Below are positions 1 through 64,000 of a stretch of DNA of 64,000 bases, one piece after another (position 1 is the first letter of the stretch; every line of letters begins with the position of its first letter). The stretch lies in contig NZ_FNFZ01000022.1 of assembly GCF_900101015.1 (NCBI RefSeq), positions 1 through 64,000 on the forward strand. The letters run 5' to 3'. The notes under the pieces were generated by a model that saw only the letters and a program-made list of their open reading frames with translations, was not told the origin of the DNA and searched no databases. The position numbers and the translations under genes were made by a program. Source of the stretch: Sarcina sp. DSM 11001. GTDB lineage: Bacteria; Bacillota; Clostridia; Lachnospirales; Lachnospiraceae.

Positions 1-2
1 CT

Positions 3-86
3 TTTGCGCCTCTTTATCCGCCGGAGATATATGATATGGACGATGAATTATTCCTTCCGTTTCCAGAAACAGATGGTACCGAATAG
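3..86 (+). CDS. C-terminal tail of an unidentified protein (partial)
   Basis: An open frame enters from the left edge and ends at a TAG at 84-86, giving a 27-residue acidic tail that ends PFPETDGTE. No start is visible and no family can be recognised from so short a piece. It is supported only by being open, by its position upstream of a hairpin at 110-130, and by having the same direction as ruvA. It could be chance. Confidence 0.35.
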   Translation, partial: FAPLYPPEIYDMDDELFLPFPETDGTE

Positions 87-109
87 TAGAAGCCACGTCC
101 TGTATGGAC

Positions 110-130
110 AAGGGGTGTGTAACACCCCTT
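110..130 (+). terminator. Small perfect hairpin after the partial frame
   Basis: AAGGGGTGT pairs perfectly with ACACCCCTT around a 3-nt loop. There is no clear T-run behind it, so termination is only a possibility. Confidence 0.3.
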
Positions 131-156
131 AATCACCTGTTGGCACGGGAAGCGGG

Positions 157-240
157 CACGGTCAAGGAAGATCCTGTGTTTTATGCTCACGCCCCGATTT
201 TGGGGGCGGGAGGGATAAATCACAGGATGTCCTTGACTGT
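157..240. repeat. 84-bp long imperfect inverted repeat
   Basis: The outer arms CACGGTCAAGGA and TCCTTGACTGTG, continued by GATCCTGTG and CACAGGAT, pair almost completely. An inner GCCCC/GGGGC stem with flanking TTTAT/ATAAA extends the fold, so nearly the whole 84 nt can form one hairpin. It sits in the 343-bp gap before ruvA. Its size and symmetry are more like a miniature palindromic element than a terminator, and no T-run follows. Confidence 0.55.
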
Positions 241-365
241 GTCAATGACCAGTGCCAGTGTTCAACCACATCTTGCAAAGACAGCTAAAAGAGCAGAGTG
301 GCGACAAATGGTTTGATCAGTTTAGTGACGAATCAACGTATCAGCAACAGCATATTTCAAACAAT

Positions 366-394
366 TTGCATTACTGTCCTTTTTGGGGTAAAAT
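366..394 (+). promoter_or_regulatory. Probable sigma-A promoter of the ruvAB operon
   Basis: TTGCAT (366-371) and TAAAAT (389-394) are separated by 17 bp and lie 36 bp upstream of the ruvA start, behind the inverted repeat at 157-240. Confidence 0.6.
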
Positions 395-429
395 AAAAAG
401 TCAATCTGTTAAATCACTGTGAGGAAACT

Positions 430-1065
430 ATGATCGCTTTTTTATCGGGAACTCTTGAATACCTCTCTGGCGATCTCGCTGTCATTGATGTCGGCGGGGT
501 GGGATATGAAGTCAATGTTTCGGCGGAAGTGTCTGGAAATCTGTCCTCGATCGGGACCGGGAATATTGTTAAGCTCTATACCTACATGTATGTCAGGGAG
601 GGGCAGATCGCCCTGTATGGTTTTTTGTCCCGCGGCGATCTGGCACTTTTTAAGCTGCTCATCACAGTGAGCGGGGTCGGTCCGAAGGGAGGACTGAGCC
701 TCCTTTCCGTGCTCTCGGCGGATGACCTCCGCTTTGCGATCGTGACAGGAGACGCAAAAATGATCTCCAGGGCGCCGGGTATCGGAAAAAAGACTGCAGA
801 ACGCCTGATCCTGGACCTGAAGGACAGGGTTTCTTCCGGTTTTGTGCCGGCAGCTGCCGATGGGGCAGGTCTGACCGGCTTGGCGGAAGGCCTGCAGCGG
901 GATGCTGCAGCCGGGGAGTCCCTGGCCGGTACGCCTGCATCGGAGGCGGTCGAAGCCCTTGTTGCCCTTGGATACCAGCGGGCGGAAGCTTCACGCGCTG
1001 TTAAAAAATGCGTCCAGAAGGAGGACACGGAGGCGCTGCTGCACGAGGCGCTGCGATATCTGTAA
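430..1065 (+). CDS. ruvA: Holliday junction branch migration protein RuvA
   Basis: 211 residues, the usual RuvA length. RuvA binds the four-way junction as a tetramer and loads the RuvB motor for branch migration during recombination repair. The N-terminal OB fold begins MIAFLSGTLEYLSGDLAVIDVGGVGYEV. The middle carries the helix-hairpin-helix signatures (TVSGVGPKGGLSLLS near residues 77-91 and APGIGKKTAERLILDLKD near 112-130). The C-terminal domain III that contacts RuvB has the typical VEALVALGY motif. The start is set by GAGGAAA just upstream of ATG 430. ruvB follows after 42 bp, so the pair is almost certainly one transcript from the promoter at 366-394. Confidence 0.97.
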   Translation: MIAFLSGTLEYLSGDLAVIDVGGVGYEVNVSAEVSGNLSSIGTGNIVKLYTYMYVREGQIALYGFLSRGDLALFKLLITVSGVGPKGGLSLLSVLSADDLRFAIVTGDAKMISRAPGIGKKTAERLILDLKDRVSSGFVPAAADGAGLTGLAEGLQRDAAAGESLAGTPASEAVEALVALGYQRAEASRAVKKCVQKEDTEALLHEALRYL

Positions 1066-1107
1066 AAATGATGTAAAACTACATGAAAACAGGATGGGGA
1101 TTCATCC

Positions 1108-2106
1108 ATGGAAAAAAGACTGATTGAGACAAGATTTACGGATGAGGACGCGAAGGTTGAGACATCTCTGCGGCCTAAGCGTCTTACAGAATACATAGGG
1201 CAGACAAGGATCAAAGAGAGCATGATGATCTCCATAGAGGCCGCGAAGCAGCGCGGGGAACCTCTGGACCACATCCTTTTTTACGGCCCTCCGGGATTAG
1301 GCAAGACCACGCTGGCGAATATCATCGCCAATGAGATGGGCGTCAATATCCGGGTCACCAGCGGACCCGCGATCGAGAGGCCCGGGGAGATGGCCGCGGT
1401 CCTGAACGGGCTCGGAGAGGGAGATATTCTTTTTGTCGATGAGATCCACAGGCTCAATAAACAGGTCGAGGAGGTCCTTTATCCTGCAATGGAGGACTTC
1501 GCGATCGATATCCTGATCGGAAAAGGGCAGGAGATGAGGTCGATCCGTCTCAGGATGCCAAAGTTTACTCTGATCGGGGCCACGACCAGGGCGGGACTTC
1601 TGTCGGCGCCTCTGCGCGACAGGTTCGGGGAGATCCACAGGCTGGAGTTTTATTCACCGGAAGAACTCAGGACCATTATAGAAAACTCAGCTAAAAAGCT
1701 TGATGTTTCCATTGCTCCGGAAGGAGCGCTGGAGCTGGCCCGCCGCAGCAGGGGAACACCCAGGCTGGCCAACCGTATCCTGAAACGGGTCCGGGATTTT
1801 GCCCAGGTCCGCTACGACGGAAAGATCACAAAGGAGGTCGCGGACACAGCTCTGGACCTGATGGAAGTGGACAAGATGGGACTTGACCGGGCGGACAGAC
1901 GATTTTTGACTACACTGATCTCGGCGTTCGACGGCGGACCGGCGGGGCTGGATACCCTGGCGGCGGCTATAGGAGAGGACGCGGGCACCATAGAGGACCT
2001 GATCGAACCCTATCTGCTGCAGAACGGCTTTATCAGCCGCACGCCCCGGGGCCGTATGGCGACAGCGAGGGCCTATGAACACTTGAGTGCAGCCGGGACC
2101 TTATAA
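1108..2106 (+). CDS. ruvB: Holliday junction ATP-dependent helicase RuvB
   Basis: 332 residues, full length. This AAA+ motor drives branch migration together with RuvA. The Walker A motif GPPGLGKTT is at residues 60-68, Walker B is in the LFVDEIHRL stretch, and the sensor/arginine-finger part is [18 protein letters not shown]. The C-terminal winged helix includes [12 protein letters not shown]. The gene follows ruvA closely and zapA lies 44 bp downstream, so all three may be co-transcribed. Confidence 0.97.
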
Positions 2107-2150
2107 ACCGGATACACCGTAAACCTGACACATCCAATGGAGGACAGGCT

Positions 2151-2504
2151 ATGGCTTCAAAGAACGCGACCAAGGTGACTATTGGCGGAAAGACCTATAC
2201 ACTCAGCGGAAATGAGAGCGAAGAGTACCTGCAGGAGGTCGCTTCTTATCTCAATGGAAAGATCGCCCAGCTCAAAAGCGATGAGGAGTACCGCAATGTG
2301 CCCTTTGAGATGCGAGGCGTCCTGCTGCAGCTCAATCTTGCGGATGATTATTTTAAATCAAAAAACGAGATCCGCAGGCTCCAGAAGCTTCTGGAGGAAA
2401 GAGAACAGGATCTGGCGGACCTCAAGCATGAGCTGGTAGCCACACAGATGAAGCTGGAATCCGCTTCACGAACTCAGCAGGCTCAGAAAAGAGAAACTAC
2501 ATGA
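2151..2504 (+). CDS. zapA: Cell division protein ZapA
   Basis: 117 residues. ZapA binds and bundles FtsZ filaments at the division site. The N-terminal globular part (KVTIGGKTYTLSGNESEEYLQEVASYLNGKI) is typical of the family, and the C-terminal half is a long charged coiled coil (about residues 60-115). GGAGGACAGGCT precedes the ATG. The last codons overlap the start of the next gene by 4 bp (ATGA), so the U32 peptidase gene is probably translationally coupled to it, an arrangement commonly seen in clostridia. Confidence 0.9.
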   Translation: MASKNATKVTIGGKTYTLSGNESEEYLQEVASYLNGKIAQLKSDEEYRNVPFEMRGVLLQLNLADDYFKSKNEIRRLQKLLEEREQDLADLKHELVATQMKLESASRTQQAQKRETT

Positions 2505-4966
2505 ACAGACTTTTTCCCTATAAAGCAGAGCTTCTTGCGCCAGCCGGGAGCAGAGAAGCCTTCATCGGAGCGGTGAGCGCCGGGGCGGACGCTGTCTACC
2601 TGGCTGGCCAGCGCTTCGGGGCCCGGGCATATGCGGATAATTTTTCCACCCAGGAGCTTCTGGAGGCGCTCGAGGAAGCCCATCTTCTGGGCAGGAAGAT
2701 CTACCTGACAGCCAATGTGCTGACCAGAGAGAAGGAGCTGCCCGAGCTGGTGGAGTTCGTCCATCTTTTGTATGAAAAGGGACTGGACGGCGTGATCGTC
2801 CAGGACATCGGTGTCCTGGAGGCCCTCCATGAAGCATGTCCCGGTCTGCCGCTCCACGCGAGCACACAGCTCTCCGTCACATCGGCTGAAGCAGTCCAAT
2901 ACCTGAGAAAATTCGGGATCCGGCGGGTCGTCCCTGCCAGAGAGCTCTCTCTGGAGGAGATCAATACGCTGCGCAGGGAGGACGGAGAAATGGTTCGCGG
3001 GAACCCGGCAATGGAGCCGATCGAGATTGAGGCCTTTATCCACGGCGCCATGTGCTACTCCTATTCCGGCCGCTGTCTGATGTCGAGCTTTCTCGGAGGC
3101 AGGAGCGGAAACAGGGGCCGCTGTGCCGGAACGTGCCGCCTTCCCTACAGGATCCTTGACGAAAAAGGCCGCCCGGCGGGGAAGGACAGTGCTTTGAAGG
3201 AATATTATCCGCTGTCCATGAAGGATATGTGCGTCCTGTCAATCCTTCCCGAGCTGATCGATGCCGGGATCCATTCTTTTAAGATCGAAGGCAGAATGAA
3301 AAAACCGGTCTATGCCGCAGGGGTCACAGCCATTTACCGCAAGTATATCGACCGGTGCTATGCCTGGATGGAAGCGGGAAGACCCGGGCCCTGGCAGGTG
3401 GAAGGGGAAGACCTGGAGAAGCTGCGCTCCCTCTATATCCGCACGGATCTCGGGACGGGGTATTATCATCAGAGAAACGGCAGAGAACTCGTTACGATCG
3501 GGAAACCCGGCTATGCCGGGACGGACGCCGCTCTGGAGGAGGAGATCCGCAGATCTTTTCTGACCGGCCTTCCCTCTATAGAGGTCAAGGGAAAAGCTTC
3601 TTTCAGAACCGGTGAACCAGCCGCACTCGAAGTGAGAGCAGGACAGGTGCGGGCAAAAGCTATGGGAGCAGTCGTCCAGCCGGCCCGCGGCCGTCCCCTC
3701 GACAGGGAAGAGCTGGAGGCCAGGCTTCGAAAGACCAAGAACACCCTCTTCACCTTTGGGGATCTGGACGTGACAGCGGATGACAGCGTATTCCTGCCGG
3801 TGAGCGCCATCAATGCTCTCAGGAGAGAGGCTCTGAGCCTTCTTCAGGAACGGCTGACCGACGGCTGCAGAAAAAATGCAAAGTCTGTCGGGACAAGTCA
3901 GCCGAATCCCCCTGCTGAAGGAAAAACAGAACAAAACACCGGGACAAGTCCGGCCGATCCTGTTGCCGGAGAAAAAAATCCCGGAGAAATAGCACTGCAG
4001 AAGGAGCAGCGGCAGGAATTGTGGGCGCTCGTGTCTACACGGGCGCAGATGAAAGCCGCGGCTGCGGCAGGCTGCAGCTGCGTCATTCTGGACGGGAGTT
4101 TCTTGCCTCCGGTCTCTCCGGAGGGCCTTTTTTCTATGGGGGAGGACCTGCCCGGGTATGATCAGAGATTGTATGAAAAAAAGGACTACGGGCAGCATGT
4201 TTTTCCGGAAAAGACACAAAGAGGAAACAATTATCCCTTAAAATCGACCGAAATTCGGTGGATCTGTGCCCTTCCGCCTGTTTTTCGCGTCTCTGAGAGA
4301 GAGAGTATACGCAGCGTTATCCTGAATGCAGCCGGAAACGGCTTCAGCGGGATCCTGGTGAGGACCTTTGAGGAGCTGCAGCTCGCCCTGCAGTCGGGAT
4401 ATGAAGGTGAGATCATTGCCGATGCATCTCTCTATGCCTGGAACCGGCTTTCCATGGAAGCCCTGGCGGGAGACTGCAGCGGAATCGTCTGTTCCCTCGA
4501 GCTGGAACAGCGGGCGGTCCTGGAGGCGGCAGGAGAGATGGATAAAATGATCCTGCCGGTCTACGGGAGGATCCCCATGATGGAGACTGCGGGCTGTGTG
4601 CGAAAGACACAGAATCTCTGTTCGGGACAGGAAGGTTTCTGGTATCTGGAAGACCGCATGGGGAAACACCTCCCCGTGAGGTGCCGCTGCGGAAACTGTT
4701 CCAATACCATCTATAACGCAGTTCCTCTTTCCCTCCATCAGTTTGCGGATTCCGGGCTTTTCAGGAAAACGGGAAAAAAACTCTGCATGTTCACGATCGA
4801 AGGCGGAGATGAGACCAGGCAGATCCTTCAATACTTTGCGGAGCTGACCGGCTCTCCCGGGAAACAAAAAAGGCAGGGAAAGAAGAGACCGGGGAGAACG
4901 GGACAGATCTCTCTTCCTCCCTTCAGAGACTTTACTAACGGACATTACAAGACCGGGGCGCTGTAG
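2501..4966 (+). CDS. U32 family peptidase
   Basis: 821 residues. The first ~330 residues match the U32 (collagenase-like) family: an N-terminal ELLAPAGSREAFIGAVSAGADAVYL stretch, then HGAMCYSYSGRC, then a cysteine pair near RGRCAGTCRLPYR, and the family stretch FKIEGRMK. Relatives are annotated as peptidases, but close homologues (TrhP, RlhA) act in RNA hydroxylation, so proteolysis should not be assumed. The region after residue 440 is a second domain found in the long clostridial members; a low-complexity linker rich in Glu, Pro and Lys (about residues 450-500) joins the two. The start overlaps zapA by 4 bp. The stop codon lies inside a tandem duplication (4961-4993). Confidence 0.85.
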   Translation: MNRLFPYKAELLAPAGSREAFIGAVSAGADAVYLAGQRFGARAYADNFSTQELLEALEEAHLLGRKIYLTANVLTREKELPELVEFVHLLYEKGLDGVIVQDIGVLEALHEACPGLPLHASTQLSVTSAEAVQYLRKFGIRRVVPARELSLEEINTLRREDGEMVRGNPAMEPIEIEAFIHGAMCYSYSGRCLMSSFLGGRSGNRGRCAGTCRLPYRILDEKGRPAGKDSALKEYYPLSMKDMCVLSILPELIDAGIHSFKIEGRMKKPVYAAGVTAIYRKYIDRCYAWMEAGRPGPWQVEGEDLEKLRSLYIRTDLGTGYYHQRNGRELVTIGKPGYAGTDAALEEEIRRSFLTGLPSIEVKGKASFRTGEPAALEVRAGQVRAKAMGAVVQPARGRPLDREELEARLRKTKNTLFTFGDLDVTADDSVFLPVSAINALRREALSLLQERLTDGCRKNAKSVGTSQPNPPAEGKTEQNTGTSPADPVAGEKNPGEIALQKEQRQELWALVSTRAQMKAAAAAGCSCVILDGSFLPPVSPEGLFSMGEDLPGYDQRLYEKKDYGQHVFPEKTQRGNNYPLKSTEIRWICALPPVFRVSERESIRSVILNAAGNGFSGILVRTFEELQLALQSGYEGEIIADASLYAWNRLSMEALAGDCSGIVCSLELEQRAVLEAAGEMDKMILPVYGRIPMMETAGCVRKTQNLCSGQEGFWYLEDRMGKHLPVRCRCGNCSNTIYNAVPLSLHQFADSGLFRKTGKKLCMFTIEGGDETRQILQYFAELTGSPGKQKRQGKKRPGRTGQISLPPFRDFTNGHYKTGAL

Positions 4967-4993
4967 GGGATTATAACTGTAGGGGATTATAAA
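4961..4993 (+). repeat. Two tandem copies of CTGTAGGGGATTATAA
   Basis: The 16-mer occurs at 4961-4976 and 4978-4993. The first copy contains the stop codon of the U32 gene, so the duplication has captured the end of the reading frame. It lies 32 bp before the next start codon. Confidence 0.8.
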
Positions 4994-5025
4994 ATGATCT
5001 GTGGCAGCGCGGAGGCTTTTCAATT

Positions 5026-6624
5026 ATGAGTGTTTTCAATGCTTACGTCATTTCACTTTCAAAATATGTGAATACCGGGATCGTGGCGGTTTTTACGATT
5101 CTCGCCTGGCTGGGAGTCGATGTTGATTCGGAGAGAGTCAGGCATACGATCAGCATCTTTCAGAAGCTGTTATTGACTGCTTTTTTGATCAACGCTAATA
5201 TGACGATCGCATGGGTCGTCCGCGGACGAAACGGGCGCCTCATCTGCCTCCTCTGTGCCATGGAGATCCTCTTTATGCTCGCTTTCATGGTGCTGTACAG
5301 GATCGTCCATGAGAGAGCGAACATGCTTTTTTTCAACAATCTATGCATGCTGCTTTCCATTGGCTTCGTCATGATCTCCAGGATCGCCTATTACGGATCC
5401 TGGGATGAAATCGCCTACAAGGCAAATGAACCGATCAAGCAGTTTGTGATGGCCGCGGCGGGACTTATGGCTATGCTCATTATCCCGTTTTTCAGGAGAT
5501 TCTTTGATTCTCTGCGTCATCTGTGGCTTTTGTTTGCCGTTGTTGGAATTGTGATGCTGGGAGGCGTCCTTCTGCTGGGCGGCCTGACCTACGGAGCCAA
5601 TATCACCTTTACGATTGCCGGTTTAACCTTTCAGCCGTCGGAATTTGTCAAGATCCTGTATCTTCTCATGCTGGCAGGGATACTGAGCACGGAAGTGACT
5701 ATGGAAAAAGCTGTCTGCGCAACGATCCTTTCGCTCATCCATGTCGGCATCCTGGTCCTGTCTACGGATCTTGGCAGCGCGCTCATCTTTTTTATCGTAT
5801 TTTTGATGATGCTCTTTCTTGCCACTGGCCGCTGGCGGGTGATCGCCGCCGGAGCGTTCCTGGGGGGAGTAGGCGCTTTGGTATTGTATTACCGTTTTGA
5901 ACATTTCAAGGAACGTGTTCTGATCTGGAGAGACCCCTTCATGAAGGAGATCATCGAGAACAAGGGATGGCAGATCGCCCAGTCCCTCTTTGCGATCAGC
6001 TACGGAGGACCCTGGGGAACAGGGCTCACACAGGGCTCACCTCACAGCATCCCCAAAGTGGAGACCGATGTCCTTTTTGCCGCGATCTGTGAGGAGATGG
6101 GACTGGTTTTTTCCGTCTGCCTCCTCCTGATCTGCCTCAACTGCTTTATCAGGATCATTATTCTTTCGGCGGGCTATTCAAACCGGTTTTTCCAGCTCTT
6201 TACCTATGGGGCGGCAGTCTGCTATATTTTCCAGACTTTTCTGACCGTAGGAGGCCAGACAAAATTCATTCCCCTGACCGGAGTGACGCTTCCGCTGGTC
6301 AGCTACGGCGGCAGCTCGATCCTGTCTACGCTGATCATGATGGGAATCGTGGAGATGATCTTTATCCTGCATAATGAAAGGACTGCTATATTTGAGGAGC
6401 GCTACGAGAGGGAGCACCCGCTGGATGGCGGCCTGACAGACCAGATGTACGACAGTGAAATAGTTCCGGACATGCCGGAGGATCCCGGTTATTACAGAGA
6501 GAATGGAACTCTGACCGGAATGTACTCCCGTGATATGCGGGAGGATCCTTATTATAGTGACAATGGGATGCCGGATAATTTTCCTGTGAACGGGATTTCG
6601 GAAGAAGGGATTTTTGATGACTGA
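5026..6624 (+). CDS. FtsW/RodA/SpoVE-family peptidoglycan polymerase
   Basis: 532 residues with about ten hydrophobic membrane segments. SEDS proteins polymerise lipid II into glycan strands together with a class B penicillin-binding protein. Family signatures include FQPSEFVKILYLLMLAG, the STDLGSALIFF stretch, VETDVLFAAICEEMGLV and, near the C-terminal membrane part, the GVTLPLVSYGGSS motif. The last ~80 residues are an acidic cytoplasmic tail rich in Asp, Glu, Tyr and Pro. GGAGG precedes ATG 5026. The transpeptidase gene follows 59 bp downstream, so the two very probably act as a SEDS/bPBP pair. I cannot tell from sequence whether elongation, division or sporulation is served. Confidence 0.9.
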   Translation: MSVFNAYVISLSKYVNTGIVAVFTILAWLGVDVDSERVRHTISIFQKLLLTAFLINANMTIAWVVRGRNGRLICLLCAMEILFMLAFMVLYRIVHERANMLFFNNLCMLLSIGFVMISRIAYYGSWDEIAYKANEPIKQFVMAAAGLMAMLIIPFFRRFFDSLRHLWLLFAVVGIVMLGGVLLLGGLTYGANITFTIAGLTFQPSEFVKILYLLMLAGILSTEVTMEKAVCATILSLIHVGILVLSTDLGSALIFFIVFLMMLFLATGRWRVIAAGAFLGGVGALVLYYRFEHFKERVLIWRDPFMKEIIENKGWQIAQSLFAISYGGPWGTGLTQGSPHSIPKVETDVLFAAICEEMGLVFSVCLLLICLNCFIRIIILSAGYSNRFFQLFTYGAAVCYIFQTFLTVGGQTKFIPLTGVTLPLVSYGGSSILSTLIMMGIVEMIFILHNERTAIFEERYEREHPLDGGLTDQMYDSEIVPDMPEDPGYYRENGTLTGMYSRDMREDPYYSDNGMPDNFPVNGISEEGIFDD

Positions 6625-6683
6625 TCACTTGTACACGCCTCTCTGGAGCGTATGTACAACAGAAATCAGACGGAGTTTAGACT

Positions 6684-8252
6684 ATGTTGAAGAAAAAAGC
6701 ACAGGATCCGGTTGAGAGCGGTGTCAGAGTTCCGGATACTTCCAATACAGGCCGGAACGACGCGCAGACAGGGGAAGTGCATGTGGAGAGCTTCAGAACG
6801 AGAGCGCGGCACCAGATCCAGTTTACTGCGGTGGCGTTTATTCTCCTGTTTGCCATTATGTCTGTTTCTTTCTGCAGGTATGCAGTCGTGAACAAAAGAG
6901 AATTGTTTGGCAATGGTTACAACAAGAGGTTCCAACTGCTGGAGAAAAGAAACCGCAGAGGGAGTGTCATTTCCGGAGACGGTGAGACGCTGGCTTATTC
7001 CGACGATAACAATGACCGCTATTACCCTTTCGGGGAAGATTTCTGCCATACTGTGGGCTTTTATATAAATGGCGGCGGCGGGATCGAAAAGTTCTTTGAA
7101 TATGAAATGCTCTCCTCGGACATTTCCTTTAAGAGCAGGATCAAATACGATGAAGAATTCTCCCTGTATCCTGGAAATAATGTCTATGTGACGCTGAACA
7201 CAAAGCTGCAGCAGTATGCCTGTGAAGCACTGCGCGCAGGGGATTACAGAGGAGCTGTCGTGATCACAGAGCCCTCCACAGGAAGGATCCTGGCCATGGT
7301 TTCCCTGCCGGGTTTTGAACCGTCGGAGCTGGAGGGGACCTGGGAGTATCTGCGCACAGATGAGAACAGGGCACCGCTTGTAAACCGCGCCGCCCAGGGA
7401 ATCTATCCTCCCGGTTCGACCTTCAAGATCGTTGACTGCATTGAACTGCTTCAGGAGGATCCCGATGCACTGGATACTTTCTCCTATAGCTGTGACGACG
7501 GAACCTATACCTTTAATGATGAGAGCATCCACTGCTTTGATTATCAGCACCATGGTGACCAGGACCTGGCCGCAGCTTTTGCCAATTCCTGCAACAGCGC
7601 CTTCGCGGAACTGGTTACGCAGAAGCTTGATGAAAACCGGTTCAGGAGCACTCTCAAAAAGCTGATGTTTGACAAGTCCCTGCCCTATGATATGCCTTAT
7701 TCCGAGAGCCATTCCCAGCTTCTGGAGAAAGGGGAGATCAGCACCCACAACCTGATGCAGGTCGCGATCGGACAGGGGACTACTGGCGTCTCTCCCCTTC
7801 ATATGAACATGCTCACTATGGCCGTCGCCAACGACGGCGTGCTGATGCGCCCCTATATGATCGACAGCGTGCGCTCAGCCGAAGAGGATGTTCTGAAAAA
7901 ATACAGCCCCAGGCAGGCGGCGACGCTCTTTGACAGCAATGTGGCAAAGAGCCTGCGCTCCCTGATGTGGGGGGTCACGCATATTGACAGCGAGAACGGC
8001 ATTTACGGAACAGCCAGTGAATTTAATTATTCCCAGAACTATATCGCTTTCGGCAAGACCGGAACAGCGGAGTTCGGGGATGGAGAGGACTCCCACGGAT
8101 GGTTCACCGGCTTTACTGTGGATGCCGACGATGGAGAAGAGGGAAAACCGGACCTGTGCATCACTGTGCTGGTTGAAAACAGCGGCGCGGGCAGCGATAA
8201 AGCGGTTCCGATCGCCAGGCAGATCCTGGACAGATGGTATGAAGAATATTGA
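6684..8252 (+). CDS. Class B penicillin-binding protein (peptidoglycan transpeptidase)
   Basis: 522 residues. One N-terminal membrane anchor (about residues 50-70) is followed by a short dimerisation part and a transpeptidase domain. Active-site motifs are all present: S245-T-F-K248, S302-C-N304 and K458-T-G-T461. No PASTA domain is present, which resembles PbpA-type partners of FtsW-like proteins. It crosslinks peptidoglycan outside the membrane and is paired with the SEDS gene upstream. The N-terminal cytoplasmic tail of about 45 residues is longer than in many relatives. Confidence 0.92.
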   Translation: MLKKKAQDPVESGVRVPDTSNTGRNDAQTGEVHVESFRTRARHQIQFTAVAFILLFAIMSVSFCRYAVVNKRELFGNGYNKRFQLLEKRNRRGSVISGDGETLAYSDDNNDRYYPFGEDFCHTVGFYINGGGGIEKFFEYEMLSSDISFKSRIKYDEEFSLYPGNNVYVTLNTKLQQYACEALRAGDYRGAVVITEPSTGRILAMVSLPGFEPSELEGTWEYLRTDENRAPLVNRAAQGIYPPGSTFKIVDCIELLQEDPDALDTFSYSCDDGTYTFNDESIHCFDYQHHGDQDLAAAFANSCNSAFAELVTQKLDENRFRSTLKKLMFDKSLPYDMPYSESHSQLLEKGEISTHNLMQVAIGQGTTGVSPLHMNMLTMAVANDGVLMRPYMIDSVRSAEEDVLKKYSPRQAATLFDSNVAKSLRSLMWGVTHIDSENGIYGTASEFNYSQNYIAFGKTGTAEFGDGEDSHGWFTGFTVDADDGEEGKPDLCITVLVENSGAGSDKAVPIARQILDRWYEEY

Positions 8253-8368
8253 TACTTTTTGCTTGCATGACAATCCGGTATGTGATAGTATTCTAATGTT
8301 TGGGATTTGACACAGCTAAACAGCTGGCGGAACCTGCAGCTGATCGACAAGCTGAATGACAGAAGATG

Positions 8369-8432
8369 GCATAAGATATTAATAGCATAAGATATCAATA
8401 GCATAAGATGTCATTGGCATAAGATATCATAA
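8369..8432 (+). repeat. Four tandem 16-bp units with a GATATC core
   Basis: Units at 8369, 8385, 8401 and 8417 read GCATAAGATATTAATA, GCATAAGATATCAATA, GCATAAGATGTCATTG and GCATAAGATATCATAA. The register is exact. They lie about 90 bp before secG in an otherwise gene-free gap of 271 bp. Confidence 0.85.
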
Positions 8433-8523
8433 AAAAGTTTCCGGAGCCGCCGCACCCGGCAGGGGAGTGAGGGAGCAGGACTGGAAACATGAAAAAAGCA
8501 TGGAAATCTGAAAGGACTTGAAA

Positions 8524-8763
8524 ATGACTATTCTTCGTATTGTGCTGACAGTTATCATGATCATCATCAGCATCATCATGACAGTGATCATCCTGATGCA
8601 GGAGGGCAAGAACCAGGGCCTCGGCGCTCTCGCCGGACAGAATGACACTTACTGGGGAAAGAATAAGGGCAGATCCATGGAAGGCTTCCTGTCCAGATTT
8701 ACAGCCGGTCTTGTAGTGGCCTTCTTTGTTCTCGCTGTCCTCCTCAATATGCATCTGTTCTGA
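8524..8763 (+). CDS. secG: Preprotein translocase subunit SecG
   Basis: 79 residues from ATG 8524. SecG is the small membrane subunit of the SecYEG channel. Two membrane segments (about residues 2-22 and 55-77) flank the conserved loop LMQEGKNQGLGALAGQNDTYWGKNKGRSMEG. A TTG at 8518 is in frame but sits too close to the AAAGGA ribosome site at 8510-8515; spacing favours the ATG. In many Firmicutes rnr (RNase R) lies between secG and smpB, but here only 237 bp with a terminator separates them. Confidence 0.92.
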   Translation: MTILRIVLTVIMIIISIIMTVIILMQEGKNQGLGALAGQNDTYWGKNKGRSMEGFLSRFTAGLVVAFFVLAVLLNMHLF

Positions 8764-8904
8764 TCATCCGGTTCCGCCTGCCTGGTCCGGACTGGTCGCA
8801 ATAACTGGATCGTCTCCCGCGGAAACAGGGAGCCGGGCAAGACAGACAGGGTATAGTGTTTCCGGCACATCAGCTGTCTGACAGCGGAATGAATGGGATA
8901 GCTG

Positions 8905-8930
8905 CGGCACCCTGAAAGGGTGCCGTTTTG
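8905..8930 (+). terminator. Intrinsic terminator after secG
   Basis: CGGCACCCT pairs perfectly with AGGGTGCCG around a GAA loop and is followed by TTTTG. It separates secG from smpB. Confidence 0.8.
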
Positions 8931-9000
8931 TCATCTTAACCGGCAGCAGGAGCGCGCTGCTTTTCACTTTCAGCCGGGCGGGGTGCGCGGAGGTTTAAAC

Positions 9001-9471
9001 ATGGCAGACAAGAATGCGATAAAACTCGTTGCCAACAACAAAAAGGCCTATCACGATTACTTCATTGAAGAAAAATATGAGTGCGGCATAGAACTGTTCG
9101 GGACGGAAGTAAAATCGATCCGCATGGGCAAATGCAGCATTAAGGAGGCTTATGTCGCAGTATCAGGCGGCCAGGCCTTTATTGAAGGCATGAACATAAG
9201 TCCTTATGAGAAGGGGAATATTTTTAACAGGGAACCCCTCAGACGCCGCCGGCTTCTCCTGCACAAAAAGGAGATCCTTCGTCTCCAGGGACAGGTACAG
9301 ACCAAAGGATACACGATCATGCCTCTCCAGGTCTATTTTAAAAAGGGACTTGTCAAAATTGAGATCGGTCTGGCCCGCGGCAAAAAGCTCTATGACAAAC
9401 GGGATGACCTGCGCAAAAAAGCTGTGCGCCGCGAAGCGGAACGGGAATACAGGAATGAACTGAAGATCTGA
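9001..9471 (+). CDS. smpB: SsrA-binding protein SmpB
   Basis: 156 residues, normal length. SmpB brings tmRNA to stalled ribosomes in trans-translation. Conserved stretches are KAYHDYFIEEKYECGIELFGTEVKSIR, FIEGMNISPYEKGN and the basic tail LARGKKLYDKRDDLRKK. GCGGAGG about 10 bp before ATG 9001 sets the start; an in-frame upstream extension exists but overlaps the secG terminator. No tmRNA gene is visible in the following 200 bp. Confidence 0.96.
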   Translation: MADKNAIKLVANNKKAYHDYFIEEKYECGIELFGTEVKSIRMGKCSIKEAYVAVSGGQAFIEGMNISPYEKGNIFNREPLRRRRLLLHKKEILRLQGQVQTKGYTIMPLQVYFKKGLVKIEIGLARGKKLYDKRDDLRKKAVRREAEREYRNELKI

Positions 9472-9520
9472 TTCCGGACTGCTGTATGTCTCCGGCATAA
9501 TGCCTTCAGTGTCTTTAAAT

Positions 9521-9612
9521 CGAAAAAACGAAAAAAAACGAAAAAAACGCGGAAAAACACAAGCGGAAAAACACAAAACGTGAAAAAACAAAATGTGAAC
9601 AAATACAAAACG
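9521..9612. repeat. A-rich low-complexity stretch with degenerate CGAAAAAAC units
   Basis: About 90 bp on the + strand is built of runs such as CGAAAAAACG, GGAAAAACACAA and GTGAAAAAACAAA, nearly free of T. It lies between smpB and the tRNA terminator (which is read on the other strand). No gene is visible in it. Confidence 0.6.
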
Positions 9613-9629
9613 TTAACAGACATGGAAGG

Positions 9630-9667
9630 CTAAAAACACAAAACGGCTGTTCCAAAAGGAACAGCCG
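9630..9667 (-). terminator. Terminator of the tRNA-Gly gene
   Basis: Read on the minus strand, CGGCTGTTCC and GGAACAGCCG (9644-9667) form a perfect 10-bp stem with a TTTT loop, followed by TTTTGTGTTTTT. It lies 10 bp beyond the tRNA 3' end. Confidence 0.85.
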
Positions 9668-9676
9668 GATGAGAAG

Positions 9677-9747
9677 AGCAGGTGGCGGGAATCGAACCCG
9701 TCTCCCCAGCTTGGGAAGCTGGTATTCTACCGATGAACTACACCTGC
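9677..9747 (-). tRNA. tRNA-Gly (anticodon CCC)
   Basis: The minus strand folds as a cloverleaf. The acceptor stem is GCAGGTG/CACCTGC with discriminator U. The anticodon stem-loop CCAGC-TTCCCAA-GCTGG gives anticodon CCC, and the T loop is TTCGATT. The 71-nt length and U73 fit glycine tRNAs. CCA is not encoded. The outermost T-stem pair looks like an A-C mismatch. It has its own promoter and terminator. Confidence 0.95.
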
Positions 9748-9783
9748 GTATTTATTTGTGCGTTTATTTGAAGCACAAAACTT

Positions 9784-9811
9784 ATTATAGCAGAAAAATC
9801 CGGCATTGCAA
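9784..9811 (-). promoter_or_regulatory. Promoter of tRNA-Gly
   Basis: On the minus strand TTGCAA (9806-9811) and TATAAT (9784-9789) are 16 bp apart, about 37 bp upstream of the tRNA 5' end. This is close to the sigma-A consensus. The region just to the right (9841-9890) carries repeated TTTAAGCTTTT-like blocks of unknown role. Confidence 0.75.
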
Positions 9812-9988
9812 GAGGTGTTTTTTCAGCTCATCATTTTTTACTTAAGCTCTTTAAGCTTTTATTTAAGCTTTTTAAGTTTCAGCTTTAAAAACAGGGCTTG
9901 TAAACAAGACACCGGATCCGATAAGTAAAGGTTTCCGGGACGTGTAAATAAAAGAGTATAAAACGATAGTATAAAACGGGAAGAGAGA

Positions 9989-12481
9989 ATGCACAGAGAA
10001 CCAAGTCTTAACGACAGACCCCGCGGAATCCGCAGAAAAAAGGAGCCGGTTCCAAGGACAGATACCGGCAGCAGCCGGGAGGAATCCCGCGGCGCGGCTG
10101 TTGATGCCGGATCCGCAGATCAGAAAATGAATAAACGGCCTGTTTCCCGCCGTCCCCTTTCACAGGGGAAGCTGTTTGCGGGGATCGCTGTCGTATTGAT
10201 GGCTGTTTCCGCAGTGCTTGTATTCAGCGAGATCTGGGCTTTCACGACCTGGGCCGGTCTTAAGATGGATGAGATCATTTTCCATCTGCGTGCCCCCCTG
10301 GAGGGTACCGGCGGCGGAATGCTGGAAAAATATGTGACCAGATGCCTGCTCCCCGCCCTGTTGATCGCGCTCTGCGGAGTCGCCATGATCGTACACACCA
10401 GGCGTGCCCCGAGAGCCAGGGGGACATTTGTGAAACGAACCCTGATCGGAGCATTTATAGCTCTGATCGCCTCGGCTATAGTGGGGACTGTTAAGCTTGA
10501 TCTGATCCATTACATCAGCGACCAGATGCAGGATTCCTCTTTTATCGAGGATAATTATGTGGATCCGAAAAAAACGGCCATGACATTTCCTGAAAAAAAG
10601 CGGAACCTGATCTACATCTACCTGGAGTCAATGGAGATGACTTTCTCAGATCCGGAACACGGAGGCATTTTCCAGAAGGACATCATCCCTGAACTGACTG
10701 AACTGTCCATGGAGGGCGATAATTTCAGCGGGAATTCAGGCCTTCTCAACGGAGGTCATGTCATGCCTGGTTCCACCTATACGATGGCAGGTATGTTTAC
10801 GCAGTCTTCCGGACTTCCTCTAAAGATGGATCTGAGTGAAAAGTTCACTGATCAGAGAGGCTCCTTCAACAAGATGGATACGCAGGATTCTTTCTTTTCC
10901 GGAGTGACGACCCTGGGGGACATCCTCGACGGGGAGGGGTATAACCAGGCCTTCATGATGGGATCGGACGCGACTTTTGGAGGAAGGCGGCTCTATCTGA
11001 CAGAACACGGAGACTTTGAGATCTGCGACTACAAATGGGCAATCGAAAAGGGATATATTCCCAAGGACTATTATGTGTTCTGGGGCTTTGAGGATGAAAA
11101 GCTGTTTTCCTATGCGAAAGACAAGATCCTGGAAATGGCGGCAGAGGAGGAACCCTTTAATTTTTCTCTGCTGACAGTGGACACTCATTTCGAGGACGGG
11201 TACCGCTGCAGGCTCTGCAGGGATGATTTTGAAGGAAACCGCTATGCCAATTCCTTTGCCTGCTCCAGCAGACAGGTGAGCGAATTCGTCCGCTGGATCC
11301 AGCAGCAGGACTTCTATGAAAATACGACGATTGTTCTGAACGGTGACCACCTGACCATGGACAGTGACTTCTGTATCGAGGTTCCCGCCTCCTATGACCG
11401 GAGGACCTATACGGCTTATCTCAATTCGGCCTGTGAACCTGCTGATCCTGATCGGGAGAGACAGTACACGACACTGGATAATTTACCGACAACTCTGGCA
11501 GCTTTGGGAGTCAAGATCAAGGGCGACCGGCTCGGACTGGGGACAAATCTTTACGGCACCGCGGATACCCTGCTGGAAGAATACGGCATGGAGGAGCTTC
11601 CGGAGGACCTCAGCAAAAAGAGCTCCTTTATGCAGAAGCTCGCAGACATCGATATTTACGATATGGACCTGCTGCGCAAGCAGGGCCTCACCCCGGGCTC
11701 CTCGATCACGATCACAGAGTGCAACGGAGATACAGGGGAGCTTTCCTTCGAAGTGAAGGATTTTAAAAATATTTATGAGAAGATCAACTCTGTGGAGGCG
11801 AGAATCTCGGACAATGATGATCCGGAGGGAGTCGTAACGATTCCTTTGAAAAATGAAAGAAAGAACGTATATACAGGACATCTGACGGGAGAGGAGGGGA
11901 TCAACCTCAAATCCTGTAATCTGTATATCTACGTCGACGGAAAATCCGGACGCAATTTTGAGGCGGGGCGGGTCACAGGTGACCTGACGCTCCGCACAGG
12001 AGATATTTATGAGTATCTCCGCAGGCTTTCCGAAAACAGGCAGTACAGCATTTTTGTCGCGATCCGCGATGACGGCACCAGACAGATCGATACAGAGATC
12101 CAGAATCTGCTCCATGAACTCGGGCTTGAAGAGACCCTGCCCGGACACTACAGATGGAGCTATTACGCGGTTCTGATCCCGGGACAGGAAAAGATCGAGG
12201 AGATCGGCGAGGAGGAACTGAGCTGTACAGGGACACTGCCGGACGGTGCCCAGTATTCCGTAATAAGCCAGGGAGGCCTGAGCGGAGCGGGCGGCGGAGC
12301 CGGCAGATACCTCACCTGCTCGGTAAAGATCAATGAAGTGGAATACGCCGTCCAGAGGATCGGCCTGAATTTTGTCATATATGACAATGAACACTCCGTC
12401 GTGGTGGACAGTGTGGAATTCAATACCTATGACGGTCTGGGAGCCAGAAGGAAGGAGCCTTCCCTTCAGACTGCGGACTGA
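9989..12481 (+). CDS. LTA synthase/sulfatase-family membrane phosphotransferase
   Basis: 830 residues. After a basic, disordered N-terminus come about three membrane segments (near 62-82, 116-136, 150-170) and then an extracellular alkaline-phosphatase-like domain. Family residues visible are the metal-binding YLESME (E213), the nucleophile region GSTYTMAGM (T265 probable) and the VDTHFEDGYRC and LNGDH stretches. Members transfer glycerol phosphate or similar groups to lipid or polysaccharide acceptors. The C-terminal ~260 residues (from about 570) are an extra part I do not recognise. Only three membrane segments are seen where LtaS has five. A strong terminator follows. Confidence 0.8.
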   Translation: MHREPSLNDRPRGIRRKKEPVPRTDTGSSREESRGAAVDAGSADQKMNKRPVSRRPLSQGKLFAGIAVVLMAVSAVLVFSEIWAFTTWAGLKMDEIIFHLRAPLEGTGGGMLEKYVTRCLLPALLIALCGVAMIVHTRRAPRARGTFVKRTLIGAFIALIASAIVGTVKLDLIHYISDQMQDSSFIEDNYVDPKKTAMTFPEKKRNLIYIYLESMEMTFSDPEHGGIFQKDIIPELTELSMEGDNFSGNSGLLNGGHVMPGSTYTMAGMFTQSSGLPLKMDLSEKFTDQRGSFNKMDTQDSFFSGVTTLGDILDGEGYNQAFMMGSDATFGGRRLYLTEHGDFEICDYKWAIEKGYIPKDYYVFWGFEDEKLFSYAKDKILEMAAEEEPFNFSLLTVDTHFEDGYRCRLCRDDFEGNRYANSFACSSRQVSEFVRWIQQQDFYENTTIVLNGDHLTMDSDFCIEVPASYDRRTYTAYLNSACEPADPDRERQYTTLDNLPTTLAALGVKIKGDRLGLGTNLYGTADTLLEEYGMEELPEDLSKKSSFMQKLADIDIYDMDLLRKQGLTPGSSITITECNGDTGELSFEVKDFKNIYEKINSVEARISDNDDPEGVVTIPLKNERKNVYTGHLTGEEGINLKSCNLYIYVDGKSGRNFEAGRVTGDLTLRTGDIYEYLRRLSENRQYSIFVAIRDDGTRQIDTEIQNLLHELGLEETLPGHYRWSYYAVLIPGQEKIEEIGEEELSCTGTLPDGAQYSVISQGGLSGAGGGAGRYLTCSVKINEVEYAVQRIGLNFVIYDNEHSVVVDSVEFNTYDGLGARRKEPSLQTAD

Positions 12482-12501
12482 TATCAATAAAACCGATGGT
12501 T

Positions 12502-12550
12502 ACAGGACCAGCTTTAAATGGCACGATCATTTAAAGCTGGTCCTGTTCTT
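12502..12550 (+). terminator. Terminator of the LTA-synthase-like gene
   Basis: The 19-nt arms 12502-12520 and 12528-12546 are perfectly complementary around a 7-nt loop and are followed by TCTTTT. Confidence 0.85.
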
Positions 12551-12632
12551 TTATATTTGCGGCTATAGCCGAGTGTTTGGACCCTTCTCAAATGTCCGCA
12601 CCAAACCATGACTGAACCCTGCCCGGGTTGTG

Positions 12633-12676
12633 CTCAAACCGTACTCAAAACATACACAAACTGTACTCAAACGGTA
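12633..12676 (+). promoter_or_regulatory. Four 11-bp tandem boxes resembling SARP operator sites
   Basis: Contiguous units CTCAAACCGTA, CTCAAAACATA, CACAAACTGTA and CTCAAACGGTA share the heptamer CTCAAAC with an exact 11-bp period, one helical turn. SARP-type activators bind heptamer direct repeats of this period. The gene just downstream is a SARP-like regulator, so autoregulation is a direct inference. Confidence 0.65.
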
Positions 12677-12704
12677 CAAATACGACTCGAATTGAAGCCA
12701 CTTT

Positions 12705-12730
12705 TTGACTCCGAAAGGATATACTAATAT
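12705..12730 (+). promoter_or_regulatory. Candidate promoter of the BTAD regulator
   Basis: TTGACT (12705-12710) is followed by TATACT (12720-12725) and TAATAT (12725-12730). Neither gives the ideal 17-bp spacing, so this promoter would be weak on its own, which fits dependence on an activator bound at the boxes upstream. Confidence 0.45.
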
Positions 12731-12803
12731 CGTAGAAAAAAGTGTTGAGAGGTATTTTTAAGCTTCTTTAATGCATGTTATCCAAAAGGGGAAGGGATCA
12801 GTC

Positions 12804-14039
12804 ATGACAGCTGCAATAGAGAAACAAAAGGACATCTTGTGCGTGAAGATGCTCGGTGGTTTTTCCATGAGCTATAACGGACGGACGATCGCGGGCTCCT
12901 CGAAGTCTTCGGTCTCCCAGAATAATGCACTGCTTCAGATCCTGATCCACTCCGGAAAGAGCGGTGTTACTCGTGACCGTCTTGAGGAGCTTCTTTTCGG
13001 GGACAGGGAAGTTGACAATGCGCATCACTCCCTGCGCAGCGTCATCTATAATGCAAAGAAATACCTCGAAAAGTCCGGTCTTCCCAAGGTCAATTACATC
13101 CTTTCTGACAAGGATGTCTTCTACTGGACAGATGAGATCGAAGTAGTTGAGGATGCCCGTGAATTTGAGGATCTTTACAATCAGGCAATGAATGAAGGGG
13201 ATTCTTCAAATCGCCTGGAATATTTCCTTAAAGCATGCTACCGCTACGGGGGAGAGTTCCTCCCTATGCAGACAGGCAATGTGTGGGCTGTCCGCGAATC
13301 CATCCGGTATGAGGAGATTTTTTCCACCTGTGTCGAAAAGGCCGGAGACCTGCTCAGGGACAGGCAGGACTATAACCGGATGAAGGAGCTTGGACAGTTT
13401 GCTTCCGTGATCTCCCCTCTTTCCGACTGGGAGTCCATGACGATGGAAGCACTTGTCAGAATGCGCAAGTATGACGAAGCCATCCGCCTTTATGAATGCA
13501 CAGTCAAGTATTATCTCGACGAGCTCGGCGTCCATCCTTCCGGAAAGATCGTCGAATGGTTCGAGCATCTCGGGAAGGGGATCAGCCATCACCACACGGT
13601 CCTCGAAGATATTACAAGAGACCTGGAAGGAGACACCGGGACACCGTCCGAAGGATATCTGTGCAGCTATCCCGTCTTCCAGGGAATCTACCGCTCAAAC
13701 CGCCGCCTCATTGAGAGGACCGGGGCTTCCTCCTGTCTGATGCTCTGCACCATCCTGGACGGAAAAGGAAACCCGATGAAAGAGGGAAATGTGCTCGACA
13801 GACTTTTTGACCGTCTGATCGACAGTGCCTGCAGCAGTGTCCGCCGCGGAGATGCGGTATGTTCCTATGGCAGGGGACAATGTCTTATCCTTCTTACAGA
13901 TGCGACCAGGGAGGAGTGCACACTCGTGCAGCAGCGCATCAACAGACAGTTTATCGTCGGCAGACAGCGTATCAGTGTTCAGTATGATGTTACCGTTATA
14001 TCTCCCGATGAGAGGACCCTTTTTAGAAAAACCAGTTGA
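12804..14039 (+). CDS. SARP-like BTAD transcriptional regulator with degenerate GGDEF-like C-terminus
   Basis: 411 residues from ATG 12804, which has GAAGGG 7 bp upstream; an ATG at 12771 has no ribosome site. Residues ~10-110 form an OmpR/SARP-like winged helix (KMLGGFSMSYNGRTI... then SLRSVIYNAKKYLEKSG). Residues ~115-265 are the bacterial transcriptional activator domain with TPR-like helices, ending in the characteristic YYLDELGVHPS. Residues ~295-400 resemble a GGDEF fold whose catalytic signature is lost: RRGD at 347-350 is followed by YGRGQC where active enzymes have RxGGDEF. I infer a ligand or protein-sensing remnant, not a cyclase. Such regulators are frequent in Lachnospiraceae but their targets are mostly unknown. 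Confidence 0.8.
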   Translation: MTAAIEKQKDILCVKMLGGFSMSYNGRTIAGSSKSSVSQNNALLQILIHSGKSGVTRDRLEELLFGDREVDNAHHSLRSVIYNAKKYLEKSGLPKVNYILSDKDVFYWTDEIEVVEDAREFEDLYNQAMNEGDSSNRLEYFLKACYRYGGEFLPMQTGNVWAVRESIRYEEIFSTCVEKAGDLLRDRQDYNRMKELGQFASVISPLSDWESMTMEALVRMRKYDEAIRLYECTVKYYLDELGVHPSGKIVEWFEHLGKGISHHHTVLEDITRDLEGDTGTPSEGYLCSYPVFQGIYRSNRRLIERTGASSCLMLCTILDGKGNPMKEGNVLDRLFDRLIDSACSSVRRGDAVCSYGRGQCLILLTDATREECTLVQQRINRQFIVGRQRISVQYDVTVISPDERTLFRKTS

Positions 14040-14067
14040 TCTTATAACAGGACAGCCTGTTATTATC

Positions 14068-14145
14068 GCCCATCCGGCTGCAGAGCAATGTGTTCATTGA
14101 ACTTTGCTCTGAACATTGCTCTGCAGCCGGATGGGCGTTTCCTTT
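14068..14145 (+). terminator. Long 24-bp perfect stem after the BTAD gene
   Basis: Arms 14068-14091 and 14113-14136 are perfectly complementary over 24 nt around a 21-nt loop, followed by GTTTCCTTTG. A smaller AACAGG/CCTGTT hairpin (14046-14061) precedes it. It probably ends the BTAD transcript; the stem is unusually long for that. Confidence 0.7.
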
Positions 14146-14187
14146 GTTTGACGGAGAATGCCTTAAGCTGCTGCAGTATTGACCTGC

Positions 14188-14256
14188 ACGAACGAAGTTT
14201 TGAAAAAACTAAGAGCGAATCTTTGGAAAAACAACGAAAGCAGCTTTGAGAAAAAC
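14188..14256 (+). promoter_or_regulatory. Three 23-bp tandem boxes in front of the LytTR response regulator
   Basis: Contiguous 23-bp units start at 14188, 14211 and 14234. Each has a purine-rich left half (ACGAACGAAG-, AAGAGCGAAT-, ACGAAAGCAG-like) and a TTTG followed by a poly-A run ending in AAAAC. A -10-like TATCAT (14296-14301) follows. LytTR regulators bind direct repeats about two helical turns apart, so these may be its own binding sites. Confidence 0.55.
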
Positions 14257-14336
14257 TGTGTACCAGCCGGTATGACAAGCACGTCCCGGCTATGTTATCA
14301 TATCCCTGTAAACCTGTATTCACACAGGAGATTATC

Positions 14337-15050
14337 ATGCGCATATCAATAGTGGACGACAGACTGGAAGACAGGACTGCTTTACAGCGGGAGCTGGACA
14401 GCGCCCTGCGGGAGAAGGGATACAGTGTGGAGACGATCGATCTGTATTCCTCCGGAGAGGAGTTCCTTTCCGGTTTTAAAAAGGGAAAGTACGACCTGAT
14501 CTTTTTTGATATCTATATGGACGGGATAAACGGGATCGAAGCGGCAGCTGAAGTAAGGAAGGAAGACAAGTCTGTCCGTCTGATCTTTGTGACGACCAGC
14601 AATGACTTTGCCGCGGAAAGCTATTCCCTGCGCGCGGATTATTACCTTCTCAAACCCTTTGTGCACGAAGATATCCTGAAGGCCCTGAGCATCATCAATC
14701 TTGAGGACTATGAGAGGCAGAGAGTCATTGTCCTGCCGGACAAGTCTACTTGTCTTTTGCATGATATTATTTATTCCGAATACTATAATCACAGGATCGT
14801 CCTTTATCTGAAAAGCAACCGCAAGAAAAAGATCAGGACATCCCAGGCTGATATAGAGAGGATCCTCTGCAAAAACGATGGATTCGTGACCTGTACCAAG
14901 GGGATCATTGTCAATCTGGAATATGTTCAGAGGTTTGAAGACGGGACGATCTTTCTGGCTGACGGGCTCCAGGTTCCTGTCAGCCGCCGTAGGACTGCCG
15001 AGATCCGGAAGGCTCATGCCGATTACCTGTTCAGACAGGTCAGACTGTAA
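14337..15050 (+). CDS. LytTR-family response regulator
   Basis: 237 residues from ATG 14337 with AGGAG 6 bp upstream. The receiver domain (1-125) has the acidic pair in IVDD, phosphoacceptor D58 in FFDIYMDG, a T in VTTSND and K in LLKPF. The C-terminal half is a LytTR DNA-binding domain (IIYSEYYNHRIVLYLKSNRKKKIRTSQADIERIL and GIIVNLEYVQRFEDGTIFLADGLQVPVSRRR). LytTR regulators typically control exported peptides, toxins or envelope genes. The cognate kinase gene lies 254 bp downstream but has its own promoter. No agrB/agrD-like gene is nearby, so the signal is unknown. Confidence 0.93.
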   Translation: MRISIVDDRLEDRTALQRELDSALREKGYSVETIDLYSSGEEFLSGFKKGKYDLIFFDIYMDGINGIEAAAEVRKEDKSVRLIFVTTSNDFAAESYSLRADYYLLKPFVHEDILKALSIINLEDYERQRVIVLPDKSTCLLHDIIYSEYYNHRIVLYLKSNRKKKIRTSQADIERILCKNDGFVTCTKGIIVNLEYVQRFEDGTIFLADGLQVPVSRRRTAEIRKAHADYLFRQVRL

Positions 15051-15086
15051 ACTGTCACCGTTCAAAATGATCTTTGTTCATTGCTG

Positions 15087-15134
15087 CTGTACAGGCTATA
15101 CACGCCCTGTTGAGAGCGTGTATAGCCTGTACAG
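15087..15134. repeat. 19-bp perfect inverted repeat between regulator and kinase
   Basis: Arms 15087-15105 and 15116-15134 (outer CTGTACAGGC, inner ACACGC) are perfectly complementary with a 10-nt loop. No T-run follows. It may end the response-regulator transcript or be an operator; each outer end is itself the palindrome CTGTACAG. Confidence 0.7.
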
Positions 15135-15165
15135 ACTGTCATGCAATTCCCCCTGGGTATCCGGC

Positions 15166-15194
15166 TTGCACAAAAACTGCATTCCCTGTATACT
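15166..15194 (+). promoter_or_regulatory. Promoter of the GHKL kinase gene
   Basis: TTGCAC (15166-15171) and TATACT (15189-15194) are exactly 17 bp apart. This gives a leader of about 100 nt before the kinase start. Confidence 0.75.
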
Positions 15195-15256
15195 TGAAAT
15201 GGCAATTTGTGCGTCATGCCAACCAGCATCCACTTATAGCCATTTCGCTGGATTGG

Positions 15257-15295
15257 ATAGGGGAACGCGGCTTCCCCTATTTGTTTATTGGGGAA
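15257..15295 (+). promoter_or_regulatory. Switch-like leader: two mutually exclusive hairpins
   Basis: ATAGGGGAA (15257-15265) pairs with TTCCCCTAT (15272-15280), a 9-bp stem followed by a T-rich stretch. The same TTCCCC can instead pair with GGGGAA (15290-15295), which is the ribosome-binding site of the kinase at 15305. One fold frees the ribosome site, the other hides it. Confidence 0.5.
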
Positions 15296-15304
15296 AATAA
15301 ATAA

Positions 15305-16627
15305 ATGCAATTCTCGTTATTGGAAGCGGCTGTCTTCAATCTTCTACGCTCTATACCGCTTATCTTTCTTGCCTTCTATCCATTCGTGGACAGAAAACGC
15401 TTTTCCGCAAAGATCACTACCTTGATTTATGAACTGATCCTCGCGATCTGGATGATCGCAAGTCTTTATAACGCGTATTTTGCGCCATCTACCTATTATA
15501 TTGTGGTGGCTGAGCTGATCGGCTTTATCCTGATCGCTGTTTTGTATGTCGCGGCTCTGGATGCGCATCCCGGAAAAATGTTGTTTTTCTGTTTCATGCT
15601 TATAAATGTAGGCTACATGACCACGGCTTCCGCCAAGTGTCTGGAGGGATTTCTCTTCCCTCAGATGGCCCTGGAAAGGTACCGGTGGACAGCTTCTTTA
15701 TGCCTTCTTCTGGTCTCTATAGTCATTGAGCTCCCGGTATACAGGTTTATGAAATGGGAAAAAGACAACCTGTCCAGAGATATGCAGCCCGGATATGTCT
15801 GGCAGTTCAGCTGGCTTGTTCCCACGACTTTTTATCTCATTTGGGCGCATGAATTTTATGGGACCGGCAATGCTTTGGAGTGGGTATTGAAACCGTCCAA
15901 TGTTTTTTTCCTTGGCATAGTCAATCTGGCTTCTTTCCTGATCTATTATCTTATCCTCCGGTTGATCCGGGAAAGCGCGGATTATCTGAGGCTGAGGGAG
16001 GAAAACCATGCACTGACTCTGCAGATCATGCAGTACGATGATCTCAACCAGCGAATCTCCGCCGCCAGACAGGGAAGGCATGATCTGAGACATCACATCG
16101 TGACCATGGAAAATTATGTCAAAGCGGGAAATATTGAGGAACTTAAGAAGTATCTGGACGAGATTGGAGAGAGGTATCAGCTGGAGGAGACCCTGACTTA
16201 TTGCAGCAATACGACTGTGAATGGAATTCTTTCCTATTTTTCTCAGGAAGCCAGCAGAGACAACATTGATTATAAAGTAAATCTGGGCATCCCCGAGGAC
16301 GTCAAGATCGCGAAGACGGATTTGAGCATTCTGTTCGGCAATCTTCTTGAAAATGCGCTGGAAGCCTGCCAGCGGCAGCGTTCCGGGGAGAGAAAGATCC
16401 ATGTGAGGGGACAGACCTCGCAGAACACATTTGCCCTGGCCATCGACAATACCTATGAGACAGAGCCTCAGAGGGATAAGATGGGAAAATTCCGCTCGAT
16501 GAAACACGCAGGCGCAGGGATCGGCACGGAATCCGTCAGGGACATCGTCAACCGTTATGATGGCGTAATAGAATTTGAAACCAAGGGAGACCTGTTTTGT
16601 GTCTCCGTTCTGCTGTATCTTTCCTGA
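15305..16627 (+). CDS. Sensor histidine kinase, GHKL/AgrC-like
   Basis: 440 residues. About six membrane segments fill residues 1-220 and no extracellular domain is seen. A short linker coiled coil (LRLREENHALTLQI) leads to the H-box RQGRHDLRHH with H259 as the probable phosphorylated histidine. The ATPase part has the N-box GNLLENALEACQ and a G-box AGIGTESVRDIVNRY. This architecture is that of AgrC/LytS-type kinases that pair with LytTR regulators, such as the gene upstream. GGGGA 10 bp before ATG 15305 is the ribosome site and is part of the alternative hairpin described above. Confidence 0.9.
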   Translation: MQFSLLEAAVFNLLRSIPLIFLAFYPFVDRKRFSAKITTLIYELILAIWMIASLYNAYFAPSTYYIVVAELIGFILIAVLYVAALDAHPGKMLFFCFMLINVGYMTTASAKCLEGFLFPQMALERYRWTASLCLLLVSIVIELPVYRFMKWEKDNLSRDMQPGYVWQFSWLVPTTFYLIWAHEFYGTGNALEWVLKPSNVFFLGIVNLASFLIYYLILRLIRESADYLRLREENHALTLQIMQYDDLNQRISAARQGRHDLRHHIVTMENYVKAGNIEELKKYLDEIGERYQLEETLTYCSNTTVNGILSYFSQEASRDNIDYKVNLGIPEDVKIAKTDLSILFGNLLENALEACQRQRSGERKIHVRGQTSQNTFALAIDNTYETEPQRDKMGKFRSMKHAGAGIGTESVRDIVNRYDGVIEFETKGDLFCVSVLLYLS

Positions 16628-16796
16628 CTGCCCTGAACCGCTTACAGATGCCTGAAGCGCTGTTTCGTTTTATGAACCGTGGTCATAATGAACCACTATG
16701 ATTATGAACCGCCAAAACGCCTCGACCTTCGAGGCTTCCTGAGTTGCAGCCTGCAGCTTCTTTGATGTTTACAGAAAAATGATCCAGGGGAAACTG

Positions 16797-18026
16797 ATGA
16801 AAAAAACAGAGACCGCGCTGTCGCAGGAAGGGATGAAAAAGTCTTTCCTCCGGGCTTCTTTGTCTTTTTATGAAGGCAGGAGGGCAGACCTGCGCCGGCT
16901 CGCTGTTGTACTTATACTCCTTGCAGCAGCTCTGCTCTGCCAGGGCTGTGTGAAAAAATATACTGCCGGTGAGATTAAAAGCTACGCCAGTAAGGAAGCC
17001 GGTCACAATGATCTTACAGTTCCGAATGAATACAGAGAGATCCTGGAAGATGAGGAAGGATATCTGGATCATTTGTGGACGGTGACGGACAATACCGACG
17101 GGATAGTTTTTCATGTTCTCGACGACTATTACTGGGCTATGGAGGAAGTGGAAAACCGGCTCTTGAATGATTATGACAGCTGTGTCTTTCTCTCTCTGTT
17201 TGAGCGGGGTAAGCTCCCGGGGACAGACCGGATCTCTTTTACCAGGACAGACAATTCCGGCCTGATTAAGGTGGACCTGTACTGCAGTTTCACAGACCGG
17301 GCTTCTCTGAACGACTGCTATGAAGACCTGTGCGCCGTCCGTGAAGCCGCTGAAAAGTCGGGCTATCCGGGACTGGACGTCAACTACCATGTCTGCTATG
17401 AGAGCGTCCTGAGGCGGGCAGTGGACTATGAGACCGGAGAGGGGAACACAGAGGGAAATCTCGGCAGCATCGATAAGGAAGCTCTGAAAAAGATGACCAA
17501 TAATTACCTGGCCTGTGTCCTGGATTACCGTTTCGAAAACGCGCTGAGTGAATTTTCCCCGGAGGAGATCGATACCCTGGTCAACCTTCCCGGTACCGTC
17601 AGGATCTATAAAGCTGTCGGCGGGGACAGTGATGTGAACCCGGCTGCCGCAGATCCCTCACAGAGAGAGTACTATGACGATGTGATCGGCAATCCCAGAT
17701 ATGCCGGTATCAGTTTCGGAACGCTTTATGAAATTCTAAAAAAAGAGGGTTTTAAACCTTCCGGAAATGCCTGGCATTTTTCTTTCAGGGGACCGGAGGG
17801 CAATCTGTACGAAATGTCCTATGACTTCAATGATCTGAGCGGATATAATGACAAGCAGGGAAAACTCAGGAAAGGCTATTATTATATCCGGGACGACAGG
17901 AAGGTCAGGATGAGCTCTTATTATGCCAATCACTTCGAAGCTTCCGAGATCAATGCCCTGACCGGCCTGAGGATCGCCGAGGACCGGCCTTACCTCACAA
18001 CTGACGAAAAAGCCGCTGAGCAGTGA
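16797..18026 (+). CDS. Putative lipoprotein of unknown function
   Basis: 409 residues from ATG 16797 (CAGGGGAA upstream; an ATG at 16779 is in frame but lacks a site). A hydrophobic segment ends in the lipobox-like LLCQGC at about residues 46-51, after an unusually long 40-residue basic leader. The mature part is rich in Asp, Glu and Tyr and is predicted exported and anchored. I do not recognise a domain. It follows the two-component genes in the same direction after 169 bp, so it may be a target or partner, but that is only position-based. A small GCCTCGA/TCGAGGC hairpin lies in the gap before it. Confidence 0.65.
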   Translation: MKKTETALSQEGMKKSFLRASLSFYEGRRADLRRLAVVLILLAAALLCQGCVKKYTAGEIKSYASKEAGHNDLTVPNEYREILEDEEGYLDHLWTVTDNTDGIVFHVLDDYYWAMEEVENRLLNDYDSCVFLSLFERGKLPGTDRISFTRTDNSGLIKVDLYCSFTDRASLNDCYEDLCAVREAAEKSGYPGLDVNYHVCYESVLRRAVDYETGEGNTEGNLGSIDKEALKKMTNNYLACVLDYRFENALSEFSPEEIDTLVNLPGTVRIYKAVGGDSDVNPAAADPSQREYYDDVIGNPRYAGISFGTLYEILKKEGFKPSGNAWHFSFRGPEGNLYEMSYDFNDLSGYNDKQGKLRKGYYYIRDDRKVRMSSYYANHFEASEINALTGLRIAEDRPYLTTDEKAAEQ

Positions 18027-18076
18027 TCCGGTAATACATTTATCTTTACAGGAAAATCAGAACAGAGATGTTGGTC

Positions 18077-18090
18077 ACTTGTCGACAAGT
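18077..18090. promoter_or_regulatory. 14-bp perfect palindrome upstream of the marR promoter
   Basis: ACTTGTCGACAAGT is fully self-complementary. It lies 64 bp before the -35 box, and the promoter itself carries a looser TTGNC...GNCAA version. It is a candidate MarR operator. Confidence 0.5.
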
Positions 18091-18153
18091 TTCAAATTGT
18101 TTTTCGCCTTTTTTGCACGACGATCCGATTAAAACAAATCGCGTGAATGATAA

Positions 18154-18196
18154 TTGACATGTCGGCAATGCTATGTATAATATTCGGAGACGAATA
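18154..18196 (+). promoter_or_regulatory. Strong promoter with overlapping operator-like palindrome for the marR-RND operon
   Basis: TTGACA (18154-18159) and TATAAT (18176-18181) are both consensus and 16 bp apart. TATTCG-GAGA-CGAATA (18181-18196) is an inverted repeat at the expected transcription start, suited to repressor binding. Confidence 0.8.
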
Positions 18197-18237
18197 ATAT
18201 TGGTTCGAACAAAAACAAAGGGAAATCAGTTAATAAA

Positions 18238-18726
18238 GTGGATAAAGACATTGTAAAAAATGCTGAATATGATATCAACCTGCTCCTGCTTGACAGGTTC
18301 CGCCACCTTGTGAGATGGATGCGGATCGGTACGACCGATGTGCCTCTGGCCTCCCGGAACGTCAGGGACGCTTCATCCGGGAATGGTCCTCTGTCGCTTT
18401 TTAAACGGGAAGTTATTCTCTGTTTTTTATTGTTCAAGGATAAAGGTGCCAAGCAGAAGGAGATCGCGGACGAAATGGGTGTGAGTCCCTCCACCTTTTC
18501 CGAGACGATCAGCAGACTGGTCAAAGATGGATATGTAGAACGGATCGATGATGCCGGGGACAGAAGAGCAAAGTTTCTGAGGCTCACTTCCTCCGGAAGG
18601 GAAAAGGCTGAGGATTTACTGGCGAAACTGATCTCTTTTCTCGGAGATGCTTTCCGGAATCTGGAAGACGGGGAAAAGCGTGAATTGATCCGGATCCTGG
18701 ATAAGCTCCTGGGAGAGAACAGCTGA
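18238..18726 (+). CDS. MarR-family transcriptional regulator
   Basis: 162 residues from a GTG start. AAAGGG lies about 15 bp upstream, which is far, but no better in-frame start exists. The winged helix-turn-helix (LFKDKGAKQKEIADEMGVSPSTFSETISRLVKDGYVERIDDAGDRRAKFLRLTSSGREKAEDLL) is typical: recognition helix around residues 80-95 and the wing with the D-RR motif. MarR repressors are released by small lipophilic ligands. Placement right before an adaptor and RND pump, with palindromes at the promoter, argues for autorepression of a drug-efflux operon. Confidence 0.9.
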   Translation: MDKDIVKNAEYDINLLLLDRFRHLVRWMRIGTTDVPLASRNVRDASSGNGPLSLFKREVILCFLLFKDKGAKQKEIADEMGVSPSTFSETISRLVKDGYVERIDDAGDRRAKFLRLTSSGREKAEDLLAKLISFLGDAFRNLEDGEKRELIRILDKLLGENS

Positions 18727-18729
18727 TGT

Positions 18730-18808
18730 GCGAGAGCGCCAAAGCGTGGAGCAATGCGTAGTTTATCCATACATGTTTGTAGCCGCGAGACCATAGCTGC
18801 AAGTATTA
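18730..18808 (+). repeat. Dispersed repeat element, copy A
   Basis: Starts GCGAGAGCGCC, contains GCGTAGTTTATCCATACATG and ends near GCAAGTATTA. The same order of blocks occurs at 32375-32453, and the second half at 25383-25430. It lies between marR and the adaptor gene inside the presumed operon. Confidence 0.6.
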
Positions 18809-18835
18809 CTGCACGATCGGCTCTGGAGATATAAT

Positions 18836-20560
18836 ATGAAAATAAATGGGAAAAGGGCAGCGGCAGCTGTTTTGATCATCCTGATGACAGCCGGGCTTTT
18901 GTCCGGCTGTCAAGGCAAAAAAAAGACTGAAACTGCTGTTCAGGCAACGCGTGTCAGGACGCAGAGCGCGGAAAAAGGGACTCTGGAGGTCACCGGATCC
19001 TATATCGGCACAATGGCTCCCCACAATTCTGTGGATGTCACTCCTCTTGTAGCCGGTACTGTCAAAAAAGTCAATGTCAAGGTAGGCGACAAGGTCAGCG
19101 AGGGGGACATACTGTGTCAGTTTGATGATAAGGCAGCGAGCCTCCAGCTCCAGAGTGCTGAAGATGCGGTCAATACTGCCAAAGCCGGCAAGGAAGCGGC
19201 AAAGGATCAGATCGATGCCGCCCGCAAGCAGGCCAGAACCAGCATCACCTCCCTGGAAGGGCAGCTCAAGACCCTGAAGGAGCAGAAAAAGACCCAGGAG
19301 GATCAGCTGGAGCAGGTCAGGCAGAGTGTCGATGCCTTAAAACAGGGACAGGATGCGGCACAGGAGACCTATATTGCTTCAAAGAACGTCTATGACAGGG
19401 CTCAGATGCTCTATCTCCAGTACAAGCATTTCCTGGAGAAGAATCCGGACTGTACCACAACGGCCGGACTGGTCGAGGCTTCGATCCCGGACGTTTCCAT
19501 CCCCATTGAACCTGTCATCACCTCTATCGAGGGCGGTACTTCCGAAAATGAATTTATCATAGAGTTTCCGGACTCTGATTCGGATGGAGAAATTGAGGGA
19601 GAACTGGAAAAGCAGCAGACGGCGGCTCAGCTTGCGGAGGATCTGGCCGAGGTCCCGCTCACTGTCGAATACCTGAACGATTTCGGGATCGATTCTCTGA
19701 AGGACAAGATGGATCAGGCGGAGGACGCCGCTTCAAAAGCTTCATCGGCTTATTCGCAGTCCCTCTCCTCCATCACCCAGCTCGAGAACGGGATCAAGCA
19801 GATCAAGACCCAGATCAGGACCCTCGAGGACAACATTGATGCAGCGGAGGACGCTGCGAAAAAGACGGGCGGCAACACAAAAGCCTATGATGCCCAGATC
19901 AAAGCAGCGCAGACCGGTGTTGAATCAGCCCAGTACCAGAAGGATCTCTACACGGTCAGGTCGCCGATCGACGGGATCGTAGAGGCGGTCAATGTGACAG
20001 AGAACCAGGCCTCCGGTCAGGGAATGCCTGCTTTTAAGATCTCGGACAAGGAGCTGATGGAGGTCTCCTTCTACGTCCCTGAGGACGTCAGGGATTATGT
20101 CAGGGAAGGGGACAGGGTGACTGTAGAAGCGGGAAGCGGAGAAGTGAAGGGGAGGATATCCTCCATTTCCACAGCGGTAGACCAGCAGAGAGGGCTTTTT
20201 AAGATCGATGCCCAGATCACGTCACCCGGCGACAAGAACCTTTCGACGAATACGAACGTGAGCCTCTCCATGGTGACAAATTCTGTTAAGGACAAGATCC
20301 TGATCCCTTTTGACTCGGTCTATTATGACGATGACCAGGCTTATGTCTTCGTTGTTGAGAATGACCGGGCTGTCCGCAGGGATGTGACAGCGGGACCCTA
20401 TAACAACGACACGATCGCGATCCTGGACGGCCTGATCGAAGGGGATGAAGTGATCATAACCTGGGGAGCAGGACTCAAGGACGGAGCGATCGTACAAGTC
20501 ATCGAGCAGGAGAACGGTAACAGCAGCTCCGGGACAGGGACAGACAGCCGGAAAAAATAA
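18836..20560 (+). CDS. RND efflux periplasmic-adaptor-type lipoprotein (HlyD/MFP family)
   Basis: 574 residues. A signal peptide ends in lipobox LLSGC with C25 as the lipidated residue. Then come the lipoyl/barrel-sandwich half motifs (TPLVAGTVKKVNVKVGDKVSEGDILCQFDD near 65-95 and YTVRSPIDGIVEAVNVTENQ near 375-400), an unusually long helical coiled-coil hairpin of about 270 residues between them, and the beta-barrel domain (VSFYVPEDVRDYVREGDRVTVEAG). An acidic insert (residues ~215-270) interrupts the hairpin. It should connect the RND pump downstream to the envelope; in a monoderm cell it is anchored at the outer face of the membrane. Confidence 0.9.
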   Translation: MKINGKRAAAAVLIILMTAGLLSGCQGKKKTETAVQATRVRTQSAEKGTLEVTGSYIGTMAPHNSVDVTPLVAGTVKKVNVKVGDKVSEGDILCQFDDKAASLQLQSAEDAVNTAKAGKEAAKDQIDAARKQARTSITSLEGQLKTLKEQKKTQEDQLEQVRQSVDALKQGQDAAQETYIASKNVYDRAQMLYLQYKHFLEKNPDCTTTAGLVEASIPDVSIPIEPVITSIEGGTSENEFIIEFPDSDSDGEIEGELEKQQTAAQLAEDLAEVPLTVEYLNDFGIDSLKDKMDQAEDAASKASSAYSQSLSSITQLENGIKQIKTQIRTLEDNIDAAEDAAKKTGGNTKAYDAQIKAAQTGVESAQYQKDLYTVRSPIDGIVEAVNVTENQASGQGMPAFKISDKELMEVSFYVPEDVRDYVREGDRVTVEAGSGEVKGRISSISTAVDQQRGLFKIDAQITSPGDKNLSTNTNVSLSMVTNSVKDKILIPFDSVYYDDDQAYVFVVENDRAVRRDVTAGPYNNDTIAILDGLIEGDEVIITWGAGLKDGAIVQVIEQENGNSSSGTGTDSRKK

Positions 20561-20624
20561 ATACGGACAGCTTTTCTGGCGGTGGATCCTCATCACCTGA
20601 TCCATAAGAAAGGATATTCCCTTA

Positions 20625-23600
20625 ATGAACCTGACGAAACTTGTCCTCAGGCGCCCCGTGTCCACGGCGCTTGTTGTACTGGGAATCATTGTATTCGGAT
20701 TGTTCTCCATCCCGGGGTTTGATATGGAGCTTGTACCCGATATCGATCTCCCCATGTACCTCATCTATACGGTTTATCCCGGAGCAGATCCCACCAGTAT
20801 CGATACTCTGGTGACGAGCAAGATCGAGGATGCCGCTGAGACCCTCAGCGGTGTGGATAATGTGATCTCCTATTCCTACAATAACTACTGTATAGTGGGA
20901 CTCACTTATGATTACAATCAGAATATGAATGATGCCTACACATCTCTGTCGGCAGCTCTGGACATGCTCTCCCTTCCGGATGATGCCAATGATCCCACGA
21001 TCATTGAGATGGACGTCAATCAGATGCCGACGGTCATGATCTCGGCGACGAGCAACGGATCCTCGGATATGATGGCCTATATTAATGAGACAGTCGTTCC
21101 CGCCCTGGAGAGTGTGAGCAATGTTGCCAGGGTCGAAGTGAACGGAGGCAAAACCAATTATGTCCGCGTCCAGCTCAATGAAGACAGGATGCGCCAGTAC
21201 GGACTGAATATCACCTCGATCGCGGCAGCGATCGGAGCAGTCGATTTCAACGTTCCGGCAGGAAAGATCCGCGCCGGTTCCCAGGAGATCAGTATCAGTA
21301 CCAGTTCGGAGATCCTGACTCTCCAGGAGCTGGAAAACACTGTGGTGACGACCCAGACGGGAGCTCAGATCCGCTTAAAGGACGTTGCTGATATTTCTCT
21401 CGGCTCCCAGGACCCGGATTCGATCAGTCAGTATAATGGAGAAGATAACGTCAGTATCCAGGTGTCCAAGGTCCAGAGTGCCTCGACTGTCAGGGTCGCC
21501 TCCAGTGTGCGCAAGGCGATCAGGAAACTCGAGCAGCAGGATGCAGGTGTCACCTATGACATGATGTATGACGCGGGAAAGGAGATTACGGACGCACTCA
21601 AATCAGTGGCCGAGACCCTTCTTTTAGGAGTTGTGTTCGCCATGGTCGTCCTGTTTGTTTTTTTCGGCGACATCAAGGCGTCCCTGATCGTCGGCAGCTC
21701 GATGCCGCTCTCTGTCTTCGCTACCCTCGTGTGTATGTACGTGATGGGCTACGACATCAATATCATCACTGCGGGAGCGCTGGTCATCGCGATCGGTATG
21801 ATCGTAGATAACTCCATTGTCGTCATCGAGAGCTGTTTCCGCTCTTCTGAACAGAATAAGGATGTAAAACAGGCCGCGATCGAGGGGGCAGGGACAGTCA
21901 TGATGAGTATTGTCGCGTCCACGATCACAACCTGCGTCGTCTACCTCCCTCTGACCATGATCAAGGGACTTGCCGGCCAGATGTTCTCCCAGCTCGGCAT
22001 GATCATCGTGATCACCATGATCGCATCTCTGATCAGTGCCCTGTGCATCGTCCCTCTTTTATATACAACGGTGAGACCTGAAGAAAAAGAGACCAGCCTG
22101 GCCAATGGCGTGCTGGATAATATGCGGAGCGGATATGACAGTCTGATCCGTGTTCTCCTTCACAGAAAAGTCCTGACTCTTGTCGTCAGTGTGGTGCTTC
22201 TCATCGGGTCGTTTTTTATCGCCTCTACACTTCCTTTTGAACTGATCCCGGCGTCCTATGACGGGAGCTTTACCATAACGGCGGATTTCCGCTCCGGAAC
22301 GAAGCTGTCCGTTATCGGGGATGAGATGGCATGGATCGAACAGATGATCCGCGAGGATGACCTTGTTGAAAACTATGGTATGACGATTTCCGGTAATCAG
22401 GCGGTCATTACTGCCTATGCGGTCGATGACTGCCCCAGGACCAGTGAAGAAGCCGTGGACGAATATACACAGGCTGTTTCCATGTCGACCGGCGCGGATA
22501 TTACGATCGCTCCTTCCGGAGGGTCGAGCAGCGCCATGTCCAGTACTTATTCCACAGACACTGTGGATGTGGTCATTGAGGGCGACGACGTGAACAGCCT
22601 GGCAGATGCCTGCGGACAGATCGAGGAAATGATGTACGCCATACCCGGTGTTCTGCATGTGAAATCAAATGCGGCTTCTCTGCAGACGGCCGGTCATATT
22701 GTCGTGGACCCGCAGAAGGCGGCAGCGGCGGGGCTTGCCCCTGCCCAGGTAGCCCTTGACCTGTACCAGACAATGACGGGGGTCACTTCCGACCAGATGG
22801 AATTGAACGGGAATGAGTATGATATCATCCTGAAATATCCCGAAGGCGCCTATGAGGATGTCAACCAGCTGATGAACAAGGTCCTCACCGGAGCCACCGG
22901 TGTCAGGGTGACCCTGGGTGACATCGCGGAGATCCGTTATGACCAACAGCTCCAGATGATCCAGAAGAGCGGCGGCAGGATCCAGAATACAGTTTCCGCG
23001 ACGCCGGCCGCAAAGCAAAAATCCCGTGTACAGAAAGCAATCACAAAGGGTGCTGCGGAACTGGAGTTTCCGGAGGGAGTCACCCTTTCGTCCTCTCTCC
23101 AGGACGAATCCCGTGAGGAGAACCTGTCCGCGATCTTCGGCGCGATCATGGCCGGCGTATTCCTGGTCTTCCTCGTGATGGCCATGCAGTTTGAGTCACC
23201 AAGGTTCTCCCTGATGGTCATGACCTGCATTCCGTTTTCCCTCATAGGCTCCTTCCTGATGCTCTTTTTAAACTCGAGCAGTATGAATATGGTCTCCATG
23301 ATGGGCTTCCTTATGCTGATGGGGATCGCGGTCAACAACGGTATCCTCCTCGTTGACACCGTCAACCAGGAGAAGCAGAACATGCCCCTGGAAGAAGCGC
23401 TTGTCGAAGCCGGAAAGATCCGTCTGCGCCCTATCCTGATGACTACGCTCACAACGATACTGGCCATGATACCCATGGCCTGGTTTTCCAGCAACAAGAT
23501 GATGTCCAGCATGGCCTTTGTCATCATCGGAGGACTGATCGCATCTACCATCCTGTGCCTCCTGATGATGCCTTCCTACTACCTGATCATCTCCAAAAAG

Positions 23601-23639
23601 GAAAAAAAGCAGGAGAATGAGCCGGCTGCCGCCACATAA
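20625..23639 (+). CDS. RND superfamily efflux pump (AcrB/HAE1 type)
   Basis: 1004 residues, slightly short for the family. Twelve membrane segments in the usual 1+5, 1+5 plan can be seen, with two large extracytoplasmic loops. Helix 4 has the proton-relay region as IGMIVDNSIVVIESC, and the second half has GIAVNNGILLVDTVNQ; proline- and glycine-rich motifs such as FPLDLIPASYDGSF-like segments open the second loop. It exports hydrophobic compounds using the proton gradient. The adaptor gene lies 64 bp upstream, and the marR gene heads the operon. No outer-membrane channel gene is present, as expected for a Gram-positive cell. Confidence 0.92.
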   Translation: MNLTKLVLRRPVSTALVVLGIIVFGLFSIPGFDMELVPDIDLPMYLIYTVYPGADPTSIDTLVTSKIEDAAETLSGVDNVISYSYNNYCIVGLTYDYNQNMNDAYTSLSAALDMLSLPDDANDPTIIEMDVNQMPTVMISATSNGSSDMMAYINETVVPALESVSNVARVEVNGGKTNYVRVQLNEDRMRQYGLNITSIAAAIGAVDFNVPAGKIRAGSQEISISTSSEILTLQELENTVVTTQTGAQIRLKDVADISLGSQDPDSISQYNGEDNVSIQVSKVQSASTVRVASSVRKAIRKLEQQDAGVTYDMMYDAGKEITDALKSVAETLLLGVVFAMVVLFVFFGDIKASLIVGSSMPLSVFATLVCMYVMGYDINIITAGALVIAIGMIVDNSIVVIESCFRSSEQNKDVKQAAIEGAGTVMMSIVASTITTCVVYLPLTMIKGLAGQMFSQLGMIIVITMIASLISALCIVPLLYTTVRPEEKETSLANGVLDNMRSGYDSLIRVLLHRKVLTLVVSVVLLIGSFFIASTLPFELIPASYDGSFTITADFRSGTKLSVIGDEMAWIEQMIREDDLVENYGMTISGNQAVITAYAVDDCPRTSEEAVDEYTQAVSMSTGADITIAPSGGSSSAMSSTYSTDTVDVVIEGDDVNSLADACGQIEEMMYAIPGVLHVKSNAASLQTAGHIVVDPQKAAAAGLAPAQVALDLYQTMTGVTSDQMELNGNEYDIILKYPEGAYEDVNQLMNKVLTGATGVRVTLGDIAEIRYDQQLQMIQKSGGRIQNTVSATPAAKQKSRVQKAITKGAAELEFPEGVTLSSSLQDESREENLSAIFGAIMAGVFLVFLVMAMQFESPRFSLMVMTCIPFSLIGSFLMLFLNSSSMNMVSMMGFLMLMGIAVNNGILLVDTVNQEKQNMPLEEALVEAGKIRLRPILMTTLTTILAMIPMAWFSSNKMMSSMAFVIIGGLIASTILCLLMMPSYYLIISKKEKKQENEPAAAT

Positions 23640-23777
23640 TGTCCGGCTGCCCGGGATTTTGGGCAGGACATACCTATAAACGGCTGGGGACGGAAAACTG
23701 TCAGTCCGCTGTCCGGGAACAGGGCAGGAGTATTTTTGGCGGACAGGCTTTCCGGCTGTGGATACTGGAGAAATCCC

Positions 23778-24803
23778 ATGGCACAGAAAAAGGAAGATTT
23801 TGCCCAGCAGCAGAAGCTGTTGAATAAAGAATTAAAAGAAGGAAATTTCCGGAGGGTCTATCTTGTATGCGGGACCCAGGCTTATCTGCGCCTGCAGAAC
23901 CGGGACCGGCTCCGCGCGGCACTGCTGGGAGACGGGGACGAGATGAATTTCTCTGTCTATACCGGTATGGATGTAACTGCCAGAGAGGTGATCGACCAGG
24001 CGCAGACGCTTCCTTTTTTTGCGGACAGAAGGGTGATCCTTCTGGAGAATACAGTCTTTTTTTCTAAAAAGGCCAGTGTTGAATCCGATGCTCTTGCGGC
24101 ATTTATACCAGAGATCCCGGAAACAGCGTCTCTTGTTTTTGTGGAGGAAGCCCCGGACAAGCGCAAAAAACTGTACAAGGCTATCCAGAAACACGGATTT
24201 GTGCTCAACTGCGAGGAAATCTCTCCTCAGATGCTGGGGCGCTGGACAGCGGGCCTCTTTCAGAAGGCCGGCCTCGCCATAGACGGACCGGTCCTGAACC
24301 TCTTTCTCCAGACTGTGGGAGAGGATATGATGAACATCCTCACGGAGTCGGAGAAGCTGATCGGTTACTGCATGGGAAAGGGGGCTGTCAGCGGAGAGGA
24401 TATATCGGAAATCTGTACACCCCTTCTCAGAGACAGGGTATTTGAGCTGATCGGGGCCGTATCGCGAAGACAAAAAGACAAAGCTCTCTCAATTTACATG
24501 GAACTGACCGCCCTGAGGACCCCCTCCCAGGTCATCCTGACCCTCCTGCAGAGGGAGTATTCTCGTCTCCAGCAGATCAGGGAACTGCAGGAGCAGAAGC
24601 TCCCGGAAGCAGAGATTGCCAAGCGCACCGGCCTCTCTCCCTGGATCGTCCGAAAAAACTACCTTCCAGTGACCAGGGGAATGGATACCGGGCGCCTCGA
24701 ACGGTCCCTTCAGCTGTGTCTGCAGGCGGACCAGGACTACAAGAGCGGAAAGATCGACGCGGGTATTGCAGCGGAGATGACGATCATCCGGCTGTGCGGT
24801 TAA
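23778..24803 (+). CDS. holA: DNA polymerase III subunit delta HolA
   Basis: 341 residues from ATG 23778, with TGGAGAAA just upstream; a longer in-frame start at 23736 lacks a site. HolA opens the sliding clamp as part of the clamp loader. Conserved stretches include YLVCGTQAYLRLQNRDRL, the ADRRVILLENTVFF segment, ENLLTESEKLIGYC-like helix and the C-terminal FELIGAVSRRQKDKALSIYMEL and LLQREYSRLQQIRELQEQ helices. It follows the RND gene by 138 bp in the same direction. No clear T-tailed terminator separates them. Confidence 0.9.
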   Translation: MAQKKEDFAQQQKLLNKELKEGNFRRVYLVCGTQAYLRLQNRDRLRAALLGDGDEMNFSVYTGMDVTAREVIDQAQTLPFFADRRVILLENTVFFSKKASVESDALAAFIPEIPETASLVFVEEAPDKRKKLYKAIQKHGFVLNCEEISPQMLGRWTAGLFQKAGLAIDGPVLNLFLQTVGEDMMNILTESEKLIGYCMGKGAVSGEDISEICTPLLRDRVFELIGAVSRRQKDKALSIYMELTALRTPSQVILTLLQREYSRLQQIRELQEQKLPEAEIAKRTGLSPWIVRKNYLPVTRGMDTGRLERSLQLCLQADQDYKSGKIDAGIAAEMTIIRLCG

Positions 24804-24985
24804 GCCAGCTGCCAGACTGTGACGGTGGATGAGCTGCCCGTCCGGGCTGAACTGTCAGTTTGAATTGCTTTTACTTACTTTTTTTGCGGTTGTTTTCCCT
24901 TTCCCCTTAAATTATGTTCTGTATTATATCCAATTTTTCCAATCTGATTTCCGCCGGATTTCTTCGAAATAGCAGGCAGTTATTA

Positions 24986-25013
24986 TTGACAAATAGAAAG
25001 AAACTGTTATTAT
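24986..25013 (+). promoter_or_regulatory. Promoter of the ribozyme-nagB-glmM transcript
   Basis: TTGACA (24986-24991) and TATTAT (25008-25013) are 16 bp apart. Transcription from here would give a leader near 595 nt that holds the ribozyme. The stretch from 24804 to 24985 before it is pyrimidine-rich and shows no gene. Confidence 0.7.
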
Positions 25014-25138
25014 ATTTGCATTGTGCAGTTTCAAGTCAGAAAGGAATCTCCAGGCTATGACTTAGATTTCCGGAGATCCGGAAGAGCGGCACAGACAGTA
25101 AAATCGATCCTGCGGGCAGGAGGCCGGAGGAGAACATT

Positions 25139-25281
25139 AGCGCCCGGACCTGAGAAGGTTGACGAGGAATGGCAGTTATCGAAAGATTCGGCGGATGCTG
25201 CCACGGCTAAGAGGACAGCAGCAGACAGGCAGGCTTACGAAAAGACCGGAACAGACCTGTTGCTGTCGACAGACCTGTGAG
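25139..25281 (+). ncRNA. glmS-type self-cleaving ribozyme (glucosamine-6-phosphate sensor)
   Basis: The conserved core is present in order: cleavage context A25139|G25140 followed by CGCCC, an ACCT-GAGA-AGGT stem-loop, GTTGACGAGG (25158-25167), TGGCAG (25170-25175) pairing with CTGCCA (25198-25203), TTATCGA (25176-25182) and ATTCGGCGGATG (25186-25197). The 3' domain has a GACAGCA...ACAGG/CCTGT-TGCTGTC stem (25214-25267). In the known class, glucosamine-6-phosphate is the cofactor for cleavage at the 5' side of G1 and cleavage lowers expression of the downstream gene, normally glmS. Here the next gene is nagB, 335 bp downstream, then glmM. The exact 3' border is approximate. Confidence 0.88.
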
Positions 25282-25382
25282 TCGTCAGAGAGAGGGTAAA
25301 AAGCAGAATCAAGACTGTAACAAAGATTCTCTCAGCACAGAAAAACAGAAAACAGAAATAAAGATTAAAGCAGAAATTATAG

Positions 25383-25430
25383 ATATTTATACATGTTTGA
25401 GCCTGCCCCGGGCATGGCCGCTGGTATAAA
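25383..25430 (+). repeat. Dispersed repeat element, partial copy C
   Basis: TATTTATACATGTTTG, then a GC-rich middle, then GGCATGGCCGCTGGTATAA. This corresponds to the second half of copies A (18730) and B (32375). It lies in the nagB leader between ribozyme and start codon. The rest of 25281-25615 is AT-rich with several possible weak hairpins and no gene. Confidence 0.5.
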
Positions 25431-25615
25431 TAAGATAGTATAAAATAAGATAGCATAAAGAAGAAATTATAAAGAAGAGATAAGAGATTACAGGGAACAG
25501 CGGTACCACAAGTACCACAGCGAAGGCTTTGACTGAAAGGATTCCCTAAAAAGATTTCTTTCACAGAAGTTCCCTGCCGCGCAGCTCCCTGTTATGGAGA
25601 AAGGAAAGATTAATA

Positions 25616-26407
25616 ATGAGAGTAGTCATTCAGGACGATTATAATAAGATGTGCAAATGGGCAGCTGATTATATTGCCGCCAGGATCAATAACCACAAGG
25701 AAGACAGGCCCTTTATCCTCGGCCTTCCTACAGGCTCTTCCCCGATCGGTGTTTATCAGGAGCTTGTCCGCATGAACAAGGCGGGAGAGGTTTCCTTCGC
25801 GAATGTCGTGACCTTCAACATGGATGAGTATCTGGGTCTTCCCCGCGAGCATGATCAGAGCTACTGGTATTTTATGCACTACTATTTCTTCGATCATCTT
25901 GTAGATATGAAGCCGGAGAACATCAACATCCTCAACGGCATGACCGATGATCCTGAAGCTGAGTGCGCGCGCTACGAAGAAAAGATCGCTTCCTATGGCG
26001 GGATCGACCTGTTCATGGGCGGGATCGGCGTCGACGGGCACATCGCCTTTAATGAGCCCTTCACTTCTCTCAATTCCAGGACCGGTGTCCGCAACCTTAC
26101 GACTGATACCAGGATCGTGAACTCCCGTTTCTTTGACAACGATATGGATAAGGTTCCCGCACAGGCTCTGTCTGTCGGAATCGGAACAGTCACTGATTCC
26201 AAAGAAGTCCTGATCCTCATCAACGGTCATAATAAGGCACGCGCTCTTGCCAAGACAGTCGAAGGCGGAGTCAGCCAGCGCTGGACCTGCAGTGCCCTGC
26301 AGATGCACAACAATGCGATCATCGCCTGCGATGAGGAAGCCTGCGGAGAACTGACAGTGGATACCTACAAGTACTTCCTCGATATCGAAAAGAACGAGAG
26401 ACTTTAA
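25616..26407 (+). CDS. nagB: Glucosamine-6-phosphate deaminase NagB
   Basis: 263 residues, full length. The family interconverts glucosamine 6-phosphate with fructose 6-phosphate and ammonia. Active-site residues are all present: D70 in FNMDEY, and D140, H142 and E147 in GIGVDGHIAFNEP; GLPTGSSP (36-43) holds the sugar phosphate. The residues that correspond to the E. coli allosteric phosphate site (Arg158, Lys160) are Gly157 and Arg159 here, so activation by GlcNAc-6-phosphate is doubtful. A glmS-type ribozyme in the leader and glmM directly downstream argue for a biosynthetic setting. AAAGGA 10 bp before ATG 25616 sets the start. Confidence 0.95.
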   Translation: MRVVIQDDYNKMCKWAADYIAARINNHKEDRPFILGLPTGSSPIGVYQELVRMNKAGEVSFANVVTFNMDEYLGLPREHDQSYWYFMHYYFFDHLVDMKPENINILNGMTDDPEAECARYEEKIASYGGIDLFMGGIGVDGHIAFNEPFTSLNSRTGVRNLTTDTRIVNSRFFDNDMDKVPAQALSVGIGTVTDSKEVLILINGHNKARALAKTVEGGVSQRWTCSALQMHNNAIIACDEEACGELTVDTYKYFLDIEKNERL

Positions 26408-26417
26408 TTTTACATTC

Positions 26418-26440
26418 AAGACTCGTTCGCGAGTCTTTTG
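26418..26440 (+). terminator. Hairpin between nagB and glmM
   Basis: AAGACTCG and CGAGTCTT form a perfect 8-bp stem with a TTCG tetraloop, followed by TTG. The short T-run makes it a weak terminator or an mRNA-stabilising element. It also belongs to a small hairpin family seen at 28043 and 41311. Confidence 0.55.
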
Positions 26441-26517
26441 CGCGTATCCCACGGCTGAAGCCATGGTTATTGCGCGATGAAGAATAAATTGAAAACCGCT
26501 TCTATTTGGAGAAAAAA

Positions 26518-27864
26518 ATGGGTAAATATTTCGGAACAGACGGCTTCCGCGGCGAAGCGAACAAGGCCCTGAATTACGAGCATGCGATCAAGATCGGGCG
26601 TTTTCTTGGCTGGTACTATGGCTCCAGGCTTGATAAGAAGGCTAAAGTAGTCATCGGCAAGGATACAAGAAGGTCCAGCTACATGTTTGAGTACGCGCTC
26701 TGCACAGGCCTCATGGCTTCCGGCGCTGATGCCTATATCATGCATGTAACCACGACTCCCTCCGTAGCCTACATTACCCGCGTCGATGATTTTGACTGCG
26801 GAATCATGATCTCGGCCTCTCATAACCCCTTCTACGACAACGGCATCAAGCTGCTTAATTCCTATGGGGAAAAGATGGACGAGGAGACCATCCTGAAGGT
26901 CGAGGCCTATATCGACGGAGAGGTCAAGATCCCTCTTGCCACCGGTGAGGAGATCGGTCGTACTGTGGACTATGTCTCCGGACGGAACAGGTATATCGGT
27001 TACCTGATCTCGATGAGCAAGTTCAGCTTCAAGGACAAGAAGGTCGGCCTCGATGTGGCGAACGGCGCCGCATGGTCCATCGCCAAGGGTGTTTTCGATG
27101 CTCTGGGCGCAAAGACCTATGTCATCAATGCGGAACCTGACGGCACCAATATCAACACCGACTGCGGGAGCACGCATATCGAGCATCTGCAGAAATTTGT
27201 CGTGGAAAAAGGCCTGGATGTCGGTTTTGCCTATGACGGCGACGCGGACAGGTGCCTGTGTGTGGATGAAAAGGGCAATGTGATCACCGGCGATCATATC
27301 CTCTATATCTACGGCCTGTATATGAAAGAGCGCGACAAGCTGATCAACAACACGATCGTCACTACCGTGATGAGCAATTTTGGTCTCTACAAGGCTCTTG
27401 ACAAAGTCGGGATCAACTATGAGAAGACCAAGGTCGGCGACAAGTATGTCTATGAGAACATGGTCCAGAATGGACACCGCATCGGCGGTGAGCAGAGCGG
27501 CCATATCATCTTTACCAAATACGCTACGACAGGCGACGGTATCCTGACTTCCCTTAAGATGATGGAAGTCATGCTGGCCAAGGGCAAGCCCCTCAGCGAG
27601 CTGGCCGCCCCGGTTGTCTTCTATCCCCAGGTTTTGAAGAACGTCCGTGTCAAATCCAAACCGGATGCCCAGAACGACCCCGATGTCCAGCTCAAGGTCC
27701 TGGAAGTCGGCAAGAAGCTGGGTGACGAAGGACGTATCCTTGTCCGCGAGAGCGGCACAGAGCCTGTGATCCGTGTCATGGTCGAAGCGGGATCGGATGA
27801 AATATGCGAGAAATACGTGGATTCAGTGATCGACGTGATCCGTGATAAGGGACATCTGGATTAA
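26518..27864 (+). CDS. glmM: Phosphoglucosamine mutase GlmM
   Basis: 448 residues from ATG 26518, which has TTGGAG 6 bp upstream; the in-frame TTG at 26506 is part of that site. GlmM converts glucosamine 6-phosphate to glucosamine 1-phosphate for UDP-GlcNAc and peptidoglycan. It has the catalytic phosphoserine in ISASHNP (S101), the metal loop DGDADRC, GGEQSGH sugar-binding loop, and the phosphate-binding RESGTEPVIRVMVE near the end. The order MGKYFGTDGFRG at the start is diagnostic. It stands 110 bp downstream of nagB and probably shares the ribozyme-controlled transcript, unless the hairpin between them stops it. Confidence 0.95.
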   Translation: MGKYFGTDGFRGEANKALNYEHAIKIGRFLGWYYGSRLDKKAKVVIGKDTRRSSYMFEYALCTGLMASGADAYIMHVTTTPSVAYITRVDDFDCGIMISASHNPFYDNGIKLLNSYGEKMDEETILKVEAYIDGEVKIPLATGEEIGRTVDYVSGRNRYIGYLISMSKFSFKDKKVGLDVANGAAWSIAKGVFDALGAKTYVINAEPDGTNINTDCGSTHIEHLQKFVVEKGLDVGFAYDGDADRCLCVDEKGNVITGDHILYIYGLYMKERDKLINNTIVTTVMSNFGLYKALDKVGINYEKTKVGDKYVYENMVQNGHRIGGEQSGHIIFTKYATTGDGILTSLKMMEVMLAKGKPLSELAAPVVFYPQVLKNVRVKSKPDAQNDPDVQLKVLEVGKKLGDEGRILVRESGTEPVIRVMVEAGSDEICEKYVDSVIDVIRDKGHLD

Positions 27865-27908
27865 GATCTGAGAGTTCAGCTGCTGAAAAATCATCAACTA
27901 ACAACTAT

Positions 27909-27957
27909 GCGGGATGTCTGCCCGGCCCTGGCCGCTGGAAGATATCCCGCTGTTTTA
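27909..27957 (+). terminator. Terminator of the nagB-glmM unit
   Basis: GCGGGATGTC (27909-27918) pairs with GATATCCCGC (27941-27950), one G-U pair, followed by TGTTTTAT. The loop contains CGGCCCTGGCCG. The remaining gap to mutY (about 220 bp) holds the hairpin at 28043 and no gene. Confidence 0.7.
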
Positions 27958-28042
27958 TACTTACGTTATTATTCAATGAACTATAACCGTAACTCTAAAC
28001 AGGGGATATGCGTGTAAAAAAAGGAAACCTGCATTCGGCGCG

Positions 28043-28064
28043 CAAGACTAGCGAGCGAGTCTTG
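28043..28064. repeat. CAAGACT/AGTCTTG hairpin, dispersed small element
   Basis: CAAGACT (28043-28049) pairs with AGTCTTG (28058-28064) around an AGCGAGCG loop. Similar hairpins or remnants followed by GAAT or GAA lie at 26418, 41311 and 46201. Confidence 0.5.
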
Positions 28065-28181
28065 AATCTTATTGTTATCGGGCTATACCTGTAACTTTAG
28101 TCCTGGGACCCGACGGGGCTGCAAGTGAAGAGAATGCAAGTGAGAGAAACAGAAATTATCCAGTGAGGGAAATAACAATAA

Positions 28182-29342
28182 TTGGGAAATGATTTGAGAA
28201 TAGAAAAACCGCCTTCCGGGGCTGACAGGGCAGAGGCAGGCAGAAAGCTCCTGGAATGGTATGACAAGAACCGCAGAAGCCTTCCCTGGAGAGAGGACCC
28301 GTCACCCTATCATGTCTGGATCTCGGAGATCATGCTGCAGCAGACCCGGGTGGAAGCGGTGAAGGGCTATTACAGGCGGTTTCTGGACAGCCTGCCCGAT
28401 GTCAGGACCCTTGCTGAAGCGGATGAAGATACCTGCCTGAAACTCTGGGAAGGGCTCGGCTATTACAGCAGGGCGAGGAACCTCAGGCTGGCGGCGCAGG
28501 AGATTGTATCCCGCTATGAAGGCCGGATGCCCGGCACATCAGCAGAATTGAAGAAGCTTCCGGGGATAGGGGCTTATACCGCGGCGGCGGTCGCATCGAT
28601 CGCTTTTGGAGAGAAGGTGCCGGCCATAGACGGAAATCTGCTCCGCATCTTTTCCCGCCTTACCCTCTATGAGGAGGATGTCCGAAAGCCTGCCGCCATG
28701 AGATCTGCTGAAAGGTTCTATCTGGAAATGATGCCGGAAGACCGGCCCGGGGATTTTAACCAGGCCCTCATGGATCTGGGAGCAGGGATCTGCACACCCA
28801 GGGAAGGACCGGTGTGTCTGGATGATCCCTCATCCTGCCCCTTGAGACCTTTCTGCCTGGCCTTTGCTGCAGGCCGCAGCCGCTCTCTTCCCGTCCTGCC
28901 CGTCAAAAAAGAACGCAGGAAGGAAAAGAGAACGATCCTCGTCATCCAAAGTGAAAACAGGATCCTGCTCCGCAAACGTCCTCCGAAAGGACTGCTCGCA
29001 GGTATGTGGGAATTTCCCAATGAAGAGGGATGGCTGACCGCCGATGAGGCTCTCAGGAAAGCATTATCCTATTCCTCCTCCTGCGGTCTTGAACCCCTGC
29101 GGATCACAGTACTCCCTGAGTCCAGACACATTTTTACCCACAGGGAATGGCTGATGCACGGCTTTCTGATCACAGCAGGAAGCTTTCCTGAACCTCTTGC
29201 AGCTGACTGGAAGTCCGGCGCAAAAAAACAAACTACTCTGATGGCAGAAGTCAGCGACCTCCAGAATAAATACGCCATCCCCAGTGCTTACAGCGTCTAC
29301 CTGGCTTCTCTTAACTCTCTTGACTATAAAAGGGGCCAGTGA
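28182..29342 (+). CDS. mutY: A/G-specific adenine glycosylase MutY
   Basis: 386 residues from a TTG start with GAGGGA 11 bp upstream. MutY removes adenine paired with 8-oxoguanine. The HhH-GPD domain shows SLPWREDPSPYHVWISEIMLQQTRVE, then ELKKLPGIGAYTAAAVASIAFGEKVPAIDGN with the catalytic aspartate in the last motif. The iron-sulfur cluster cysteines are present but oddly spaced: C-x7-C-x6-C-x5-C rather than the common C-x6-C-x2-C-x5-C. The C-terminal NUDIX-like domain that reads 8-oxoG begins near residue 245 (LVIQSENRILLRKRP). No obvious operon partner. Confidence 0.93.
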   Translation: MGNDLRIEKPPSGADRAEAGRKLLEWYDKNRRSLPWREDPSPYHVWISEIMLQQTRVEAVKGYYRRFLDSLPDVRTLAEADEDTCLKLWEGLGYYSRARNLRLAAQEIVSRYEGRMPGTSAELKKLPGIGAYTAAAVASIAFGEKVPAIDGNLLRIFSRLTLYEEDVRKPAAMRSAERFYLEMMPEDRPGDFNQALMDLGAGICTPREGPVCLDDPSSCPLRPFCLAFAAGRSRSLPVLPVKKERRKEKRTILVIQSENRILLRKRPPKGLLAGMWEFPNEEGWLTADEALRKALSYSSSCGLEPLRITVLPESRHIFTHREWLMHGFLITAGSFPEPLAADWKSGAKKQTTLMAEVSDLQNKYAIPSAYSVYLASLNSLDYKRGQ

Positions 29343-29474
29343 AGCAAAAGAAGTTCATTAAATCGCCGCCCTGCATCTGCACCGGTCTGAACAAACAGCG
29401 CTGTAATCTCCTTTTATACCTCCCAGTGTCATTTTGTGTCCTGTTTTTGCAATTATTATCCATTAATACTCTAT

Positions 29475-29486
29475 TTGTGGTATAAT
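29475..29486 (+). promoter_or_regulatory. Extended -10 promoter before the glycosyltransferase gene
   Basis: TGTGGTATAAT ends at 29486 with TGG directly before TATAAT, the extended -10 form. No good -35 is visible. The leader to the glycosyltransferase is about 120 nt. Confidence 0.55.
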
Positions 29487-29575
29487 ATAGTGTCAGGGTA
29501 TACTACATACTGCTTTAGTTTTTATTTTTAAATATACAGAAATATGCATTAAGAAAGGAGACCGGTTCTTTTCTC

Positions 29576-29617
29576 ATGATTATGATCATGAGCCTTGGAA
29601 CCGTAAAAATACTATGA
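29576..29617 (+). CDS. 13-residue leader mini-ORF coupled to the glycosyltransferase
   Basis: An ATG at 29576 opens a reading frame MIMIMSLGTVKIL whose TGA overlaps the glycosyltransferase ATG (ATGA). AAGGAG at about 29555-29560 is the only good ribosome site in the leader but is 15 bp away. The same stretch folds into a hairpin (CTCATGAT/ATCATGAG inside CGGTTC/GAACCG). The glycosyltransferase itself has no strong ribosome site, so translational coupling is plausible. This is inference. Confidence 0.4.
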   Translation: MIMIMSLGTVKIL

Positions 29618-30687
29618 AACTGTTATCGATCGCTGTTCCGTGTTACAACTCAGAAGGATATATGGAAAACTGCATCCGGTCTCTGCTGATTGGCGGGGAG
29701 GAAGTGGAGATCCTTATCATCGATGACGGTTCTTCGGACCGGACGGCAGAGATCGCTGACCGCCTGGAAAAAGAACATCCCGGGATCGTACGCGCGATCC
29801 ACCAGATCAACAAGGGACACGGCGGAGCAGTCAACACAGGTATAGAAAATGCTTCCGGTCTCTATTTCAAGGTGGTGGACAGTGACGACAAGGTGAGAGC
29901 GTCTGCTTACAGAAGTATTCTGGATGTGCTGCGCCGCTTCAGTGCCGTGGAGGGAGGGGAGACTGCCGCCGCGGAAGAAGAGGAAGAGAGGGAAGAGCCG
30001 ATCGACCTTCTCATTTCGAATTTTGTCTACAATAAGGAAGACCAGAACCGCCACAAGGTCATGGAATACAGGAAATGCCTCCCTCAGAACAGGGTTTTTG
30101 ACTGGACGGAGGCCAGACATTTCCCGGTTGGAAAATATATCCTGATGCATTCCGTTATTTTCCGTACGCAGATGCTCCGGGAGAGCGGCCTCAGGCTCCC
30201 CGAGCACACATTTTACGTGGACAATATTTATGTCTTTGATCCGCTCCCCTATGTTTCCAGGATCTATTATCTCGATGTGGATTTTTACTATTACTTCATA
30301 GGCAGGGATGACCAGTCTGTCCACGAGTCAGTGATGATCAAAAGGCTGGACCAGCAGGCGAGAGTCAACCGCAATATGATCGACTATTATACGGATCCTG
30401 CAAACGTGGACAGGATTGGAAGAGAACCGATTCTGAAACAGTACATGTTCAACTATCTCGAGATCATCACAACCATCACTTCCGTCCTGGCCATCCGGTC
30501 CGGCAAACCGGAACATCTCCAGATTCGGGATGAGATCTGGGATTACTTAAAGAAGAAGGATGAGAATCTGTGGAAAAAGATGCGCAGGCGGCCGCTGGGA
30601 ATGGCTATGAATTCCAGGAACAAAGCTGCCATGAAGGCAGTTTCCGGCTGCTATCTGGTCGCGCAGAGACTCTTTAATTTCAACTGA
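29614..30687 (+). CDS. Family 2 glycosyltransferase
   Basis: 357 residues, no membrane segment. The GT-A fold starts with LLSIAVPCYNSEGYMENCIRSLL and IDDGSSDRTAEIAD, then NKGHGGAVNTGIENASGLYFKVVDSDD, where DSDD is the metal-binding motif. A Glu-rich insert (about residues 112-128) interrupts the fold. The C-terminal part has a hydrophobic helix bundle and is typical of rhamnosyl- or galactofuranosyl-like enzymes, but the sugar cannot be read. It is followed by a sugar phosphotransferase gene 147 bp away, so both probably serve surface polysaccharide synthesis. Confidence 0.85.
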   Translation: MKLLSIAVPCYNSEGYMENCIRSLLIGGEEVEILIIDDGSSDRTAEIADRLEKEHPGIVRAIHQINKGHGGAVNTGIENASGLYFKVVDSDDKVRASAYRSILDVLRRFSAVEGGETAAAEEEEEREEPIDLLISNFVYNKEDQNRHKVMEYRKCLPQNRVFDWTEARHFPVGKYILMHSVIFRTQMLRESGLRLPEHTFYVDNIYVFDPLPYVSRIYYLDVDFYYYFIGRDDQSVHESVMIKRLDQQARVNRNMIDYYTDPANVDRIGREPILKQYMFNYLEIITTITSVLAIRSGKPEHLQIRDEIWDYLKKKDENLWKKMRRRPLGMAMNSRNKAAMKAVSGCYLVAQRLFNFN

Positions 30688-30833
30688 CGGTTTTATCTGC
30701 CAACTGACAGTATCATCTGTCAGATCCTTATGTATTCTGACAATAACAGTTTTGGGTTGACGGATCTCAAAGTAATGAGACTGTCGACCGGGCAGTGCCG
30801 CACTTAACCTGCCTGACACCGGGAGAGTCTTTT

Positions 30834-32291
30834 ATGTATAAAAAAGAAAAAAAGGGCTGGCTGAAGCACCTGGACTTCATGATTCTGGATCTGGTGGTCT
30901 TTCAGCTGTGCTATATTGTGAGCTTCTGGATCCTGCGGGGAATTTCCAATCCTTACCGGATCGTCCTGTACCGCTATCAGGCGATCGTTTATCTGATCTG
31001 TCAGCTCATCGTTGTTCTTTTTTCAGAGAGTTATAAAAACATTCTGCGGAGGGGGACAGCGGCGGAAGTGACCAGTGTCTTTCGCTATCTGCTGTCGGTT
31101 GAACTGCTGAACCTGGTCTACCTGTTCTCTGTACACCAGATCTATATGATCTCCCGACTGCAGACAGGCCTGACCGCGGTGATGTTCTTTATCGTTTCGC
31201 TCATTGTGCGGCAGGCTAATAAACGCCGCGTGCTCGGGACTCGCAAGGACAGTAAAGGCCAGCGTTCACTGATGGTGATCACCTCCAGCCGGCTGGTCGA
31301 TGAGGTGATCAAAAACCTCTCCGACAATTCCTTCCACGATTACTTCATCTCGGGGATCATCCTTATGGATCAGGCCTCAGCGGATGTCAAGGAGATGAGC
31401 GGCATACCGGTCCTGGGCAGGGGAGAAAATATCCTTTTCTATATCGGCCGCAACTGGGTGGATGAAGTCTTTTTATACCAGCCGGACAACCTGCCCTACC
31501 CGATCGAGATGGTCGATTCCCTGCTCAATATGGGAATTACTGTGCATTACTGTATCTCCGCCCTCAATGAAAACAGGTGGGGCACCCAGGAGGTCGAAAA
31601 GATCGGCAATTACAAGGTGCTGACCAACAGCCTCCGGATCGTCTCGATTCGCGAGCTGGCCTTCAAGAGAGCCGTCGATATCGCCGGCGGGATCGTCGGC
31701 TGTATTCTGACAGGGATCATTTTTATCTTTATCGCGCCGATGATCTATATGAAGTCTCCGGGACCGATCTTTTTTACCCAGGTTCGCATAGGTAAAAACG
31801 GAAAGCAGTTCAGAATGTACAAGTTCAGAAGCATGTACATGGACGCCGAGGAACGCAAAAAAGCCCTCATGGAACAGAATAAGATCCAGGACGGAATGAT
31901 GTTCAAGATGGACGATGATCCGAGGATCATAGGAAGTGAGAAAAAGGACAAAAACGGCCGGCCGGCCGGGATCGGCAATTTTATCCGCCGTACGTCCCTG
32001 GACGAATTTCCCCAGTTCTGGAATGTGCTGAAGGGCGAAATGAGCCTGGTAGGGACCAGGCCTCCGACTGTGGATGAATGGGAGAAATATGATCTGCACC
32101 ACCGGGTGCGTATGAGCATCAAGCCAGGTATCACCGGTCTGTGGCAGATCAGCGGACGGAGCGAGATCACTGATTTCGAGGAAGTCGTCAGGCTCGACCG
32201 GGAATATATCCAGAACTGGAGCCCGGAGCTGGATTTCCAGATCCTGTTAAAGACAGTCTCCGTTGTCCTCAAGCATGAAGGAGCAGAGTAG
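30834..32291 (+). CDS. Polyprenyl glycosylphosphotransferase (initiating sugar transferase)
   Basis: 485 residues from ATG 30834, with GGGAGAG upstream. Four to five membrane segments fill residues 10-130, then a Rossmann-like middle domain, one more membrane helix (AFKRAVDIAGGIVGCILTGIIFIFIAPMIYMKSPGPIFF) and the bacterial sugar transferase domain. The latter has RIGKNGKQFRMYKFRSM, IRRTSLDEFPQFWNVLKGEMSLVGTRPP and KPGITGLWQISGRS, the signature of WbaP/CpsE-like enzymes. It starts repeat-unit assembly by placing sugar-1-phosphate on undecaprenyl phosphate. Confidence 0.92.
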   Translation: MYKKEKKGWLKHLDFMILDLVVFQLCYIVSFWILRGISNPYRIVLYRYQAIVYLICQLIVVLFSESYKNILRRGTAAEVTSVFRYLLSVELLNLVYLFSVHQIYMISRLQTGLTAVMFFIVSLIVRQANKRRVLGTRKDSKGQRSLMVITSSRLVDEVIKNLSDNSFHDYFISGIILMDQASADVKEMSGIPVLGRGENILFYIGRNWVDEVFLYQPDNLPYPIEMVDSLLNMGITVHYCISALNENRWGTQEVEKIGNYKVLTNSLRIVSIRELAFKRAVDIAGGIVGCILTGIIFIFIAPMIYMKSPGPIFFTQVRIGKNGKQFRMYKFRSMYMDAEERKKALMEQNKIQDGMMFKMDDDPRIIGSEKKDKNGRPAGIGNFIRRTSLDEFPQFWNVLKGEMSLVGTRPPTVDEWEKYDLHHRVRMSIKPGITGLWQISGRSEITDFEEVVRLDREYIQNWSPELDFQILLKTVSVVLKHEGAE

Positions 32292-32374
32292 GCAGGCGTC
32301 CAAACACGAGGAAGGGAGCCATTTTGCGCGCGCTTTTCGTGCAAAACGAATGGATTCCGAATGGTTGGAGCGAC

Positions 32375-32453
32375 GCGAGAGCGCCCGTGGCGCGGAGCAG
32401 CGCGTAGTTTATTCATATATGTTTGCGGGCACCCGCCCATGGCCACAAGTATG
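32375..32453 (+). repeat. Dispersed repeat element, copy B
   Basis: Same block order as copy A: GCGAGAGCGCC, GCGTAGTTTATTCATATATG, a GC-rich middle and CATGGCCACAAGTAT. It lies in the gap between the sugar transferase and the convergent terminator. Just upstream a duplicated CGAATGG is seen. Confidence 0.6.
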
Positions 32454-32487
32454 AAATTCTGAAAATAAAGTTCTGATAATAAAAAAA

Positions 32488-32527
32488 TCCCGCCGCACAG
32501 CACCAGGCTGCCCGGCGGGACTTTTTT
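32488..32527. terminator. Bidirectional terminator between convergent genes
   Basis: TCCCGCCG (32488-32495) pairs with CGGCGGGA (32513-32520), with an A-run on the left and CTTTTTT on the right. It serves the sugar transferase on + and the acyltransferase on -. Confidence 0.85.
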
Positions 32528-32607
32528 CCTTCATAAATGAATCCCTGTAAAATGGATCCCTGTAAGCGGATCAGAATATTCAGGATTTTTTCTTAAGCGG
32601 ACCCGGA

Positions 32608-33576
32608 TCAGCCAAAGTATCTGTCGCGGATCGGGGAAGCATTCATAGCGGCGCAGGCAGCCAGGGAGAGATAGGACTCTTCCGGTGACTCACTTCGGCC
32701 GGTGATAGCGATCGGGATATTGGCTCCGATCAGAACGCCGCAGTTGTGAGCTCCGCAGCTGGTCATCAGAACCTTGACGATGAGGTTGCCGTTCATCAGA
32801 TTCTGCACGGCGACGCCGTCGAATTCGCCGCAGGCGGGATTGTCGAAGCCTTTGAGGCGGGCGGCTTCCTTGTTGATGATCAGATCCCACGGGATCGGTC
32901 CGACCAGGTTGCAGGGAGCGATCGGGGAATCCTTGTGATCGATGATGATCGTCTGTGCCTCGACGGTATCCTTCATGTGGAAAGCGGGCTTCTCGATCAG
33001 GGAGAGGAGAGCGATGTTGGGATTCTTGACGCCAAAAACATGGAGTGCGTCGACCATGTTGCGCACGACCTCTTTGCGCTGCTCGATGGAGGGATGGACC
33101 AGAAGGGTGACGTCCGATAAGGCGAGAAGCTTATGGTAGGTCGGAATCTTGAGCATGACGACATGAGTCAGGATCCTGCCGGGGCGGATCAGGTGGTTGG
33201 TTTTGTGCAGGACAGGAAGCAGGAAGTCTCTGGTCTGAGTATTGCCACGCATGAGCATGTCCGCGTTGCCGGATTTGATCATGTCAATGGAGTACTGCAC
33301 CTTGTTCGTATCGTTGTCGAGCGGGTGGATGTCGTACTTGCGGTCTTTCGCGCCAATCTTCTCCAGAACTTCGTTGATCTTTTTGTAGCTGCCGACCAGG
33401 ATGGGCTCGACGAAACCGTCCTCCTGCGCCATAAAGACACCCTTCAGGATGTTTTCTGAATCTGCGGCTGCAATCGCCACGCGGATGGGCTTGCCCACTG
33501 TGCGCTCCTGAGCCTTCTCTACCATGACCTGGAACTCAGGGACATCTTTGATAATATTTGCAATGCTGTTATTCAT
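32608..33576 (-). CDS. Phosphate butyryl/acetyltransferase family protein
   Basis: 322 residues. Members transfer an acyl group between CoA and phosphate (acetyl or butyryl). The PTA_PTB fold is shown by the N-terminal RVAIAAADSENILKGV, the MRGNTQTRDFLLPVL and SDVTLLVHPSIEQRKEVVRNMVDAL stretches, and the conserved end part with VLMTSCGAHNCGVLIGANIPIAITGRSES. Length and sequence fit Ptb-like proteins better than long Pta. No kinase partner (buk or ackA) is adjacent. The start is followed upstream by about 190 bp without a gene and then hppA in the same direction. Confidence 0.85.
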   Translation of the reverse strand: MNNSIANIIKDVPEFQVMVEKAQERTVGKPIRVAIAAADSENILKGVFMAQEDGFVEPILVGSYKKINEVLEKIGAKDRKYDIHPLDNDTNKVQYSIDMIKSGNADMLMRGNTQTRDFLLPVLHKTNHLIRPGRILTHVVMLKIPTYHKLLALSDVTLLVHPSIEQRKEVVRNMVDALHVFGVKNPNIALLSLIEKPAFHMKDTVEAQTIIIDHKDSPIAPCNLVGPIPWDLIINKEAARLKGFDNPACGEFDGVAVQNLMNGNLIVKVLMTSCGAHNCGVLIGANIPIAITGRSESPEESYLSLAACAAMNASPIRDRYFG

Positions 33577-33771
33577 AAATTCATTTTACTCCATAGTATG
33601 TCACGGCAGAGAGCCGGAAGAGGTCCTGCTGAAGGACTTATCCGGCAAAGACCATACCGGCTCTCTTTGGAAATTGTTGAACCTCCCGGATCTGCACTGT
33701 CAGAATGCCGCCGGGACCGGCAGATATGTCTGATCAGGATCAGTGCAGTTGTCCGAAATAATCAATCAGAA

Positions 33772-35760
33772 TCAGAACAGGCGGCCGCCGAACTGCAGGA
33801 ACAGAGGCGCGAAGACAAGCGCGACGACAGTCATGAGCTTGATCAGGATGTTGATGGAAGGACCGGAGGTATCCTTGAAGGGGTCGCCTACGGTATCGCC
33901 GACGACGGTGGCGTGGTGCGTGTCGCTGCCCTTGCCGCCGTTATGGCCTTCTTCAACATATTTCTTTGCGTTATCCCATGCGCCGCCGGAGTTGGACATG
34001 AAGATGGCCAGCATGACGCCGGTGACCAGGGAGCCGGCCAGAAGTCCGCCGAGGGCGGTGGGGCCAAGGACGATGCCGACCAGCAGAGGCGCTACGACCG
34101 CCATGATGCCGGGAACGAGCATTTCCTTAAGAGCAGCCTGAGTGGAGATGGCCACACAGGTGGTGTAGTCAGGCTTGCCGGTTCCTTCAAGGATGCCGGG
34201 GATGGTACGGAACTGGCGGCGGACTTCCTCGATCATCTTATAGGCAGCCTTGGAAACGGAATCCATGGTCAGCGCGGAGAAGAGGAAAGGAAGCATGCCT
34301 CCGAGGAACAGACCGACGATGACCTTGTAGTCGAGAAGGTCGATACCGGTCTCAAACAGGTTGACTGCCTGTGCATAGGAGACGAAGAGGGCCAGCGCGG
34401 TGAGGGCTGCGGAGCCGATGGCGAAGCCTTTGCCCATAGCCGCTGTGGTATTTCCGACTGCATCCAGACGGTCCGTGATCTTACGGACGCGGGAAGGAAG
34501 ACGGGACATCTCGGCGATACCGCCGGCGTTGTCAGCGATGGGGCCGTAGGCGTCGACCGCGACCGTAATGCCGGTCGTGGAGAGCATGCCGACGGCTGCC
34601 AGAGCGATGCCGTACAGACCGCTGGAGAGGAAAGCACCGATGATGCCGATGCAGATCAGGAGGATCGGGATAGCAGTGGACTGCATGCCGACCGCGATAC
34701 CGCTGATGACGGTGGTCGCGGGGCCGGTCTCGGACTGCTGTGCGATCTTCTTGACGAAACGATAATCACCGGAGGTGTAGATCTCGGTCACGATACCGAT
34801 GATAAGACCGACCACAAGACCGAAGATGATGGAGAAGGCCGGACGCATGGTATGGAAGAAATACCAGCTCAGAGCAAGGGAACCGATGATCACGATGGCG
34901 GCTGAAGTGTAGCTGCCTGCCTTCAGGGCCTTGTGGGGGTTGGAATTTTCATCGCCCTTGACGAAGAAGCAGCCGAGAATGGAGGCCGCAATGCCGAGGG
35001 AAGCGATGATGAGCGGGAAGAAGCCGCCCGTCAACTGATAGGAAACGACACCGAGAGTGATGGCGGAGACAATGGAACCGACATAGGACTCAAACAGGTC
35101 AGCGCCCATGCCGGCGACGTCGCCGACGTTGTCGCCGACGTTATCAGCGATAACGGCGGGGTTACGGGGGTCGTCCTCAGGGATACCGGCTTCGACTTTA
35201 CCGACCAGGTCGGCGCCGACGTCAGCCGCTTTGGTATAAATGCCGCCGCCCACACGCGCAAACAGCGCGATGGAGGAAGCTCCCAGGGAAAAGCCGGACA
35301 GGAAATCCGGATTTCCGGTGACCATATAAATGAGGCCTGCGCCGAAGAGACCGAAGCCTACAACGCTCATGCCCATGACAGCGCCGCCGGAGAAGGCGAC
35401 GGAAAGAGCCGCGTTCATGCCGTGATCCTTGGCGGCTGCAGCGGTGCGGACGTTAGCTCTGGTGGCAACGTTCATACCGATAAAACCTGCCGCGGTGGAG
35501 AAGACGGCGCCGACGAGGAAGCAGTAGGCTGTGATCCAATTGATGCCGAATCCGATGAGGACGAACAGGATCACGACAAAGAAGACGAGGATCCGGTACT
35601 CCGCCATCAGAAAGGCCCTGGCGCCCTCGTGGATGTAGTCAGAGATCTCAATCATGCGGTCAGTTCCTGCATCCTGCCGGTTAACCTTCTGGACCAGGAA
35701 AAACGCGAACAACAGTGCCAGGACTCCGAAGATTGGAGCCAGGAACGGAAATGCTCCCAT
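33772..35760 (-). CDS. hppA: Membrane-bound ion-pumping pyrophosphatase HppA
   Basis: 662 residues with about 16 membrane segments. It couples pyrophosphate hydrolysis to export of H+ or Na+. The catalytic loops are there: [47 protein letters not shown], and [15 protein letters not shown]. The motif [10 protein letters not shown] has Ala where K+-independent enzymes have Lys, so K+-dependence is expected, which in turn is the class that contains Na+ pumps. GGGAGG just before the start. Its own promoter lies at 36020-36048 with a leader of about 250 nt. It would recover energy from pyrophosphate made in biosynthesis. Confidence 0.95.
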
Positions 35761-36019
35761 AACAATTTACCTCCCATTTTCATTATTATGATGTTTCTGG
35801 CAGCATGGTCTGCAGTTACAGGTCAGGCGGTGCAGATGTGAGTCGCAGGACCCGGGCCTGTAACGGTCTGTGTGGCTATCTGACAACTGATAAAACACGC
35901 ATCCGGAGCAGACACGGACTGCATCGGATCCGGGCGCATGATTTCTGTTCCCCCTTCAAAAAATCATCCGTCCATTCTCCGATGTTCTGTAATCTTTTCC
36001 TTGGTAGTCAGATAATATT

Positions 36020-36048
36020 ATAATAACAGAAAAAAGCCCCTGAGTTAA
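36020..36048 (-). promoter_or_regulatory. Candidate promoter of hppA
   Basis: On the minus strand TTAACT (36043-36048) and TATTAT (36020-36025) are 17 bp apart. The 240-nt region from here to hppA contains no gene. Confidence 0.5.
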
Positions 36049-36126
36049 CATATTATTGTAAAAAGAACCCCGGAAGCTTTTCAGTTATTTTTTACACAGG
36101 ATATTTTAACATGCAATCACGGAACG

Positions 36127-36157
36127 TTCTGTATTTTTTTTAAAGCTATGCTATAAT
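36127..36157 (+). promoter_or_regulatory. Promoter of purL
   Basis: A consensus TATAAT is at 36152-36157; TTCTGT at 36127-36132 is a weak -35 with 19-bp spacing. The leader to ATG 36399 is about 235 nt. Confidence 0.6.
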
Positions 36158-36170
36158 GTGACAGACAGTT

Positions 36171-36226
36171 GGTTACTGTCCAGACACAAAGGCCTCAGGT
36201 TTCGAGGCGGTCTGAACTGTAACGAA
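36171..36226 (+). promoter_or_regulatory. Structured 5' leader of purL
   Basis: Nested pairings GTTAC/GTAAC, CAGAC/GTCTG and GCCTC/GAGGC fold this stretch into one interrupted hairpin at the start of the transcript. It does not match the purine, THF, ZTP or PRPP riboswitch consensus as I know them. Role unknown. Confidence 0.45.
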
Positions 36227-36398
36227 AGTTGCAGGACATGTCATTTAAAAATAGATGATCTCAAAGGAATGCCTGTCTGACCCGGTGTCAGGGAGGCGGG
36301 ATCTGCTGAAGGAGCAGCACAGATCTTGCGGGCTGTGCGCACAAACACCTGCGCTGCGGTCGTTTCCACATGTTTTTGCTCCGGAAAGAGAGAAGAGG

Positions 36399-39300
36399 AT
36401 GAACGGTGTAAGACGCGTATACGTCGAAAAGAAGGAGCCATTTGCCGTTGCGGCGAAGCAGCTTAAGGAAGACATAAAAGGCTTTTTGGGAATAGAGAAG
36501 ATCAAAAACGTACGGATCCTCATCCGGTACGATGTGGAGAATATCTCGGACGAGACTTTTGAAAAGGGCTGCCGGACTGTTTTCTCCGAGCCGCCTGTAG
36601 ACACACTGTACCGCGAAGAGATCCTTATTCCTGAAAACACGGCCGTTTTTTCCGTTGAGGCGCTCCCCGGACAGTTTGACCAGCGCGCGGACAGCGCGGA
36701 GCAGTGCCTTCAGTTCCTCAATGAAGAGGAAAAACCTGTAGTGCATACAGCTGTCACCTATCTGCTGGAGGGTGGTTTAACGGAGGAGGAAGTCGGCCGC
36801 ATTAAGGCCTACTGCATCAACCCCGTGGACTCGCGTGAGACCGGTATGGAAAAGCCCCTGACACTGAGGACGGACTATCCCGAACCTGAAGATGTCCTGG
36901 TTTTTGAAGGCTTTACAACTATGGACGCCGCTGCGCTCCGCGCTCTGTATGATTCTCTCGGACTGGCCATGACCTATGCTGATTTTGCCTTTATCCAGGA
37001 GTATTTTGCGGGGAAAGAACACCGTGACCCCACCATCACGGAGATCCGTGTTCTGGACACCTACTGGTCCGACCACTGCCGCCACACGACTTTTTCCACA
37101 GAGCTTAAAAATATCGAATTTGAAGACGGTTATTACAGGACTCCGATCGAGACCACTTTCCAGAGCTATACCGATACACGGCAGGAACTGTACGCCGGCC
37201 GCACTGACAAGCCGGTCTGCCTGATGGACCTGGCGCTGATGGGAATGAAGAAGCTCAAGGCGGACGGCAAGCTCACGGATATGGAGGAATCGGAGGAGAA
37301 TAATGCCTGTTCTGTCGTCGTCCCGATCGAAGTCGACTACGGCGACGGCCCCCGGACAGAGGAATGGCTGGTCTTCTTTAAAAACGAGACCCACAACCAC
37401 CCGACGGAGATCGAACCCTTCGGCGGCGCAGCCACCTGCCTGGGAGGCGCGATCCGCGACCCGCTCTCCGGACGCGGCTATGTCTATCAGGCCATGCGCG
37501 TGACGGGCGCAGCGGACCCCACGGTCCCCGTGTCCGAAACGATCCCCGGTAAGCTTCCCCAGAAAAAACTGGTCATCGGGGCGGCAGACGGCTATTCCAG
37601 CTATGGCAACCAGATCGGCCTGGCCACCGGACAGGTGACGGAGATCTATCATCCCGGCTATCTGGCCAAGCGCATGGAGATCGGCGCTGTCATGGGCGCC
37701 GCGGCCCGTGAGAATGTCCAGCGGCTTCGTCCGGCTCCCGGCGATGTGATCATCCTGCTTGGAGGCCGCACCGGGCGCGACGGCATAGGCGGCGCCACAG
37801 GTTCCTCAAAGGCCCACACCCAGGAGTCCCTGACTACCTGCGGCGCTGAGGTCCAGAAGGGCAATGCCCCCACAGAGCGCAAGCTCCAGCGTCTCTTCCG
37901 CAGACCCGAGGTCTCGCACATGATCAAAAAGTGCAATGACTTCGGAGCGGGCGGTGTCTCTGTCGCGATCGGCGAGCTTGCCGACGGTCTTGAAGTAAAC
38001 CTCGACCTCGTCCCGAAAAAATATGAGGGCCTGGACGGCACCGAGCTGGCTATCTCCGAATCCCAGGAGCGTATGGCTGTAGTTGTCGCTCCGGAAGATG
38101 AGAAGCAGTTCCTGGCCTATGCAGCCCAGGAGAACCTCGAGGCGACTCCCCTGGCCCATGTCACGGAAGAACCCCGTCTGGTCCTGAAATGGCGCGGCAG
38201 ACCCATCGTGGACATAGCCCGCGCGTTTCTTGATACCAACGGCGCCCATCAGGAAACAGATGTGGAGGTCCTGATGCCCTCGGAAGAGGACAATTATTTC
38301 CACAAGATCGCGTCGACAAAGGTCGGGGAGATCCTGAAGGGAGAAAAAGAAGCCAGAAATGACCAGCCGGACCAGGAAGACGTATCCGGGCCTTTCTTTG
38401 CCGATGCGGTAAAAGCCTCCCTGTCCGACCTCAACGTCTGTTCCCAGAAGGGCCTTGTGGAGATGTTTGACTCCAGCATCGGAGCCGCGACTGTCACGAT
38501 GCCCTACGGCGGCCGCTATCAGCTCACGCCCGCTCAGGCCATGACAGCGAAGCTCCCTGTCCTCCACGGCAGGACGGATACGGTCTCAATGATGAGCTAT
38601 GGCTTCGATCCATATCTCTCCTCCTGGAGTCCCTACCACGGGGCGATCTATGCCGTTGTCCAGTCCATGTCCAGGATCGTGGCCTCCGGCGGTGATTACA
38701 GAAACCTGCACTTTACCTTCCAGGAATATTTCGGCCGCATGTCGGAGGATCCTGCCCGCTGGAGCCAGCCCTTCTCCGCCCTCCTGGGAGCTTATGATGC
38801 CCAGATCGGCTTCGGCCTCGCCTCCATCGGCGGCAAGGACTCCATGTCCGGAACCTTCCGCGAAGAGGGCATTGACATCGACGTTCCGCCCACCCTCGTT
38901 TCCTTCGCTGTCGACGTGGCGAAGGCCGGCGAGATCGTGACTCCTGAACTCAAGAGGGCGGGTGATATTCTCGTCCAGCTCTGCATCGAAAAGGACGAAT
39001 TCGACGTCCCGGTCTACGACGATGTCACCCATATGTATGAAATGGTCTCCTCCCTCATGAAGGAAGGAAAGATCTGCGCCGCCTATGCCCTGGACGGATA
39101 CGGAATCCTTCCGGCAGCCGCGAAAATGGCTTTCGGCAACGGATTCGGTATCAATTTCATTGAGAAACTCCGCCTGGTGGACCTGTTCAAAAATGCCATG
39201 GGCGATCTTCTGGTCGAGATGTCTCCGGACGACCTCGTCGCTGTCTCCGATGCGGAAGGTTTCGACTGGCATGTTGTAGGCACCGTGACCGGGAAAGAGA

Positions 39301-40310
39301 ATGCCGTCTTTTCATGGCGCGGAGCCCGGATCCCTCTCGAGGAGATGCTGGCAGCCTGGAAGCGCCCCCTGGAGAAAGTGTTCCCTTCCAAGAGTGCCGA
39401 CGATGCGGTCGCCTTTGACGCTCCCCTCTATTCGGGTGCCCATAAGGAAGCAGCAGTGGAGGCCCCGGTCTATACCGGCGGACAGATCGCTGTCTGTACC
39501 AACAAGATCGCCCGGCCGACCGTCTTCATTCCGGTCTTCCCCGGCACCAACTGTGAATATGACACCGCCGCCGCATTTGAGCGCGCGGGCGCCAGGACTG
39601 TTACCCGTGTGTTCACGAATCTCACCGCCCAGGATATCCGCGATTCCGCCAAAGCCTATGCGGAGGAGATCAGCAAGGCTCAGATCATCATGTTCCCCGG
39701 CGGCTTTTCCGCCGGCGACGAACCGGACGGCAGCGCGAAGTTCTTTGCCACCGCTTTCAGGAACGCTGTTATCGAGGAGGCTGTCCGCGACCTTCTCGAC
39801 AAGCGCGACGGCCTTGTCCTGGGAATCTGCAACGGCTTCCAGGCCCTGATCAAGCTCGGTCTTGTTCCCAACGGTGCCATCACCGGCCAGGACGAGCAGT
39901 CGCCGACCCTGACCTACAACACCATCGGCCGCCACATCTCTAAAATGGCTTATACGAAGGTGTGCAGCAATAAATCTCCCTGGCTCGCCCTCGCAGAGCC
40001 CGGCGGCGTCTATGTCAACCCCGCCTCCCACGGCGAGGGACGCTTCGTCGCCACCGACGAATGGATCAGGAAACTTGAGGCAAACGGCCAGATCGCGACC
40101 CGTTACTGCGACCCCGACGGAAATGTCTCCATGGACGAAGAGTGGAACATCAACGGCTCCTACGCCGCAATCGAAGGGATCACCTCTCCCGACGGCCGCG
40201 TATTCGGCAAAATGGTCCACTGCGAACGCAGCGGCCAGTACGTCAACCTCAATATTGAAGGCAATCAGGATATGCGCCTGTTTGAGGCCGGCGTGAAATA
40301 CTTCCGTTAA
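36399..40310 (+). CDS. purL: Phosphoribosylformylglycinamidine synthase PurL (single-chain)
   Basis: 1303 residues from ATG 36399 (MNGVRRVYVEKKEPF); an open frame continues upstream to 36255 but reads as non-coding leader. It makes FGAM from FGAR, glutamine and ATP in purine synthesis. The large single-chain form has the synthetase core (DTYWSDHCRHTTF, FKNETHNHPTEIEPFGGAATCLGGAIRDPLSGRG, IGGKDSMSGTF) and a C-terminal glutamine amidotransferase domain with the nucleophile in LGICNGFQALIK and the His/Glu near the end. It stands alone, not in a pur operon, which is common for this long type in clostridia. It ends in a very long terminator hairpin. Confidence 0.96.
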   Translation: MNGVRRVYVEKKEPFAVAAKQLKEDIKGFLGIEKIKNVRILIRYDVENISDETFEKGCRTVFSEPPVDTLYREEILIPENTAVFSVEALPGQFDQRADSAEQCLQFLNEEEKPVVHTAVTYLLEGGLTEEEVGRIKAYCINPVDSRETGMEKPLTLRTDYPEPEDVLVFEGFTTMDAAALRALYDSLGLAMTYADFAFIQEYFAGKEHRDPTITEIRVLDTYWSDHCRHTTFSTELKNIEFEDGYYRTPIETTFQSYTDTRQELYAGRTDKPVCLMDLALMGMKKLKADGKLTDMEESEENNACSVVVPIEVDYGDGPRTEEWLVFFKNETHNHPTEIEPFGGAATCLGGAIRDPLSGRGYVYQAMRVTGAADPTVPVSETIPGKLPQKKLVIGAADGYSSYGNQIGLATGQVTEIYHPGYLAKRMEIGAVMGAAARENVQRLRPAPGDVIILLGGRTGRDGIGGATGSSKAHTQESLTTCGAEVQKGNAPTERKLQRLFRRPEVSHMIKKCNDFGAGGVSVAIGELADGLEVNLDLVPKKYEGLDGTELAISESQERMAVVVAPEDEKQFLAYAAQENLEATPLAHVTEEPRLVLKWRGRPIVDIARAFLDTNGAHQETDVEVLMPSEEDNYFHKIASTKVGEILKGEKEARNDQPDQEDVSGPFFADAVKASLSDLNVCSQKGLVEMFDSSIGAATVTMPYGGRYQLTPAQAMTAKLPVLHGRTDTVSMMSYGFDPYLSSWSPYHGAIYAVVQSMSRIVASGGDYRNLHFTFQEYFGRMSEDPARWSQPFSALLGAYDAQIGFGLASIGGKDSMSGTFREEGIDIDVPPTLVSFAVDVAKAGEIVTPELKRAGDILVQLCIEKDEFDVPVYDDVTHMYEMVSSLMKEGKICAAYALDGYGILPAAAKMAFGNGFGINFIEKLRLVDLFKNAMGDLLVEMSPDDLVAVSDAEGFDWHVVGTVTGKENAVFSWRGARIPLEEMLAAWKRPLEKVFPSKSADDAVAFDAPLYSGAHKEAAVEAPVYTGGQIAVCTNKIARPTVFIPVFPGTNCEYDTAAAFERAGARTVTRVFTNLTAQDIRDSAKAYAEEISKAQIIMFPGGFSAGDEPDGSAKFFATAFRNAVIEEAVRDLLDKRDGLVLGICNGFQALIKLGLVPNGAITGQDEQSPTLTYNTIGRHISKMAYTKVCSNKSPWLALAEPGGVYVNPASHGEGRFVATDEWIRKLEANGQIATRYCDPDGNVSMDEEWNINGSYAAIEGITSPDGRVFGKMVHCERSGQYVNLNIEGNQDMRLFEAGVKYFR

Positions 40311-40385
40311 AGAACAGACCGAAATCTAAAAACCCGGGACAGACTGTCCGAAAACCAGTGACGTTTAGTAGACAGGGACGGTTCG

Positions 40386-40463
40386 GAAGGGGGTGGTTTG
40401 GAGACAGGGGATGGTTCTGTGTTTCCGAACCGTCTCCTGTCTCCGAACCGCCCCTTCTTTTTT
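40386..40463 (+). terminator. 31-bp terminator hairpin after purL
   Basis: Arms 40386-40417 and 40427-40457 pair throughout with a few G-U pairs and one bulged G, followed by TTTTTT. The arms repeat the word GACAGGGGA/GGTTC, and a further partial copy (GACAGGGACGGTTCGGAAGG) lies directly before, so it looks like a repeat-derived element as well. Confidence 0.85.
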
Positions 40464-40528
40464 ATCGAAGGTTCAAAATTTTCCGAAAAGAGCAGTAATA
40501 AAAGCAGGAACAAGTATAAAAGAATAAA

Positions 40529-40564
40529 CGGGTTAACATTATAAATCGGGTTAACATTATAAAT
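40529..40564 (+). repeat. Two exact tandem copies of CGGGTTAACATTATAAAT
   Basis: The 18-mer is at 40529-40546 and 40547-40564, about 80 bp before queH. Each carries GTTAAC and a TATAAA-like word. The remaining sequence of the purL-queH gap is AT-rich without a gene. Confidence 0.85.
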
Positions 40565-40644
40565 ATTGTAATAAATACGAACATAATTTAGAAATAAGAT
40601 TTAGTGCGTTAAAGAGTGAAAACGCCGCAGTTAAGAGTGAAAAT

Positions 40645-41331
40645 ATGCAGAAAACGAATTTCAGCAGAGAAACGGAAAAGATCATAAAGAGAATAAGCGC
40701 CGGTCAGAAGGATGTTCCCCGCCTGCTCCTGCACAGCTGCTGCGCGCCCTGTTCCAGCCATGTGATGGAGTACCTGAGGGAGTATTTTGCGCTGACGGTT
40801 TTTTACTATAACCCCAATATTACGGTATCAGAGGAGTATGAAAAACGTCTCATGGAGGAGAAGAGGCTGATCGAAGCCTATAACAGGCAGGTGGAGATCC
40901 AGGACTTTACAGGCATGCATTCGTCTCCTGCCGCAAAACGGATCGGGATCCTGGAGGCCCCTTATGATCCTGAGGCCTGGTTTGCTGCTGTGCAGGGACT
41001 GGAGGACTGCCCCGAAGGCGGAGACAGGTGCTCAGTCTGTTTCGAGATGAGGCTGCGGGCCAGTGCCAGGGCTGCCGCCGGGATCGGGCATTCTCTTGGC
41101 AGGTTTGATTACTTTACCACGACTCTTACCATCAGTCCTCTTAAAAACGCGATGAAACTTAACGAGATCGGACAGCGTATGGCTGAGGAATACGGCGTCA
41201 GCTGGCTGCCCTCCGACTTCAAAAAAAAGGATGGCTATAAGCGGTCGATCGAGCTGTCAAAAGAATTCGACCTTTACAGGCAGAACTACTGCGGCTGTGT
41301 TTTCTCACAGAGACTCGCGGGCAAGTCTTGA
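40645..41331 (+). CDS. queH: Epoxyqueuosine reductase QueH
   Basis: 228 residues. QueH performs the last step of queuosine synthesis in tRNA, replacing QueG in many anaerobes. Conserved cysteines and motifs match the family: LLLHSCCAPCSSHVMEYL (Cys pair), YYNPNI, EGGDRCSVCFEMRL and the C-terminal NYCGCVFS. Start ATG 40645 follows AAGAGTGAAA. The last codons overlap a copy of the small AGACT hairpin family. It is an isolated gene in front of argS. Confidence 0.93.
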   Translation: MQKTNFSRETEKIIKRISAGQKDVPRLLLHSCCAPCSSHVMEYLREYFALTVFYYNPNITVSEEYEKRLMEEKRLIEAYNRQVEIQDFTGMHSSPAAKRIGILEAPYDPEAWFAAVQGLEDCPEGGDRCSVCFEMRLRASARAAAGIGHSLGRFDYFTTTLTISPLKNAMKLNEIGQRMAEEYGVSWLPSDFKKKDGYKRSIELSKEFDLYRQNYCGCVFSQRLAGKS

Positions 41332-41425
41332 ATGAAATAAAAACATTTCCAGTCATATTTCCTGACATCCTTACACCCGCCTGACTCACACCGGCCGGGC
41401 ATCCCCTTGACAAAACGGGGGGTTT

Positions 41426-41455
41426 TTGACATTATCTTAAAGTTATAGGAATATT
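41426..41455 (+). promoter_or_regulatory. Candidate promoter of argS
   Basis: TTGACA (41426-41431) and AATATT (41450-41455) are 18 bp apart; a second TTGACA lies at 41407. The ~160-nt leader contains CAGAGCA/TGCTCTG and other small stems, and the duplication at 41554. I see no T-box specifier/antiterminator. Confidence 0.5.
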
Positions 41456-41553
41456 AATAACTTATAAAGAAAAAAAGCCGGTTTCACGAAAAATGCCGCC
41501 GGTCAGAGCAGATGCTCTGCACAGCGGGTACAGGATGCCGGCATATCCTGGAT

Positions 41554-41601
41554 GATGATTCATCGCCGACAGCGGGAGATGATTCATCGCGGAAAGCAGG
41601 A
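41554..41601 (+). repeat. Tandem 24-bp duplication in the argS leader
   Basis: Units 41554-41577 and 41578-41601 both begin GATGATTCATCGC and end in AGCGGGA or AGCAGGA; they differ at three positions. The second copy ends just before the ribosome site. Confidence 0.8.
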
Positions 41602-41618
41602 TAAGAGGAGGTATACAT

Positions 41619-43424
41619 TTGGAGCAGTTTCTGAATCAGATATCTAAGGAAATGGCATCAGCCTTTGAGGCAGCAGGGTATGACGGAGCACTAGGCAGGG
41701 TGACTGTCTCCAACCGCCCGGATCTGTGTGAATATCAGTGCAACGGGGCCATGGCCGGGGCCAAACGCTACCGGAAAGCGCCTTTTATGATCGCGGAGGA
41801 TGTGGCAAAAGCGCTGGCAGAAAAAAATGAAGGCGCAGGCTCCTCTGTCTTTTCAAAGGCGGAAGTCGTAAAGCCCGGCTTTTTGAACCTGGATGTCCAG
41901 GAAAGTTTCCTCAAGGCGTATCTGAACGAAATGAAAGCCGACAGCAGGCTCGGCATGCCGCTTCCCGAAAAGCCGGAAAAGATCATCATCGACTACGGCG
42001 GACCCAATGTGGCCAAGCCACTGCATGTAGGGCATCTGCGCAGCGCAGTGATCGGAGAAGCAGTCAAGCGGATCGCGCGATTTCATGGAGAGGATGTCAT
42101 CGGGGATATTCATTTGGGCGACTGGGGCCTGCAGATGGGCCTTGTCATTACAGAGCTGAAAAAGAGGATGCCGGATCTGCCCTATTTTGATCCCGATTTT
42201 AAAGGGGAATATCCTGAGGAAGCCCCTTTCACAGTATCTGCTCTGGAAGAGATCTATCCTTTTGCCAGTGCGAAATCCAAGGAAGATCCCGCTTATTATG
42301 CGGAGGCGATGGACAATACCAGACGCCTGCAGGACGGGGAGCGGGGCCTGTATGCTCTGTGGCAGAAGATCGTTGCGGTCTCCGTGGCGGATATGAAGCG
42401 CAATTACGAGAACCTGAACGTCTCCTTTGATCTCTGGAACGGTGAGGCCAGTGTGCACGGGATCATCCCCGGGATGGTCAGCAAAATGAAAGAGGACGGC
42501 TGCGCCTATGAGAGTCAGGGCGCTCTTGTTGTGGATGTCTCCAAAGATTCGGATTCCAAGGAGATCCCCCCCTGTATCGTTCTGAAATCTGACGGGGCTT
42601 CCCTCTATACGACCACTGACCTTGCGACGATCAAGGAGAGGGTGGAAAAGTATCATCCGGACAGGATCATTTATATCACGGACAAGCGTCAGGAACTGCA
42701 TTTCACCCAGGTCTTCCGCGCCGCCAGGAAATGCGGACTGATCGGGGACGACACAGATCTGGTCCACATCGGCTTCGGGACGATGAACGGCAGGGATGGC
42801 AAGCCCTTCAAGACCCGTGAAGGAGGTGTCATGCGCCTCGAGACCCTGATCGGGGATATCGACCGGGAAATGCTGTCCAAGATCAGTACTAATCCGGAGA
42901 TCCCGGCAGAGGAAGCGGAACAGACCTCGCGTCAGGTCGCCCTTGCCGCCCTCAAATACGGAGATCTTTCCAACCAGGCGTCCAAGGACTACATCTTTGA
43001 TATAGAAAAATTCACTTCCTTTGAGGGAGATACAGGTCCCTACATCCTGTATACCATCGTGCGCATGCGCTCCATCCTGCAGCGCTATGCCGCTCAGGAA
43101 CAGGAAAGAGGACAGCAGGCAAAGGATCCTGCATCCCTTGAGCTGAAAGAGCCTGCGGGACCCGTCGAGAAAAAACTGATGATGGATCTGGCCGGCTTCA
43201 ATGCCATGATGGAAGGAGCCTATGCGGACTGCGCGCCCCACAGGGTCTGCGCCTATATCTACCAGCTGTCCAACGACTTTAACACTTTCTATCATTCGAC
43301 CAGGATCCTTACCGAAAAGGACACTGCCAGGAAGGAAGCCTGGATCGCGCTTTTGAGTCTGACAGAGAGAGTCCTCGCGCAGTGTATAGATGTGCTGGGC
43401 TTCTCCGCGCCGGACAGAATGTAA
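41619..43424 (+). CDS. argS: Arginyl-tRNA synthetase
   Basis: 601 residues from a TTG start with AGGAGG 7 bp upstream. It charges tRNA-Arg. The class I HIGH motif appears as HVGHLRS near residue 134, preceded by DYGGPNVAKPL. The N-terminal additional domain and C-terminal anticodon-binding bundle (YIYQLSNDFNTFYHSTRIL) are clear. The second class I motif is degenerate (TREGGVMRL context), normal for part of the ArgRS family. A TTG start may limit translation. Confidence 0.95.
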   Translation: MEQFLNQISKEMASAFEAAGYDGALGRVTVSNRPDLCEYQCNGAMAGAKRYRKAPFMIAEDVAKALAEKNEGAGSSVFSKAEVVKPGFLNLDVQESFLKAYLNEMKADSRLGMPLPEKPEKIIIDYGGPNVAKPLHVGHLRSAVIGEAVKRIARFHGEDVIGDIHLGDWGLQMGLVITELKKRMPDLPYFDPDFKGEYPEEAPFTVSALEEIYPFASAKSKEDPAYYAEAMDNTRRLQDGERGLYALWQKIVAVSVADMKRNYENLNVSFDLWNGEASVHGIIPGMVSKMKEDGCAYESQGALVVDVSKDSDSKEIPPCIVLKSDGASLYTTTDLATIKERVEKYHPDRIIYITDKRQELHFTQVFRAARKCGLIGDDTDLVHIGFGTMNGRDGKPFKTREGGVMRLETLIGDIDREMLSKISTNPEIPAEEAEQTSRQVALAALKYGDLSNQASKDYIFDIEKFTSFEGDTGPYILYTIVRMRSILQRYAAQEQERGQQAKDPASLELKEPAGPVEKKLMMDLAGFNAMMEGAYADCAPHRVCAYIYQLSNDFNTFYHSTRILTEKDTARKEAWIALLSLTERVLAQCIDVLGFSAPDRM

Positions 43425-43532
43425 GATTTCATAATTTCAGGTTTCTGGATTTAAGCCTTCAAAATGTAAAGCCTGCAGAATAAGAAGTAAAGCCTGGCGA
43501 TATAAGGCTCTGTAAGCCCTGTAAGGATTTGC

Positions 43533-43562
43533 ATAGTTCCATATAGTTATGCATAGTTATGC
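43533..43562 (+). repeat. Three tandem 10-bp units in the argS-cobO gap
   Basis: ATAGTTCCAT, ATAGTTATGC and ATAGTTATGC follow one another. Upstream (43455-43530) the word GTAAAGCCTG or TAAGCC recurs four to five times. The whole 325-bp gap holds no gene, and a cobalamin riboswitch core was not found. Confidence 0.65.
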
Positions 43563-43749
43563 AATGCTATTGTGGTGGAAGGTTTACATTCCGGGGCAAA
43601 CATGATAATGTTTACAGTAATCCATTTTGCGAAATGGTGAATTGCTGGGAGGGCAGAAGCCGGGTGGCATAACATGCCCTCAGATCATTGATTAATGATT
43701 AAGATCATAGATTCTGGCAGGAGTCCGTATCCTGCCGCGAGGTAATCGA

Positions 43750-44256
43750 ATGGAGGAACAAGGAAAGCTCATCGTCTTCTCCGGAGAAGGAAGAGGAAAG
43801 ACTGCTGCCGCACTGGGCCTGGCCCTGCAGGCGGCTGCTGATGGGAAAACAGCTGTCGTCATTCAGTTTCTGAAGGGAAAGGGATTCGCGGAATCCATCT
43901 TCTGCAAACGGATGGAACCGGATATCAAGATCTTCCGTTTTGAAAAGTCGGAAGTGAGCTTCGAAGAACGTCCGACCCACCAGCAGCAGGACGATGTTTC
44001 CAACATCCGCAACAGCCTTGGATTTGCCAGAAAAGTTCTCTCGACAGGAGAATGCGATCTTCTGGTCCTGGATGAGATCCTTGGCGTGCTGGACAACGGG
44101 ATCATCAGTATCGATGAACTCAGGGATCTTGTCGAGCAGAGAGGACTTACGCAGGTCATTTTTACCGGCCGCTCACTGAGCGGAGAGCTGTGTGCCTTTG
44201 TCGATGAGATCTCCCAGATCAATACAGTTCGTTTCAAAAAGTATACCGGTGAATAG
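43750..44256 (+). CDS. cobO: Corrinoid adenosyltransferase (CobA/CobO/BtuR family)
   Basis: 168 residues. It adenosylates cobalamin precursors using ATP. The P-loop GEGRGKTAAALGLA is near residues 12-25, followed by VVIQFLKGK and the LLVLDEILGVLDNGIIS Walker B part, then VIFTGRSLS. This order is typical. It is a lone gene, not in a cob operon, and slightly short at the N-terminus compared with enterobacterial forms. Adenosylcobalamin would be needed by mutases of anaerobic metabolism. Confidence 0.9.
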   Translation: MEEQGKLIVFSGEGRGKTAAALGLALQAAADGKTAVVIQFLKGKGFAESIFCKRMEPDIKIFRFEKSEVSFEERPTHQQQDDVSNIRNSLGFARKVLSTGECDLLVLDEILGVLDNGIISIDELRDLVEQRGLTQVIFTGRSLSGELCAFVDEISQINTVRFKKYTGE

Positions 44257-44329
44257 TATTTTGTGTCTATTTGTGTTATAAAGCAGCGCGGACAATCCTG
44301 TCTTTACTGCGAACAACGGAGGAAATGCC

Positions 44330-45223
44330 ATGTCTATTTTTACAAAAGCTGCCGTAGCTATCGTGACGCCTTTTCACGAGAATGACTTATCCGTCAATTA
44401 CGACGCCTTTGCCGAACTGATCGATTTTCAGATCGAGAACGGCACTGACGCTATCGTTGTCTGCGGTTCCACCGGCGAAGCTGCGACCATGACGGAGCAG
44501 GAGCACCTGGATGTCTGCAAGTTCTGTATTGATTATACCAAAAAGCGTGTGCCGGTCATTGCGGGCAGCGGCTCCAACTGCACCCAGACGGCGATCAATC
44601 TCTCCAGAGAGATTGCGGAATATGGGGCTGATGGTCTCCTCGTCATCCATCCCTATTACAACAAAGCGACTCAGAAGGGGCTGGTAAAGCACTTTTCCAT
44701 GATCGCTGAGCAGTCAAAGGGATGTCCCATCATCCTGTACAATGTTCCCGGCCGCACCGGCGGAAACATTGCTCCCGAGACAGTCGCGCAGCTTGTAAAA
44801 GAAGTCCCGAATATTGTCGGTATCAAGGAGGCAAGCGGTGACATCGGACAGATCGTCAAACTGATGACTCTGACTGACGGAAACATTGATCTGTATTCCG
44901 GAAATGACGACCAGGTCGTTCCCCTGATGTCCATGGGCGGACTCGGCGTGATCTCTGTCGTCTCCAACATCGCTCCCCGGGCAGTCCACGACATGTGTGA
45001 CAAGTTCTTAAACGGAGATGTGGCAGGAGCCGCTAAGATCCAGAGAGAAACCTACGGCCTGTTTGAGAATCTGTTTTCAGAGGTCAACCCTATCCCTGTC
45101 AAAAAAGCCGTCAATCTGATGGGCTTTAATGCAGGCCCTCTTCGCATGCCTCTGACGGAAATGGAAGACGCGCACGCAAAGAAGCTTGAGGAGGCAATGC
45201 GCAGCTTCGGGCTTATTAAATAA
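44330..45223 (+). CDS. dapA: 4-hydroxy-tetrahydrodipicolinate synthase DapA
   Basis: 297 residues, full length. It condenses pyruvate with aspartate semialdehyde, the first step to diaminopimelate and lysine. The TIM barrel shows AIVTPFHENDLSVNYDAF, the VVCGSTGEAATMT motif, the tyrosine in LYNVPGRTGGNI and the Schiff-base lysine in GIKEASGD. GGAGG precedes ATG 44330. dapB follows after 74 bp; the two form a small operon that supplies cell wall precursors. Confidence 0.96.
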   Translation: MSIFTKAAVAIVTPFHENDLSVNYDAFAELIDFQIENGTDAIVVCGSTGEAATMTEQEHLDVCKFCIDYTKKRVPVIAGSGSNCTQTAINLSREIAEYGADGLLVIHPYYNKATQKGLVKHFSMIAEQSKGCPIILYNVPGRTGGNIAPETVAQLVKEVPNIVGIKEASGDIGQIVKLMTLTDGNIDLYSGNDDQVVPLMSMGGLGVISVVSNIAPRAVHDMCDKFLNGDVAGAAKIQRETYGLFENLFSEVNPIPVKKAVNLMGFNAGPLRMPLTEMEDAHAKKLEEAMRSFGLIK

Positions 45224-45297
45224 GTGATTTTGAAAAACAGATCTTATATTCAGCGATTATTCAGTGATTATTCAGTGATCCGGGTAAGGAGGAAAAT

Positions 45298-46053
45298 ATG
45301 GTAAAGGCACTTTTGCACGGCGCATGTGGAAGAATGGGGCATATAATCGCCGATATCGTCTCCCGGGATCCGGAGATTGAGATCATCGCCGGCGTAGATG
45401 CTTTTGGCAGTGCGTATGCGGGTTTTCCCGTTTATGCGTCTCTGGATGAATGCAGGGAAGAGGCAGATGTTGTCATTGATTTTTCAACAGCTTCTGCCAT
45501 TGATGGCCTGCTCGCCTACAGCGCTGAGCATGCCGTTCCTGTTGTAGTCTGTACGACGGGGCTTTCCGAAGAGCAGACAGCGAACCTGAAAAAGACTGCG
45601 GAGAAGATCGCAGTGCTCAAGAGCGCCAATATGTCGATCGGTATCAATCTGCTCCTGACCCTTCTGGCTGAGGCCGCGCCCCGGCTTGCGGAAGCGGGCT
45701 TTGACATCGAGATCGTCGAAAAGCACCACAATCAGAAAATCGATTCTCCCAGCGGGACTGCCCTCGCTCTTGCGGACAGTGTCAATGATTCCCTCGGCGG
45801 AGACTATGCTTATGTCTATGACAGGACTGTCCGAAGGGAAAAACGCCCGCAGAAGGAGATCGGCATCAGCGCAGTCCGCGGCGGGACGATCGTGGGTGAC
45901 CACGATGTGATCTTTGCCGGAGAGGATGAAGTCATCACCTTCTCCCACAGAGCCTACAGCCGTGCTGTCTTCGGAAAGGGCGCAGTGGTGGCGGCCAAAT
46001 TCCTCGCGGGAAAACCGGCGGGGTTTTATACGATGCACGACGTTCTTGCCTGA
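45298..46053 (+). CDS. dapB: 4-hydroxy-tetrahydrodipicolinate reductase DapB
   Basis: 251 residues. It reduces the DapA product with NAD(P)H. The nucleotide-binding start LHGACGRMG, the DFSTASAI stretch, VVVCTTGLS, the catalytic EKHHNQKIDSPSGTA and the end GFYTMHDVL are all as expected. AGGAGG lies before the ATG. A strong terminator follows. Confidence 0.96.
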   Translation: MVKALLHGACGRMGHIIADIVSRDPEIEIIAGVDAFGSAYAGFPVYASLDECREEADVVIDFSTASAIDGLLAYSAEHAVPVVVCTTGLSEEQTANLKKTAEKIAVLKSANMSIGINLLLTLLAEAAPRLAEAGFDIEIVEKHHNQKIDSPSGTALALADSVNDSLGGDYAYVYDRTVRREKRPQKEIGISAVRGGTIVGDHDVIFAGEDEVITFSHRAYSRAVFGKGAVVAAKFLAGKPAGFYTMHDVLA

Positions 46054-46081
46054 ATAAATCCGAATAATACTTTGAAGTTTA

Positions 46082-46138
46082 AGCGCTTATCAAATATTTC
46101 CTGCGCAAAATGGCGGATTTTGATAAGCGCTCTTTTTT
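46082..46138 (+). terminator. Terminator of dapA-dapB
   Basis: A 13-bp perfect stem (46082-46094 with 46119-46131, AGCGCTTATCAAA) is followed by CTTTTTT. Confidence 0.9.
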
Positions 46139-46262
46139 ATTCTTCTCTTCATCGCGTAATACCCGTGTTTTCAGACATTGGATAAGTGTGAAAGAAGTGA
46201 AACTCGCGCGCGGGTCTTGAAGTGGCAGGTAATAGTTTTTTATGCGGATAAGGTGACAAATT

Positions 46263-47096
46263 ATGAAGATTCGTCCCTGTATAGATATTCACGGCGGCCG
46301 TGTCAAACAGATCGTAGGCGGTACGGTCGGACAGAGCGGAAAAGTAAAGGAAAATTATGTCTCGGACTGTGGGGCGGCCTGGTATGCCTCCCTTTACAGG
46401 GAAAAAGAAATGGACGGCGGGCATATTATCCTGCTGGACAGTGCCGCAGCTGATCCTGCAGCCTGGGAGGCGGACCGCCTGCAGGCTGTTCAGGCCCTGA
46501 GGGCTTTCCCCGGGGGCATGCAGATCGGCGGCGGGATCGATCCCCGGAACGCGGTGTCCTTCCTTGAAGAGGGGGCTTCCCATGTGATCGTGACCTCCTA
46601 TGTCTTCAGGGATGGAAGGCTCGACCTGGACCGGCTTGAAGAAATGAAGCGGGCTGTCGGGAAAAAGAGGCTCGTTCTGGACCTCAGCTGCCGCAGGCGG
46701 CAGGACGGTTCCTTTGCGGTCGTCACCGACAGATGGCAGAAATTTACAGAACTGACAGTCACACCGGATAACCTGCGCTCTCTCAGCGCGCACTGCGACG
46801 AATTTCTCATTCATGCCGCGGATGTCGAGGGGAAAAGAGGAGGGATCCAGGAAGACCTGACTGCTGTTCTGGGAAAATTCTGTCTGGACACAGGATTTCC
46901 GGTGACCTATGCAGGCGGAGTCCATAAGCTTTCCGATCTCTCCAGGATCGCGGGACTTTCCGGCGGAAGGCTGGATGTCACAGTGGGAAGCGCGCTCAGG
47001 ATCTTCGGAGGAGATCTGGACCTGGAGGATCTGGCTGCAGCCGCTGCAGCAGCAGAGTCCTGTGGCGGACCGGTTTCCGGACGACCCGGAAGATAA
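46263..47096 (+). CDS. hisA: Eukaryote-type HisA (ProFAR isomerase)
   Basis: 277 residues. It isomerises ProFAR to PRFAR in histidine synthesis. The sequence follows yeast His6 rather than ordinary bacterial HisA: RPCIDIHGGRVKQIVGGTV at the start, YASLYREKEMDGGHIILL, MQIGGGID, VIVTSYVFRDG, LVLDLSCRRRQDGSFAVVTDRWQKFTEL and FLIHAADVEGKRGGI. It is about 40 residues longer than normal bacterial HisA. It stands alone, away from any his operon. The last residues are rich in Ala. A hairpin-family remnant (46201-46220) lies before it. Confidence 0.88.
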   Translation: MKIRPCIDIHGGRVKQIVGGTVGQSGKVKENYVSDCGAAWYASLYREKEMDGGHIILLDSAAADPAAWEADRLQAVQALRAFPGGMQIGGGIDPRNAVSFLEEGASHVIVTSYVFRDGRLDLDRLEEMKRAVGKKRLVLDLSCRRRQDGSFAVVTDRWQKFTELTVTPDNLRSLSAHCDEFLIHAADVEGKRGGIQEDLTAVLGKFCLDTGFPVTYAGGVHKLSDLSRIAGLSGGRLDVTVGSALRIFGGDLDLEDLAAAAAAAESCGGPVSGRPGR

Positions 47097-47123
47097 GGAA
47101 GCAGATGGCAGATAATAAAATGA

Positions 47124-47149
47124 GGCCGGTGCACTTTCGTGCACCGGCC
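47124..47149. terminator. Terminator between hisA and the cold-shock gene
   Basis: An 11-bp perfect stem GGCCGGTGCAC/GTGCACCGGCC with a 4-nt loop. The tail is T-rich only on the minus strand (CATTTTATT), so it most probably ends the csp transcript. Confidence 0.7.
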
Positions 47150-47218
47150 CCTGCTGTCTAACGATTAACTTAATTATTTAAAAAGTCAGATTTATAAAAG
47201 TCAGGGATCAGGGCTGTA

Positions 47219-47419
47219 TCAAAGCTTTGTTACATTGACAGCCTGAGGTCCTTTCTGGCCCTGAATCACATCGTATTCTACAGCTTCACCTTCTTCAAGG
47301 GACTTGAAACCTTCCTGATTAATACCGCTGAAATGTACGAATACGTCATTTCCCTCGGAATCAGAAATGAAACCGAATCCCTTTTGATTGTTAAACCATT
47401 TAACAGTTCCTTTGCTCAT
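47219..47419 (-). CDS. Cold-shock domain protein
   Basis: 66 residues from the start [18 protein letters not shown]; the open frame upstream of it is the leader. The RNA-binding motifs KGFGFI and VFVHF and the end [10 protein letters not shown] are canonical for the CspA family. It acts as an RNA chaperone. GGAGGTGCCAGC precedes the start on the minus strand. It has a 5' leader of about 75 nt from the promoter at 47500-47528. Confidence 0.96.
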
Positions 47420-47499
47420 GCTGGCACCTCCAAATGCGTAAAAATTATTAATTGTGCACAAATTCCGGAACAATTTTTAAGAATTAATGCAATAGATTT

Positions 47500-47528
47500 A
47501 ACATAGCACAGGTATTAACAAAAGTAAA
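47500..47528 (-). promoter_or_regulatory. Promoter of the cold-shock gene
   Basis: On the minus strand TTTACT (47523-47528) and TATGTT (47500-47505) are exactly 17 bp apart. Confidence 0.6.
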
Positions 47529-47619
47529 GGATTATTTTACCTGTATGAAATTGTATGGTTTTTTGTATATGAATGAATCTTTTCGAAATGTGCAGATGCT
47601 TCTTTACTTCACAGTCTTA

Positions 47620-47695
47620 AAATGTTAAGATTGGTGATGGAGTAAACAGACCTCTCGAAATGATAAGATTGGTGATGGTGTAAACAGGCCTCTCA
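47620..47695 (+). repeat. Two tandem 38-bp units upstream of the TrpR-like gene
   Basis: Units 47620-47657 and 47658-47695 share AAATGNTAAGATTGGTGATG and GTAAACAG-CCTCTC blocks, differing at few positions. They lie 77 bp before the yerC start, a place suited to autoregulation by the DNA-binding product. Confidence 0.8.
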
Positions 47696-47771
47696 AATCG
47701 TAAGCAGAAGAGCTGTGTTTCTCCAACTGTACTCCGAAACATTTTGTGATAGTGAACGGCGGGGAGGTTCC

Positions 47772-48128
47772 ATGAACAATAAAATTCATACTGAAGCGGT
47801 AAGCCACCTTTTTGAAGCCATTCTTACACTTAAGACGGAAGAGGAGTGTTTTATCTTTTTTGAAGATCTCTGTACTGTGAATGAATTATTATCTCTTTCC
47901 CAGAGGTTTGAAGTTGCATCAATGCTCAAGAGAAAAGACACTTATCTCAAGATCGCGGAGAAGACCGGAGCGTCCACAGCGACGATCAGCCGTGTCAATC
48001 GTTCACTGAACTATGGCAATGACGGCTATGATATGGTGTTCGCAAGGATGAAATCCTATAACTATACAGAAATTGACGACAAACATGACAAAACGCGAAG
48101 CCGCAGGGAAAAACCGGCGCAGAAATAG
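47772..48128 (+). CDS. yerC: YerC/YecD-type TrpR-related regulator
   Basis: 118 residues from ATG 47772 with GGGGAGG upstream. The Trp repressor-like fold is seen: helices around LFEAILTLKTEEECFIFFEDLCTVNELLSLSQRFEVASML and the helix-turn-helix TYLKIAEKTGASTATISRVNRSLNYG. Family members are small DNA-binding proteins of mostly unknown targets; tryptophan sensing is not established for this branch. The basic tail is poorly conserved. yfhO starts 12 bp downstream, so the two are probably one transcript. Confidence 0.88.
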   Translation: MNNKIHTEAVSHLFEAILTLKTEEECFIFFEDLCTVNELLSLSQRFEVASMLKRKDTYLKIAEKTGASTATISRVNRSLNYGNDGYDMVFARMKSYNYTEIDDKHDKTRSRREKPAQK

Positions 48129-48139
48129 TTATTGGCTTT

Positions 48140-50647
48140 ATGAAAACATCGGAAAAGACCGGTTGCAGATTGTTGCCCCTGAAAGTTTTTTGGGGAGGAG
48201 TGCTGATTTATCTTCTTGCAGTCCTTCCTTTTTTAGTGTATCGCAGGGGTCTGTTTTTTTATTATGGTGATTATAACGTCCAACAGGTACCCTTTCTGAT
48301 CTATGCGCACCGGGCGGTACGTGAGGGCAGGTTTTTCTGGACACCGATGGTGGACCTGGGCGGAAATATGGGTGGGATTTTCTCGTTTTATCTGTGGGGA
48401 AGTCCCTTTTTCTGGCTGACGATCCCTTTCCCGGAGAGTTGGCTTCCTTTTATGATGCCGTTTTTAATGGCTCTCAAGTACGGAACTGCGTCTGCTGCTG
48501 CCTGTGCCTGGATCAGGACACAGACAAAAACGGACCTTGCGGCTGTCCTGGGGGCTTTTCTGTATGCCTTCTCGGGCTTCCAGGCCTGCAACATTGTCTT
48601 CCAGCACTTCCACGACGCCACCGCCTTTTTCCCGCTCTACCTGCTTGCTTTTGACCGGTTTGTCCAGGGAAGGAAAAAATACGGTTTTGTCCTGATGACA
48701 GCCCTCATGTCAGTCATCAATTATTATTTCTTTTTCGGGCAGGTTCTCTTTCTGGTCCTGTACTATATGATCCGCCGCGGGATCAGGCTTATCCGCTCGG
48801 AGGGGCTCCCGGTCTTTGCCGGGGAGGTGCTGCGTATTGTGGCAGCGGGAGCTTTCGGCCTGATGCTCTCGGCCTTTTTCCTGGTCCAGTCGATCGGGGG
48901 GATCATGGGCAATGCCCGCATCTCAAAGATCCTGAATGGTTATGATCTGGTTGCCTATCCAGATGCAGTGACTCCGCTGGCGATCCTCAAATCCTTTTTC
49001 ATGATCCCGGACCTGGTGGCCAGGGGGACTCTGTTTACAAGCGATTATGTCAAAAACGGCTCACTGGCCTTTTATCTTCCCTGCTTTGCCATGACAGGCG
49101 TCTTTGCCTATTGGATGATGCGGCGCCTGAGTTGGAAAAAGACTCTGCTGCGGGTCCTTCTTGTCATGGCCTTTGTGCCCGCTCTGAATGCCTCCTTCTC
49201 CGCTTTCAACGCCAACTATTACGCCCGCTGGTTTTACATGCCGCTGCTTCTGTGTGCCTGTATGACAGCGGAGGTCATGGAGAAAGAGGACACGGCAGCC
49301 CTGACCCGGGGCGGTCTGCTGAATCTGGGCATAACTGTCCTGTTCCTCCTCATGTGCTTTCTTCCAGTGGAGGATAACGGCAAATGGTCCTTCACGGCGG
49401 TATGCAATAACCGGAAGCTCCTCACGACACAGATTTACGGAACTCTCTTCGGAATGGCGGTCCTCTGTGTCATTCTGGTCCTCAAACGCCGCCTCAGGAA
49501 TAAAGCTAAAACTGTCCGGATCATCTGCCTGGTCCTGACGATTGTCTGCTGTATCTCTTCCACGATCGCTGTCCTCCACAATGGAAGCTCCCTGATCGCC
49601 TATACGGGCTTTGAAAAGTGGAAAAAACAGATGCTGACACAGAAGCCTGTTCTGGAAAGAAGGATGGAAGATTATCCTCTGGTGACAAACTGGGACGAGG
49701 GGATGCCTGTTCCTGCCGGACAGGGGGGAAAACCTCTTTCCGTGGGAGGAAAAGGGCTGACCCTGCCTGCTGAAGAGAGTAGGGAGCCCCTCTCCGGGGA
49801 CGCGCCTTTTTCCCGCGTGGAGACGGACAGTACTTCAACCAATTATGAGCTGGTCTGGGGGATCCCGACCATGCACTGCTTTGAAAGCACTGTGCACCCC
49901 TCCATTTTTAAATGGTACAGAGGGATCGGAATGATCCGGACTGTGGAGTCGACCCTTCCCATGGAGCGCATCGGAGCAAGGGCGGTCATGTCTGTCAGAT
50001 ATTATCTGGAAAACGCCCTGGTAAAGCACGACAAGAGCTACACAGACCAGGGAGGGATCCAGGGATATGCCCTGATCAATGAAGAAAACGGGTACAACGT
50101 CTATGAGACGGCGAATTATATCCCCATGGGGTTCTCCTTTGATTCCTATATAACAGAGGAAAACTACAAAAAACTGCCTAATGGAGTGGTCTCAGACCGT
50201 GTCCTCGTCAAGGACCTGATCTTATCCGATGAGATGGCACAGAAATACGGCAGCCTCATGGAAGAGGATACGGACACTGATCCCGGGGAGATGCCTTACC
50301 TGGAGTTTACAGACCACTGTTATGACAGGGCGGCTTCTGCCTGTACTTCTTTTTCCTTTGACAAAAACGGTTTTCATGCGGAAGCCGACATGGACAAGGA
50401 CAACCTGCTTCTTTTCTCCATTCCTTATGACAAGGGTTTTACAGCCCGGCTGGACGGCGTGAAAGCGGAAGTGGAGAGAGCCGATTATGGGCTGACAGCC
50501 ATTTTCGTCCCGGAGGGAAGACATCAGATCAGAGTGACCTACAGGCCGCCCGGGCTGATCCCCTGCTCGGTCCTGTCCCTCCTGGCCTTTATCCTGCTCG
50601 CGGCGGACTGGCGAAGGAATATGAGAAGGTCCTGGTCCCGGACCTGA
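48140..50647 (+). CDS. yfhO: YfhO-family membrane protein
   Basis: 835 residues with about 12-13 membrane segments. It follows the multi-pass GT-C-like plan with the FYYGDYNVQQVPFLIYAHRAVREG motif in the first outer loop, and a C-terminal extracytoplasmic part (residues ~700-800). In Bacillus YfhO glycosylates lipoteichoic acid; the same is inferred here, not shown. The ribosome site is weak and ATG 48140 lies 12 bp after yerC, so coupling is likely. Confidence 0.85.
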   Translation: MKTSEKTGCRLLPLKVFWGGVLIYLLAVLPFLVYRRGLFFYYGDYNVQQVPFLIYAHRAVREGRFFWTPMVDLGGNMGGIFSFYLWGSPFFWLTIPFPESWLPFMMPFLMALKYGTASAAACAWIRTQTKTDLAAVLGAFLYAFSGFQACNIVFQHFHDATAFFPLYLLAFDRFVQGRKKYGFVLMTALMSVINYYFFFGQVLFLVLYYMIRRGIRLIRSEGLPVFAGEVLRIVAAGAFGLMLSAFFLVQSIGGIMGNARISKILNGYDLVAYPDAVTPLAILKSFFMIPDLVARGTLFTSDYVKNGSLAFYLPCFAMTGVFAYWMMRRLSWKKTLLRVLLVMAFVPALNASFSAFNANYYARWFYMPLLLCACMTAEVMEKEDTAALTRGGLLNLGITVLFLLMCFLPVEDNGKWSFTAVCNNRKLLTTQIYGTLFGMAVLCVILVLKRRLRNKAKTVRIICLVLTIVCCISSTIAVLHNGSSLIAYTGFEKWKKQMLTQKPVLERRMEDYPLVTNWDEGMPVPAGQGGKPLSVGGKGLTLPAEESREPLSGDAPFSRVETDSTSTNYELVWGIPTMHCFESTVHPSIFKWYRGIGMIRTVESTLPMERIGARAVMSVRYYLENALVKHDKSYTDQGGIQGYALINEENGYNVYETANYIPMGFSFDSYITEENYKKLPNGVVSDRVLVKDLILSDEMAQKYGSLMEEDTDTDPGEMPYLEFTDHCYDRAASACTSFSFDKNGFHAEADMDKDNLLLFSIPYDKGFTARLDGVKAEVERADYGLTAIFVPEGRHQIRVTYRPPGLIPCSVLSLLAFILLAADWRRNMRRSWSRT

Positions 50648-50760
50648 GATTTGCACTTGCAAATACTCCGTCCGCATGTTAAGATATCCATCGTGCACGC
50701 ACAAATGTCCGTTTCAGACGGACGCCGGAAATGCTGAAAGACCAGTGTCAGGGGGTGCTC

Positions 50761-51198
50761 ATGGAAGGATCTTCTTATTATATTGTGCATGAATCCGCAA
50801 TGCCGCCGGTCCTCAAGAAAGTGGCGGAGGCAAACCGCCTGCTCTCCTCAGGAAAGGCGCGGACGGTCAACGAGGCGGCAGAGATGGCCGGAATCGGGCG
50901 CAGCTCCTACTATAAGTTCAAGGATGCAGTCCATGAATTTCACGACAATCTCCCCGGTTCAATGCTGACCATAGTGTGTGAGGTCAGCGACCGCGCAGGC
51001 TGTCTGTCAGATCTGCTGCAGACGATCGCGCAGTGCGGAGCGAATATTCTCACGATCCACCAGGCGATCCCGGAAGGCGGGACAGCAGTGGTGAGCATCA
51101 GCATGCAGATGCTTGAGAACGCGGACAGCCCGAATACGCTCATCGACAGGATCTCATCCAAAGAGGGTGTGAAAAGGGTACGTGTTACCGGAAGATGA
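50761..51198 (+). CDS. ACT-domain protein (PheB/UPF0735 type)
   Basis: 145 residues from ATG 50761, with a GGGGG site about 5 bp upstream. An N-terminal helix-turn-helix-like part (TVNEAAEMAGIGRSSYYKFKDAVHEF) leads to a C-terminal ACT domain (LTIVCEVSDRAGCLSDLLQTIAQCGANILTIHQ). The family is thought to sense an amino acid. It overlaps the neighbourhood of hom (56 bp ahead), so control of the threonine/methionine branch is a reasonable inference. Confidence 0.88.
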   Translation: MEGSSYYIVHESAMPPVLKKVAEANRLLSSGKARTVNEAAEMAGIGRSSYYKFKDAVHEFHDNLPGSMLTIVCEVSDRAGCLSDLLQTIAQCGANILTIHQAIPEGGTAVVSISMQMLENADSPNTLIDRISSKEGVKRVRVTGR

Positions 51199-51253
51199 TC
51201 AGTGGGATCAGTTACAGTTTTTTGCCGGGCTTGCCTGTGCAGATTGGAAAGGA

Positions 51254-52486
51254 ATGGCAAACGAAATGATAAAAGCTGCTGTGTTGGGTTTTGGAACAGT
51301 GGGAAGCGGCGTTGTCGAGCTTTTGGATATCAATAAAAGCTCTGTCGGGCGCAGGGTGCCCGGAGGAGTAGAGGTCAAATATATCCTGGACCTGAGGGAT
51401 TTTCCCGACAGTCCCTATCGTGACAGAGTCATCCATGATTTTGACAGAATCGTCGAAGATCCCGAGATCAAGGTGGTCTGTGAGACCATGGGAGGAAAAG
51501 AACCCGCTTTCACATTCACCAGAAGAGCGCTTGAGAAGGGGATCAGTGTCTGTACGTCCAACAAGGAACTGGTGGCTGCCCACGGCCCGGAGCTTCTCAG
51601 GATCGCCAGGGAGCACAGCTGCAGTTATCTCTTTGAAGCCAGTGTAGGCGGCGGGATCCCTATCATCCGTCCCATGAACGTGTCGCTGGCGCCGGAGTCG
51701 ATCGAGAAGATCATCGGCATCCTGAACGGCACGACCAACTATATGATGACCAGGATGGAGAAAGAGGACATCTCCTTTGAGGACGTGCTCCGTCAGGCTC
51801 AGGAGAAGGGCTATGCAGAGCGCAATCCCGAGGCGGATATCGAAGGACACGATGCCTGCCGCAAGATCGCCATTTTGTCTTCCCTGATGTGCGGCAAGAC
51901 TGTCCGCTACGAGGACATTCCCTGTGAAGGCATCAGCCGCGTGACCATGACAGATGTTGCCTATGCCAGAAGCATGGGCAGGGCGATCAAGCTCCTCGGG
52001 ATCAGTGAGAGGGACGAGTCCGCCGGAACGTTTTATGTGCGCACCGCGCCCTATATGGTTCCCGACTCTCATCCGCTCCACGGCGTAGAGGATGTTTTCA
52101 ATGCTGTATTTGTGCATGGAAATCTTGTTGATAACCTCATGTTTTACGGGCGCGGAGCCGGAAAATTCCCGACAGCCAGCGCGGTCGTCTCTGATATGCT
52201 CGACTGTGCCCTGAATATCGGGAACACGATCCCTGTGTGCTGGACGGATGAAGTAATGCAGCTCACGGATCCGGCCACGAAGGTGGAAGAGTTTTTTGTA
52301 CGCATTCCCCTTTCTGATAAAGAAAAAGCAAAGTCCCTGTTTGGAATCTGCCATGAAGTGAAGGCACCGGGCGGTCCCGAAGATGAGTTTGCCTTTACCA
52401 CTGAGCCTATGACGGAGGCCGCTTTTGCCGAAGCAGCCGGCAGACTTGCTGAGATAAGAAGCGCGATCAGGATCCTTAGGGGATAA
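51254..52486 (+). CDS. hom: Homoserine dehydrogenase
   Basis: 410 residues from ATG 51254; ATG 51266 is also possible, with GGAAAGGA shared as ribosome site. It reduces aspartate semialdehyde to homoserine. It has the nucleotide motif VLGFGTVGSG, SNKELVAAHG, EASVGGGIPIIRPM and the catalytic GILNGTTNYMMTRM. A short C-terminal extension (after about residue 330) has weak ACT-like character. It sits between the ACT protein and lysC, so the three look like a regulated aspartate-branch unit. Confidence 0.95.
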   Translation: MANEMIKAAVLGFGTVGSGVVELLDINKSSVGRRVPGGVEVKYILDLRDFPDSPYRDRVIHDFDRIVEDPEIKVVCETMGGKEPAFTFTRRALEKGISVCTSNKELVAAHGPELLRIAREHSCSYLFEASVGGGIPIIRPMNVSLAPESIEKIIGILNGTTNYMMTRMEKEDISFEDVLRQAQEKGYAERNPEADIEGHDACRKIAILSSLMCGKTVRYEDIPCEGISRVTMTDVAYARSMGRAIKLLGISERDESAGTFYVRTAPYMVPDSHPLHGVEDVFNAVFVHGNLVDNLMFYGRGAGKFPTASAVVSDMLDCALNIGNTIPVCWTDEVMQLTDPATKVEEFFVRIPLSDKEKAKSLFGICHEVKAPGGPEDEFAFTTEPMTEAAFAEAAGRLAEIRSAIRILRG

Positions 52487-52535
52487 AATCATTTCATTAC
52501 TGTCCCCCTTTTTCCAATTACTGAGGTTAAATAAA

Positions 52536-53855
52536 ATGAAAGTAGTCAAGTTTGGCGGGAGCTCTCTCGCCAATGCAGAACAGTTTAAAAAAGTCGCATC
52601 GATCGTTCTGGCGGATAAGACCAGGCGCTATGTCATCCCCTCCGCCCCGGGAAAACGCTTTAACGGGGACATCAAGGTGACAGACCTTTTGTACAGAATG
52701 GCGTCTGAGGCGCAGCACGGAGAGGATTTCTCCGAGACGCTGGCCCAGATCAAAGACCGCTATAATGAGATCATCGAGGGGCTGGAGCTCAAGGATTTTT
52801 CCCTGGATGAACAGTTTGCCGGGATCGAAGCCAGGATGAAAAAAGATCCTGATCCGGATTTCGCGGCCTCCCGCGGAGAACATCTGAACGGCCGTATCAT
52901 GGCCGCCTATCTGGGATTTGAATTTGTGGATCCCTTTGAAATGGTCTTCTTTGATGAGGAAGGCATCCTGGACGACCGCAAGACCATGCGGGCAGTGGAA
53001 AAACGGCTCTCCGAAGTGGAATATGCCGTGATCCCCGGCTTCTACGGCTGCAGCCATGAAGGCAAAGTCAAGACCTTTTCCAGGGGAGGGTCGGATGTCA
53101 CAGGCTCTATTGTAGCGGGGGCCTGCCACGCCGACGTCTATGAAAACTGGACCGATGTATCCGGCTTTCTGGTCGCGGATCCCAGGATCATCAAGAATCC
53201 CGCCAGGATCGAGACGATCACCTACCGGGAACTGCGTGAGCTCTCCTATATGGGCGCATCTGTCCTTCACGAGGAGGCGATCTTCCCGGTCCGCCGTCAG
53301 GGCATCCCGATCAACATCAGGAATACAAACAGGCCTGAGGACGAGGGAACCTGGATCGTGGAGAGCACAGCCCAGAAATCAGGCTATGTCATCACCGGTA
53401 TTGCAGGGCGCAAGGATTTCTGCGCAGTCCTGATCTACAAGGATATGATGAATTCGGAGATCGGGTTCGGCAGGAAGGTGCTGCAGGCGTTTGAGGACAA
53501 CGAGATCTCCTTTGAACACATGCCCTCCGGCATTGACACCATGACTATTGTCGTGCACGAGGATGAGTTTATTGAAAAAGAGCAGAAGGTGGTCTCGGCG
53601 ATCCACAGGCTGGCCAGGCCGGACTCCATCGAGATCGAATCGGATCTGGCTCTGATCGCAGTAGTGGGCAGGGGCATGAAGTCCACCCGGGGGACTGCCG
53701 GCCGCATTTTTTCCGCTCTCGCCCATGCCCATGTCAACGTGCGCATGATCGACCAGGGCTCCTCCGAGCTCAACATCATCATCGGTGTCGAGAACAAGGA
53801 TTTTGAAGCTGCTCTGCAGGCTATCTATGATATTTTTGTCCTGACCCAGCTTTAA
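52536..53855 (+). CDS. lysC: Aspartate kinase
   Basis: 439 residues, full length. It phosphorylates aspartate, the entry of the lysine, threonine and methionine pathway. N-terminal KFGGSS, the FSRGGSDVTGS motif and two C-terminal ACT domains (from about residue 295, including RGMKSTRGTAGRIFSALAHAHVNVRMIDQGSSELNIIIGV) show a feedback-regulated monofunctional kinase. It follows hom by 49 bp. No lysine riboswitch fits in that gap. Confidence 0.95.
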   Translation: MKVVKFGGSSLANAEQFKKVASIVLADKTRRYVIPSAPGKRFNGDIKVTDLLYRMASEAQHGEDFSETLAQIKDRYNEIIEGLELKDFSLDEQFAGIEARMKKDPDPDFAASRGEHLNGRIMAAYLGFEFVDPFEMVFFDEEGILDDRKTMRAVEKRLSEVEYAVIPGFYGCSHEGKVKTFSRGGSDVTGSIVAGACHADVYENWTDVSGFLVADPRIIKNPARIETITYRELRELSYMGASVLHEEAIFPVRRQGIPINIRNTNRPEDEGTWIVESTAQKSGYVITGIAGRKDFCAVLIYKDMMNSEIGFGRKVLQAFEDNEISFEHMPSGIDTMTIVVHEDEFIEKEQKVVSAIHRLARPDSIEIESDLALIAVVGRGMKSTRGTAGRIFSALAHAHVNVRMIDQGSSELNIIIGVENKDFEAALQAIYDIFVLTQL

Positions 53856-54017
53856 AGCGGGCGTTGATTTTTGCATATAGAATTTTGGGATAAAATCATT
53901 ATTGAATGTATCATTTTCAGATATATCATTATTGTATTTATCGATATTGATCATATCTTTTTGAATTGAAAATATCTTATTGAAAATAACAGGAGTTAAT
54001 AATAGGAGTTTGACAAC

Positions 54018-55724
54018 ATGAATGATAAGACGACAGACCCGGTAGAGAAAATGCCTGAAGAGGAGAAGGTAAGCCGCCATTTTATTGAGAGAGAGATCGA
54101 CAAAGACCTCAGGGACGGGGTCTATGACAATGTCCACACCCGTTTCCCACCGGAACCCAATGGCTATCTGCACATCGGTCATGCCAAGAGTATCCTGCTC
54201 AATTACGGTATGGCACAGGAGTACGGCGGAAAATTCAATCTCCGTTTTGACGATACCAACCCGACAAAGGAAAAGATCGAATTTGTCGAGTCCATCAAGG
54301 CGGATGTCCAGTGGCTGGGCGCTGAATATGAGGACAGGCTCTTCTTTGCCTCCAATTATTTTCAGGAGATGTACGAGGTCGCTGTCAAGCTGATCAAAAA
54401 GGGAAAGGCCTATGTCTCTGATCTGCCTGCGGAGAAGATGCGGGAGTACCGCGGAACCCTCACGGAGCCCGGGAAAAATGATCCCGACCGCGACCGCAGC
54501 ATAGAGGAAAACCTGGACCTCTTTGAGCGCATGCGTGCCGGCGAGTTCGCGGACGGAGAAAAGACACTGCGTGCCAAGATCGATATGGCCAGCCCCAACA
54601 TCAATATGCGCGATCCGATCCTCTACCGTGTGTCCCATATGGCCCACCACAATACCGGGGACGCCTGGTGCATTTATCCCATGTACGATTTTGCCCACCC
54701 CATCGAGGACGCGATCGAGGGCATCACGCATTCGCTCTGCACGCTGGAATTTGAGGATCACCGTCCTCTGTACGACTGGGTCGTCCGTGAAGCGGAATAC
54801 CCTCATCCCCCCAGACAGATCGAATTTGCCAAGATGTACCTGACCAATCAGGTGACAGGCAAGCGCTATATCAAAAAGCTTGTGGAGCAGAAGCTGGTGG
54901 ACGGCTGGGACGATCCCCGTCTGGTCTCCATTTCCGGACTCCGCCGCAGGGGCTATACACCGGAATCGATCAAAAAATTCGTGGACCTGTGCGGTATCTC
55001 CAAGAGCGATTCCTCGGCGGATTTCGCCGCCCTGGAATACTGCATCCGCGAGGACCTCAAACCGGGCTGCAAGCGCATGCTGGCGGTCCTGCATCCTCTT
55101 AAGCTGATCATTGACAACTATCCCGAAGGCCAGGTGGAGATGCTCGAGGCTGACAATAACCTGGAAAACCCTGAGCTGGGCAAGCGCCAGATCCCCTTCG
55201 GCCGCGAACTCTGGATCGAGCAGGATGATTTTATGGAGGAGCCGCCCAAAAAATATTACCGTCTCTTCCCCGGCAACGAAGTTCGCCTGATGTACGCCTA
55301 TTTCGTAAAATGCGTCGGCTTCGACAAGGACGAGGACGGCAATATTACGGCAGTTCATGTGACCTATGATCCCGAGACAAAGAGCGGCAGCGGCTTCACC
55401 GGCCGCAAGGTCAAGGGAACCATTCACTGGGTGCACGCGGACTCCGCAGTCAAGGTCAGCGCCCGCCTGTATGAAAACATCATTGATGAGGAAAAGGGTG
55501 TCTACGACGAAAACGGCGATCTGAACCTGAACCCTCATTCCCTGACCGTCTGCGAAGCTTACGTGGAGCCTGAGCTTAAGGAGGCAAAACCCTTCGACCG
55601 CTTCCAGTTTGTCAGAAACGGCTACTTCTGCGTCGACTATAAGGACTCTGCCCCGGGAGCCCCTGTTTTTAATCGGATCGTGGGACTCAAGAGTTCCTTT
55701 AAACTGCCCGGAAAGAAAAAATGA
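54018..55724 (+). CDS. glnS: Glutaminyl-tRNA synthetase
   Basis: 568 residues. Class I signature HIGH is in [15 protein letters not shown] near residue 45, and the GlnRS-specific DDTNPTKE follows. The domain order fits GlnRS rather than non-discriminating GluRS: AMP-binding domain with [20 protein letters not shown]-like [10 protein letters not shown] and C-terminal barrel. It charges tRNA-Gln directly; many Firmicutes lack it and use GatCAB. The 160-bp gap upstream is AT-rich with possible promoters and no gene. A long minus-strand open frame across this gene is a shadow. Confidence 0.95.
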
Positions 55725-55756
55725 TCTGCCCGCAAATGTCCCGGCAGGATGAGAAT

Positions 55757-55788
55757 GTGACAGGGAGAAACTCCCTGTCACTTCTTTC
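55757..55788 (+). terminator. Terminator after glnS
   Basis: GTGACAGGGAG and CTCCCTGTCAC pair perfectly around an AAA loop, followed by TTCTTTC. Confidence 0.8.
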
Positions 55789-55816
55789 GTGAAGTATGTT
55801 TTGAGGAGAAATACAA

Positions 55817-57421
55817 ATGGCGAGGGAGCTGACCATACGCCTGCAGACTGACCAGGGGATACCCCTTTACAGGCAGATCTACAACTATGTGCGGGACGAG
55901 ATCCGCAGCGGTTCCCTTGAAGCCGGCGAACGGCTGCCGTCCACACGGGCTCTGGCTTCGGGCCTCCGTGTGGCGCGGAGCACGGCGGACCTGGCCTACA
56001 GCCAGCTGCTCTCGGAAGGGTATATCCGAGTAAAGAAGAACAGCGGATATTTTGTCAACGAGATCGAAAACCTGGCGGAGCTCAAGATCGATTCCGGAGA
56101 TAAAATAAACAGGGAAAAAGAGAAAGAAAAGGAAAACGGGGATACAAAAGAGAGAAAGGATGGTCCGGAGATCGATTTTTCGCTCCGTCACACGGAGATG
56201 TCGGTCTTTCCCTACAGCACCTGGAAGAAGATCATGAGAGAGGTGATGGCAGGAGCGGACCCGGAGATCTTTTCCCACACTGAACCGGGCGGAGACCTCT
56301 CCCTGCGGACGACGATCGCCCGCTATCTGCATTTTTCCAGAGGAGTGCGCTGTACGCCGGAGCAGGTCATCGTCGGAGCCGGCAATGATTACCTGCTCAT
56401 GCTTCTGAGGCATATCCTGGGGGAGGGCAGAAGAGTGGCCATGGAGGAGGTTTCCTACCTTCGCGCCGCCCAGATCTTTCATTCTTTCGGCTATGCCCTG
56501 TGTCCTGTCCGGATGGACAGGGACGGTATGCTGCCGGGTGCGGTCCTTTCGTCGGGTGCGGACCTCGTCTATGCGATGCCGGCCCACCAGTTTCCGGTGG
56601 GCTGTGTCATGCCTGTGGCGCGCAGGGCGGCCCTGCTCACCTGGGCGATGGAGGAGCCGGACCGCTATATCATTGAGGATGATTATGATTCTGAATTCCG
56701 CTACCGGGGAAAGCCGATTCCTGCCCTGCAGTCTCTGGACCGTGCCGGAAAAGTGATTTATATCGGGACTTTCTCAAAGGCGATCGCGCCTGCGATCCGC
56801 ATCAGCTATATGATCCTGCCGCCCGGGCTTCTGGAACGCTACCATGAAAACTGTTACTTCTTTTCCTCGACCGTCTCGAGGATCGACCAGCGCATCCTCA
56901 ATGAGTTTATGAAAAACGGGCATTTCGAACGTCATCTCAACAGGATGAGGAGTCTGTACAGGATGCGGCATGATGAGCTCACTGCTCAGCTGAAGCCCTT
57001 TGCAGGAAGCTTCCGCATCCTGGGGAGCGGGACGGGACTGCATCTGGTGCTCGAAGCCCTGCCGGAGACCATCGGGGTGATCTGCTCCGTCTATGGCCTG
57101 AAGAACAAAGAACCCGGACAGATCGAGCAGATCCTCCGGGAGAGAGCCCTCGAAGCGGGAGTCTCTCTCTATTGTCTGTCCGATTTCCGGATTCCTTATG
57201 ATGACAAAATGATTCCTTCAGGCGGGATCCCTGATCGTGCAGACGGGAATCCTTTTAATAAGGACGGAAGTCCCTGTGAAAAAGTCAGTGCCGGAATGGA
57301 GGATCCCGGCTTTCGCAGGCCTGCCCTCCTGCTCGGGTTTGGAGCTCTCGATGAGGAGAAGATCCTGGAAGGGATCCGCAGGCTGTCCAGGGCCTGGGAA
57401 TTTACACTGCCCCGGGGCTGA
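55817..57421 (+). CDS. MocR/PdxR-family regulator (GntR HTH plus aminotransferase-like domain)
   Basis: 534 residues. The N-terminal GntR winged helix (PLYRQIYNYVRDEIRSGSLEAGERLPSTRALASGLRVARSTADLAYSQLLSEGYI, residues ~17-75) is followed by a charged linker with many Lys and Glu (90-125) and a fold-type I aminotransferase domain. The latter includes the PLP lysine in IGTFSKAIAPAIR and the DDYDSEFRY motif. Such proteins sense PLP or amino acid aldimines. The linker after the HTH is long and the C-terminal part carries a proline- and glycine-rich insert. Targets are not evident. Immediately downstream come the 15-bp repeats. Confidence 0.9.
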   Translation: MARELTIRLQTDQGIPLYRQIYNYVRDEIRSGSLEAGERLPSTRALASGLRVARSTADLAYSQLLSEGYIRVKKNSGYFVNEIENLAELKIDSGDKINREKEKEKENGDTKERKDGPEIDFSLRHTEMSVFPYSTWKKIMREVMAGADPEIFSHTEPGGDLSLRTTIARYLHFSRGVRCTPEQVIVGAGNDYLLMLLRHILGEGRRVAMEEVSYLRAAQIFHSFGYALCPVRMDRDGMLPGAVLSSGADLVYAMPAHQFPVGCVMPVARRAALLTWAMEEPDRYIIEDDYDSEFRYRGKPIPALQSLDRAGKVIYIGTFSKAIAPAIRISYMILPPGLLERYHENCYFFSSTVSRIDQRILNEFMKNGHFERHLNRMRSLYRMRHDELTAQLKPFAGSFRILGSGTGLHLVLEALPETIGVICSVYGLKNKEPGQIEQILRERALEAGVSLYCLSDFRIPYDDKMIPSGGIPDRADGNPFNKDGSPCEKVSAGMEDPGFRRPALLLGFGALDEEKILEGIRRLSRAWEFTLPRG

Positions 57422-57436
57422 AGCAAGCATCGTCGA

Positions 57437-57511
57437 GGCTTTCGACAAAGTGATTTTCGACAAAGCAGCTTTCGACAAAGCAATTTTCGACAAAACAATT
57501 TTTGACAAGTA
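57437..57511 (+). repeat. Five tandem 15-bp units with TTCGACAAAG core
   Basis: Units at 57437, 57452, 57467, 57482 and 57497 share TTTTCGACAAAGC-like words; the last is TTTTTGACAAGTA. They begin 15 bp after the MocR gene stop. Because 15 is a multiple of 3 the repeat is open in several frames, but no ribosome site supports a gene. Between here and the TetR stop at 57586 lies a T-rich stretch. Confidence 0.85.
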
Positions 57512-57585
57512 ATCAGAAAAAGACATGCAGATCTTCCTGAGTCATTTAAGAAACAGTTCTTAAAGTCCTGCGGGTTTTTCAGGTA

Positions 57586-58233
57586 TTACAGGTTCATTCT
57601 GCGCAGCATCTGCAGATAAGACTGGAACCGCTGCGCGTATTCCTCATGAAGGGGAAGGGCGGGGTGATCTGCCTGTGCATCGGCCGGGAGCTCCTGCCGG
57701 GCCAAAAGCTCATGCATGAGGCCATACCTGGTGTAGGAGAGGATCCTGGAGAGGTTTTCCATATTGTCACCGGTAAGGAAGGGGGACAGGCTTGAGGAAG
57801 CCAGAAGCTCACGGCGAAGAGCGGCGCAGGCTCCTTTGATCCCTTCGGGAAGCTCCATATCCTTATCTTCAGAAAAGAGAGAAGCTTCACTGTCGGCCCG
57901 ATGGAGGAAGACAGGGAGACAGGGATACTTGCGCAGAACAGCAGTATCCGCCAGTGACAGCAGGCGCTGCATCTCAAAATAATCGCAGCCGCGCCTCCGC
58001 TCAGCTTCACGCATCTCAATAAGCATATACCGGGTGCAGTATTCGTATAAAAACAGATAAGCCCCCTTTTTGCTCTTAAAATAGTGGAAGAGAAGGCCTT
58101 TGCTGATGGATGCAGCCGCGACCATTTCATCTGTGCTCGCATGCCGGAAGCCGTTTTCCGTGAAGATGCGCATGGCACCGTTGATGATCCTGTCCTGGCG
58201 GTCTTTTTTTAAATCAAAAAATCGTTCATTCAT
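57586..58233 (-). CDS. TetR-family transcriptional regulator
   Basis: 215 residues. The N-terminal helix-turn-helix (DRIINGAMRIFTENGFRHASTDEMVAAASISKGLLFHYFKSKKGAYLFLYEY) is typical TetR with recognition helix around residues 41-50. The C-terminal ligand domain is unrecognised and rich in Leu, Arg and Glu. It stands alone and is divergent from the structured region and radical SAM gene. GAAAAGATG-like spacing before the start on minus. Probably self-regulating, with unknown ligand. Confidence 0.9.
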   Translation of the reverse strand: MNERFFDLKKDRQDRIINGAMRIFTENGFRHASTDEMVAAASISKGLLFHYFKSKKGAYLFLYEYCTRYMLIEMREAERRRGCDYFEMQRLLSLADTAVLRKYPCLPVFLHRADSEASLFSEDKDMELPEGIKGACAALRRELLASSSLSPFLTGDNMENLSRILSYTRYGLMHELLARQELPADAQADHPALPLHEEYAQRFQSYLQMLRRMNL

Positions 58234-58314
58234 CTTTTCGCCATTCGTTCTTGATTGAAAATATGTATTCGTCTTTAAAAATATAGCTTAAATGAAGGGG
58301 ATTATCAACCGTTT

Positions 58315-58502
58315 CCGGCCTCAGGCCGGCCAGAGTTACTTTTCAGACAGCACGAAATTCGAGGCGTTTTTGCGTGGTTTCCAACGCAAAAACCCAAGTG
58401 GAACGGCGAAAATCCCATCGCGAAGCGATAACAAAGCTTTGCTTTGTAGAATGGGGTTTTCGCAAGTTACTGTCACGCCATCGAGAGGGCGTGAACAGTA
58501 AC
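58315..58502 (+). ncRNA. Candidate structured RNA with four helices
   Basis: In order: CCGGCC-TCA-GGCCGG (58315-58329); a 10-bp GTTTTTGCGT/ACGCAAAAAC stem (58366-58375 with 58384-58393); a 13-bp helix (58406-58418 with 58451-58463) closing a three-way junction with CGC-GAA-GCG and ACAAAGC-TTT-GCTTTGT hairpins; and a 14-bp helix (58466-58479 with 58488-58502, one bulge). Nearly every base is paired. There is no coding signal. It lies between the divergent TetR gene and the radical SAM gene. Class unknown. Confidence 0.5.
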
Positions 58503-58631
58503 GGTCAGACTGCCCGATGGGGCATAACTGAACACAGCCAGGCCAGAGTTCGTCATAAAACGCGAAACCCCGGGCATGGCCGCTTGTTTAGCGGCAGCAA
58601 ATGATCAGAAAAAAGAAAGGAGAACAGAGCT

Positions 58632-59501
58632 TTGCAGTATGAAGGAGATGTCTACAGGCCGCCGAGTGAGGCGAGGAGCCTGATCATACAGGTCACGATC
58701 GGATGTTCACACAATACATGTACTTTCTGCCACATGTATTCAGATAAAAAATTCAGGGTTCGTAAAAGAGAAGAGATCCTGCGGGATCTGGAGGAGTGCA
58801 GCAGGGATTACGGCGAGTACGTGAGCCGGGTCTTTTTTGCGGACGGCGATGCCTTAGTCGTCCGGACCTCGCTCCTCCTGGAGCTTCTGGCTTATGTAAA
58901 AAACCATTTCCCCTATGTGGAGAGAGTGACCGCCTACGGGACCGCTTCTGATGTCCTGAGAAAATCCGAGGAAGAGCTGCGGGTCCTGAGGGCAGCGGGA
59001 CTGGAGATGATCTACCTGGGCGCTGAGTCAGGGGACGACGACATCCTGCTGCAGATCAGAAAGGGGCAGACAGCTCAGGAACTGATCGACGCGGGCAGGA
59101 AGCTGAAGCGCTGCGGGATCAAGACTTCCGTGACCCTCATCTCCGGCCTGGGAGGACCGGAGGGCATGGAGAAGCATGCCCTCAACAGTGCCAGACTGAT
59201 CAATGAGATGAATCCGGAATATGCGTCGATCCTCTCTCTGAGTCTGAGACCGGATTCCCCCATGGCCCAGGAGGTCGCAAGGGGAGAGAGGAAACTCCTC
59301 ACAGCGGATCAGACAGTGGAGGAGACGGAGATGTTTCTGCAGGCGATCGATTCCCCCGGGACGATCTTCCGCTCCAACCATGCCTCCAACTATGTCGCCC
59401 TGGCGGGAGTCTTCAATGAGGACATCCCGGACATGCTCCGCCAGCTGGAGGAAGCGAAGGCCAGGAAACGTTATCGTCCGGACTGGATGAGGGATCTGTG
59501 A
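58632..59501 (+). CDS. Radical SAM protein of unknown specificity
   Basis: 289 residues from a TTG start with AAGGAG about 10 bp upstream. The iron-sulfur motif is CSHNTCTFC (C-x4-C-x2-C, residues ~24-32), as in a clade of radical SAM proteins with the TIGCSHNxCTFCxMY pattern. The partial TIM barrel continues with FFADGDAL, LGAESGDDDIL and SVTLISGLGGPEG. The last part (YRPDWMRDL) is conserved among relatives. The substrate is unknown. It is a single gene after the structured block, with a terminator shared with trpB behind. Confidence 0.85.
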   Translation: MQYEGDVYRPPSEARSLIIQVTIGCSHNTCTFCHMYSDKKFRVRKREEILRDLEECSRDYGEYVSRVFFADGDALVVRTSLLLELLAYVKNHFPYVERVTAYGTASDVLRKSEEELRVLRAAGLEMIYLGAESGDDDILLQIRKGQTAQELIDAGRKLKRCGIKTSVTLISGLGGPEGMEKHALNSARLINEMNPEYASILSLSLRPDSPMAQEVARGERKLLTADQTVEETEMFLQAIDSPGTIFRSNHASNYVALAGVFNEDIPDMLRQLEEAKARKRYRPDWMRDL

Positions 59502-59563
59502 TCCTTACAATCCTTGGTACGGCGGAGCTTTTTGACTCAGATACCGGAAAATCAGGCGGGCAG

Positions 59564-59599
59564 AAATGCCCATTCCTGAAGGGGATTTGGAATGGGCAT
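59564..59599. terminator. Convergent terminator of the radical SAM gene and trpB
   Basis: AATGCCCATTCC (59564-59575) pairs perfectly with GGAATGGGCATT (59588-59599). The T-run is short on either strand. Confidence 0.6.
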
Positions 59600-59665
59600 T
59601 CGCAGCGTTACATGGTCACAACCTGGACAGGCTGTGACCGGTAATGATCAATTCGTGACAGGTCC

Positions 59666-60934
59666 TTACTGCCTGCTGCTGACCCCGCGTTTTTCCGCCA
59701 GCTTCTGCAGGAATTCGGGCCCGTAGCCGTACTGTTCGACGACAAAGTCCAGATCCTTGTCACCGCGGCCGGACAGATTCACGAGGATTGAGCCGGTGAC
59801 CCCGGTCCTGGCTACGCGGATCGCGTAGGCAAGGGCGTGGGAACTTTCGATCGCGGGGATGATGCCCTCGTGTCTGGACAGAAGGAAGAGGGCTTCGATG
59901 GCGTCCTCATCGTCGACGGTCGTGTATTTGACCCGGTCCATCTCATGGAGAAGGGCATGTTCGGGGCCGACGGCGGGATAGTCCAGGCCGCTGGCATTGG
60001 AATAGACGGGAGCGGGGTCTCCGTTTTCATCCGCGAGCATGATGCTCTTAAAGCCGTGCATGATTCCTTCCTTGCCGTAGGAGATGGAAGCGGCGTGGTC
60101 GCCCAGCTTAGGACCCCGGCCCAGAGGTTCGACACCGATGAGCTCTACGGGATCCGCCAGGAAGGGCGTGAACATACCGATGGAGTTGGAGCCGCCGCCC
60201 ACACAGGCTGCGACCTGGTCCGGGAGATGACCGGTCTGCTCGAGGAACTGGGCTCTGGCCTCCTCGCCGATACAGAACTGGAAATCGCGGACCATCAGAG
60301 GGAAGGGATGAGGCCCCGCGGCCGTTCCGATGCAGTAGATCGCGTCCTTGTATTCTCTGGAATAGGCCATGAAGGCGGCGTCGACCGCCTCTTTGAGGGT
60401 CTTGAGGCCAAAGCTGACCGGGATGACATTAGCGCCAAGCAGCTTCATGCGGGTCACATTCGGAGCCTGTTTGGCGATATCGACCTCTCCCATGTAGATG
60501 TCGCACTCGAGTCCGAAATAAGCTGCAGCGGTCGCCAGGGCGACTCCGTGCTGCCCTGCCCCGGTCTCCGCGATCAGCTTCTTCTTGCCCATATATTTAG
60601 CCAGGAGACCTTCACCCATGCAGTGGTTGAGCTTGTGGGCGCCGGTGTGGTTGAGGTCCTCGCGTTTGAGATAGATCTGGGTCCTGCCCAGAAGGTTGGA
60701 CAGGTTCTGGCAGTGATAGACCGGTGTGGGACGGCCCTGGAAATCCCTGCGGATGCGGCGGAGCTCCGCAATGAACTGGGCGGACTGGGCGATCGTGTTA
60801 TAGCCCTCCGCGTACTCATTAAAGGCTTTGATCAGCTCCGGATCCTCCAGGTAATTCCCGCCGTACTGCCCGAAATATCCGTCGTGGGAAGGATATTCTT
60901 TGAGGTAATTATCAAAATCTCTGTATTTATTCAT
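59666..60934 (-). CDS. trpB: Tryptophan synthase beta chain TrpB
   Basis: 422 residues. It joins indole and serine to tryptophan with PLP. The PLP lysine lies in [14 protein letters not shown], the phosphate loop is [10 protein letters not shown], and [12 protein letters not shown] and the end [15 protein letters not shown] are present. No trpA or other trp gene is adjacent on either side, so it may serve indole salvage or be a second TrpB copy. The leader on the minus strand (60935-61100) has TATACT-like -10 at 61060-61065. I saw no clear trp attenuator or T-box. Confidence 0.92.
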
Positions 60935-61149
60935 CTCGAAATACCTTTCTGCTTGTTTTGTTTTTTTTACCTGTCCAATCTGCTATAATGGGGAGCAGCG
61001 AAATCATATACCGGACCGTTCCTGAAGAAGGACTTCGCGATCCGGCAATGCTTTTACAAGTATAGCATAAACCGGTATCATTCGTCTAAAATAAACAGGT
61101 AATTACGCCCGTTTATACAAAACAGGCATACCACGTGCCCATAACAGCC

Positions 61150-61168
61150 GTATGATACAGAATCATAC
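61150..61168. promoter_or_regulatory. Palindrome GTATGAT-ACAGA-ATCATAC
   Basis: A 7-bp inverted repeat lies in the divergent region between trpB and the giant activase gene, 42 bp before the activase start. It is a possible operator; no regulator can be assigned. Confidence 0.4.
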
Positions 61169-61209
61169 AGGATCAACACAGTTCTGTGCATGAGATGCAT
61201 AGGTGAGAA

Positions 61210-64000
61210 ATGAGTAATTCTATGAAATACTGGATCGGCGTGGATGTCGGTTCTACAACTACAAAAACTGTCATTCTCCGCAGCGGGGATGAACAGATCG
61301 TTTTCAGCAGATATATTCGTCATCACGCGGAGCTCCAGAAAAGTGTCTGCGCGCTCCTGAAGGAGGGAAAAGACTCTATTCCCGCGGGAAGTGAAGTGAT
61401 GATCGCTTTTACCGGCTCGGGTTCGAAGCCCCTCGCGGATGCGGCCGGTGTCCCCTTTGTACAGGAGGTCGTGGCGAATTCTCTTGCTGTCATGAAGTAT
61501 TATCCCCAGGCAAGGACTGCGATCGAGCTGGGCGGTCAGGATGCCAAGGTCATTTTTTTCCGTCAGAACAATGCGACAGGCCGGCTCGAAGTCTCTGATA
61601 TGCGCATGAACGGCAGCTGTGCGGGCGGGACGGGAGCCTTTATCGATGAGATCGCCTCCCTTCTGAAAGTGGCGCCCGAAGAGTACGAGGCCCTCGCTGA
61701 GAACGGGACCCAGCTCTACGATATCTCCGGCCGGTGCGGCGTCTATGCCAAGACCGATATCCAGCCGCTCCTCAACCAGGGCGTCCGCAAGGAGGACATC
61801 GCCCTGTCCGCCCTGCATGCCATCTCCAAGCAGACCATAGGCGGCCTCGCCCAGGGCCTTACCATGGAGCCTCCCATCATCTTTGAGGGAGGACCCCTGT
61901 GCTTCCATCCGACACTGGTACAGGCTTTCCGCTCCAAGCTGGACCTGAGGGATGAGGACATCCTGATCCCGGAGAAGCCCGAGCTCATGGTGGCGATCGG
62001 GGCGGCGCTCTATGCGGGGAAAAGGGGCAGTGAAGAAAAGGCATCTGTCTCTCCTTCAGCAGCCGCGGCAGGCAACCCGGCGGACTACCCCTCTGTGACC
62101 TGTGATCTGGACCTGTGCATCCGCAAGCTCAGCGTGCAGAGAGAGATTGGAAGGGATACAGAGCCCGGGGCTCTCTCCAGACCGTTTTTTGCCTCTCCGG
62201 AGGAGTACAGGGAATTTCTGACCCGCCATCCCCTGTATGAGGATAAACATATTTTCAGGAAACTGGATGTCAAAGAGGACGGCTCCCGGGTGGGTGTCTG
62301 GCTGGGAATAGACTGCGGGAGCACCACCACCAAATTTGTCCTGCTCGATGAGAGAGACCGCATCCTGTATTCTTATTATGCCAATAACGGAGGCGACCCC
62401 ATCTCTGTCCTCAAGCACGGCCTTCTGGAAATGTATGAAAAATACGCCCGGGAAGGGATCGATATTTTCGTAAAAGGCGTGGCCACGACGGGTTATGGTG
62501 AACTGCTGGCCGCAAAGGCCTTCCGCGCGGATGAGCACATTGTCGAGACCGTCGCCCATGCGGGCGCCAGCGCCAAATATCTGGAGGATGCCACCTTTAT
62601 CCTTGATATCGGCGGACAGGACATGAAGGCCATATGGCTGGATGACGGCATCATCACGGACATAGTCGTCAATGAAGCCTGCTCCGCGGGATGCGGTTCT
62701 TTCCTGGAGAATTTCGCCCGCAACATGGGGGTCCCCACGAATGAGATCGCGGAAAGGGCCTTCAAGGCGGAGCACCCGGCGGAGCTCGGCAGCCGCTGTA
62801 CAGTTTTTATGAACAGCCGGATCATCACCGAGCAGAAAAACGGCAAGGAAGTGAATGATATCCTGGCCGGCCTCTGCCGTTCCATTATAGAAAACGTGTT
62901 TACCAAGGTCATCCGGATCAGCAGTCTGGACTCCCTGGGAGACCGGGTCGTGGTACAGGGCGGAACCTTCTGCAACGACGCTGTCCTGCGGGCTATGGAG
63001 CAGTACATAGGCCGCGAAGTCGTGCGCGCTCCCTATCCGGGCCTCATGGGGGCGATCGGCGCTGCCTATGCCGCCAAAAAGAAAATGGAGGAGAGCAGCC
63101 GGCCCTCTTCCTTTATAGGATTTGAAGCCCTGCGGTCCTTCTCCTTCACCCAGATCAACGGCCTTGTCTGTCAGGGCTGTGAAAACCACTGCCGCCGCAG
63201 TGTCGTCACCTTTTCCACAGGTGATACCTGGATCACCGGCAACCGGTGTGAGCGGGGCGGTGTCCTGCGTCCGGGAGAGCTTGAAGCTTTTCTGGCAGAC
63301 AAAGGAAGGTCTGCGGAACAGAAGAGCAGGCCTGAAAAGACTGAGCAGCCCGCCGGCCGGCGCCCCAGAAAGGGGATCGACCTCTTTAAGGTCAGGAAGA
63401 CCTTCCTCACCCGGGAATATCCTTTTAAACAGATCGACGGCAAAAAGGGCATCACCATCGGACTTCCCTTTGTGCTCGCCTACTGGGAGACGCTGCCTTT
63501 CTGGCGCACCTTCTGGAGGTCCCTGGGCTTTGATGTCCTTGTCTCTCCCGAGAGCACCCGCGCAATCTATGAGGACGGTCTCCATGCCGTCACATCGGAT
63601 ACAGAGTGTTTCCCCGGCAAGCTCGTCCACGGCCATATCCGCTGGCTGGAGTCCCACGGGGCGGACAGGATCTTTTTCCCGTCCATCTCCACCAGGAAAT
63701 CAGAAAATACGGAGAAGACCAGTGTCTCCATGTGCGGGATCGTGAAGGGCTTCCCCTTTGTCATCAAAAATTCCGACAACCCTGAAGGACGCGGGCGGGC
63801 GGCCTATGACGCGCCTGTCTTTTTCTGGTACACAGATATTGACAGGGAGAGACAGCTCTCCAGGTTTATGCTCGATACCTTCGGGATCAAAAAGAACCTT
63901 GTAAAAAAAGCGATCCGGGAGGGCAATGCCGCCCAGGCCGCTTTCAGCCGCAGTCTCCTGGAGCAGGGGAAAAAGGTCCTGGACAAGCTGGAAAAGCTTG
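61210..64000 (+). CDS. Giant acyl-CoA dehydratase activase-related protein (5' part; runs off the window)
   Basis: 930 codons are open and continue beyond the right edge. Two ASKHA activase units are joined in one chain: residues ~8-270 start with GVDVGSTTTK and have MNGSCAGGTGAF; a second begins at about residue 366 (GIDCGSTTTKFVLL) and has NEACSAGCGSFLENFA and GGTFCNDAVLRAM. Then a cysteine-rich part (C654, C657, C661 in the CQGCENHC motif) and the DUF2229-type dehydratase-related region from ~730 (GLPFVLAYWETLPFWRTF). Related activators use ATP to reduce an iron-sulfur dehydratase; the fused giants have no assigned reaction. AGGTGAG precedes ATG 61210. Confidence 0.88.
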   Translation, partial: MSNSMKYWIGVDVGSTTTKTVILRSGDEQIVFSRYIRHHAELQKSVCALLKEGKDSIPAGSEVMIAFTGSGSKPLADAAGVPFVQEVVANSLAVMKYYPQARTAIELGGQDAKVIFFRQNNATGRLEVSDMRMNGSCAGGTGAFIDEIASLLKVAPEEYEALAENGTQLYDISGRCGVYAKTDIQPLLNQGVRKEDIALSALHAISKQTIGGLAQGLTMEPPIIFEGGPLCFHPTLVQAFRSKLDLRDEDILIPEKPELMVAIGAALYAGKRGSEEKASVSPSAAAAGNPADYPSVTCDLDLCIRKLSVQREIGRDTEPGALSRPFFASPEEYREFLTRHPLYEDKHIFRKLDVKEDGSRVGVWLGIDCGSTTTKFVLLDERDRILYSYYANNGGDPISVLKHGLLEMYEKYAREGIDIFVKGVATTGYGELLAAKAFRADEHIVETVAHAGASAKYLEDATFILDIGGQDMKAIWLDDGIITDIVVNEACSAGCGSFLENFARNMGVPTNEIAERAFKAEHPAELGSRCTVFMNSRIITEQKNGKEVNDILAGLCRSIIENVFTKVIRISSLDSLGDRVVVQGGTFCNDAVLRAMEQYIGREVVRAPYPGLMGAIGAAYAAKKKMEESSRPSSFIGFEALRSFSFTQINGLVCQGCENHCRRSVVTFSTGDTWITGNRCERGGVLRPGELEAFLADKGRSAEQKSRPEKTEQPAGRRPRKGIDLFKVRKTFLTREYPFKQIDGKKGITIGLPFVLAYWETLPFWRTFWRSLGFDVLVSPESTRAIYEDGLHAVTSDTECFPGKLVHGHIRWLESHGADRIFFPSISTRKSENTEKTSVSMCGIVKGFPFVIKNSDNPEGRGRAAYDAPVFFWYTDIDRERQLSRFMLDTFGIKKNLVKKAIREGNAAQAAFSRSLLEQGKKVLDKLEKL

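Follow-up and report, generated by a model that had tools for sequence, protein, structure and literature searches.

A glmS-class ribozyme ahead of nagB in rumen and gut Clostridia suggests amino-sugar synthesis from ammonia under glucosamine-6-phosphate control

Introduction

The glmS ribozyme, a textbook example of a ribozyme that senses a metabolite, is also a target for antibiotics. Its occurrence ahead of nagB, encoding glucosamine-6-phosphate (GlcN6P) deaminase, raises the question of why an enzyme filed as catabolic should be placed under such a sensor. The locus lies in a stretch of 64,000 nucleotides from Sarcina sp. DSM 11001 (contig NZ_FNFZ01000022.1), referred to below as the window. 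A sequence-only reading of this stretch had described a glmS-type ribozyme with a clear core, followed by nagB and glmM instead of glmS, and had proposed a GlmS-independent, ammonia-fixing entry to the cell wall.

Results

The ribozyme and the genes behind it

The Rfam model RF00234 matches positions 25128-25269 of the plus strand over its full length (47.4 bits, with the gathering cut-off at 37; E 6.5e-8), and the window genome of 4.15 Mb gave no other match at E 0.001. All core strings named in the sequence-only reading have been found: (i) A|GCGCC, with its G at 25140; (ii) GACGAGG at 25161-25167; (iii) TTATCGA at 25176-25182; (iv) TCGGCGG at 25188-25194. P2 is formed by TGGCAG (25170-25175) and CTGCCA (25198-25203). 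The window element is a real, conserved glmS-class ribozyme, and the next genes are nagB and then glmM, as had been read (Table 1).

The Rfam match is too short at its 3' end. Comparison with 46 relatives places the end of the ribozyme at about 25333; P4 and P4.1 were missed because of a 71-nt insert in P3, through which the 3' part of the model had been threaded. This insert is shorter or absent in many relatives. The hairpin of P4 and P4.1 also appears in the free fold of the window RNA, whose free energy is modestly lower than that of shuffled sequences (z -1.96; 7 of 200 shuffles equally low). The promoter-like site listed in Table 1 is weak evidence taken alone, the region holding five such sites against 3.7 expected in shuffles.

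The co-transcription of nagB and glmM is less sure in the window, since the two genes are separated by 98 nt containing a hairpin and the acetyltransferase gene is absent from the operon. A GlmU match on contig C26 of the window genome was considered as the operon acetyltransferase and rejected; it is a different protein of 380 residues, in which no Pfam family was found at E 1e-5. The window genome carries a single NagB copy.

Table 1. Features of the ribozyme-nagB-glmM locus (window coordinates)
Feature	Position	Strand	Remarks
Promoter-like site, TTGACA-16-TATTAT	24986..25013	+	TG before the second hexamer; 11 of 12 positions
glmS-class self-cleaving ribozyme, entire element	25130..25335	+	Predicted cut A25139/G25140; Rfam and 46 relatives
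Catalytic core	25140..25203	+	GCGCC, P1 (25147-25151/25156-25160), GACGAGG, P2, TCGA/TCGGCGG
P3	25204..25284	+	CGGCU 25204-25208 / AGUCG 25280-25284 around the 71-nt insert; relatives
P4 and P4.1	25290..25333	+	P4 25290-25297/25326-25333, P4.1 25303-25306/25315-25318; signature AAAAAGCAGAAUCAAGACUGUAACAAAG at 25298-25325; 46 relatives, fold
Leader, ribozyme to nagB	25334..25615	+	280 nt (script's measure)
nagB, glucosamine-6-phosphate deaminase	25616..26407	+	263 aa; TIGR00502, 381.9 bits (cut-off 236.9)
glmM, phosphoglucosamine mutase	26506..27864	+	452 aa; start TTG 26506, in-frame ATG also at 26518; TIGR01455, 536.9 bits (cut-off 447.55)

Conservation among relatives

RF00234 matches were detected in 60 of 299 genomes drawn from the family; 49 precede glmS and 11 precede nagB, glmM or acetyltransferase genes. 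All 11 non-glmS ribozymes, obtained from the ribozyme search alone, are accompanied by nagB (one a fragment, in G257, and one truncated where its contig ends). Among 80 NagB loci from GTDB, 38 carry a match ahead of nagB and on its strand, including L099 at 36.4 bits, just below the cut-off. These are 38 of the 63 loci whose NagB is at least 78% identical and none of the 17 at 71-76%; the support for this clade is moderate (84/95, midpoint root). The other 25 close loci gave no Rfam match at the locus itself, two of them (L117, L126) having less than 500 nt upstream.

A total of 47 distinct core-intact ribozymes ahead of nagB, the window's included, have been analysed; L098 was omitted, as it is missing the GCGCC strand. 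The intact core of the 47 is in part due to selection, the copies having been found by Rfam. Compensatory pairs occur in P1, P2, P4.1 and P3, positions 0-2 of the latter being set by the search word and its partner strand being the best-pairing candidate, while P4 is the longest helix found, without control. At positions variable on both strands, standard pairs far exceed the shuffles, being formed in 47/47 copies at P1_1 (shuffle mean 25.3, maximum 33), P2_0 (38.6, maximum 42) and P4.1_2 (36.4, maximum 41); P1_4 (24/47) and P4.1_0 (40/47, shuffle mean 44.5) are poorly paired. With 47 distinct copies, the ribozyme-nagB arrangement is not confined to one genome and is more than chance.

Ribozymes of the window's subtype are also located before glmS in two genomes (G260, G088), where the 28-nt P4.1 signature shows three and seven differences, respectively; the other 47 glmS-linked copies show at least ten. 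One genome (G342) has two ribozymes, one at nagB and one at glmS. In G257 the nagB match ends after codon 111 and is followed by a DDE transposase, and the ribozyme is without the GCGCC strand; judged by these sequences, both are decayed.

Operon content

Ahead of nagB, the ribozyme is separated from the first gene by a median of 52 nt (range 29-294, 47 loci). Besides nagB, present in 47/47 loci in part because 38 of them were sought via NagB, the loci encode glmM (36/47) and a GlmU-like acetyltransferase (34/47), and glmS adjoins the operon in five. The predicted gene set is that of UDP-GlcNAc biosynthesis. The acetyltransferase is of the archaeal type of the GlmU C-terminal domain (TIGR03992); full-length GlmU scored above cut-off in only 4 of the 47 genomes, and the operon enzyme may therefore be the working one in many of them. 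Two loci have the orders ribozyme-glmM-nagB-glmS (L160) and ribozyme-acetyltransferase-nagB-glmM-glmS (L138), so that nagB and glmS there seem to be under one shared switch. In L104 yvcK/glmR lies directly 3' of the ribozyme-led nagB. In five loci (L094, L101, L108, L118, L150) the ribozyme is followed by nagB, and neither glmM nor an acetyltransferase gene nor glmS was found within the next 4.2-6 kb.

glmS and nagA in the same genomes

The window genome possesses an intact glmS on a separate contig (C53:16960-18792; 759.5 bits; 612-aa ORF starting MCGIVGYIG). The sequence-only reading had reckoned that a separate glmS carrying a ribozyme would speak against it; the gene found here has none. 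Its further claim of a GlmS-independent entry does not hold for the window genome, and glmS was also found in 13/13 family genomes checked and in 49/63 NagB-clade genomes, with two matches in Ruminococcaceae bacterium P7 (L123). NagB would therefore be a second entry and not the sole one.

No glmS match at E 1e-40 was found in 14 of the 63 clade genomes, of which 7 belong to the 38 that carry a ribozyme at nagB. A looser search recovered a contig-edge glmS piece in one (G330) and, in five (G299, G313, G322, G325, G347), matches to residues 1-225 near E 1e-31 that may represent PurF; such a partial match was missing from the other nine of the 14. The existence of GlmS-less members is not claimed, as an absent glmS may be missing sequence in genomes of unstated completeness.

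Of the 47 ribozyme-nagB genomes, 21 carry nagA, and the window genome is one of them. This count derives from 24/51 genomes searched, after removal of a duplicate (G234 = G328) and of G257, G260 and G267, which are without an intact ribozyme-nagB pair. In the remaining 26, many of them MAGs that may be incomplete, nagA was not found. With nagA in so many genomes, its absence was rejected as a proof of NagB direction.

NagB residues

The residues D72, D141, H143 and E148 (E. coli numbering), which we take to be catalytic, are kept in 81/81 NagB sequences, the window's included. At the positions presumed to form the allosteric GlcNAc6P site, S151, R158 and K160 are replaced by T, G and R in 81/81, whether ribozyme-linked or not; an E. 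coli-type site is thus not predicted in the window NagB. The Arg158-to-Gly change was considered as a mark of biosynthetic NagB and rejected, since it also occurs in 17/17 more distant NagBs having no linked ribozyme. Among structures, the window NagB scores 342.3 bits with 7lqm, 321.4 with the E. coli chain 1cd5 and 195.8 with 2bkv, presumably the B. subtilis NagB.

Discussion

Proposed mechanism

The operon context favours NagB as a putative ammonia-using GlcN6P synthase under GlcN6P feedback. The explanation that we consider reasonably probable is that a functional ribozyme in the nagB-glmM leader lets GlcN6P shut off an aminating NagB, which feeds UDP-GlcNAc synthesis beside GlmS. It builds on directly supported elements, namely the ribozyme, its structure and conserved place, the operon and the presence of GlmS. 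When plentiful, GlcN6P would act as cofactor and the RNA would cut itself between A25139 and G25140, after which the downstream nagB-glmM mRNA would be degraded; at low GlcN6P levels, this mRNA would stay intact and NagB and GlmM would be produced. NagB, at least under ammonia-rich conditions, would convert fructose-6-phosphate and NH4+ into GlcN6P, which would pass through GlmM to UDP-GlcNAc synthesis, in parallel with the ordinary glutamine-dependent GlmS. The shut-off of nagB by GlcN6P makes sense because NagB is aminating in this scheme. Against this direction, the NagB of Akkermansia synthesizes GlcN6P poorly, with a Km for NH4+ of about 41 mM, and has been judged physiologically incapable of it (PMC5902328).

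As to its origin, the ribozyme of a glmS leader has probably been acquired by the nagB operon of one rumen and gut Clostridia group, in which it was retained apart from repeated losses later on. The wider proposal, to which we give slightly better than an even chance, is a second ammonia-fixing amino-sugar entry encoded in one operon (reversed NagB, GlmM and a stand-alone GlmU-like acetyltransferase) under a GlcN6P-sensing ribozyme captured from glmS, parallel to GlmS and with some members perhaps GlmS-less.

Alternative explanations

The ribozyme may instead serve the entire biosynthetic operon, that is GlmM, the acetyltransferase and sometimes GlmS, with NagB as a near-equilibrium two-way buffer giving no net synthesis. 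The frequency of glmM and the acetyltransferase, the presence of GlmS and the 21 genomes with nagA agree with this, yet nagB occurs in 47/47 loci, if in part because 38 were sought via NagB, and in all 11 non-glmS cases of the ribozyme search alone, and in L094, L101, L108, L118 and L150 none of the other targets was found downstream; we regard it as unlikely, if the least so of the alternatives. NagB is not required as the sole GlcN6P synthase, given GlmS in the window genome and most relatives, and could serve GlcNAc catabolism, given nagA in 21 genomes, the window's among them. An ordinary catabolic deaminase, its usual role, would then be stopped by the ribozyme at high GlcN6P, sparing GlcN6P for the cell wall by positive feedback. 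A catabolic enzyme that its substrate switches off is, however, of little use, L138 and L160 seem to have nagB and glmS under a common switch, and nagA was not found in 26/47 genomes, even if many are perhaps incomplete MAGs. This makes a purely catabolic role improbable.

The direction of regulation is not readable from sequence, and the long window leader, 280 nt past the ribozyme, would suit a device in which cleavage raises expression by removing an inhibitory leader or leaving a stable 3' product, GlcN6P thereby inducing a catabolic nagB. Against it, the same subtype precedes glmS in G260 and G088 and heads operons holding glmS, where the product would induce its own synthesis without limit, and the median gap of 52 nt leaves little space for another device; we hold this quite improbable. 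That the element is a non-cleaving relic of a glmS gene formerly downstream is very improbable. Its Rfam score is below that of most family members, and its subtype mates in those two genomes precede glmS, but the low score is in keeping with the insert in P3, cores are intact in the 47 copies with compensatory pairs, and the group has kept the ribozyme.

Significance

Located at nagB and cell-wall precursor genes here and in dozens of rumen and gut relatives, the ribozyme suggests that an enzyme usually regarded as amino-sugar-degrading helps to make amino sugars from ammonia. A natural retargeting kept group-wide is an independent test of the ribozyme logic, the sensor now controlling an enzyme classed as catabolic. 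Should NagB operate in reverse, bacteria of the ammonia-rich gut would gain a glutamine-sparing route into peptidoglycan, their NagB annotations would be misleading, and ribozyme-directed GlcN6P analogues would hit a different gene set.

Comparison with known systems

The locus represents a known ribozyme class on a new target, kept by a whole bacterial group. No report of a glmS ribozyme at nagB was found among the titles and abstract openings consulted, including those of PMC10668854 and PMC7525490. The B. subtilis-type glmS ribozyme (RF00234) shares the core, the P1-P4 layout, the A|GCGCC cut site and the location in the 5' leader of an amino-sugar gene. In contrast to it, the nagB-linked copies precede nagB or a nagB-acetyltransferase-glmM operon and have a distinct P4.1 signature, and the window copy carries the 71-nt P3 insert. 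The glmS-linked ribozymes of the same family (49/60) belong to the same RNA family and differ in lying before glmS. All but two glmS ribozymes known in 2011 were reportedly located in glmS mRNAs (McCown et al.); given these two exceptions, priority is not certain.

A NagB-type enzyme reversed as an amino-sugar source has a parallel in E. coli, where a catabolic isomerase is reported to rescue glmS mutants (Vogler et al., 1989); those were laboratory mutants, whereas a natural ribozyme-controlled wiring is proposed here. The parallel entries through NagB and GlmS resemble the coexisting ammonia- and glutamine-dependent enzymes of asparagine synthesis. An aminating deaminase of archaea has reportedly been described as well (Tanaka et al., 2005). 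The archaeal route combines this deaminase with the same type of acetyltransferase to reach UDP-GlcNAc, as proposed here; in contrast, the present system is bacterial, its acetyltransferase is without the uridylyltransferase half, its operon is led by a ribozyme, and GlmS is also present.

The glmS ribozyme of the nagB-glmM locus

Through a covariance search with Rfam RF00234, a glmS ribozyme match over the full length of the model has been identified ahead of nagB and glmM, as the sequence-only reading had proposed, and the arrangement extends to a group of genomes. The match is the only one at E 0.001 across the 4.15-Mb genome. Its 3' boundary in Rfam is, judging by comparison of 47 nagB-linked ribozymes, too short, since P4.1 and P4 lie beyond 25269; P4.1 is marked by a 28-base element, AAAAAGCAGAAUCAACACUGUAACAGAG, and its variants in these copies. 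The modest Rfam score is probably due to the insert-bearing P3; P3 is also enlarged in L099, the locus of the nearest relative (NagB 94% identical). The hairpin between nagB and glmM, whose letters resemble those of the terminator-like repeat 3' of glmM, might weaken co-transcription of the two genes.

Coordinates of features at the nagB-glmM locus
Feature	Position	Remark
holA	23736-24803	gene preceding the ribozyme
Promoter-like TTGACA-16-TATTAT	24986-25013	
glmS ribozyme (Rfam)	25128-25269 (+)	47.4 bits vs gathering score 37
P3	25204-25208 paired with 25280-25284	encloses a 71-nt insert
P4	25290-25297/25326-25333	
P4.1 28-base element	25298-25325	3' of Rfam's end
NagB	25616-26407	downstream of ribozyme; above curated cut-off
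Hairpin AAGACTCG-TTCG-CGAGTCTT	26418-26437	between nagB and glmM
GlmM	26506-27864	after NagB; above curated cut-off
Terminator-like repeat	28043-28064	3' of glmM

Conservation and origin of the ribozyme

The 47 copies comprise 38 from GTDB NagB loci (best 80 listed), 8 from the family survey and that of the window; L085 (same place as L128) and L098 (GCGCC strand gone) were excluded. GCGCC is found in 47/47, and at least 46 of the 47 copies form standard pairs at P1 positions 0-3, throughout P2 and P2a, and at P3 positions 0-3, this core conservation being partly a selection effect because the copies were found with Rfam; in addition, the search word dictated P3 positions 0-2, and the best-pairing candidate was taken as the P3 partner. 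Both-sided changes with pairing kept have been identified at P1_1, P2_0, P2_1, P3_3 and P4.1_2, among others; the P1, P2 and P4.1 columns are independent of any best-pairing choice. Weaker pairs are P1_4 (24/47) and P3_4 (44/47), and P4.1_0 pairs in 40/47, below the shuffle mean of 44.5. P4 is the longest helix found (4 to 10 pairs), taken without a control.

The P4.1 signature is common to the nagB-linked set and the glmS-linked copies of genomes G260 and G088 (3 and 7 differences of 28), the other 47 glmS-linked survey copies having at least 10 differences of 28. The simplest history would be that one ribozyme subtype moved between glmS and the nagB operon, in either direction.

Distribution among genomes

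The family sample of 299 genomes gave an Rfam match in 60, 59 of them above cut-off; 49 ribozymes lie ahead of glmS and 11 ahead of nagB, glmM or acetyltransferase genes. One of the 11 belongs to G257, whose nagB is only a fragment: at L220 (3700-5934) the nagB match breaks off past codon 111 and a DDE transposase ORF comes next, the upstream ribozyme has lost its GCGCC strand, and glmS is intact. In the GTDB scan by NagB, a sense-strand ribozyme precedes nagB in 38 of the 80 best loci listed (L099 at 36.4 bits, just below the cut-off of 37), namely 38/63 at NagB identity of at least 78% and 0/17 at 71-76%. Two genomes among the 17, G367 and G375, carry the ribozyme elsewhere, in G375 ahead of glmS. 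The G367 copy (L213, 4232-4386 (-), 74.5 bits) overlaps a glmM-like phosphohexomutase gene at its 3' end and has no sense gene after it, as it faces a convergent purL-like gene; a 3'-UTR ribozyme or an assembly join is possible.

On the NagB tree, all 39 ribozyme-bearing rows (38 of the best 80 GTDB loci listed, plus the window) fall within one 60-row group (support 84/95, midpoint root), with 11 changes of the ribozyme label versus 28.0 in shuffles. A single gain with many losses, itself unproven, would yield such a pattern.

In the 81 NagB rows compared, the catalytic residues D72, D141, H143 and E148 (E. coli numbering) are kept throughout, and S151, R158 and K160, which from E. coli structure work we take to hold GlcNAc6P, are replaced by T, G and R. 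Because of this replacement, which is not peculiar to ribozyme-linked NagBs, the subfamily probably lacks GlcNAc6P activation. A nagA match is present in 21/47 ribozyme-nagB genomes. In the window genome, nagA lies in L218 (117-5878, contig C45), flanked by an ammonium transporter-PII fusion and a large glutamine-synthetase-like gene, a hint of coupling between amino sugars and ammonia.

Operon organization

Among the 47 loci, some of which are on short contigs, the order ribozyme-nagB-acetyltransferase-glmM is the most frequent (19), followed by ribozyme-nagB alone (9), ribozyme-acetyltransferase-nagB-glmM (5), ribozyme-acetyltransferase-glmM-nagB (4) and ribozyme-nagB-glmM (3: window, L099, L147), with other orders in 7. 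At 220 aa and built of hexapeptide repeats, the acetyltransferase aligns with the C-terminal part of TIGR03992 (E 2.5e-41) but stays under the full-length cut-off of that model. Full-length GlmU was sought in 51 genome entries and exceeds its own cut-off in 4, each of which belongs to the 47. In L094, L101, L108, L118 and L150, the 4.2-6 kb 3' of nagB gave no hit to glmM, the acetyltransferase or glmS; L094 has an alanine symporter gene there.

glmS adjoins or lies within the cluster in 5/47 loci. In L102, L072 and L153 the nagB operon has glmS on its upstream side; the first two loci carry the ribozyme in between, where it may therefore also shape the 3' end of a glmS transcript. In L104 (4811-6735), ribozyme and nagB are followed about 15 nt on by yvcK/glmR (TIGR01826, 268.3 bits), which ties nagB to a cell-wall-precursor regulator that binds UDP-GlcNAc. 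The GlmR of B. subtilis is a stimulator of GlmS (PMC7525490).

GlmS and the direction of NagB

The sequence-only reading took NagB, run in reverse, for a GlmS-independent, ammonia-fixing source of GlcN6P feeding GlmM. This reading is supported in part, the operon context fitting NagB as a source of GlcN6P, but "GlmS-independent" has to be dropped: a complete glmS (759.5 bits, 612-aa ORF) is present on contig C53 of the window genome, though without its own ribozyme, the Rfam search at E 0.001 giving no second copy, and glmS is above cut-off in 13/13 family genomes tested. Among the best 80 NagB loci listed, glmS matches at E 1e-40 occur in 49/63 NagB-clade genomes (47 above cut-off) and in 31/38 genomes with a ribozyme at nagB. 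G342, a MAG that may be mixed, has one ribozyme ahead of nagB (L142/L215) and one ahead of glmS (L212).

The rumen is rich in free ammonia, which would favour amination by NagB. Against amination counts the NagB of Akkermansia, which, according to PMC5902328, needs about 41 mM NH4+ and is judged unable to supply GlcN6P; the direction of NagB, the GlcN6P dependence and the mRNA decay are therefore what we infer here. No description of a glmS ribozyme at nagB was found in the parts of the literature searched, the main survey of the class lying outside them. GlcN6P serves known glmS ribozymes as cofactor for self-cleavage, after which the cut mRNA decays (PMC11477304). By the same rule, high GlcN6P would lead to ribozyme cleavage, mRNA decay and lower NagB and GlmM. 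Such lowering would suit NagB as a GlcN6P source, above all in loci L138 and L160, because there nagB and glmS seem to share the ribozyme switch.
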